Virus record (IMG/VR): IMGVR_UViG_3300010373_001146
Coordinates: 1 to 27,700 of that record
Source of the DNA: a virus
Direction: 5' to 3' (one strand)
DNA: 27,700 bases
How positions within the stretch are numbered: the first letter of the stretch is position 1; every line of letters begins with the position of its first letter. A program made the translations under genes and the position numbers. The notes below the pieces were generated by a model. It was given only the letters and a program-made list of their open reading frames with translations, was not told the origin of the DNA and did not search any database. Shown here piece by piece: positions 1 through 27,700 of the stretch.

Positions 1-72
1 CGCGTAGACTCGCTGCCCATGTGGCGTGCGGGACGGCCGCGCGCCTCGACCGAACGCGAAAGGACCAAGTAA
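1..72 (+). CDS. C-terminal end of an upstream gene (partial)
   Basis: Frame 1 is open from the first base and stops with TAA at 70-72. The visible 23 residues end in RPRASTERERTK and are strongly basic. The stop overlaps the ATG of the next small gene (TAATG), as expected for translationally coupled genes. Too little is visible to name a product. The main support for its reality is the stop-start overlap. Confidence 0.4.
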   Translation, partial: RVDSLPMWRAGRPRASTERERTK

Positions 73-170
73 TGGCGAAAGCAGCGAAGAAGGCCGCCCC
101 CAAGAAGCCGGCGGCCAAGAAGGCGGCCAAGGGCCTGTCCAGCGGCAAGAAGACGGCCAGCGGCAAGTAA
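72..170 (+). CDS. Tiny Lys/Ala-rich basic protein (32 aa)
   Basis: ATG at 72 is preceded by an AAAGGA ribosome-binding site about 8 bases upstream, and the frame stops with TAA at 168-170. The 32-residue product is almost only Lys, Ala, Pro, Gly and Ser (for example KKAAPKKPAAKKAAKG). This composition resembles the tails of bacterial histone-H1-like DNA-binding proteins. It has no globular domain. A nucleic-acid-binding role is inferred from composition alone. It is followed after 59 bases by the ParB-like gene. Confidence 0.5.
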   Translation: MAKAAKKAAPKKPAAKKAAKGLSSGKKTASGK

Positions 171-229
171 GGGACCGCGCGAGCCGGGAGGAAGACAACC
201 CGGCTCGCGCCCTGCCGTGGAGACGACGT

Positions 230-862
230 ATGGGCACGCGCAAGAAACCAGCGCCCGCAGCCGCAGCCACGATCCGCAACCGCATCAAGGGCCATCGCCG
301 CGTGCGTGCCAGCGACCTGGTGCCTCACGAGCATAACTTCCGCCTGCATCCGGAGTCCCAGCGGCAAGCGCTCGCGGGACTCTACCAGCAGGTGGGGTTT
401 GCCCGTTCGCTGTTGGCCTTCGAGTTGCCCGACGGACGCCTGAAGCTCATCGACGGCCACCTACGCGCCGAGATTACCCCGGACATGGAGGTCGAGGTGG
501 AGGTGCTCGATGTTACTGCGGAGGAGGCCAAGCTCTTGCTGGCCTCCGTCGATCCCCTGGCGGCGCTGGCCGAGAGCGACGGGGCCAAGTTGGCGGAGTT
601 GCTCGGCCAGGTCCAGTCCGATTCCGCCGCCGTGCAGGATCTGCTCGCGGGTTTGGCCGAGCAGGCGACGCCGGCCGACAAGGACACGACCATTCTGCAA
701 GCGGTGGATACCCGGCCACCCCCGCAAATGTCCTGGGCGCTCGTGGGCATCCCCACGGTGCGCTTCGGCGAGATCGCCGCCCTGGTCGAGCAGCTGGCCC
801 TGGTGCCGGGCATTTTGCTGGAAACCACCTCCAATGACGCGAACCCCGACCAAGACCGATAA
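230..862 (+). CDS. ParB-like nuclease-fold phage protein
   Basis: A 210-residue protein starting MGTRKKPAP. The N-terminal third (about residues 20-75) reads as a ParB/Srx-type domain: a basic entry (RRVRASDLVPHEHNFRLHP), a helix, then DGRLKLIDGHLRAE, where the IDGHLR element matches the family's conserved GHxR region. Such proteins in phages often sit beside methyltransferases and terminases. The C-terminal part is acidic and helical with no recognised domain. The frame is open upstream to 26, but ATG 230 is preferred because the conserved domain begins shortly after it and the upstream part overlaps the small gene at 72-170. The end overlaps the next gene by 29 bases. Exact function, DNA cleavage or regulation, cannot be told from sequence. 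Confidence 0.7.
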   Translation: MGTRKKPAPAAAATIRNRIKGHRRVRASDLVPHEHNFRLHPESQRQALAGLYQQVGFARSLLAFELPDGRLKLIDGHLRAEITPDMEVEVEVLDVTAEEAKLLLASVDPLAALAESDGAKLAELLGQVQSDSAAVQDLLAGLAEQATPADKDTTILQAVDTRPPPQMSWALVGIPTVRFGEIAALVEQLALVPGILLETTSNDANPDQDR

Positions 863-1430
863 CAGCGATCCACAGGCCAAGCTCGACCTGCGGCGCTATT
901 TTCTGCGCACCTACCACACGGCTGCGCCGCCCCACGTTCTGGATTGCTGCCAGGGCAGCGGCTTGCTCTGGCGGTCGCTGCGCCAGGAGTTCCCGATCGC
1001 GTCGTATTGGGGTCTGGACCAGAAGCCCAAAAAAGGCCGATTGCAAATCGATTCCGTCCGCGTCCTGGCTCAGCCCGGTTGGCGCGCCGACATCATCGAT
1101 GTGGACACCTATGGCTCCCCCTGGAAGCACTGGCTGGCGCTTCTGCCGCATGTCCGTCGCCCCGTGACCGTGTTTCTCACCGTGGGCGCGACAAACGCCT
1201 CGCTCCTGGGAGGCGTCGACCGGGCCACTCTCCAGGCACTTGGCCTGCCAGCGCGAACGCCCCCAACCCTCAGCGCGAATGTCGCGGCTCCTCTCGCCTG
1301 CTCGTTGCATCTGGGCCGCGCCGCCTCCCACGGCCTGAGTATCGCGGAGGCTCTTGGCGCCGTGGCCACCTCGCATGACCGCAAGACCTACTATCTCGGC
1401 CTGCACCTGCGCCCGTCCGCCCCGCCGTGA
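834..1430 (+). CDS. Class I methyltransferase-like phage protein
   Basis: 198 residues beginning MTRTPTKTD. Around residue 35 the sequence VLDCCQGSGLLW fits the glycine-rich SAM-binding motif I. It is followed by WGLDQKPKKG, where the Asp could contact SAM ribose, and later by DVDTYGSPWKHW, which recalls the D-x-D-PYG segment of some RNA/DNA methyltransferases. The target is unknown. It overlaps the ParB-like gene by 29 bases, so the two are probably co-translated. ParB-like plus methyltransferase pairs are common in phage genomes. Start choice is by overlap and by conserved sequence beginning about 20 residues later. A catalytically inactive SAM-fold protein remains possible. Confidence 0.6.
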   Translation: MTRTPTKTDNSDPQAKLDLRRYFLRTYHTAAPPHVLDCCQGSGLLWRSLRQEFPIASYWGLDQKPKKGRLQIDSVRVLAQPGWRADIIDVDTYGSPWKHWLALLPHVRRPVTVFLTVGATNASLLGGVDRATLQALGLPARTPPTLSANVAAPLACSLHLGRAASHGLSIAEALGAVATSHDRKTYYLGLHLRPSAPP

Positions 1431-1509
1431 AACAATTTCCGCTGCGCGAGCACGCGCGCCTTGTCATTCCCCATTGCCTTATTCTTTGCCCGTTTACGGC
1501 GGCGACTAC

Positions 1510-1538
1510 TTGACGTAAGTGCCTGATGATTTTACACT
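1510..1538 (+). promoter_or_regulatory. Sigma70-like promoter P1
   Basis: TTGACG at 1510-1515 and TACACT at 1533-1538 are separated by exactly 17 bases. Transcription would start near 1545 and run towards the DUF5131 gene at 1647. The surrounding 216-base gap is the most AT-rich stretch in the first 15 kb and has no gene. Confidence 0.5.
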
Positions 1539-1542
1539 TGCT

Positions 1543-1559
1543 GGCAATTATCCATTGCC
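1543..1559. promoter_or_regulatory. Operator-like inverted repeat
   Basis: GGCAAT (1543-1548) and ATTGCC (1554-1559) form a perfect 6-bp inverted repeat with a 5-base spacer. It lies on the expected start site of promoter P1 and overlaps the -35 box of P2, where a repressor would block both. A further half-site, CCATTGCC, occurs at 1471-1478. The binding protein is not identified in the window. Confidence 0.4.
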
Positions 1560-1583
1560 GACGCCGCGCTTTTTGCCTACAAT
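1555..1583 (+). promoter_or_regulatory. Sigma70-like promoter P2
   Basis: TTGCCG at 1555-1560 and TACAAT at 1578-1583 are 17 bases apart. The -10 box is close to consensus and the -35 moderate. It is in tandem with P1, 45 bases downstream, and both point at the gene starting at 1647. Confidence 0.5.
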
Positions 1584-1646
1584 TAAAGATGAAAGAGATG
1601 GCTAGTGTCCCCTGGAACCTCAATCTTCTTTCAGGAGTGATGACCG

Positions 1647-2426
1647 ATGGCTGAGAACACAAAAATAAGCTGGACTTCGCACACGGCCAATTTCTGGATG
1701 GGCTGCCAGAAGGTTTCGCCTGGCTGCCAAAACTGCTATGCCGAAACCCTCACCACCAACCGCATGGGCCTACGCCTCTGGGGGCCGGCCAAGACCACCC
1801 GTCGCCAGGAGGTCAAGGGCGTCTATGCCAAGCTCAAGTCCTGGAACAAGGCCAGCAACCCCGACCATCCCAGCAAGGTTTTCGTCGGCTCGCTCATGGA
1901 CTGGGCCGAGGATCATCCCGATGCCGAGCGTCTGCGCCCGGCCCTCTGGAACGCCATCCGGCAGGCGGACCAACTCCTCTTCCAGATGCTCACCAAGCGC
2001 CACGACCGCGTGGCCCGACTCCTGCCGCCGTTCTGGAGCGAGATCAAGCACCGCGTCTGGCTGGGCGTCTCCATCGAGAACGCCGACCATGCCCACCGCG
2101 CCGACGGCATCCGTGCCCTTGACAGCGCCGTGCGCTTCGTCAGTTACGAGCCGGCCCTTGGCCCGCTGGCGCAAGCCCTCGATCTAACCCGTATCGACTG
2201 GGTCATCTATGGAGGCGAGTCTGGACCGGGATTCCGGCCCGAGGACAAGCAATGGGCGCGTGATATGCGCTCCGCTTGCGAGGCGGCCGGCGTGGCTTTC
2301 TTCCACAAGCAAAGCGCCGCAACGCGAACGGAGAGGGGCGTGGAACTGGACGGCGCCATCGTCCAGAACTACCCCGCCGCTCCGCGCCGGAGTCTGCCCC
2401 AGGTCGAGCCGCCGCCGCTCTTCTGA
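1647..2426 (+). CDS. Phage Gp37/Gp68 family protein (DUF5131)
   Basis: 259 residues beginning MAENTKISWTSHTANFWMGC, a start typical of DUF5131 proteins. A cysteine cluster C20, C27, C30 (GCQKVSPGCQNCYAET) resembles metal or iron-sulfur binding sites. Family features follow: NPDHPSKVFVGSLMDWAED, FQMLTKRHDR, VWLGVSIEN, and WVIYGGESGPGFRP near residue 190. The family is widespread in phages and mobile elements, and its biochemical role is not settled; a radical-SAM-like fold has been suggested. ATG 1647 is supported by an AGGAG site at 1633-1637. It is the first gene after the double promoter and operator at 1510-1583, and is followed by a hairpin with a T-run at 2450-2489, so it may be its own transcription unit. 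Confidence 0.85.
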   Translation: MAENTKISWTSHTANFWMGCQKVSPGCQNCYAETLTTNRMGLRLWGPAKTTRRQEVKGVYAKLKSWNKASNPDHPSKVFVGSLMDWAEDHPDAERLRPALWNAIRQADQLLFQMLTKRHDRVARLLPPFWSEIKHRVWLGVSIENADHAHRADGIRALDSAVRFVSYEPALGPLAQALDLTRIDWVIYGGESGPGFRPEDKQWARDMRSACEAAGVAFFHKQSAATRTERGVELDGAIVQNYPAAPRRSLPQVEPPPLF

Positions 2427-2435
2427 GCCGGTCCC

Positions 2436-2470
2436 GACTTACCCGCTCACCCCGCCGGCGCCGGTACACT
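2436..2470 (+). promoter_or_regulatory. Possible module promoter upstream of terminase genes
   Basis: GACTT (2436-2440) and TACACT (2465-2470) are 24 bases apart. The same pairing of GACTT with a TAxACT-like box occurs in front of the protease-scaffold gene (GACTT 9805-9809, GATACT 9833-9838) and the portal gene (GACTT 24127-24131, TAAACT 24155-24160). The spacing is too long for a classical sigma70 promoter, so this is a suggestion from recurrence only. The TACACT lies in the loop of the hairpin at 2450-2484, so the two readings compete. Confidence 0.3.
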
Positions 2471-2489
2471 CGGCGATGGCGGGGTTTTT
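2450..2489 (+). terminator. Rho-independent terminator after the DUF5131 gene
   Basis: CCCCGCC (2450-2456) pairs with GGCGGGG (2478-2484) and is followed directly by TTTTT (2485-2489). A second nested stem is possible (GCCG 2460-2463 with CGGC 2471-2474). It sits 23 bases after the DUF5131 stop and 21 bases before the next start. Confidence 0.55.
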
Positions 2490-2510
2490 GTTTGCGCGGA
2501 GATGGACCCA

Positions 2511-3185
2511 ATGAGCCAGAACGAGAAAGAGGCTTCCCAGGAGCCGGTGTCCGATGGGACAATCAAGGCGCGGACAAAAAGCACCGCCGAGCGGCGGGCG
2601 GCACGCGCCCAGGCTCAGGCCGCGCTTGTGGCCAAGCAGCAGGAGGCGCTCCGCCTCAAGCTGGCCGGTGCCACGCTTGACGATATTGCCCGGCAGCTGG
2701 GCTATTCTCATCCCAGCGCCGCCCGCAAGGCGTACTTGGCCGCCCTGCACTCGCCCAGCCGCGAGTCGGTGGCCCAGGCCCGCGAGATTGAGCGGCTGCG
2801 CCTGGAGCGCCTGCACCTGCTCTGGTGGCTCAGGGCCACGGCCAACCCAACCGCGCCCGACCCCGAGGCCACCGATCGCGTGCTCAAGATCAGCGCTGCC
2901 CGCGTCGCCCTTCTGGGCCTCGCCCGTCCTTTCCGCAAGAGGGTCGAGCATTCCGGCCCCGGCGGTGGCCCCATTGAGCATAAGGACAGCCAGGCCCCCG
3001 ACTGGTCCCAGCTCACCGTCGAGGAATTGCGTCTCCTGAAGGATCTCCATGAACGCGCCCGTCAAACCCCGGAGGCCGGCGGCGCGCCGGCCAGCGAACC
3101 GTGTGGCCCCCCTGCCGGGCTACCTGCGGAGCCTGCCGGATCAGCCGACGACGCTGCGACTTTTGGCGGAGAAGTCGCTCTCTGA
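2511..3185 (+). CDS. Terminase small-subunit-like protein
   Basis: 224 residues if started at ATG 2511, which has GGAG nine bases upstream; ATG 2502 is in frame but sits directly on that GGAG. A charged N-terminus leads into a helix rich in Ala, Gln and Arg, then a helix-turn-helix-like stretch (LKLAGATLDDIARQLGY, about residues 46-63). This is the usual plan of phage small terminases, which bind packaging sites and recruit the large subunit. The next gene is the large terminase, which supports the call. The last 45 codons overlap that gene by 137 bases and give a Pro/Ala/Gly-rich tail without conserved features. Assignment is by context plus the helix-turn-helix. Confidence 0.6.
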   Translation: MSQNEKEASQEPVSDGTIKARTKSTAERRAARAQAQAALVAKQQEALRLKLAGATLDDIARQLGYSHPSAARKAYLAALHSPSRESVAQAREIERLRLERLHLLWWLRATANPTAPDPEATDRVLKISAARVALLGLARPFRKRVEHSGPGGGPIEHKDSQAPDWSQLTVEELRLLKDLHERARQTPEAGGAPASEPCGPPAGLPAEPAGSADDAATFGGEVAL

Positions 3186-4629
3186 GTTCGTCAAGCAAGC
3201 CTGGCCCATCCTTGAGCCAGGGCGGCGCCTCATCTGGGGCTGGCACCTCGACGCCATTTGCCAGCACCTGGAAGCGGTGACGGCGCGGCAACTCGCCAAC
3301 CTCATCATCTCCGTCCCGCCCGGCTCGTCGAAGTCCACGATTGCCGCCGTCATGTGGCCCGCCTGGGTGTGGCTGCGCTGGCCTGCGGCGCGATTCCTGA
3401 CGGCCAGTTATTCGATGGATCTGTCCCTGCGCGACGCCGTCAAGTCGCGCACGCTCCTGGACAGTCCCTGGTATCGCGGCCACTGGGGCCAGCGCTTTCG
3501 CATGGCCAGCGACCAGAACACCAAGGGCTACTACCTCAACGACCAGACCGGCTTTCGCATCACCACCTCGACCACGAGCAAGGCCACGGGCTTCCGGGGC
3601 GATTACACGCTGGTGGACGACGCCTTGAATGTCGCGGAGGCGGAAAGCGCAGCCAGTCGCGAGGCCGTGCTGCGCTGGTACGACGAGGCTTTCTGGAACC
3701 GCCTCAACGACCTTGACCTCGGCGGCCGCGTGGTCATCGGCCAGCGGACGCACCAGGAGGATCTCACCGGCCACCTGCTGCAACTGCCCAACTGGGTCGA
3801 GCTGCGCATCCCGGCCGAGTTCGAGCCGGAGTGCCGCTGCGAGACCTCCCTAGGCTGGGCCGACCCGCGCACGGTCGAGGGCGCCTGGATGCAGGAGTCG
3901 CGTTTCGGTCCCAAGCAGAAGACCGAGCTTTTGGCTGGCCGCATGGGGAGTTGGGGCTACGCCGCCCAGTACCAGCAGCGGCCCGTGCCGCGCGAGGGCG
4001 GCCTGTTCAAGAAAGAGTGGTTTCAGGACCGCCGCTACCACTACTACGGCGAGCACTTTGTGCTGGGGGGACGCCATGTCGCCCGTCGCGCGTGCCGCTC
4101 ATTCGCCACCGTGGACCACGCCTGCTCAACCAAGGCCGAGGCCGATTGGACCGTGGTGGGCATCTGGTACGGCGACCCGGCCGGCAATCTGATTCTGGCC
4201 CACGTCTACCGGCGCCGCGTCGAGGGTCCCGATCTGCCCAAACTGCTGCGCGAGGCGTGGGACACCTGGCGCCCCGCCTACTTCGCCGTCGAGCAGGTGG
4301 GAGCGCAGCTCTCCACGGTGCAGTTGCTCCGCCGCGACGGACTGACCATCCGCGCCGTCGATCCGCACGGCCAGAAGAAGGTGGAGCATTCCCTGGAATT
4401 GCAGATTAAATCCGAGGCGGGGCAGGTGTGGCTGCCGCGGGAGGCGCCGTGGCTTGCCGACTTTGAGGATGAGTTATTCCATTTTCCCTTCGCGACCAAG
4501 GATGACCAGGTGGACATGGCTAGTTACGCCGCTGAGGAAATGGTATCCTTGTACTCCCAGTCCGCCGCCACCAAGCCCGTCGTCGTGCCCGGCATGGGTT
4601 CGCTGCGACCGGGGCCGGGCGGCTGGTGA
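3049..4629 (+). CDS. terL: Phage terminase large subunit (ATPase and nuclease)
   Basis: 526 residues, the normal size for TerL, the motor that pumps phage DNA into procapsids and cuts it. ATPase domain: Walker A SVPPGSSKST at residues 88-97, Walker B YTLVDD at 186-191, and SKATGFRG between them. The C-terminal RNase-H-like nuclease shows the expected acidic residues: D356 in ATVDHA, E415 in AVEQVG, and D485/D486/D489 in KDDQVDMASYA. YAAQYQQRPVPREGGLFKKEW near residues 305-325 is typical of this terminase group. ATG 3049 is preceded by GAAGGA at a 6-base gap. It overlaps the small-terminase-like gene by 137 bases, which is unusually long. All key residues look intact, so the enzyme should be active. 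Confidence 0.93.
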   Translation: MNAPVKPRRPAARRPANRVAPLPGYLRSLPDQPTTLRLLAEKSLSEFVKQAWPILEPGRRLIWGWHLDAICQHLEAVTARQLANLIISVPPGSSKSTIAAVMWPAWVWLRWPAARFLTASYSMDLSLRDAVKSRTLLDSPWYRGHWGQRFRMASDQNTKGYYLNDQTGFRITTSTTSKATGFRGDYTLVDDALNVAEAESAASREAVLRWYDEAFWNRLNDLDLGGRVVIGQRTHQEDLTGHLLQLPNWVELRIPAEFEPECRCETSLGWADPRTVEGAWMQESRFGPKQKTELLAGRMGSWGYAAQYQQRPVPREGGLFKKEWFQDRRYHYYGEHFVLGGRHVARRACRSFATVDHACSTKAEADWTVVGIWYGDPAGNLILAHVYRRRVEGPDLPKLLREAWDTWRPAYFAVEQVGAQLSTVQLLRRDGLTIRAVDPHGQKKVEHSLELQIKSEAGQVWLPREAPWLADFEDELFHFPFATKDDQVDMASYAAEEMVSLYSQSAATKPVVVPGMGSLRPGPGGW

Positions 4630-4668
4630 GTTCGAACACCCAGCGCTGTCTCTTTCCGGAGTCTCCCC

Positions 4669-5076
4669 ATGTCCGAAGCGTCCGTCGCCGAGGTGCTGCT
4701 GGCCACGCTCGACCAGGCCACGCCCGCCGACCTGGCCCGTCTCGACCAGGAAATCGCGGCCGCGCGCGGCCGCCTGGCGTCCCTGGAACAACTGCGCAAG
4801 CTGCTGGCCGTGCGTCTCGCGGGGCCAGCAGCACCCAAGCCGCGCGTGCCGCGCGGCACGTCGGAGGCGGCCCAGGGCAAGCGCGCCGACGAGCGCCGCC
4901 GGGACATCGTCGCCTACCTGGCCCAGCGCGGCCCGCGCCTGCAAAGCCAGATTGTCGGCGACCTGGGCATCCCCGCGGGCAGCATGACGGCGCTACTCGA
5001 CCACGCCTGGTTTCAGAAGACGGCGCAGGGCGTCCACATCACCCCGCAGGCGCGCCGGGAGGTACTCGATTCGTGA
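4669..5076 (+). CDS. Hypothetical protein, coiled coil plus winged-helix-like C-terminus
   Basis: 135 residues. The first half is a long amphipathic helix (LARLDQEIAAARGRLASLEQL, about residues 22-42) likely to form a coiled coil. After a Pro/Lys linker, about residues 75-130 resemble a small winged helix: RRRDIVAYLAQRGPRLQSQI, then VGDLGIPAGSMTALLDHAWFQ and a beta-wing QGVHITPQARRE. This suggests DNA binding, but no named family is recognised. It starts 39 bases after the terminase stop. Its stop overlaps a GTG start of the next gene (GTGA). Confidence 0.55.
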   Translation: MSEASVAEVLLATLDQATPADLARLDQEIAAARGRLASLEQLRKLLAVRLAGPAAPKPRVPRGTSEAAQGKRADERRRDIVAYLAQRGPRLQSQIVGDLGIPAGSMTALLDHAWFQKTAQGVHITPQARREVLDS

Positions 5077-5258
5077 CCACACTCGGCTGGATACTCGCGG
5101 GTGGGTACGTTATGGTGGGTCTGGGCTTCGTGAGCGACTACTTCGACAGAACGCAAAGTAGTCTCGACGGCCCCGTGCTGGGGCTGGCCAAGGCGCTCGC
5201 GCTCTTGTTCTGCTGGCCGTCGTTTGTGGTCGCCGGTCTGCTCCGGCGCTGGGGTTAG
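5073..5258 (+). CDS. Small two-helix membrane protein (61 aa)
   Basis: The GTG start at 5073 overlaps the previous stop (GTGA) and has GGGAGG about ten bases upstream. Two hydrophobic segments are visible, LGWILAGGYVMVGLGFV near residues 4-20 and LGLAKALALLFCWPSFVVAG near 36-55, separated by a short charged loop. The shape is compatible with a small phage membrane protein such as a holin, but no lysis gene is adjacent, so function is unassigned. The later in-frame ATG at 5112 would remove most of the first helix and is less likely. Confidence 0.5.
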   Translation: MTTLGWILAGGYVMVGLGFVSDYFDRTQSSLDGPVLGLAKALALLFCWPSFVVAGLLRRWG

Positions 5259-5261
5259 TCA

Positions 5262-5666
5262 ATGAGCATTTATGCCACCCTTTGGGAAATTCAGGTGCTG
5301 GCCGAAGAGCCGAAGGTCATTTGCTTCGGCACCGATGGCACCGCCACCGCTTTGTATGGCGATGGCAGCCGGCGTCCTTATGCGGAGAAGTGGGTACGGG
5401 TCGTTGGCCAGGGCGTGCCGCCCCACATCGGCCACCCCTCGCACTATCCGAGCGGGGATCCCTATGGGGCCTTTCTGCCTCCGCCCGTCTCCGACGCGGA
5501 AGGCGACCTCTTGCGGGCTGTGGTGATTGTCGTGGAGGGCCGCGAGGACAAGGAGGGACAGTGCTATGTCGATCCCCTCCTTGTTCTCTCCGGCGTGGAG
5601 TATCAACGGCTATCCTTCGCGGACTTGCTCGCGCGCATCGAGATAGCCGTGCGAAAAGAGGTATGA
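5262..5666 (+). CDS. Conserved hypothetical protein (MSIYATLWEIQ family)
   Basis: 134 residues. The N-terminus MSIYATLWEIQ and the later QGVPPHIGHPSHYPSGDPYG and AFLPPP are hallmarks of a small hypothetical family found across bacterial genomes and phages. No catalytic motif is visible. It follows the membrane-protein gene after 3 bases and ends one base before the next ATG. No strong ribosome-binding site is visible, so it probably depends on translation of the preceding gene. Confidence 0.65.
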   Translation: MSIYATLWEIQVLAEEPKVICFGTDGTATALYGDGSRRPYAEKWVRVVGQGVPPHIGHPSHYPSGDPYGAFLPPPVSDAEGDLLRAVVIVVEGREDKEGQCYVDPLLVLSGVEYQRLSFADLLARIEIAVRKEV

Positions 5667-5667
5667 G

Positions 5668-6426
5668 ATGGCCGGCACACCCTTACCCGATTGCAATGCT
5701 GGCGTGGCCCCTGCCCCGGAGTGCTGCCACCTGCCCGTGCCGGACCGCTTTCATCTGACCATCAGCGGGGTCAGCGCGGTCCACTTCGTCCGCAGCATTC
5801 GCGTGGTGAACGGCGAGGCGCAAGCGGACCTGCACCTGAACGCGGACTTCGACCTCGAGTGCGCCATCGAGGAGATTGCCCGCAGCGTGGCCGAGTCCTA
5901 CGGGATCCCACGCGATCTGGTCAATACCTTGAATCCGGACGCCAACTCCGCCAGCGGCAGCATTGTCCGCGCCATCGATCCGGTCGGTGCAGGCGGCTTG
6001 TGCGAGGCCGTCGTGCAGCGCTTCGACGCCGCCACCGTGCAGTGGGTGGACGGAGAGCGCGTCTGGGTGCGGCCGGCTGCGCAGCAACCGCGCCGGCCCA
6101 CGGTGGCCGACCTGACGCCCTACACGGAGTGCCGCGCCTGGCTGGCGCGTTTCGCCCGCCGGCCCTGGGATCTATCCCTCTTGTGGATTATGGCTGACTG
6201 GCTCGACGAACGCACGAATGGCATCGCCGCCACGGTCCGCCACTGGCTGAGCGCGACCGAGGCCGACATTGTGACCGCGTGCATCAGCCATCTTCGTGAG
6301 CAGGGCTTTCAGGTCGAGGGCCGGCCTCGGCTGATTTACCATCCCGCATCGCAGGATGGCCCGCCGTATCAGGCGGCATCCGTCGAGATGGAGGCTACGG
6401 TCACTACCGCGAGGGCTGAGTCATGA
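5668..6426 (+). CDS. Hypothetical protein with a degenerate DWLDE (TIGR02996-like) segment
   Basis: 252 residues. The N-terminal 25 residues contain several Cys and Pro. The middle (about residues 28-140) looks beta-rich with no recognised family. Around residues 153-185 the sequence CRAWLARFARRPWDLSLLW followed by IMADWLDERTN matches the core of the Gemmata repeat-companion domain TIGR02996, but its upstream half is divergent. AGAGG precedes ATG 5668. The gene ends in an ATGA overlap with the next gene, which carries a clearer version of the same motif, so the two are probably co-translated and related in origin. Confidence 0.6.
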   Translation: MAGTPLPDCNAGVAPAPECCHLPVPDRFHLTISGVSAVHFVRSIRVVNGEAQADLHLNADFDLECAIEEIARSVAESYGIPRDLVNTLNPDANSASGSIVRAIDPVGAGGLCEAVVQRFDAATVQWVDGERVWVRPAAQQPRRPTVADLTPYTECRAWLARFARRPWDLSLLWIMADWLDERTNGIAATVRHWLSATEADIVTACISHLREQGFQVEGRPRLIYHPASQDGPPYQAASVEMEATVTTARAES

Positions 6427-7265
6427 CTCCCGAAGACATTGCCGCCCGCATCCTCGACCCCGGCGAGGACCGCGCCCTCGGCCCTCCCGATGCCGAGCGC
6501 ATCCGCCAGCGCATCGCCGATGCCCTCCGCAGCGCCGCCGTCGATGACGACCTGCGCCGCCGGGTGAGCGTCCAGTTGGACGGCCTCTGCCAGCTTTTGC
6601 GCCAACAGGCTGAGCATCCGCCGCGTTTGATTCAACCGGGCTGGGAAGGCAACGGAGCTAATATCGCGGCGAGTGTCCGCGACATCGCCTCGCGCAGGGT
6701 CGATCAAGTACCCGCCGACGTGACGTTCACGCTTCCGGCGCAGCAGCCGGAAGGGGGCACGATTCGCTTCATGTCGCCGCCGTCTCCCCTCGCCCACCTC
6801 GAGCGCCTGTGCTGGCTGCTGGGTCTGTCCGGCCAGGAACGCGCCTTCGTGCTGACCCTCCTGGAAGCGCCGCGCGACGAACCCACGCGGATGATCTTCG
6901 CCGACTGGCTCGAAGAGCACAACCGGCCCCAGGAGGCGCTGCGGCTGCGCACGCTCATTCCAGGGCCGGGGCAGGTGGCCGTGTGGAGCTTCCCGGTCGA
7001 GTTGCGGACGCAAGACGTGTGCGCTGCGGTGCAGGCGTTCTCGGAGCAGCACGGCTGCACGGCGGTTGTCCTCTTCGGCGAGCAGCGCCTGGAGATGCTG
7101 GACGAGGAACAGATGGCCCAGGCCGGCTGGGTCCAGGCGGTTCACTTCGCCGAGGCGCCCTTTCAGGCGCTGTGCGGCGCGGACAACCCCAACCAGGGCA
7201 CGACGCAAGTAGGCGAGCACGTCACCTGTCCGGCCTGCCGCAGAAAGATGGGAATCAAGCCATGA
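6423..7265 (+). CDS. TIGR02996-like domain protein with a C-terminal Cys cluster
   Basis: 280 residues, starting in an ATGA overlap. The N-terminal 100 residues are charged and helical without a recognised family. At about 130-172 the segment ERAFVLTLLEAPRDEPTRM, then IFADWLEEHNRPQEALRLR, is a good match to the Gemmataceae repeat-companion domain, normally seen at protein N-termini in those genomes. The C-terminus has CGADNPNQGT and CPACRRKMG, compatible with a zinc ribbon with one unusual half. The stop overlaps the next ATG (ATGA at 7262-7265). The role in the phage is unknown; a host-derived cargo or regulatory protein is a plausible reading. Confidence 0.65.
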   Translation: MTPEDIAARILDPGEDRALGPPDAERIRQRIADALRSAAVDDDLRRRVSVQLDGLCQLLRQQAEHPPRLIQPGWEGNGANIAASVRDIASRRVDQVPADVTFTLPAQQPEGGTIRFMSPPSPLAHLERLCWLLGLSGQERAFVLTLLEAPRDEPTRMIFADWLEEHNRPQEALRLRTLIPGPGQVAVWSFPVELRTQDVCAAVQAFSEQHGCTAVVLFGEQRLEMLDEEQMAQAGWVQAVHFAEAPFQALCGADNPNQGTTQVGEHVTCPACRRKMGIKP

Positions 7266-7903
7266 AGGTGGAGTTACTCGTCCTCGTGGACACTCTCGAC
7301 CACGACACGACCGAGAGCGTCGCTACGTTCGTCAGCGAGCTATTGCTGGGCCACCTGGTGGCGGAGGTACGCTATCAGGTTGGGCCTCCGCTGGCGAAGG
7401 CTACGGAGGCCATCGTCGTCTCGGAGGAGGCCCGCCGGAAGGCCGCACTCTTCGCCGGCGCCTCCCTGGCCAAGCGCGTCCGCGTGCTGATGAAAGCCGG
7501 ACGCGTGCGCGTCGAGGATCAGGAGTATGTGCTCGCGCAGCTGGAGGCGGCCGTCGCGGAGGCCGTGGCCGCCGAGCGGCAGCGCTGCCTGCACATCGTT
7601 CACTCTTCCTCGCCCTGGGTGGGCCGAGCAGGAAGTCCGGATGATTGCCGACGAAATCGAGAGGGACGAGTCATGATCTGGGAAGAGTTGGGCTGGGAGA
7701 AGAACTGCGCGGACTGTCACGGCACGGGCAAGGCCGAAGTGCCCGACATCATGGGTGGCAGGCGCCAGGTCTATTGCCCGTGGTGCAATGCCACGGGCAA
7801 GGTGCCTTCGGAGTTGGGCGAACAGGTGCTGGCGTTTGCCGCACGTTACCTGCAAGCGGGTAGTGAGTGGACACCGTCACCGCTTACGAGGAGAAAGTCA
7901 TGA
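7262..7903 (+). CDS. As-read 213-aa ORF, probably two genes joined by a frameshift
   Basis: The frame begins in an ATGA overlap (MKVELLVLVDTLDHDTTES) and runs to a TGA at 7901-7903. Up to about residue 120 (AVAAERQRCLHIVHSSSPWVG) it looks coding. It then becomes a low-quality stretch to residue 137 and resumes at an internal ATG, 7673, with a zinc-ribbon domain. In the neighbouring frame the bases after 7622 read AEQEVRMIADEIERDES and stop at 7674-7676, exactly overlapping ATG 7673 in the ATGA pattern used throughout this cluster. The likely original arrangement is a gene at 7262-7676 with a one-base shift in the G-rich stretch 7615-7623, followed by a separate gene at 7673. Function of the first part is unknown; its helical end is Ala/Glu/Arg-rich. 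Confidence 0.55.
   Translation: MKVELLVLVDTLDHDTTESVATFVSELLLGHLVAEVRYQVGPPLAKATEAIVVSEEARRKAALFAGASLAKRVRVLMKAGRVRVEDQEYVLAQLEAAVAEAVAAERQRCLHIVHSSSPWVGRAGSPDDCRRNREGRVMIWEELGWEKNCADCHGTGKAEVPDIMGGRRQVYCPWCNATGKVPSELGEQVLAFAARYLQAGSEWTPSPLTRRKS
7673..7903 (+). CDS. Small zinc-ribbon protein (alternative reading)
   Basis: From ATG 7673 the 76-residue product has two Cys pairs in DnaJ-like form, CADCHGTGKAEVP and CPWCNATGKVPSELG, which should bind one zinc. GAGAGGGACG lies just upstream as a possible ribosome-binding site. It is in frame with the longer reading that starts at 7262, so it could be that protein's C-terminal domain. The ATGA overlap with the shifted end of the upstream gene favours a separate gene. 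It ends with another ATGA overlap into the next gene. Confidence 0.5.
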   Translation: MIWEELGWEKNCADCHGTGKAEVPDIMGGRRQVYCPWCNATGKVPSELGEQVLAFAARYLQAGSEWTPSPLTRRKS

Positions 7904-8247
7904 TCATCTGCTGGTACTGTTATTGGGGTTGGCCGCGAGCCGTGCGCGACCTTTACGACGAGGCAGTCCGCGACCTGGGCGGCGATGACTTCGCCCTGGA
8001 GTTCGGTCCGGCGCACGTTGTCTGGGCGGATGAGAACTTCGACACGGCGAGCATCGACGGCTGCCTGGAGCGCTGCGCGGCCGGCGACGCCCGCTTCACC
8101 CCCGCAGAGTTGGCCGTCGTGCGCCATAGCCTGGAACGCTTGCGGGAACTGCCAGAGGCGGTGCGTTGCCCGGCGCCGGCAGACTACGATGGCGTCCACC
8201 CCGAAAATTACCCGCCACCGGCGAGAATGGAGATGGTCAAGCCATGA
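7900..8247 (+). CDS. Hypothetical protein (115 aa)
   Basis: ATG 7900 overlaps the preceding TGA and has GAGGAG six bases upstream, so it is chosen over the in-frame GTG at 7867. The N-terminus MIICWYCYWGWPRAVRDLYDEA is followed by acidic helices and a Pro-rich end. I recall similar short proteins with the CWYCYWGW opening from other genomes but no function. It ends in an ATGA overlap with the next gene. Confidence 0.6.
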   Translation: MIICWYCYWGWPRAVRDLYDEAVRDLGGDDFALEFGPAHVVWADENFDTASIDGCLERCAAGDARFTPAELAVVRHSLERLRELPEAVRCPAPADYDGVHPENYPPPARMEMVKP

Positions 8248-9077
8248 GCGACGGCGACAGGCTCCTGCAAGCGGTTCTCGCCGATCCGGACGCGGACGCG
8301 CCGCGCCTGGTCTATGCCGACTGGCTGGACGAGCGCGGCGGCGACTCCCCGCGCGCCGAGTTCATCCGCGTGCAGTGCGCGCTGGCGCGCCGCGCTGCGG
8401 AACTGCTGAGCGAGGAGGACGGCGAACAGCCGGATTGTCCGGCCTGCCAGGAGCGCCGCCTGCTCCTAGCGCGCGAGCGCGACTTGCTGGAACCGCATCG
8501 CCTGCGCTGGGCGTCCCTGGACCCCAACCCCGGCGACGCTACCCGCGTCACCTGGCGGCGCGGCTTCGTGGAACAACTCGCCTGCCACGGACCTTGCTGG
8601 GTGGCCTGCGCCGATAGTCTCTTGCGGCAGCACCCGCTGCGCGCCGTGGATCTACTCACCTGGCCGCTGCTGGAAACGCATGAGGATCCCAACACGCGAA
8701 CCGTCCGCGCGCGCTTCCAGGGGCAAGGCGACTGGCCCGTGCGGCTGGATGAAAGGAATGTCTTCTGGCGTCCGCCTGTCTTTGACTGGCTCGGCACGCG
8801 CCTTCTCCTGGTGTGCTGGCCTACCGTTCGCTTCACCGTCCGCGCGCGGCTGGGCGGCTACCGGATGGAGGTCGAGTTGACGCCCGAGGGCCGCCGGCGC
8901 CAGCGTTACCACGGCGTTATCCCGCGCCTGCCGCATGGCTTCTGCCGCCGGTCGATAACTCGCACGGTGGGGCCCGACGGCGAGGTGGCGAGCGAGATCA
9001 TCGACGAGGAAATCCTGCCCACGGACACCCTGACCGCCTTGATCCCGTACTCCGCCTCACTCCGCCCGCCGCAGTAG
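8244..9077 (+). CDS. TIGR02996 repeat-companion domain protein
   Basis: 277 residues. Residues 4-50 are a textbook TIGR02996 domain: DRLLQAVLADPDADAPRLVY, ADWLDERGGDSPRAEFIRVQ, then CALARRAA. This domain is expanded in Gemmata and its relatives and is usually an N-terminal module. A CPAC pair follows at 65-68. The C-terminal half has no recognised family and looks beta-rich. It starts in an ATGA overlap and is the last gene of the accessory string. Its end overlaps the end of the oppositely oriented metallophosphoesterase by 21 bases. Strong evidence for a Gemmataceae host; function unknown. Confidence 0.75.
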   Translation: MSDGDRLLQAVLADPDADAPRLVYADWLDERGGDSPRAEFIRVQCALARRAAELLSEEDGEQPDCPACQERRLLLARERDLLEPHRLRWASLDPNPGDATRVTWRRGFVEQLACHGPCWVACADSLLRQHPLRAVDLLTWPLLETHEDPNTRTVRARFQGQGDWPVRLDERNVFWRPPVFDWLGTRLLLVCWPTVRFTVRARLGGYRMEVELTPEGRRRQRYHGVIPRLPHGFCRRSITRTVGPDGEVASEIIDEEILPTDTLTALIPYSASLRPPQ

Positions 9078-9713
9078 CACTTCCCCGTCCACCACTTCCA
9101 GGTAGGTCGCCGCTTCTTCCGTCCACGACCCGGAATTGAAGTAGGTCGCCCCGGCCTCCGGAGCGTGCGTGTGGCCGCACGCCACCGCGTCGTAGCCGCC
9201 CGTCAGCCGCCGCGCCTCGGCCCCTTCCCGGACCGCCTCCACGCAATGGCTGTAGTGTTTGCTGGCGCGCTTGGCCCAGGCCGCCAAGCGCCGCGAGCGA
9301 TCCAGGCGCACGAGCGCCCCGTAAGCCAGGTCGCCGGCCAGGGTCAGCAAGGGCCAGCGCACGTAAGGATCGCAGTCGTGGCCGTGCAGGCAGAGGAGGC
9401 GGCGGCCCCCACTCTCCAGGACGTAGTCCGCTTCGACGCGCGCTCCCAGGATGGCGCTGAGCACATGGGCGGGGCCGTCGTGGTTGCCGGCGATCCAGAC
9501 GACGCGCGTCCGGGCTTCCAGGCGGCGCAGCCGGACCAGGGCGGCGGCGTGGCGCGGCGGCAAGCGGCGAAAGTCGAGATGGTCGAGCGTGTCGCCGTTG
9601 AGAACGACGGCGTCGGGCGTGTCGGCGTGCAGGCGCTCCAGCAGCTGCGTCAGGGCAACCACGCGGCAGGCCGGCGAACCCAGGTGCAGGTCGGACAGAA
9701 GGACGGCGCGCAT
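9057..9713 (-). CDS. Calcineurin-like metallophosphoesterase (LpxH/YbbF-like)
   Basis: 218 residues beginning MRAVLLSDLHLGS. All dimetal-site motifs are present in order: SDLHLGS (D8, H10), NGDTLD, GNHDGP, HGHDCD and CGHTHAPE. The arrangement and the NSGSWTE end resemble UDP-2,3-diacylglucosamine hydrolase-like enzymes of lipid A synthesis, but the substrate cannot be fixed from sequence. The open frame extends upstream to 9860, but ATG 9713 is chosen because motif I starts there and GGAG lies upstream. It stands alone on the minus strand between two plus-strand phage blocks, overlapping the upstream gene end by 21 bases, which fits a cargo gene with its own control. Confidence 0.85.
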   Translation of the reverse strand: MRAVLLSDLHLGSPACRVVALTQLLERLHADTPDAVVLNGDTLDHLDFRRLPPRHAAALVRLRRLEARTRVVWIAGNHDGPAHVLSAILGARVEADYVLESGGRRLLCLHGHDCDPYVRWPLLTLAGDLAYGALVRLDRSRRLAAWAKRASKHYSHCVEAVREGAEARRLTGGYDAVACGHTHAPEAGATYFNSGSWTEEAATYLEVVDGEVLLRRAE

Positions 9714-9804
9714 GGGCGGCTCTCCGGTGGAGCGGGTGGAGCGGGCGGAACGGCCAACCCTACCCGCGCTGGCCTGCCCAAAAAATCTCGGCGCTTCCGG
9801 TCCC

Positions 9805-9838
9805 GACTTTGCGGGCGGCGCGGCTCCTGGCGGATACT
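9805..9838 (+). promoter_or_regulatory. Possible module promoter upstream of protease-scaffold gene
   Basis: GACTT at 9805-9809 and GATACT at 9833-9838, 23 bases apart, in the 152-base gap between the minus-strand phosphoesterase and the plus-strand head genes. It is similar to the pairs upstream of the terminase and portal genes. The gap holds no other clear signal, only a short direct repeat of GGAGCGGG near 9728-9745. Confidence 0.3.
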
Positions 9839-9865
9839 CCACCTGTACCGCGAGGGACATCCGCC

Positions 9866-11374
9866 ATGCCGGTGCTCGTGAAGGAGATCATTGCTCCGGA
9901 CACCTACCACACGCCGGACGGCCCGGTGCGGGCGACGCCGCGCCGCATCCGCCACTGGCTCCGCCAGGGGCAGCGCATGCTCGCCAAGGGCTTGCCCATC
10001 CCCGTGCCCTGGGAGCACCAGGACGACGCCAAGCCGGACGGGGCCATGCATCTGGCCGAGAACGCCACGCGCAACGCCGGTTTCGTCGAGGGCTTCTTCC
10101 TCGACCGCGACGGCCGGCTCTGGGGCAAGCTGGACATCCCCGACGCGGACAAGGCGCGGCACATCCAGAAGAACGTCCGCTTCGTCAGCCCGGAGCTGGA
10201 CGACGCCTGGACCGACGGCGACGGCCGGGAGTGGAAGGACATCATCACCCACGTCGCCCTGACGCCGCGGCCGGTCCACTACAAGCAAACGCCGTTTGGC
10301 ACCAAGCCGCGGCTGAGCCACCCGCGCCGGGGCAGCGTGTGGCTGAGTCTCGATCAGGGCAGTCACTACCGCGCCGGCCGCGTGGCCGGGCGCCTTTCCA
10401 GACCAGGGAGAACGAACATGGCCACGAGCACGACCACGCCGCGCCCGACCCGTACCCAGCGGCGGCTGTCCGCCAAGAAGCGCAAGGACCAGCGGCTGTC
10501 CGCGTCCACGGACACCACGACGGCCGAGGAACGCAAGCGCCAACGCGACGCCGGCGACGCCGGGCCGGACGCGGCGGCGCGGCTGTCCGCCGACGCGGGC
10601 GCGGACGATGCCGCCGACGCGGGCGCGGACGATGCCGCGGACGGCGACGGCGCGAACGGCGACGCGCAGCAGGAGTTGATCGACGGCATCCGCCAGCTGC
10701 TCGCCGACAAGATGCACCTCGATTTGCCGCCCGACACCGACGCCGAAACCATTCTCCGCGACCTCTACGCCGCCCTGCACGGCCACCCCGGCATCGACCT
10801 GGTGGACGACGACGACGACGGGGACGCCGCGGACACGGACGACGACGATCAACTCTCCGAGGACAGCGAGGACGGCGACGACGATCACGACGCCTCGGGC
10901 ACCTCGATCGACGGGCCGCCCAACGACGCCCGCGAGGAGATGCCGCGCGCCACGCTGTCGCACACGCGCAAGGTGCTGCGGCAGACGCCGGAGTTTCAGG
11001 CCATGACCGAAGAGGTCATCGAGGCGCGCACGGACAAGCTCCTGGGCAAGCTGGCCGGCTACGAGCGCGAGGGCCGCTGCAGTCCCGCCAAGGCCCGCGA
11101 GCTGCGCCAGCTGGTCAACCGCCATCGCCTCAGCTTCGCCAACAAGGGCGACCACAACGTCCTGCTGTTGCAGGCGCGGCTCGAAGAGATCGCCGACGTG
11201 CCGGCCGGCACCTACGGCGACAAGAAACAGCGGCTCAGCCACGCCCAGGAGCAGAAGCCGCGCACGGAGTGGGGCAACGCCGAGGGCGACAAACGCAAGG
11301 TCAGTCCCGAACGCGCCCAGGAGATCGTCGAGGAAATGCGCCAGAACGGCGTCCTGGCCAAGTCCGGCCGCTAA
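9866..11374 (+). CDS. Head maturation protease-scaffold protein
   Basis: 502 residues. Residues 1-150 resemble the Mu gpI-type capsid protease: MPVLVKEIIAPDTYHTPDG, IPVPWEHQDDAKPDG, GFVEGFFLDRDGRLWGKLDI, HIQKNVRFVSPEL, then HVALTPRPVHYKQTPFG. Candidate catalytic His and Ser residues sit in WEHQDD and FVSPEL; this is inferred from the family pattern. From about residue 185 the protein becomes scaffold-like: basic RLSA repeats, a duplicated AGADDAAD unit, a highly acidic stretch around residues 310-345, then helices ending with VSPERAQEIVEEMRQNGVL. It directly precedes the decoration and capsid genes, the classic order. An internal in-frame ATG at 10418 with a strong ribosome-binding site probably produces the scaffold separately. 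Confidence 0.75.
   Translation: MPVLVKEIIAPDTYHTPDGPVRATPRRIRHWLRQGQRMLAKGLPIPVPWEHQDDAKPDGAMHLAENATRNAGFVEGFFLDRDGRLWGKLDIPDADKARHIQKNVRFVSPELDDAWTDGDGREWKDIITHVALTPRPVHYKQTPFGTKPRLSHPRRGSVWLSLDQGSHYRAGRVAGRLSRPGRTNMATSTTTPRPTRTQRRLSAKKRKDQRLSASTDTTTAEERKRQRDAGDAGPDAAARLSADAGADDAADAGADDAADGDGANGDAQQELIDGIRQLLADKMHLDLPPDTDAETILRDLYAALHGHPGIDLVDDDDDGDAADTDDDDQLSEDSEDGDDDHDASGTSIDGPPNDAREEMPRATLSHTRKVLRQTPEFQAMTEEVIEARTDKLLGKLAGYEREGRCSPAKARELRQLVNRHRLSFANKGDHNVLLLQARLEEIADVPAGTYGDKKQRLSHAQEQKPRTEWGNAEGDKRKVSPERAQEIVEEMRQNGVLAKSGR
10418..11374 (+). CDS. Nested in-frame scaffolding protein (internal start)
   Basis: An in-frame ATG at 10418 (MATSTTTPRPTRTQ) follows AGGGAG at 10405-10410 with a 7-base gap. 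The sequence CAGGGAGAAC just upstream closely resembles that before the capsid gene (CAGGGAGAAT before 12284). It would give a 318-residue acidic helical protein without the protease part. Phages such as lambda make a scaffold (Nu3) from an internal start in the protease gene (C), so this layout is known, but its use here is inferred. Confidence 0.5.
   Translation: MATSTTTPRPTRTQRRLSAKKRKDQRLSASTDTTTAEERKRQRDAGDAGPDAAARLSADAGADDAADAGADDAADGDGANGDAQQELIDGIRQLLADKMHLDLPPDTDAETILRDLYAALHGHPGIDLVDDDDDGDAADTDDDDQLSEDSEDGDDDHDASGTSIDGPPNDAREEMPRATLSHTRKVLRQTPEFQAMTEEVIEARTDKLLGKLAGYEREGRCSPAKARELRQLVNRHRLSFANKGDHNVLLLQARLEEIADVPAGTYGDKKQRLSHAQEQKPRTEWGNAEGDKRKVSPERAQEIVEEMRQNGVLAKSGR
10589..10636 (+). 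repeat. 24-bp tandem duplication within the scaffold region
   Basis: Two perfect 24-base copies (10589-10612 and 10613-10636) encode consecutive AGADDAAD-type units. The length is a multiple of three, so the frame is kept. It lies in the acidic, probably disordered part of the scaffold. Confidence 0.8.
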
Positions 11375-11425
11375 TCGCGGCAGCCACCGGAACCGCAACC
11401 ACCCCTTACCCAGCGCGAGGTACAC

Positions 11426-12205
11426 ATGGCTTTCATCGTCACCGACTACGGGGCGGCGCCCGGCCCGCAGGCCGAACTCATGACCGTGGAAAACGAGTTC
11501 GCCTGGGGCCGCAAGGAACTGTCCCTCATCTTCGGCGTCGTTCTCGACCAAAGCACGGTCGATGCCGGCGCCACGCCCACGACCGTGCTCCGCGCCGGCC
11601 TGGTCCTGGACCAAATCGCGGCCACCAAGAAGTGGAAGCACTACAGTTCCACGGCCAGCGACGGCAGCCAGGTGGCCCGCGGCATCCTGGCCAACCCGGC
11701 CCTGCGCATGACCGACCTCAACGGCAACACGCAGGACAAATGGTGCAGCGTGGTCGTCGGCGGCCCGGTGCAGTCGGCCAAGCTGTTCGGCCTGGACACG
11801 ATGGCCCGCGCCCAGATGTTTGGCCGCTTCGTCCTCGACGACGACATGGTCGGCAACCGCTTCGCCTACCTGAACCTGGTGGCCAAGACGGCCAACTACC
11901 AGGTGCTGGCCACGGACAACGGCACCCTGTTTACCACCACCGGCGCCGCCGCCGAGGTGGACTTCACCCTGCCGGCCACCATCGTCTGCGGCAGCCGCTT
12001 CAGCTTTTTGAACACCGTGGGCCAGACCATGAAGGTGATCGCCCCGGCCGGCAAGCTCGTCACCTTCAACAACGCGGCGGCCACCAGCGTGGCCTTCTCC
12101 ACCGCCGGCAACCTGATCGGCGCCCAGGTGGACATCCTCACCGACGAGACCGGCGCGAAGTACGTGACCCGGCCCTACGGCGCCAACACGATGACCGTGG
12201 CGTGA
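11426..12205 (+). CDS. Capsid decoration protein (lambda gpD-like, HDPD family)
   Basis: 259 residues. About residues 20-125 match head-decoration proteins: a strand with VVLDQSTVDAGATPTTVLRA, GLVLDQIAATKKWKHYS, and SDGSQVARGILANPALRMTD, the last matching the family's conserved SDG-x-A-x-GIL element. The C-terminal 110 residues (after about 145) form an extra beta-rich domain with TTTGAAAEVDFTLPATIVCG and VTFNNAAATSVAFST, which may project from the capsid; this makes it longer than the usual 110-130-residue gpD. It lies between scaffold and major capsid, the standard position. GCGAGG lies upstream of ATG 11426. Confidence 0.75.
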   Translation: MAFIVTDYGAAPGPQAELMTVENEFAWGRKELSLIFGVVLDQSTVDAGATPTTVLRAGLVLDQIAATKKWKHYSSTASDGSQVARGILANPALRMTDLNGNTQDKWCSVVVGGPVQSAKLFGLDTMARAQMFGRFVLDDDMVGNRFAYLNLVAKTANYQVLATDNGTLFTTTGAAAEVDFTLPATIVCGSRFSFLNTVGQTMKVIAPAGKLVTFNNAAATSVAFSTAGNLIGAQVDILTDETGAKYVTRPYGANTMTVA

Positions 12206-12218
12206 TGAAACCTTCGGC

Positions 12219-12250
12219 GTTCCGCGCGGGGGAAAGCGGCGCCGCGGAAC
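12219..12250 (+). other. Hairpin between decoration and capsid genes
   Basis: GTTCCGCG (12219-12226) and CGCGGAAC (12243-12250) form a perfect 8-bp stem with a 16-base loop in the 78-base gap. No T-run follows, so it may stabilise the capsid mRNA or mark a processing site more likely than terminate. Confidence 0.35.
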
Positions 12251-12283
12251 CCAGAACGAAACACCGGAACAGGGAGAATCGGA

Positions 12284-13417
12284 ATGTCTATCACCATGAT
12301 GGAGCTGCTCAGCTCGGTGACGCAGATGGGGGTCTACTCCCAGTTCCGCGCGCCCGGCGAGCGGCTGCAGCGCTTTTTCGGCATGCAGATGGGCGGCCCC
12401 AGCAACACCAGTCAATACTCGCGCGGCCGCATGTTCAGCTACGGCTACTTCAACAACAACCGCGACGTGGCCACCTTCCGCGCCCCGGGCACCGGGCCGG
12501 CCGTCGTCACCAATCAGTTTCTCGGCCAGGTCGTCGGCAACTTCGGCCGCATTCACGAGAAGAAAATCCTCACCTACGAGATGCTCGGCAACTTGCGCGT
12601 CTTCGGCGAGAACCAGCCGCTGGACGTGGGCGGCCAGCAGTACATCCAGCGCCAGCAGAAGCACCTCTACCAGCGCTTCAGCAACGCCCGCGAGGTGGCC
12701 GTGCGCGCCATGCTCAACGGCTCCCTGGGCTGGACCATCGACAACGCCAACGCCGGCAGCCTGACGCCGGTGTACTCCGGCGGCGACGTGTCGATCAACT
12801 TCAACGTGCCGCCCGGCAACACCGGCCAGTTGCAGGACGCCGCGGGCGCCACCATCATCGGCACCACCTGGGCCAACGCCGCCGCCGACATCCCCGGCAA
12901 CCTGGCCACCATCGAGCAGACCAGCGAGTTCCTGACCAGCGACCCCATCTCGCACGTCTGGACCGACTCGACGATGTGGCGCTACATCCTGGGCAACACG
13001 GCCGTGCAGCAGCAGGCCGGCACGGCGGCCACGGCCTACGTCGAGTGGAACAAGGAGGAGGAAACCGGCCCCGACGGCAAGCCCATCCGCTACTTCGAGG
13101 CGCGCTTGAAGTGCTACCCGCACCTGGTCTGGCACATCTACAACGCCGGCCTCAACGTGGGCGGGACGTACACGCGCTTCTTCAACGGCACGCAAGCGGT
13201 GTTCGTGCCGGAGCCGGACCCCGAATGGGTGGCGATGGGCGTCGGTTCGGAATACGTGGTGGAGTACCCCGGCGCCGAGGCCCAGGACCAAAAGGGCTTC
13301 TTCGCCTGGGGCAAGACCTCCGACGAGCCGGCCAGCGTGCAGCTATTCGCCGTGGACAACTTCGGCCCCTTGCTGTTCCGGCCCTGGTCGGTGCAGTCGG
13401 CGACCTGCGTTTTCTGA
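12284..13417 (+). CDS. Major capsid protein (lambda gpE-like)
   Basis: 377 residues, a typical size for the gpE family (Phage_cap_E). The N-terminal MSITMMELLSSVTQMGVYSQ replaces the delta domain expected in capsids without a separate scaffold. Later segments such as HEKKILTYEMLGNLRVFGEN, QQYIQRQQKHLYQRFSNARE, VAVRAMLNGSLGWTID and SHVWTDSTMWRYIL follow the family order, ending with GPLLFRPWSVQSA. ATG 12284 has AGGGAG upstream. It is preceded by scaffold and decoration genes and followed by a strong hairpin, as expected for the most highly expressed head gene. Identification is by order plus overall resemblance. Confidence 0.85.
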   Translation: MSITMMELLSSVTQMGVYSQFRAPGERLQRFFGMQMGGPSNTSQYSRGRMFSYGYFNNNRDVATFRAPGTGPAVVTNQFLGQVVGNFGRIHEKKILTYEMLGNLRVFGENQPLDVGGQQYIQRQQKHLYQRFSNAREVAVRAMLNGSLGWTIDNANAGSLTPVYSGGDVSINFNVPPGNTGQLQDAAGATIIGTTWANAAADIPGNLATIEQTSEFLTSDPISHVWTDSTMWRYILGNTAVQQQAGTAATAYVEWNKEEETGPDGKPIRYFEARLKCYPHLVWHIYNAGLNVGGTYTRFFNGTQAVFVPEPDPEWVAMGVGSEYVVEYPGAEAQDQKGFFAWGKTSDEPASVQLFAVDNFGPLLFRPWSVQSATCVF

Positions 13418-13443
13418 GCGCGGCCGCCCTCAACAAGACCAAG

Positions 13444-13473
13444 CACCAGGCCGGGGCAAGTCCCGGCCTGGTG
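13444..13473 (+). terminator. Strong hairpin after the capsid gene
   Basis: A perfect 12-bp stem: CACCAGGCCGGG (13444-13455) pairs with CCCGGCCTGGTG (13462-13473) around a 6-base loop. It lies 26 bases after the capsid stop. No long T-run follows, so it is either a GC-rich terminator or an attenuator reducing transcription beyond the capsid gene. Confidence 0.6.
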
Positions 13474-13492
13474 GATTCTCACCCGAAACGCC

Positions 13493-14044
13493 ATGTTCCC
13501 TCTTAACACCGTCCTGGCCGTGGCGCTGCTGGCCACGCCCCAGCTCGACGCGCCGGCCGCCGCTGGGCAACGGCCCGAAATCCGCGCCGCGTTGCACCCC
13601 GTGGCCCTGGCCTGGGAGTTACTCGACCCGCGCGAGGCGCGTTATGTGCTGACGCGCCCGCAGGACTTCGCCGCCGATCTCAACCTGGCGCGTCAGCGCT
13701 ACCACGACCTCAAGGACGCGCCGCCCGTGTGCGACCACGCGCGCTTCCCGGACCCCGCCTTCCTCGGCGAAGTCCTGAGCTTCAACCGTGTCTACCGGGA
13801 CCACCTCAGCGCGCGGCGCTTCCTCGACCCGGGCGACCGCTGGGACTTGCTGGCGGCCATCGCCGAGACGGACAACCTCTACCGCGTCTGGGGCGCCGCC
13901 CGCGACGCCGCGTCGGATGCCTACTACGTGACGACGCGGCGGGCAGCGCTGCGGAAGCTACGCGACGCCATCGGCCCGCACGCCTATTACTCCGGCTGCT
14001 TGCCGCCGCCCGTGCCCGTGTGGCGCTGCCAACGCCTGGACTGA
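13493..14044 (+). CDS. Hypothetical protein with an N-terminal signal-like segment
   Basis: 183 residues. The first about 25 residues (MFPLNTVLAVALLATPQLDA) form a hydrophobic stretch followed by Ala/Pro-rich sequence, consistent with a signal peptide. The rest is helical with many Arg, Asp and Tyr (EARYVLTRPQDFAADLNLAR, SFNRVYRDHLSARRFLD) and no recognised family. Two Cys near the end (SGCLPPP, WRCQRLD) could pair if it is exported. No clear ribosome-binding site is visible before ATG 13493. It could be a cargo gene placed after the capsid terminator. Confidence 0.55.
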   Translation: MFPLNTVLAVALLATPQLDAPAAAGQRPEIRAALHPVALAWELLDPREARYVLTRPQDFAADLNLARQRYHDLKDAPPVCDHARFPDPAFLGEVLSFNRVYRDHLSARRFLDPGDRWDLLAAIAETDNLYRVWGAARDAASDAYYVTTRRAALRKLRDAIGPHAYYSGCLPPPVPVWRCQRLD

Positions 14045-14086
14045 GCCGACTTTGCAGCAGGACCGCCGGCGCGGCACGATGCACGC

Positions 14087-14157
14087 GCGGGATGGGGCGG
14101 TTCCTCAACCGGCCCTCATAAGGCTGGACTCCCGGTGTTCGACTCCCGGATCCCGCA
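14087..14157 (+). tRNA. tRNA-Met(CAT)-like gene with a short D-arm
   Basis: Acceptor GCGGGAT (14087-14093) pairs perfectly with ATCCCGC (14150-14156) plus discriminator A. The anticodon arm is complete: CGGCC (14110-14114), loop CTCATAA with anticodon CAT at 14117-14119, then GGCTG. Variable loop GACTC is 5 bases. The T-loop TTCGACT (14138-14144) is canonical, but the T-stem CCGG-T-G/CCCGG needs a bulged T at 14136. Only 16 bases lie between acceptor and anticodon stems, so the D-arm is short (GGGG/CCTC with loop CGGTT). No CCA is encoded. It may be tRNA-Met, a CAT-anticodon tRNA-Ile, or a decaying copy. Confidence 0.55.
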
Positions 14158-14194
14158 CTGACTCCCGGCGCGTCTCTCCTTCGGAGTGTTCCCG

Positions 14195-14557
14195 ATGCTG
14201 TCGAATCTGCTGTCGCTGTGGAAACCCGTGGTCCGCGTGGGCCGCCGCTTTCTCTTGCCCCGCGCCCTGCCGCGTCCCGCGCGGCCGCCGGCTGCCGCGG
14301 CGCCGCGGCGCCGCGGCAGCGCGCGCTCCTTCGCGGCACCGGCTCGTGCCAAGGACAAGCAGCTGCCGCGATGGAAGTTGCTCGTGCCCACGGCGGCCGA
14401 TCCGGAAGCCTACCGGGTCGTCACGGAGCGGGCGCGGACGAAGTCGGAAGCGCGCGGCCGCGCCAAGAAGGCCCTGGGCCTGTCGCGCAAGGAGCGATTG
14501 CCCATCGGTACGTGGATCGAGCGCCTGAAGCCGCGCCGCAAGGCCATCGCCCGCTAG
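14195..14557 (+). CDS. Small basic Pro/Ala/Arg-rich protein
   Basis: 120 residues starting MLSNLLSLWKPVVRVGRRFL, with GGAG eight bases before ATG 14195. Residues 20-60 are a low-complexity Arg/Pro/Ala linker. The C-terminal part (about 65-120) is more ordered, with KLLVPTAADPEAYRVVTERA, RGRAKKALGLSRKERLPIGT and RRKAIAR. Strong positive charge suggests binding to nucleic acid or to acidic phage proteins. It sits directly before the gp36-like connector, so a head or neck role is possible. No family is recognised. Confidence 0.55.
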   Translation: MLSNLLSLWKPVVRVGRRFLLPRALPRPARPPAAAAPRRRGSARSFAAPARAKDKQLPRWKLLVPTAADPEAYRVVTERARTKSEARGRAKKALGLSRKERLPIGTWIERLKPRRKAIAR

Positions 14558-14569
14558 AGGAGAGCACGC

Positions 14570-15094
14570 ATGTCCGTCGCCTCGCCTTACCTCTACTGCA
14601 CGGAGCAGGATCTCTACAACCGCCTGTCGTCGGAGGGCGTCTTGGGACTGCTCGACGACGACAACGACGGCCAGGTCGATCAGTTGGAGCAAAGCGCCCT
14701 GGCCGACGTGCTGTCCGACGCCAGCGAGACCATCGCTTTCTATACGTGGATGAAGTACGACCCGGGCCTGCTCACCGCGAGCGCCTGGGTCAACCGCCGC
14801 GCCGTGGACCTGGCGGCGTGGATACTCTTCCAGCGCCGCGGCCTGACGCCGCCGGCCAGCGTGCAGCACAAGGCCGAGCAGGCGCAGAAGTGGCTCGAAG
14901 ACATCGCCGACGGCCCGCGGCTCATTCCGGCCGCGCCCCTGCGCCGCCGGCTGGCCCCGGTGTGGTCCAACACCCGCGTGGACGTGGGCTTCACCTTCAA
15001 GTGCGTCCGCGTCGAGCCGCAGACGAGCGCGCCGCCGTCGCAAGGCTATGCCCAGCAGACGGACTACCTGGCCGCGTTTTGCTTCGAGATTTAG
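14570..15094 (+). CDS. gp36-like head-tail connector protein (DUF1320)
   Basis: 174 residues. The plan matches Mu gp36/DUF1320: an opening YCTEQDLYNRLSSEGVLGLL, a short acidic segment DDDNDGQVD, helix LADVLSDASETIAFYTWMKY, a hydrophobic turn WVNRRAVDLAAWILFQRRGL, then HKAEQAQKWLEDIADGPRLI. These proteins complete the neck below the portal in Mu-like and related phages. GAGGAGAGCACGC precedes the ATG. The C-terminal about 45 residues are extra and Pro-rich. It is 12 bases after the preceding basic protein gene. Confidence 0.7.
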   Translation: MSVASPYLYCTEQDLYNRLSSEGVLGLLDDDNDGQVDQLEQSALADVLSDASETIAFYTWMKYDPGLLTASAWVNRRAVDLAAWILFQRRGLTPPASVQHKAEQAQKWLEDIADGPRLIPAAPLRRRLAPVWSNTRVDVGFTFKCVRVEPQTSAPPSQGYAQQTDYLAAFCFEI

Positions 15095-15150
15095 CAGAGA
15101 GAAATTGTCGAATATTGCTAGCGCTGGACTTTAACCAAAAAGAGTAAGAC

Positions 15151-15525
15151 ATGACCGCCGTAGCGGAAGTTCACAGGACCCCGGAGTTGCCCCGCGTTCT
15201 CAAGAGCGGCGAATTTCGTTGGCTCGGGACGCCGGGGCCGAATGGCCCGACGCAGGAAGAGATTTTGGCGCAAAGGAAGGAGTGGTTCCGCGAGCGCGTG
15301 GAATGCGCTCGCCTGCTGCGCTCGATTGAGACAGGCTTTCGCCACGAGTCCTCCATTGACTGGCAACACCAGGATGGGCGGCTGATCTGCGAAGCCACGT
15401 ACCGCTTGACGGGCGAGGTTTTTGTAGCGACGCCCGAACAGCAAGAGTGGGCCGGCCAGATGGAGGCCACGACGCGGCCGGGCACTCTCGGCGGCGGGCC
15501 ACGTTTACTGGTTCCTGCCGGCTAG
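15151..15525 (+). CDS. Hypothetical protein (124 aa)
   Basis: ATG 15151 is preceded by AAAGAG. The product has a helical Arg/Glu-rich centre (TQEEILAQRKEWFRERVECA) and a likely beta segment (DGRLICEATYRLTGEVFV). No family is recognised. Base composition around it is lower in GC than the head genes, suggesting separate origin. A weak TTG start with a good ribosome-binding site follows 62 bases later, so it may be co-transcribed with the next gene. Confidence 0.5.
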   Translation: MTAVAEVHRTPELPRVLKSGEFRWLGTPGPNGPTQEEILAQRKEWFRERVECARLLRSIETGFRHESSIDWQHQDGRLICEATYRLTGEVFVATPEQQEWAGQMEATTRPGTLGGGPRLLVPAG

Positions 15526-15587
15526 GTGCTGAGGCGATTGCTTCCCAGCGCAGGGCTTCCAGCAAGAAGAGAGAAAAGGAGACAGTC

Positions 15588-16016
15588 TTGACTACTTCCC
15601 TGACACAGAGCGCACCGTTTCCCCACGGCCTGAAGGCGTTGGTGGCGGCGGCCACTTGTAAACCGGGGTGGAGCTTTTCGCTTGTTGACATCGACCGTGA
15701 TGACAAAACCTGTCATGGCCTGACGCTCATTATCTATGTGGAAGGCCCCGACGCCGACCGCCCCGAGGTGAACATCCAGGTCTCCCATTGGTTCCCCGTT
15801 CCTGCCGCCACTTATGACAGGCGGGAGTGGGAAATCTGGTTGTTTGATCGCTGCATGGATGTGGAGCGACACGAGATGATGGAGTTTTTCAAGATCCAGG
15901 GCACGCCGCCCTTTGCCCCCAACCATGCCAGGGGCCGGAATCCCTATCGGGTCCATGTACTGGGCACGGAGAAGGACGTTCATCGCGTGCCGGGGCAGGA
16001 TCGGGCCCCGGGATGA
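15588..16016 (+). CDS. Conserved phage hypothetical protein (ERHE-MEFF family)
   Basis: 142 residues if started at TTG 15588, which has AAAGGAG at a 6-base gap; no ATG lies nearby in frame that does not run through the previous gene. The sequence contains LIIYVEGPDADRPEVNIQVS, EWEIWLFDRCMDVERHEMME, FFKIQGTPPFAPNHARGRNP and YRVHV. The DVERHE-MEFF and APNHGPGRDPY-like elements recur in hypothetical proteins of actinobacterial and other phages. The HExxEFF arrangement resembles a metal-binding helix, but catalysis is not established. The stop overlaps ATG 16013 (ATGA). Confidence 0.6.
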   Translation: MTTSLTQSAPFPHGLKALVAAATCKPGWSFSLVDIDRDDKTCHGLTLIIYVEGPDADRPEVNIQVSHWFPVPAATYDRREWEIWLFDRCMDVERHEMMEFFKIQGTPPFAPNHARGRNPYRVHVLGTEKDVHRVPGQDRAPG

Positions 16017-16030
16017 AGCGAGGTCTGACC

Positions 16031-16228
16031 ATGTTCCGCCCCCACGTCGAGATGAACACGCGCGCCGCCCTGCCGTCCTGCCGGCGGCGCCTGCTGCGCT
16101 CGCGGCTCTACCAGCGCTGGCTGGCCGGCATGCGCCGCTACCATGAGGAGATCGCCCCCAGAAGGAGGATCAGCCATGTCGAAGTTCTCGAAGCTGGTGG
16201 GCAAGATTCGCCAAAAGGAAGGCTATAG
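16031..16228 (+). CDS. Small Arg-rich protein (65-71 aa)
   Basis: ATG 16031 has GAGG seven bases upstream. An in-frame ATG at 16013 overlaps the previous stop and would add six residues. The product is very basic (SCRRRLLRSRLYQRWLAGMR). Its last 53 bases overlap the next gene, whose strong ribosome-binding site lies inside it. No family is recognised, and the gene may be spurious, but the start overlap with the upstream gene favours it. Confidence 0.35.
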   Translation: MFRPHVEMNTRAALPSCRRRLLRSRLYQRWLAGMRRYHEEIAPRRRISHVEVLEAGGQDSPKGRL

Positions 16229-16340
16229 CAAGGAAGCGGCCCAGAAAACGGCTGCGGCCATCGGGGATCGCAAGATAGGCAAGGAGGAGATGGCCAGGAA
16301 GGCGGCCGCCTCCCGCGAGCGCCACGAGAGCGAGGGCTAG
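16176..16340 (+). CDS. Small Lys/Ala-rich phage protein (54 aa)
   Basis: ATG 16176 follows a near-perfect Shine-Dalgarno AAGGAGG at 16162-16168. The sequence starts MSKFSKLVGKIRQKEGYSKE, followed by AAQKTAAAIGDRKIGKE. The pattern K-x-I/L-x(n)-G-x(n)-AAAIG-x-K-x-G is shared by tiny proteins near head genes in many phages, whose role is unknown. The spacing to the next gene is 3 bases. Confidence 0.7.
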   Translation: MSKFSKLVGKIRQKEGYSKEAAQKTAAAIGDRKIGKEEMARKAAASRERHESEG

Positions 16341-16343
16341 GCC

Positions 16344-16502
16344 ATGCCGCTGGCAAAGGGCCAAAGCAAGGGGACGATCCGCAAGAACATTGCCACGGAA
16401 ATTCGCGCGGGCAAGAAGCCAGCGCAGGCCGTCGCTATCGCCTACCGCGAGGCGGGCCTGTCTCGCAAGAAAGTTCGCCTGCGCGCGAAGAAACGGAGCT
16501 GA
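16344..16502 (+). CDS. DUF6496-like small basic protein (52 aa)
   Basis: ATG 16344 begins MPLAKGQSKGTIRKNIATEI, continues RAGKKPAQAVAIAYREAGLS and ends in a run of Lys and Arg before TGA 16500-16502. The pattern MPL-x-KG-x-SK-x-x-I-x-KNI followed by GKKPAQAVAIA is distinctive of DUF6496, a small phage protein family without known function. It lies 3 bases after the previous gene and 3 bases before the next. Confidence 0.75.
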   Translation: MPLAKGQSKGTIRKNIATEIRAGKKPAQAVAIAYREAGLSRKKVRLRAKKRS

Positions 16503-16505
16503 ACC

Positions 16506-16874
16506 ATGTCCGGTCGTCTGCAAACCTCCCCCGACGGCGGCAACACCTGGGAACCCCTGCGCCGCGCGGTCCTTCTCGTGCCGCTGGCGGCCCAGGCCAT
16601 CGTCGCCAACACTCCTGTCACGGTCCACGCGCCGGCGGGCGGCAAGAAGTGGCGGCTCCTGGCCTACGACCTGTCCCTGTCCGTGGCCGGCAGCGTGCTC
16701 GTCAAGGACGCCGGCGCCGAGGTGCTGCGCACGCCCACGCTCCTGGCGGCCGCGCCGCACGCCTCCCCGGACATGGGCCAGGGGCTGTTGTCCACGGCGG
16801 CGGGCAACACCTTGCAGCTCGACGCCACGGCCTCGGGCAACGTGTCCGGCTGGCTGGCGGTGATGGAAGAGTAA
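16506..16874 (+). CDS. Hypothetical beta-rich protein, possibly structural
   Basis: 122 residues (MSGRLQTSPDGGNTWEPLRR). Gly, Ala, Thr and Val dominate and hydrophobic residues alternate as in beta-strands (GKKWRLLAYDLSLSVAGSVL, TLQLDATASGNVSGWLAVME). This would suit a small decoration or fibre-associated protein, but no family is recognised. It is the last plus-strand gene before the block of minus-strand paralogues; the two coding ends are 7 bases apart. Confidence 0.55.
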   Translation: MSGRLQTSPDGGNTWEPLRRAVLLVPLAAQAIVANTPVTVHAPAGGKKWRLLAYDLSLSVAGSVLVKDAGAEVLRTPTLLAAAPHASPDMGQGLLSTAAGNTLQLDATASGNVSGWLAVMEE

Positions 16875-16881
16875 GGCAGTC

Positions 16882-17784
16882 TCACTCCTTGCCCAAAAGC
16901 AGGTCAATCACCCAGCAGCCGCGCACATGCGTAGTTGCCACGCCACGACGCCAAACCATTCCCTTCCCAGGTGAGGCTTGTACTAATCCCCATCCTCGGC
17001 AGTGGTTCAGGATGTCGGCGTTCTCACAACCCGCCTCTTGCAGCGCATCGGCCAGTACCGGCATGTCCTCAAATCGCCGTTCCTCGTAGATGGCCTGGGC
17101 GATCTTGCGGATGAGGCCGTCGTTCAAGGTGAGCCAGTCGCTCCATTTGTCCTGTTTGCCATTCCCAAGGCAATCCGGACAGTAATGTTTGATGGGGACA
17201 TACAACCCATCCCCATCGTCAACTTGATGGGTTAACTTGCCACTTCCGTGGCATTTGTCACACTTTCCGTATCTCGTTATCGGGCGAAACGGGTTGCCGA
17301 AGATGTCTCGTAGGAGGGCGGCTTGAGTAGGCCGCATGTCTCTGAACATGCCATCAAGGGTAACATGGCGAGCGGCGTCTGCGGCATCTCGGACAGTGAC
17401 GACCCACGCTCCTCCTTCCGTCGTTCCACAGCCGGCTGTATACATCTCATCCTGCGTTGCCTCCCCATCCGCGTACCGTTCCGCCACTTCCACGGCTCGC
17501 TGGCTGCGATTTATGTGGCCAGTGCCTGAACAGGAGTAGCATTCTTGCCCCGCTGCCTGATGCCTCAGCGCATTAGACGGAATTATCCCGTAACCACGAC
17601 ACCGTTCGCACGGTACAACATCCACCAGTTTATTCCACACCTGCCGGCAACACGCGCACGCAAAGAGGCGTAATTGGCGTTCGCTGGCGTAGTACCCAGC
17701 CACGGTAGGGTTATCAGCGTCTAGATGAAACAGTCGCAGCATCGCTTGCGGGGCGTCACTCGTTAGCCACTCTCGCTCTATCAC
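16882..17784 (-). CDS. Gemmataceae paralogue 3 of 3, with two inserted zinc-ribbon motifs
   Basis: 300 residues from a GTG start at 17784. Family framework: EREWLTSDAPQAML, RQLRLFACACCRQVW, RAVEVAERYADGE, ALLRDIFGNPFRPIT (156-170), IAQAIYEERRFEDMPVLADA, CENADILNHCRG, and HVRGCWVIDLLLGKE at the end. Two DnaJ-type Cys segments interrupt it: C59/C62 with C82/C85, and C175/C178 with C202/C205, each of the form CxxCxGxG. They occur at different points of the framework from the insertion in paralogue 1. The start has AAGGAG (17791-17796 on the complement), formed by the Lys-Glu codons ending the upstream paralogue. Function is unknown; this family is large in Gemmata. Confidence 0.7.
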   Translation of the reverse strand: MIEREWLTSDAPQAMLRLFHLDADNPTVAGYYASERQLRLFACACCRQVWNKLVDVVPCERCRGYGIIPSNALRHQAAGQECYSCSGTGHINRSQRAVEVAERYADGEATQDEMYTAGCGTTEGGAWVVTVRDAADAARHVTLDGMFRDMRPTQAALLRDIFGNPFRPITRYGKCDKCHGSGKLTHQVDDGDGLYVPIKHYCPDCLGNGKQDKWSDWLTLNDGLIRKIAQAIYEERRFEDMPVLADALQEAGCENADILNHCRGWGLVQASPGKGMVWRRGVATTHVRGCWVIDLLLGKE

Positions 17785-17787
17785 TGT

Positions 17788-18393
17788 CTACTCCTTGCCA
17801 AGTAGTAGGTCCACAACCCAGCAACCCCGTACATGCAAGCCCTCACCTCGGCAGTGATTCAACATCTCCTCATTCTTGCAGCCTGCTTCTTCGAGTGCGT
17901 CCGCCAGTACCGGCATGTCCTCGAAGCGCCGTTCGTCGTAGATGGTCTGGGCGATCTTGCGAACGAGGCCATCGTGCCATCGTAGCCATTGACGCAAGCG
18001 CGAGTCCATGCAGTGAACGACGTTGCCGGGGTCGCCCCCTCTGGGCTTGGTCCAGCGCCAGCGCTCCTGCCGAAACACGTTGCCGAAGATGTCGCGTAGC
18101 AGAGCGGCACAGTCACCCCAAGAAATTGCCCAGTCACCAGCCTTGATGGAGTCAAACCAGAGCGGCAGGTATGATGCCGGTTTTTCTTGCCCCCTTTCCC
18201 AGCACGCGACCCGTTCCTCGACGTATGAACGGTGAGGGCGCACGCTGCGATAAACAGCACAGGCGAACCAACGCAACTTGCGGTCTGTGGAAGGGCGTTG
18301 TCCCCAAAGTGGATGCTCCAGGCTTGCTGGCCCCCTAATGAAGTGAAGCATCGCCTCCAGATCATCACTCGTTAGCCATTCTTGCTCCGTCAC
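17788..18393 (-). CDS. Gemmataceae paralogue 2 of 3, short form
   Basis: 201 residues from GTG 18393. It keeps the common framework: EQEWLTSDDLEAML, RKLRWFACAVYRSVRPH, CAALLRDIFGNVFRQE, LVRKIAQTIYDERRFEDMPV, LADALEEAGCKNEEML and HVRGCWVVDLLLGKE. The central ribbon insertions and the AVEVAERYADG helix are missing, and CACCR is reduced to CAVYR. Its ribosome-binding site (AAGGAG, complement of 18400-18405) is built from the last two sense codons of the preceding gene, leaving 6 bases to GTG, so it is translationally coupled. GC is visibly lower than in the head genes. Confidence 0.7.
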   Translation of the reverse strand: MTEQEWLTSDDLEAMLHFIRGPASLEHPLWGQRPSTDRKLRWFACAVYRSVRPHRSYVEERVACWERGQEKPASYLPLWFDSIKAGDWAISWGDCAALLRDIFGNVFRQERWRWTKPRGGDPGNVVHCMDSRLRQWLRWHDGLVRKIAQTIYDERRFEDMPVLADALEEAGCKNEEMLNHCRGEGLHVRGCWVVDLLLGKE

Positions 18394-18396
18394 TGT

Positions 18397-19101
18397 CTAC
18401 TCCTTGCCAAGTAATAGGTCCACAACCCAGCAGCCGCGCACATGCGGGCCGCGCAAGGGAATCCATTCCTTGCCATCACACACACCGCACGCCCAACGGT
18501 ACCCGCCGGCCTCCTCGCTGCATTGGAGTTCATGGTAGCCCTTCCCATAATTTAGAGGGCATCGCTCCAATTCCCGGCAGTGATTCAGCATCTCCTCATT
18601 CTTGCAGCCGGCTTCTTCCAAAGCATCTGCAAGTATGGGCATGTCCTCGAAGCGACGTTCGTCGTAAATAGTCTGGGCGATCTTGCGAACGAGGCCGTCG
18701 TTCAAGGTGAGCCAATCGCATACACAGCCACAGTCAAAACGAGTTCTGGGACCAACCCATGACGGACAATTCTTGCTATGCGGAAGCATCACCGGGCGAA
18801 ACGGGTTGCCGAAAATGTCGCGGAGCAAATTAGCAAACACGGAGTTTCTCTCTGGCGAGCCTGGGTCGCCACTTCTCAACGCAAGGGCCGCAGTGAGCGG
18901 CCAGTCGATCTCCTCCCGTTTATCTAATCGGTGCCATTTTTCCCACGGTGGCACAATGGCACACGCCAACAGCCGCAGCTTGCGGTCGGAAAGGATGACA
19001 CTTCCGCCCCCCATGCCTTCGGCGGTATTGGCGTCATTCCCACGGGCGAACGTAAGCATCGCTTGCGGGTCGTCGCTCGTCAGCCAGTCCTGCTCGGTCA
19101 T
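18397..19101 (-). CDS. Gemmataceae paralogue 1 of 3, C-terminal Cys insertion
   Basis: 234 residues from ATG 19101, chosen over an in-frame ATG at 19131 because GGGAGG lies five bases before it and the family start MTEQDWLTSDDPQAML begins there. Framework: RKLRLLACAIVPPWEKW, ANLLRDIFGNPFRPVMLP, a CVCDWLTLNDG segment, LVRKIAQTIYDERRFEDMPI, CKNEEMLNHCREL. Then comes an inserted Cys-rich stretch (CPLNYGKG, QCSEEAGG, WACGVCDGKEW) before the HVRGCWVVDLLLGKE end. It is first in the minus-strand operon. A putative -10 TACAAT lies 20 bases upstream. Confidence 0.7.
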   Translation of the reverse strand: MTEQDWLTSDDPQAMLTFARGNDANTAEGMGGGSVILSDRKLRLLACAIVPPWEKWHRLDKREEIDWPLTAALALRSGDPGSPERNSVFANLLRDIFGNPFRPVMLPHSKNCPSWVGPRTRFDCGCVCDWLTLNDGLVRKIAQTIYDERRFEDMPILADALEEAGCKNEEMLNHCRELERCPLNYGKGYHELQCSEEAGGYRWACGVCDGKEWIPLRGPHVRGCWVVDLLLGKE

Positions 19102-19120
19102 GCGTACCTCCCGTGCGACG

Positions 19121-19126
19121 ATTGTA
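19121..19126 (-). promoter_or_regulatory. Probable -10 box for the paralogue operon
   Basis: The complement of 19121-19126 reads TACAAT, 20 bases before ATG 19101. No good -35 is visible 17-18 bases upstream, so this is a partial promoter match. The 140-base gap between this operon and the plus-strand gene at 19242 holds no other clear signal. Confidence 0.35.
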
Positions 19127-19241
19127 CCCACAGTGTCCGGCCGTTCCCAGAGCAGCCGCGCCGAGTTTGCCTCCCCGCTTCCGCCTGGGTAATCTCGTGT
19201 CCCGCACCACCAGCGCCGGTCTCACGCGGGAACACACACGC

Positions 19242-19661
19242 ATGCAGGAAACCAACGCCGCCGCCCTTCTCGAACACCTGGCCGGTCTGCTGGCCGAACA
19301 GCAGCGCCAGCGCCAGGAACTGGCCCGCCTCGCTGAGGTCGAGGCCGTCTCCGAGCGCGTCCATCAGGAGATCCTGCTGCTGGTGGACACGCTGAACCAG
19401 CACGGGGTCGAGCTAACCGGCGCGGCGCGCGTCGTGCCCGCCGCCGCGGAGTGCATCCGCCGGCAGGCGGCGCGCCTCGCCGAGTTGGAAACGCGGCTCG
19501 ACCCACGCCGGCAACTGTTCACGCCGGCACCGGGAGCACCCATGGCATCTGCGGCACCGGCGGCACCTGCAGCACCCGCAGCAGGCGTGCCGCGTTGTCA
19601 GTACCAGCATGTGGACAACCGCGAGCTTCATGGCCTGCAGGGGCTACGGCACCGTGATTGA
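19242..19661 (+). CDS. Hypothetical coiled-coil protein
   Basis: 139 residues. The first 60 residues form one long helix (LLAEQQRQRQELARLAEVEA and LLVDTLNQHGVELTG) likely to make a coiled coil. A second helix (AECIRRQAARLAELETRLDP) is followed by an Ala/Pro repeat linker (APAAPAAPAAG) and a short tail. Such proteins can be phage tail-chaperone or fibre-associated parts, but no family is recognised. No strong ribosome-binding site precedes ATG 19242. It restarts the plus-strand block after the paralogue operon. Confidence 0.5.
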   Translation: MQETNAAALLEHLAGLLAEQQRQRQELARLAEVEAVSERVHQEILLLVDTLNQHGVELTGAARVVPAAAECIRRQAARLAELETRLDPRRQLFTPAPGAPMASAAPAAPAAPAAGVPRCQYQHVDNRELHGLQGLRHRD

Positions 19662-19670
19662 GGCAGCACC

Positions 19671-20015
19671 GTGTACACCCTCTCCAAGCATCCCTCGGAA
19701 ACGCTGGCCTACGTGATGGACTTCGCCGCCGACGGTCCGCCCGCCGGGGCGCGCGCCAGCACCTGGCCGCAGGGCCACCTGCTGGCGGCCGGGGAAAGTC
19801 TGAGCGGCGTACCGACGATCGGCGTGAGGCGCGACGACGGCCAGGCCAGCGACCTGACGCTGACCAACACCAGCACCAGCGGCAGCCAGATTCTCTTTAC
19901 CGTGGCCGGCGGCCAGGACGGGGTGACGTACATCCTGACGGCCCAGGCCAGTACCAGCAGCGGCGAGACGCGCGTCGGCGAGGGCGCGCTCGTGGTGTCC
20001 CTGACCTTGCCCTGA
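19671..20015 (+). CDS. Phage fibre-type beta-sandwich protein
   Basis: 114 residues from GTG 19671, with GAGG about eight bases upstream. The run from KHPSETLAYVMDFAADGPP through WPQGHLLAAGESLSGVPTIG, TLTNTSTSGSQILFTVAGGQ and DGVTYILTAQASTSSGETRV matches small phage proteins with a pattern of a DW-like entry, LADGE, VSGGTAGTTYTVT and a final strand. They are commonly found near neck and tail genes and fold as a single beta-sandwich. The exact virion position cannot be told here. Confidence 0.6.
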   Translation: MYTLSKHPSETLAYVMDFAADGPPAGARASTWPQGHLLAAGESLSGVPTIGVRRDDGQASDLTLTNTSTSGSQILFTVAGGQDGVTYILTAQASTSSGETRVGEGALVVSLTLP

Positions 20016-20026
20016 CAGGAGTAGCG

Positions 20027-20371
20027 ATGAAGGGAAAGAAGATGCCGACCGGCCCTGTCCGCCATGCCGTCGAGGTGGGCTGCGACGCCCCGGAGCCGGA
20101 CGCGATCCAGCGCGCCCGCCAGATCCTGGCCCGCTTGCAGCGGCTCAATCTACGGCTGGGCCGCGTGGATAACGAGTTGGGCCGTATTCCCTGCGAGGAG
20201 TGCGGCGACGAGGACCGGCCGCGCAGCCTCATGGCGTTCCTGGACGCCAGCCAGCGTGAACTCCACACGCTGGAAGCCAGCGTGTCATCGATCGAGAGAA
20301 AGCTGGTCGGGAGTTGCTGGGATAACGACTGCGAGGCATACCGCCTGGACAACTCCCCCGAAGACGACTAA
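20027..20371 (+). CDS. Hypothetical protein with CEEC motif
   Basis: 114 residues; AGGAG lies upstream of ATG 20027. An arginine-rich helical core (AIQRARQILARLQRLNLRLG) leads to CEECGDEDRP and a second helix (LDASQRELHTLEASVSSIER), then CWDNDCEAYRLDN. Four Cys in two pairs might bind zinc, though the spacing is irregular. No family is recognised. It is followed after 58 bases by the exonuclease gene. Confidence 0.55.
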   Translation: MKGKKMPTGPVRHAVEVGCDAPEPDAIQRARQILARLQRLNLRLGRVDNELGRIPCEECGDEDRPRSLMAFLDASQRELHTLEASVSSIERKLVGSCWDNDCEAYRLDNSPEDD

Positions 20372-20429
20372 CCCGACCCGTCCGGCACCCCGCGCCGCCG
20401 GCCGCTGGCATCCCAAGGTGAGACGTTTC

Positions 20430-21041
20430 ATGGACCATGTGGTTGTCGATGTGGAAATCCAGAAGACCATCGCCGAGACGCCCGGCGGCTGGAACGCCAC
20501 GGACCAGCTGGGCGTGGCGGTGTCCTGTCTCTGGGAATACCAAACGGCGCGGCTGCGCGTCTACGGCCCCGACGAGGTGCCGGCGCTGCGCGAGCGCCTG
20601 CTGCGGGCCGACCGCATCACCGGGTACAACATCTGGAAATTCGACCTGCCGGTCATCTGGGGCCTGTCGCAAGCGGAGTGGTTCGCCAAGACGGAAACCT
20701 TCGACCCCCACGCGGATTTGCGCGACCGGCTCCGCGCCAAGACGGACGATCTCCTGCGGCGCATCTGGAAGGCCCTGCGCCTCAACCCGGACAGCTTTTC
20801 GCCGCGCCATGGCGGCTGGGGCCTGGATGCCGTAGCGGCGGCCACCCTGGGCAGCGGCAAGATTGGTCACGGGGCCGAGGCGCCCCAGTGGTATCAGGCC
20901 GGCCTCATCCAGAAAGTCGCCAACTACTGCGCCGATGATGTGTGCTTGGAACGCGATCTGTGCGACTACCTGGAGCGCTACGGCCGCGTTGTCAACGGCG
21001 AGCGAATTCTCAGCGTGCCGCCCTGGGACGGCACGGCCTGA
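20430..21041 (+). CDS. DEDDy-type 3'-5' exonuclease-like protein
   Basis: 203 residues starting MDHVVVDVEIQKTIAE. The RNase-H-like exonuclease residues are all in place: motif I D7 and E9 in VVVDVE, motif II D72 in ITGYNIWKFDLPVI, and motif III Y166-x3-D170 in NYCADDVCLERDL, the DEDDy pattern. This matches predicted exonucleases related to the DnaQ proofreading group and RNase_H_2 proteins. The ATG at 20430 follows AAGGTGAG. Substrate, DNA or RNA, is not determined by sequence. As a phage gene it may act in DNA repair or recombination, but no polymerase or recombinase is nearby. Confidence 0.7.
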   Translation: MDHVVVDVEIQKTIAETPGGWNATDQLGVAVSCLWEYQTARLRVYGPDEVPALRERLLRADRITGYNIWKFDLPVIWGLSQAEWFAKTETFDPHADLRDRLRAKTDDLLRRIWKALRLNPDSFSPRHGGWGLDAVAAATLGSGKIGHGAEAPQWYQAGLIQKVANYCADDVCLERDLCDYLERYGRVVNGERILSVPPWDGTA

Positions 21042-21091
21042 CCGCGATTCCCTATCCAGCGCTGTTCCGAACCGACGGAGACGATGATCTC

Positions 21092-21418
21092 ATGCTCGAC
21101 ACCTCCATTCACAACGTCCGCCCCCTGTCGGCGCGGCTGCTCGTGCGCCGCGCCCCGGCCCGGGGCGTCAGCAAGGGCGGCATCCTCATCCCCGACACGG
21201 CCAAGAAGCTCAATCAGAAGGGCGAGGTGCTGGCCGTCGGCCCCGGCAAGCTCAACGAGCAAACCGGCGCGCGCATCCCGCTGCCGGTGCAGGTGGGCGA
21301 CACCATCCTGTTCGGCAAGCACGCCGGTTTCTGGGGCGAGCTGGACGATCGGAACGAGGTCTATCTCGTGCAGTGGGACGATGTCCTGGCCGTGGTGGAC
21401 CCGAACGCGGTGCCGTAA
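21092..21418 (+). CDS. groES: GroES-like co-chaperonin
   Basis: 108 residues. Family landmarks: an opening NVRPLSARLLVRRAPARG with the conserved L/V-x-R, a mobile loop around SKGGILIPDTAKKLNQKGEV, the VLAVGPGKLNEQTGARIPLP turn, VGDTILFGKHAG matching the conserved VGD-x-V-x-F/Y-x-K-Y-x-G, and an end LVQWDDVLAVVD matching the usual EDDILAV. The mobile loop has the GGI(L/I)(I/L)P signature that binds GroEL. Lack of an adjacent groEL suggests it works with the host chaperonin, as T4 gp31 does for its capsid protein. It lies 50 bases after the exonuclease stop. Confidence 0.85.
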   Translation: MLDTSIHNVRPLSARLLVRRAPARGVSKGGILIPDTAKKLNQKGEVLAVGPGKLNEQTGARIPLPVQVGDTILFGKHAGFWGELDDRNEVYLVQWDDVLAVVDPNAVP

Positions 21419-21433
21419 GAGGTAGGGGCAAAG

Positions 21434-21453
21434 CGTACCAGGATCGTACCAGT
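21434..21453 (+). repeat. 20-bp direct repeat, copy 1
   Basis: CGTACCAGGATCGTACCAGT, itself a doubled CGTACCAG with a GAT spacer. It lies between the GroES stop and the ATG at 21468, ending 14 bases before that start. An identical copy is at 21727-21746. Confidence 0.85.
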
Positions 21454-21467
21454 CGGAGAACACCTCG

Positions 21468-22433
21468 ATGCGTAGCGACGTGCAACTCGTGACCGCCCCC
21501 GATGAACACCAGCGCTGTTGTGTCTGCACGGACGACAAGCAGCGCTGCGCCAACCCCAGCGCCTTCTGGGTGGGCACGGTGGGCGTCTGGGGCGATTCCA
21601 CCTACGTCTGCGCCGCCCACCTGCCCCTGGTGGAGCGGCCCGTCGATGTCGTTATCAGCCGCGACCGGGCCAGCGCCTGGCCCGTGCCCTTTGGAGGCGG
21701 TCTGCCACGCCCGTCAGCCACAACAACGTACCAGGATCGTACCAGTAGTCGAGAGCAAACCATGCCCCAGACGCTGCTGATTTTGTGCGGGCTGCCACGG
21801 TCAGGCAAAACCAGCCGCGCCCGCTGGCTGCACGAGCGCGAGGGCGTACCCATCGTTTGCCCCGACGCCATCCGCTTGGCCCTGCACGGCCAGCGCTACC
21901 AGCCCAGCGCGGAGCCGCTCGTGTGGCAAATCGCCCAGTGGATGGTCCGCAGCCTCTTTCACGCCGGCCATCCGGCCGTGCTGGTCGATGCCACCCATAC
22001 CACACGCCAGCGCACAGACCCTGCGCGCCGCGGAACAGACGCGCCTGGAAGTGCGCGGTGCTGGTCGATGCCACCCATACCACACGCCAGCGCCGCGACT
22101 TCTGGAAGGACGCCAGCTGGCGGCGCGTGTTCGTCGTCCTCGACACCTCCAAGGAGGAATGTCTGCGCCGCGCCCAGGCCGAGGGCGACACGGAGATCGT
22201 CGCGGTCATCGAACGCATGGCGGCGCAGTGGGAGCCGCTGGCGGCGGAGGAGATCGACCCATGAGCGCCGCAGCGGGCAACTTCTTTTACGCGCAGGTAC
22301 TCCTGCGCCATTTGGCTTTCTGTCGGGCGCACGCCCTGCTGCGGGCTGGCGAGCCGTGCCTGACTTACGACCTCGACCTGTTCGTCGAGCCGGTGTGGTT
22401 CGGCTACCTGAACTGCTACCTCGTGGACCATGA
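21468..22433 (+). CDS. As-read ORF: zinc-finger-like protein running into kinase, then out of frame
   Basis: The frame opens at ATG 21468 with GGAGAA upstream. The first 60 residues contain a Cys/His cluster (RCCVCTDDKQRCANPSAFWV and YVCAAHLPLV) that looks like a small zinc-binding domain. After residue 75 the sequence is low quality (GGGLPRPSATTTYQDRTS) and covers the second copy of the 20-bp repeat. It then reads in frame into the kinase that starts at ATG 21762, and after the 80-bp insertion continues out of frame to 22433. The real zinc-finger gene probably ended somewhere before 21727, its stop having been lost or shifted. Function is unknown. Confidence 0.4.
   Translation: MRSDVQLVTAPDEHQRCCVCTDDKQRCANPSAFWVGTVGVWGDSTYVCAAHLPLVERPVDVVISRDRASAWPVPFGGGLPRPSATTTYQDRTSSREQTMPQTLLILCGLPRSGKTSRARWLHEREGVPIVCPDAIRLALHGQRYQPSAEPLVWQIAQWMVRSLFHAGHPAVLVDATHTTRQRTDPARRGTDAPGSARCWSMPPIPHASAATSGRTPAGGACSSSSTPPRRNVCAAPRPRATRRSSRSSNAWRRSGSRWRRRRSTHERRSGQLLLRAGTPAPFGFLSGARPAAGWRAVPDLRPRPVRRAGVVRLPELLPRGP
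21727..21746 (+). repeat. 20-bp direct repeat, copy 2
   Basis: Identical to 21434-21453. It ends 15 bases before the kinase ATG at 21762, nearly the same distance as copy 1 from ATG 21468, so both may be leaders or control sites. Confidence 0.85.
21762..22264 (+). pseudogene. P-loop nucleic-acid/small-molecule kinase, disrupted by an 80-bp insertion
   Basis: Begins MPQTLLILCGLPRSGKTSRA with Walker A GLPRSGKT (9-16), then CPDAIRLALHGQRY and AVLVDATHTTRQR (kinase Walker B-like DATHxTxxR). At this point a 36-base sequence (21978-22013) recurs at 22058-22093, 80 bases later. The shift is not a multiple of three. In the new frame the protein resumes RDFWKDASWRRVFVVLDTS, KEECLRRAQAEGDTEIVAVI and stops at 22262-22264. 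Removing 80 bases gives an uninterrupted 140-residue kinase of the AAA_33/polynucleotide-kinase type. As it stands the gene cannot make the full protein. An assembly error is an alternative to a true mutation. Confidence 0.6.
21978..22093 (+). repeat. 36-bp direct repeat (two copies, 80-bp period) in kinase gene
   Basis: Two perfect 36-base copies, 21978-22013 and 22058-22093, with a 44-base spacer. The repeat encodes the kinase segment VLVDATHTTRQR, but in different frames. Recombination between the copies would delete exactly 80 bases and restore the kinase reading frame. Confidence 0.85.
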
Positions 22434-22437
22434 CTAG
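22261..22437 (+). CDS. Small hypothetical protein (58 aa)
   Basis: ATG 22261 overlaps the shifted kinase stop (ATGA), the coupling pattern of this region, which also confirms that stop as genuine. The product (MSAAAGNFFYAQVLLRHLAF, LTYDLDLFVEPVWFGYLNCY) has many aromatic residues and no known family. It ends 10 bases before the next GTG start. Confidence 0.5.
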   Translation: MSAAAGNFFYAQVLLRHLAFCRAHALLRAGEPCLTYDLDLFVEPVWFGYLNCYLVDHD

Positions 22438-22447
22438 GGAGAACGCC

Positions 22448-22657
22448 GTGCCGCTGGGACTCTTTTTGATCCTGAGCTACCTGGCCAGCGTGCTGGCCGT
22501 CACGGTCCTGTTGCGCTTGCTGGCCGATCCCTACCAGCACTTCTCCAACCGCCGCGACTGGGCCGACTGCTTCGCGGTGGCCCTGTTGTGGCCCTGGCAG
22601 CTGCTGCGCCTGCTGGGCGATCTCGTCCGCGACTGGTGGCAGAGGCGCGGCCGCTAG
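22448..22657 (+). CDS. Small membrane protein (69 aa)
   Basis: GTG 22448 is chosen because AGGGAGAACGCC, the form seen before the scaffold and capsid starts, lies directly upstream; an in-frame ATG at 22430 would overlap the previous gene. The first about 24 residues (PLGLFLILSYLASVLAVTVL) form one clear transmembrane helix, and a weaker hydrophobic segment follows (FAVALLWPWQLLRLLGDLV). The C-terminus is basic. Function is unknown. Confidence 0.55.
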   Translation: MPLGLFLILSYLASVLAVTVLLRLLADPYQHFSNRRDWADCFAVALLWPWQLLRLLGDLVRDWWQRRGR

Positions 22658-22689
22658 GCAACGGCCCTGCAAGGAAAGGACGACTCCAC

Positions 22690-22914
22690 ATGCCAACGGC
22701 TCCTCTCAGCGACCGGGACGCGCGGCAACTCGCGCAAAAACTTTGGGGAACGCAAGGAGGCGCCTGGCACCCTTCCGCCGAGGTTCGCGGCGGGTTGTGC
22801 TGGTGCGTGGTGGGCATTACTCATGGCTCCGCCCGCGAGCACCTGTGGACGGCTTACGGAACCGGCGAGACCTGGGAAAAGGCGTTCGCGGATGCCCGCG
22901 AGCGCGGCAACTGA
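22690..22914 (+). CDS. Small hypothetical protein (74 aa)
   Basis: ATG 22690 follows AAAGGA. The sequence MPTAPLSDRDARQLAQKLWG, CWCVVGITHGS and GTGETWEKAFADARERG resembles a single small alpha/beta domain. No family is recognised. Its stop is directly followed by the left copy of the 20-bp inverted repeat at 22915. Confidence 0.55.
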   Translation: MPTAPLSDRDARQLAQKLWGTQGGAWHPSAEVRGGLCWCVVGITHGSAREHLWTAYGTGETWEKAFADARERGN

Positions 22915-22934
22915 TCTCTCAATTGAGATTCCGA
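22915..22934. repeat. 20-bp inverted repeat, left copy
   Basis: TCTCTCAATTGAGATTCCGA. Its exact reverse complement is at 24103-24122. It contains the palindrome CTCAATTGAG and begins one base after the stop codon of the preceding gene. Confidence 0.85.
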
Positions 22935-22961
22935 TCTACGGACACGGAAAGAGGACTTCTC

Positions 22962-23789
22962 ATGACCTGTCTCCGTCTGGAAGTGCTGGAATCCCGCTGC
23001 CTGCCCTCCGCCGTGCCTACCTATCACGGCGGCCTCGTGCAGACCGACCCCGCCCTGGCCACGCTGGTGGCTGGCACGCCGCCGCCGAATTTTCAAGCGC
23101 TCATCAACACGGTCGTCAACGACTACCTCGCCACCGACCTCGGCGCGTTCGGCGTGCGGAGCGCGTCGTGGAACGGCAACGCCCAAACCGGCGACCCCGG
23201 CCCGCTCAGCGACGCCGGCGTGCAACAGCTTATCCTCCAAGAAATCAAAGCCGGTATGCTGCCGCAACCGCTCAGCACGAATCAGCAGTACCTGGTCGAG
23301 CTGAACCACCCCGTTACCGACGTGCCCGGCGCGGGCGCCTACCACTCGTGGTTTTACGACGGCGGCCAACTCGTGGTCTACGACGTAGTGTGGCCGTCAG
23401 CGTCGGGCGATACCATCGGCGATTTCCACGAGGCAGCGGAAGCGGCCACCGATTCCACCGGGCAAGGCTGGCGTGCCGATGGCGTGGCCAACGGCGAGGT
23501 GTGCGACCTGGACAGCAGTGTGTTCCCGCTCAACGGCTTTCAGGCCGCCGCCATGATTGGTCCGAACGGCCAGACCATCACCGGGCCGACGCCGTACACG
23601 CCGGTCGTGCCATCCCCACCTGCCGCGCCCGTTGCGCTGGCGGCGCCGCCCGACATTGTCAGCAGCATCGCCGCCTGGTGGCAGCAGGAGATCAACGCGG
23701 TTGTGTCCGCCTGGCAGGCGTGGGAGACGGCGCTCGTCAGCGTGGAGACGCAACTCTGGAACGAGCTGGCCGCGTGGCCCGCTCCGTAG
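22962..23789 (+). CDS. Secreted-type planctomycete protein with HExxE-TD motif
   Basis: 275 residues; GAGG lies before ATG 22962. It opens MTCLRLEVLESRCLPSAVP, the LEVLExRxLPS motif placed at the N-terminus of many large extracellular planctomycete proteins. About residues 140-190 carry FHEAAEAATDSTGQGWRADG followed by ANGEVCDL. The order HExxExxTD, GW and GE-x-CD recalls a putative zinc-peptidase-like family with HE-x-x-E-AATDP, GW and EIGD-x-C. The last about 70 residues are Pro/Ala-rich then helical with many Trp. Being a host-type exported protein among phage structural genes and bracketed by inverted repeats, it looks like cargo. Catalytic activity is a guess. Confidence 0.6.
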   Translation: MTCLRLEVLESRCLPSAVPTYHGGLVQTDPALATLVAGTPPPNFQALINTVVNDYLATDLGAFGVRSASWNGNAQTGDPGPLSDAGVQQLILQEIKAGMLPQPLSTNQQYLVELNHPVTDVPGAGAYHSWFYDGGQLVVYDVVWPSASGDTIGDFHEAAEAATDSTGQGWRADGVANGEVCDLDSSVFPLNGFQAAAMIGPNGQTITGPTPYTPVVPSPPAAPVALAAPPDIVSSIAAWWQQEINAVVSAWQAWETALVSVETQLWNELAAWPAP

Positions 23790-23826
23790 CTTCGGCCCGC
23801 GCTCTTTATTCTCAGGAGACCTTCGC

Positions 23827-24093
23827 ATGTACGGACCCACCCCGGGACGCAACGGCCACGGCCGCCAACCCCAACCCCTGTTGGCCTTGCAGCTGGTGCT
23901 GCTCGACAATGGCCAGGTTCTGGTGCAAACCCCGCCGGAGCAGCCGCTCGCCACCGGCGCGCGCATTATGCAGGCGGCCTTCACCTGCCAGCGGGCGCAC
24001 CTGCTCTTGCAGGGCATGGCGTTCCCGCCCCCGGAAGACGGCATCGAGGCGGCGCCGCCGGGCATGCCGGTGGAGCGCAACCCCAGGGCGTGA
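23827..24093 (+). CDS. Small hypothetical protein (88 aa)
   Basis: ATG 23827 follows AGGAG at an 8-base gap. The product (MYGPTPGRNGHGRQPQPLLA, LQLVLLDNGQVLVQTPPEQP) has a Pro/Gly-rich N-terminus and a likely small alpha/beta centre (ARIMQAAFTCQRAHLLLQG). No family is recognised. It is the second gene of the block between the inverted repeats, and the right repeat begins 9 bases after its stop. Confidence 0.5.
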   Translation: MYGPTPGRNGHGRQPQPLLALQLVLLDNGQVLVQTPPEQPLATGARIMQAAFTCQRAHLLLQGMAFPPPEDGIEAAPPGMPVERNPRA

Positions 24094-24095
24094 GC

Positions 24096-24127
24096 CAGTC
24101 TCTCGGAATCTCAATTGAGAGAGACTG
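24096..24127. repeat. Right inverted-repeat copy inside a 9-bp-stem hairpin
   Basis: The 20-base right copy is 24103-24122. Around it, CAGTCTCTC (24096-24104) pairs with GAGAGACTG (24119-24127) to make a 9-bp hairpin containing CTCAATTGAG in the loop side. The hairpin end touches the GACTT at 24127-24131 of the possible portal promoter, as an operator would. Confidence 0.7.
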
Positions 24128-24160
24128 ACTTCGCCGCCCAATCCGCCCAGCGAGTAAACT
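24127..24160 (+). promoter_or_regulatory. Possible promoter of the portal gene, leaderless
   Basis: GACTT 24127-24131 and TAAACT 24155-24160, 23 bases apart, as upstream of the terminase and protease genes. The -10-like box ends only 6 bases before ATG 24167 and no Shine-Dalgarno is present, so transcription could start at the ATG itself and give a leaderless mRNA. This is inferred from spacing. Confidence 0.35.
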
Positions 24161-24166
24161 CGCGCC

Positions 24167-27100
24167 ATGGCCAGCGACGACGCGAAAAAACAAGAACTGC
24201 TGCAAGTCCTCAGCAAGAACTACCGGCCGGCCGTGCTCGGCGCGCCCTCGGCCCTGTGGAACCTGTCGGCGACGCTGGGCTTCACGCTGGCCCAGGTCGA
24301 ACCCATGCGCCGCGACCCGCAGGTGCGGCTGTGCCTGCGCTACCTGGTGACGCCGCTGCAAACGGCCGAGTTCGAGCCGGTCGAGGCCACGGACAAGGAA
24401 GTCGCCGCCTTCGTCACGCGGCAGTTTCGCCGCTTCTTCCAGCGCAGCCTGGGCGTGGCCCTGGAGATGTACCCCTACGGCCGCGCCGCGGCCGAAGTGC
24501 TGTACCGCGACACGCCGCGCGGCCTCGAGTTCGACGACCTCAAGTACCTGGCGCCGCGCGACGCCGCGCTGTACACGATTGACGGCCAGGCCGCCTTCGT
24601 CCGCCTGAGCGGTTCCGGGACGAGCCTGTCCGGCTACGTCGGCGCCAGCCGCGACGCCGCCCAGAGCGGCCCGCTCGACCTGTGGCTGGCCCAGGAAGGC
24701 CGCCCGGCCAAGGGCTTCTGGATCACCCACGACCCGCTCTACGACCCCTACTACGGCAAGTCCGCCCTGCTGGCCGCCTGGCTGCCCTGGCGCCTGAAGA
24801 ACCTGCCGACCGGCGGCGCCATGGACAGCCTGGCCAAGTGGTTCTACCGCCACGGCTACAAGGGCTACATCGGCCGCCACCCCAACGCCCTCTACCAGGA
24901 TTCGGCCGAGGACACGCCCGCGGACGCGCAGGCGCTCATGCGGCAGATGCTGGAATCCCTCAAGACGGGCGCCGACATCGTGCTCGACAACTCGCGCGAC
25001 GAGAAGGGCGAGTACCAGTGGAGCATCGATAGCTACGGCGAGATCAACGGCGACGCCACCGGCCTGACGGCCTACGTCGATTTTCTCGACGTGCAGATCC
25101 AGCGCGGCATCGGCATTCCCGACGGCATCATCACCGACAGCGGCAGCCAGGGCTACGCGGGCCGCAAGATTCCCGAAGACGCCTTCTATGCCGGCGCCGA
25201 AATGGACTTCAACCGCATCGTCGAGACCTTCGACGAGCAGGTGTGCCGGCCGCTGGTGCAGCTGCGCTGGGGCCGGGCGGCCGACTACGCCATCAAGCCC
25301 AAACCGCTCGTGCCCATTCGCCAGCAGGCGGCGCAGCAGTCGATGCAAGGCGCGGCGCAGCCGGGGGCGGGCGGCGCCGGCGGCAGCGAGGAGAGCGCCC
25401 TGGCCGGCGTGGCGCAGGCCAGCGGCCAGGGCAACGCGCGTCCCGGCGGCGTCAGCGCCCTGGGACACAACCGGCTGGGCGAAGACGAGGAGGACGGCGT
25501 CTACCACGGCCAGGAGCCTCCCGGCGCCGGCTGGGTGGAGATCGCCCCCGGACCGCGCGGCGGCAAGCGCTGGAAGCGTCCAGAGCCAAGAGCCAAGAGC
25601 CAAGAGCCAGAAGGTCCGGGGCCCGGCACGGGACGCTCGCCTCTCGTCTCCCGGCTCCTGCGTTCCGGCGCGGCGGCGCAGACCACGGCGCGCGACGCGG
25701 CGGCACGCGTGGGGGGCGCGGTGTGGAAGAAGTTGTCGCCCAAAGCGCAGGCGCGGCTGACGCGGACCTGGAAGCTGGCGAAAGCTGTCGAGCACACGGT
25801 CATGGTTGGCTTTCGGAAGACGGAAGCGATCGCCCGCGAGGCGGGTCGGGCGCGCGGCCTGTCCGGCCCCCAGGTGGCGCGGCTGGGCCGCGTGCTGGCC
25901 ACGGCGGACCTGGTGCTGTCCTGGGCGGTCAACTTCCCGGCCGTGACGGCGGCCACGGGCAACCCGCTGCTGGGCAAGCTGTCGAGTTGGGTGCCGGCGG
26001 CGAGCCTGGCCTACATCGCCTTTTCCGGAGCCAGGAACCCCTTCGCCACGGCGCGGGCGGCGTGGACGGTGCTGAGCAGTCGAGAGCGAATAGCCCAGAG
26101 TCCAGAGCCAAAGCGCCGGCTTTCCGGCTCTCGGCTCTCGGATCTCGGCTCTCGGCTGGATCGGCTGGTCCAGGCGATCGCCCAGCACGGCGCGGACGAC
26201 TGGTGGCAGGCGCTCCTGTACGCGGCGCTCGATCAGTGCCGGGGCGGCATGGGCGACGCGCTGGCGAAGGCTGACGCGGCCTACCGGCGCTGTCCGGCAC
26301 CGCCGGGCCAGTCCCAGAAGCTGTCGGCCGGTCCGCACCGCTACGGCACCACCCAGTTCAACCTGCCCCCGACGCTGGCCCAGAAGGTACGCCGCCTGGC
26401 GCTACGCATTCCCGACGCGGACCTGGCCGGCGACGGCCGTGAGGACGAGCCGCATGTGACATGCAAATACGGACTCCATAAGCCGGTGACGCTGAATAAG
26501 ATCAGCAGTCTGATCAAAGGCTTCGGCCCCGTGCCCCTGAAGCTCGGCAAGCTATCCGTCTTTCCGGCCACGGACGCGGGCGGTCACGACGTGCTCAAGA
26601 TCGAGGTCATCTCGCCGCGCCTGCGCCGTCTCAACAAGCTCCTGTCGGACAACCTGCCGCACACGGACAGCCATTCCGTCTACCAGCCCCACATTACCCT
26701 TGCCTACCTGCGTCCGGGCCTGGGCAGGAAACACGCCGGCGAGGGCTCGCATCCCTTGCAGGGGCGATCCTTTCAGGCCGACGCGCTGACCTGCTCGCCG
26801 GTCCAGGGCGAGCCGGGCATCGTGAAACTCGGCAAGTTCCGCCGGGGCGAGCGCGATGCCCAGATGGGATACCAGCGCATGGCCAGCGCCACGCTTCCCT
26901 CCTGGCAGCCTTATCAGGGGCCCCACGGAGGTCAAGGCTGGCGTAACTTGCGCACCGGCGAGATTCGCTATCAGGACAAGCCGCCCGAAGAACACAGCGC
27001 CGTGCCGGATCCGGGGAAAGACACGCCCGCGCACGCCAACAACAAGGCGCCCTGGCACATGACCGCCGCCGAGTTCGCCAAGTCGGGCATTCAGGCGTTC

Positions 27101-27700
27101 CGGACCAGCCAGGGCAGCACCTACGTCTACAGCCGCGGCCAGACGCTGCGCATCAAGACGCCGCACGTCGGCCACGAGGTCAAGGACGTGGGCCTCAAAC
27201 AGGGCAGCGCCGTCACCTATTTCACGGACGAACAGGGTGCGAGAGAGATCGGCATGTGGAACAGCTTGCAGGGGGGCACCGGCAAGCGCTTGATCGTTCA
27301 GGGCGACGAGATCCTTTTAACCAGCCTCAATCCGCGCACCGGCCAGCGCGGTCTGGATGGCAAGGTCAGGATTCAGAGCACGGCGCCGCGGGAAGGTTTA
27401 TCGCCCGTTGAACTCTGGGATCCGTCCTCGCAGGGGAAAGGCTGGTTCCGGGCCAATCATCCCGGTAACGCCATCACCGCGATCGGGAAACCGGACCGGG
27501 ACATTCACAGGCAATTTGTGGCCGCGGCCCTGGCGGCTGGCAAGCAGATCCCGAGCGAGGTGCTGCGCGAGTATCCCGAGTTGGCTCGGCAAGCTGGGGC
27601 AAAACATCTCTCCTCTCAGCGCCTGGAGGCCGGCCGCGCCTCGTGGGTGCCCTGGGTCGTCAAGTCTGGCCCCCACAAGGGCCGAGCGGCCTGGAAGAAC
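24167..27700 (+). CDS. Portal protein (DUF935-like) fused to a 2H phosphoesterase and further domains (partial)
   Basis: Open without a stop from ATG 24167 to the window end, 1178 codons. Residues 1-375 resemble DUF935 portal proteins: VEPMRRDPQVRLCLRYLVTP, YPYGRAAAEVLY, DPYYGKSALLAAWLPWRLKN, and DVQIQRGIGIPDGIITDSGS near 305-325. Then come an Ala/Gly-rich linker (380-460), GPRGGKRW at 462, and a helical, partly hydrophobic region (510-710). Next is a 2H-phosphoesterase-like domain with its two H-x-T motifs, HVT at 763-765 and HIT at 842-844. GPHGGQGW follows at 918, then unrecognised sequence including AAALAAGKQIPSEVLREYPE, and a third motif GPHKGRAAW at 1168. Ordinary portals have 400-550 residues, so this is a polyprotein or a fusion with cargo domains. 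Two 28-base heptamer repeats lie inside it. Confidence 0.7.
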   Translation, partial: MASDDAKKQELLQVLSKNYRPAVLGAPSALWNLSATLGFTLAQVEPMRRDPQVRLCLRYLVTPLQTAEFEPVEATDKEVAAFVTRQFRRFFQRSLGVALEMYPYGRAAAEVLYRDTPRGLEFDDLKYLAPRDAALYTIDGQAAFVRLSGSGTSLSGYVGASRDAAQSGPLDLWLAQEGRPAKGFWITHDPLYDPYYGKSALLAAWLPWRLKNLPTGGAMDSLAKWFYRHGYKGYIGRHPNALYQDSAEDTPADAQALMRQMLESLKTGADIVLDNSRDEKGEYQWSIDSYGEINGDATGLTAYVDFLDVQIQRGIGIPDGIITDSGSQGYAGRKIPEDAFYAGAEMDFNRIVETFDEQVCRPLVQLRWGRAADYAIKPKPLVPIRQQAAQQSMQGAAQPGAGGAGGSEESALAGVAQASGQGNARPGGVSALGHNRLGEDEEDGVYHGQEPPGAGWVEIAPGPRGGKRWKRPEPRAKSQEPEGPGPGTGRSPLVSRLLRSGAAAQTTARDAAARVGGAVWKKLSPKAQARLTRTWKLAKAVEHTVMVGFRKTEAIAREAGRARGLSGPQVARLGRVLATADLVLSWAVNFPAVTAATGNPLLGKLSSWVPAASLAYIAFSGARNPFATARAAWTVLSSRERIAQSPEPKRRLSGSRLSDLGSRLDRLVQAIAQHGADDWWQALLYAALDQCRGGMGDALAKADAAYRRCPAPPGQSQKLSAGPHRYGTTQFNLPPTLAQKVRRLALRIPDADLAGDGREDEPHVTCKYGLHKPVTLNKISSLIKGFGPVPLKLGKLSVFPATDAGGHDVLKIEVISPRLRRLNKLLSDNLPHTDSHSVYQPHITLAYLRPGLGRKHAGEGSHPLQGRSFQADALTCSPVQGEPGIVKLGKFRRGERDAQMGYQRMASATLPSWQPYQGPHGGQGWRNLRTGEIRYQDKPPEEHSAVPDPGKDTPAHANNKAPWHMTAAEFAKSGIQAFRTSQGSTYVYSRGQTLRIKTPHVGHEVKDVGLKQGSAVTYFTDEQGAREIGMWNSLQGGTGKRLIVQGDEILLTSLNPRTGQRGLDGKVRIQSTAPREGLSPVELWDPSSQGKGWFRANHPGNAITAIGKPDRDIHRQFVAAALAAGKQIPSEVLREYPELARQAGAKHLSSQRLEAGRASWVPWVVKSGPHKGRAAWKN
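25583..25610 (+). repeat. Heptamer repeat 1 inside the portal polyprotein
   Basis: Three GAGCCAA units (25583-25603) and one GAGCCAG (25604-25610). The unit length of 7 is not a multiple of 3, so a change in unit number would shift the reading frame. It encodes PEPRAKSQEPEG in a linker. Confidence 0.85.
26126..26153 (-). repeat. Heptamer repeat 2, opposite orientation
   Basis: GGCTCTC at 26126-26132, 26133-26139 and 26147-26153, with GGATCTC at 26140-26146; on the complement this is GAGAGCC, related to repeat 1 but inverted. A degenerate GAGAGCG/CCAGAGCC stretch precedes it at 26082-26110. It encodes a Ser/Arg/Leu-rich linker. Confidence 0.8.

What the first reader, a model, noticed from the sequence alone, without database searches (positions are those of the whole stretch)
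24167..27700. Portal protein continues into a 2H phosphoesterase and more, in one uninterrupted frame
The frame has no stop over 1178 codons. After a DUF935-like portal part (about 1-375) it contains a helical region and a pair of H-x-T motifs (HVT 763-765, HIT 842-844) about 79 residues apart, the signature of LigT-like 2H phosphoesterases, which act on 2',3'-cyclic or 2'-5' RNA ends. Phage polyproteins fusing head proteins to effector domains are known for MuF-type proteins. A portal fused to a 2H domain would place an RNA- or nucleotide-active enzyme inside or on the virion. I do not know of a described example.
Basis: partly seen in the sequence, partly recalled or inferred. Interest (0 to 1): 0.8.

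Follow-up and report, generated by a model that had tools for sequence, protein, structure and literature searches.

The report
Phage portal fused to signal-cutting enzyme
A phage contig encodes a DNA-entry (portal) protein that runs straight on into an enzyme of a family known to cut RNA ends or antiviral nucleotide signals; such fusions were already reported, but here the enzyme's family is closest to a known anti-immune phage enzyme, and it is followed by a short, apparently undescribed module that marks clusters of virion-cargo genes in other viruses.

Summary
Confirmed: window 24167-27700 is one open frame of 1178 codons, still open at the contig end. It encodes a Mu-type portal (PF06074, residues 45-373, E 9e-13), a helical segment and a 2H phosphoesterase (PF13563, E 2.5e-6). 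Both HxT motifs are invariant in 63 of 63 aligned relatives, and the predicted 2H fold (pLDDT 92) matches 2H structures.

I found them with three portal families, five more with this portal family.

(1) The family profile's best solved match by sequence is the anti-CBASS nuclease Acb1 (E 7e-9), suggesting a virion-carried enzyme that destroys defence nucleotides. (2) Right after the 2H domain lies a 28-residue module, WxPYxGPRGGxGWxNxxTGEVRYQxxxPG, without a Pfam model. It recurs up to 16 times per contig in tailed-virus contigs, downstream of the portal in all 9 contigs with a PF06074 hit and upstream of MuF in 11 of 12 with a MuF hit, often heading effector domains. Its predicted fold resembles eukaryotic WW domains; sequence comparison does not support homology.

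Packaging, substrate and module function are inferred, not shown.

The parts
24167..27700 (+). Whole open frame (1178 codons, 3' end cut by the contig): portal, helical segment, 2H domain, module, further segment
24299..25285 (+). Mu-type portal domain, residues 45-373
   Evidence: PF06074, E 8.7e-13; similarity to portal parts of L024, L026, L037, L104, L129
25532..25579 (+). Possible remnant of the module, residues 456-471 (GPRGGKRW); not significant
   Evidence: 1.2 bits with the module HMM
25664..26296 (+).
   Evidence: no relatives at E below 0.1 in the module loci
26342..26812 (+). 2H phosphoesterase domain, residues about 726-882
   Evidence: PF13563, PHROG 755, model and fold matches
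26453..26461 (+). First catalytic motif HVT, residues 763-765
   Evidence: invariant H and T in 63 of 63
26690..26698 (+). Second catalytic motif HIT, residues 842-844
   Evidence: invariant H and T in 63 of 63, but part of the search pattern
26903..26986 (+). GPRGG module, residues 913-940: WQPYQGPHGGQGWRNLRTGEIRYQDKPP
   Evidence: 51.4 bits, E 3.7e-18 with the module HMM (it was a seed sequence of that HMM); 41 other copies in alignment A1
26999..27631 (+). Segment after the module, residues 945-1155, unknown; probably the next cargo domain
   Evidence: no Pfam or PHROG match
27644..27700 (+). Possible start of another module cut by the contig end, residues 1160-1178 (WVPWVVKSGPHKGRAAWKN); not confirmed
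   Evidence: regular expression only; not reported by the module HMM

Best explanation
This is the portal protein of a tailed phage that carries enzymatic cargo on its C-terminus. Portal subunits form the twelve-fold DNA-entry ring, and in known portals the C-terminal end faces the inside of the head (established knowledge), so up to 12 copies of the 2H enzyme and whatever follows would be enclosed in the virion and could enter the cell with the DNA. The 2H domain keeps both HxT motifs, and its family is closest in sequence, among solved structures, to Acb1. The most likely job is therefore to hydrolyse defence nucleotides (CBASS cyclic oligonucleotides or similar signals) at the start of infection, before phage genes are expressed. 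The module that follows acts as a header of the next cargo segment, as a docking domain for head assembly or as a spacer beside a processing site. Shown: fusion, motifs, predicted 2H fold, the family's relation to Acb1, recurrence and gene position of the module. Inferred: packaging, delivery, substrate, module function.
For: Domain matches; invariant HxT/HxT; model pLDDT 92; Foldseek hits are 2H enzymes, among them Acb1; the family profile's best PDB match is Acb1, E 6.9e-9; relatives L053 and L115 exceed the Pfam Acb1 cut-off; Acb1 uses an HxT/HxT tetrad (PMC9117128); independent portal-2H fusions with three portal families; published prediction that such fusions are packaged; module copies lie downstream of the portal and mostly upstream of MuF.
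Against: The window's own 2H domain does not match the Pfam Acb1 model, and its best fold match is an RNA 2',3'-cyclic phosphodiesterase, not Acb1. Base-stacking and lid residues of Acb1 were not compared. No proteomics shows that the fusion is in virions; how a folded enzyme on a portal ring would be released is unknown.
Confidence: 0.45

Rival explanations
1. The virion-carried 2H domain acts on RNA: it opens 2',3'-cyclic phosphate ends left by host anticodon nucleases or toxins, or trims host RNA like Usb1, rather than cutting signal nucleotides.
For: Best fold match is a bacterial CPDase (5h7e), and Usb1 and LigT are among the top matches; PHROG name RNA ligase; PMC5512222 favours an RNase or a 2'-5' oligoadenylate role. 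The contig also has an ORF with a polynucleotide-kinase-like P-loop match.
Against: By sequence the family is closer to Acb1 than to LigT or CPDase; PMC5512222 never saw the polyvalent 2H versions next to RNA ligases; no RNA ligase was seen in this contig.
Confidence: 0.3
2. The 2H domain has a structural or assembly role (for instance binding packaged nucleic acid) and its catalysis is not used on the host.
For: Fused to a structural ring; no activity has been shown.
Against: Both HxT motifs are invariant in all 63 sequences, which points to selection for catalysis.
Confidence: 0.1
3. The module is only a flexible linker or a protease cleavage site without a fold of its own.
For: It sits between domains and near the N-terminus of separate ORFs; head maturation proteases are common in such clusters.
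Against: About 28 residues with invariant W4 and G9 and nearly invariant G12, G13, G15, W16, Y26, P31 and a confident small beta-sheet model suggest a folded unit rather than a short cleavage site.
Confidence: 0.35
4. The fusion is an assembly or sequencing artefact.
For: Metagenomic contig, open at the 3' end.
Against: The same order in one frame in independent contigs, with an alignment running through 2H and module to L129.
Confidence: 0.02

Closest known systems
2H domains fused to portal or MuF in phage polyvalent proteins (PMC5512222; PMC9503650)
   Same: Portal and 2H in one polypeptide; predicted to be packaged and injected
   Different: Those texts, as read here, do not mention the module or Acb1 for these fusions; this protein adds a module and a further segment after the 2H domain
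Acb1, anti-CBASS nuclease of phages (PMC9117128; PDB 9q2g, 7t26)
   Same: 2H fold and HxT/HxT motifs; closest solved relative of the family by sequence
   Different: Acb1 as described is a stand-alone protein; the window domain does not match the Pfam Acb1 model, and its substrate is unknown
LigT, CPDase and Usb1 (2H phosphoesterases)
   Same: Fold
   Different: Cellular enzymes, not fused to virion proteins; weaker by sequence than Acb1
Eukaryotic WW domains
   Same: Predicted fold of the module: all 50 Foldseek matches shown hold WW domains; similar spacing of Trp, Asn and Pro
   Different: No sequence support; by spacing, the groove Tyr is Gly here
Cargo ORFs of haloviruses HCTV-1 and HCTV-5
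   Same: A related half-module (NRWTNTETGEHRYQ) in ORFs around portal, MuF and head protease
   Different: First half degenerate; no portal-2H fusion seen there

Membership tests
Mu-type portal (PF06074) | Match above the curated cut-off | tested here: met
   48.7 bits against 23.9, residues 45-373
Mu-type portal (PF06074) | Dodecameric ring in the virion | not testable with these tools
   needs structure or proteomics
2H phosphoesterase superfamily | Match above the curated cut-off of a 2H family | tested here: met
   PF13563, 28.1 bits against 27.0
2H phosphoesterase superfamily | Two HxT/S motifs | tested here: met
   HVT 763-765, HIT 842-844; invariant in 63 of 63
2H phosphoesterase superfamily | Bilobal 2H fold | tested here: met
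   model pLDDT 91.9; Foldseek probability 1.00 to CPDase, Acb1, Usb1, LigT
2H phosphoesterase superfamily | Both motifs facing one pocket | not tested
   no coordinates were examined; implied only by the fold match
Acb1 (PF23474) | Match above the Pfam cut-off | tested here: not met
   no match for the window protein at E up to 1; relatives L053 and L115 do exceed it
Acb1 (PF23474) | Cleavage of cyclic oligonucleotides | not testable with these tools
   needs an enzyme assay
Acb1 (PF23474) | Aromatic base-stacking residues, lid and E141 equivalent | not tested
   listed in PMC9117128, not aligned here
WW domain (PF00397), for the module | Sequence match to the family | tested here: not met
   no Pfam match, hhalign 0.8%, no WW hit in the PDB profile search, scores like shuffled copies
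WW domain (PF00397), for the module | Small three-stranded antiparallel sheet | tested here: inconclusive
   model pLDDT 83, two strands plus a short third; all 50 listed Foldseek hits hold WW domains but best E is 0.085
WW domain (PF00397), for the module | Binding of proline-rich peptides | not testable with these tools
   needs a binding assay; the groove Tyr position is Gly by spacing
Phage polyvalent proteins | Several effector domains in one polypeptide in a virion-gene context | tested here: inconclusive
   portal plus 2H plus an unknown segment; the C-terminus is missing

The most novel reading that the evidence does not exclude
A previously undescribed 28-residue module with a WW-like fold is a common header of virion-carried effector domains in bacterial and archaeal tailed viruses: portal, then a run of module-plus-effector cassettes, then MuF. 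It would dock each cargo to the assembling head, so that effectors can be exchanged between unrelated phages like cartridges. In this phage it follows a portal-borne, Acb1-related enzyme that disarms nucleotide-signalling immunity on entry.
Probability: 0.3. Interest if true: 0.85.

Novelty: new variant of a known kind. Interest (0 to 1): 0.6.

Why it matters
Portal-2H fusions are known, but their substrate is open. The family relation to Acb1 makes it testable with one enzyme assay, and would mean that anti-CBASS enzymes can arrive with the DNA instead of being made after infection. The module gives a sequence handle for finding virion-carried effectors, many of which had no Pfam match in the contigs examined, and raises the question of how such cargo is loaded into heads.

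Tried and rejected
Scans with the whole protein or the portal part by back-translated peptides found no relatives; the protein is too divergent for that method. tblastn in phages matched only the 2H part in the rows listed, in plasmids nothing. WW homology by sequence was tested four ways and not supported. Closure of the contig into a circle, which would continue the ORF, was rejected: no terminal overlap, and the frame at position 1 stops after 23 codons. Pattern hits that lack the GPRGG half (L010, L011, L014, L022, L023, L028, L032) were treated as chance, likewise L134. The contigs of portal-2H fusions L079, L080, L119 carry no module, so the module is not needed for such fusions. Not done: planctomycete host genomes (no genome handle was available), pocket geometry on coordinates, independent (non-motif) sampling of contigs for the gene-order statistics.

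Full report
Check of the observation. The frame 24167-27700 (+) has no stop and runs off the record, a 27.7-kb virus contig. Pfam gives Portal_Mu (PF06074) at residues 45-373, E 8.7e-13, and 2_5_RNA_ligase2 (PF13563) at 734-849, E 2.5e-6; PHROG 755 'RNA ligase' agrees. Head genes elsewhere in the contig (a terminase match just below its curated cut-off, decoration protein, E-type major capsid protein, Mu gp36) identify a tailed phage. A planctomycete host is suggested only by recalled resemblance of some ORFs to Gemmata repeats; I did not test it.

The 2H domain. A pattern from five 2H sequences (A2) brought in 80 viral loci. In an alignment of 63 sequences (A3) both His and both Thr of the HxT motifs are invariant; because the second motif was in the search pattern, only the first is an unbiased test. 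The AlphaFold2 model of residues 713-902 has pLDDT 91.9 and pTM 0.85. Foldseek against the PDB gives 2H enzymes at the top: CPDase 5h7e E 5e-7, a Burkholderia phage phosphodiesterase 9q2g 6e-6 (named Acb1), human Usb1, LigT, and FBB1 Acb1 1e-4, all probability 1.00. By sequence the family profile matches Acb1 best (9q2g E 6.9e-9, 9q2y 1.1e-6; 7t26 4.2e-5). Relatives L053 and L115 exceed the Pfam Acb1 cut-off; the window protein does not match that model. PMC9117128 gives the Acb1 active site as an HxT/HxT tetrad. So it is a member of the 2H superfamily that may work like Acb1; I do not file it as Acb1.

The fusion is recurrent and known. Portal and 2H share one ORF in G001/L104 (1505 aa), G016/L129 (1000 aa), L079, L080 and L119 with the Mu-type portal, in L082, L085, L090 and L096 with PF04860, and in L055 (with near-identical L056-L060) with a PF05136-like portal at 32.6 bits against a cut-off of 32.9. 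In 56 of the 80 loci the 2H domain lies in an ORF longer than 300 aa (some contigs are near-duplicates). In jumbo-phage record LR756511 a separate 2H ORF lies between ORFs that look by eye like a large terminase and a portal. Iyer et al. 2017 (PMC5512222, section 20) and a 2022 survey (PMC9503650, section 3.4.5) already report 2H fused to MuF or portal, the second predicting packaging and injection to counter nucleotide signalling.

A module next to the 2H domain. Residues 913-940, WQPYQGPHGGQGWRNLRTGEIRYQDKPP, recur elsewhere. One pattern scan found 6 viral stretches, a second 30. An HMM gave 46 distinct copies; no Pfam model matches the sequences tried. In 20 contigs searched whole there are up to 16 copies. 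These contigs were chosen for the motif, so its presence there is not a result; what it sits beside is. Loci recruited by the motif alone contain portal-module fusions (L024, L037, L020), a MuF-module fusion (L026), ART-PolyVal (L019, L020, L027), and topoisomerase IB, ADP-ribosyltransferase exoenzyme, weak GNAT and methyltransferase matches. Many other module ORFs have no Pfam match.

Gene order. In all 9 contigs with a PF06074 hit, all 24 copies lie on the portal's strand, 0.4-13.6 kb downstream. In 11 of 12 contigs with a PF04233 hit all copies lie upstream of MuF on its strand; G014, with MuF and module in one ORF, is the exception. A random-shift simulation gives 3e-9 for the portal result, but this is rough: G005 and G011 look near-identical (so do G002 and G003), head genes are normally on one strand, and the 15-kb limit was chosen after seeing the data. 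In 28 single-copy ORFs not cut at the N-terminus, the module lies in the first 200 residues in 18 against 11.4 expected (p 0.004), again with some near-duplicates.

Structure of the module. The model from 42 sequences (A1) has pLDDT 83. All 50 Foldseek hits shown are WW domains or proteins that hold one; best E 0.085, probability up to 0.92. Few solved chains of this size have such a sheet, so this is similarity of fold, not proof of kinship. By spacing from the first Trp, the groove Tyr of WW domains is Gly here, so canonical proline-peptide binding is doubtful. PMC12331936 describes a WW-like motif in a bacterial enzyme and says that WW domains had been characterised only in eukaryotes.

Distribution and literature. 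Half-modules occur in Haloarcula viruses HCTV-1 and HCTV-5 in ORFs around portal, MuF and head protease. In host genomes the module is rare: 3 of 244 haloarchaeal genomes. Searches for WW domains in phage or polyvalent contexts and for the string GPRGG found no description of it; the library holds only open-licence papers, so this is weak evidence of novelty. PHROG 24083 (unknown function) covers one copy in L017, so such sequences are already in public families.

Mechanism. Most likely the C-terminal cargo of the portal ring is enclosed in the head and reaches the cell with the DNA, and the 2H enzyme destroys defence nucleotides before phage genes are on. The module would head each cargo segment, for docking or spacing. 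Fusion, motifs, predicted fold, family relation and gene order are shown; packaging, delivery, substrate and module function are inferred.

Noticed in passing
window 21092-21418 (+): A GroES-like co-chaperonin (Cpn10, PF00166, E 3.6e-21) is encoded in the phage contig.
   Followed up: no
window 21975-22093: A 39-base direct repeat (97%, spacing 80) lies inside an ORF with an AAA_33/polynucleotide-kinase-like match; the frame after it looks shifted, so the gene may be broken or misassembled.
   Followed up: partly
window 16882-19131 (-): Three similar adjacent ORFs on the minus strand begin with (T/R)EQ-WLTSDD-like sequence; they look like tandem paralogues of a planctomycete type, from memory.
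   Followed up: no
window 20430-21041 (+): Weak match to a PolB-type 3'-5' exonuclease (PF10108, E 0.0019, below cut-off).
   Followed up: no
L129 2099-5098: The portal-2H-module ORF of G016 also has a weak match to head maturation protease (PHROG 595, E 2.5e-4) at residues 716-977.
   Followed up: no
L129 5050-6333 and 11235-12410: Ribosome modulation factor-like (RMF) segments directly precede the module in two ORFs of G016, one followed by topoisomerase IB.
   Followed up: no
L136-L138 (haloarchaeal genomes): Small ORFs (124-177 aa) carry a module in host genomes; in the two read as L133 and L135 it is near the C-terminal end.
   Followed up: partly
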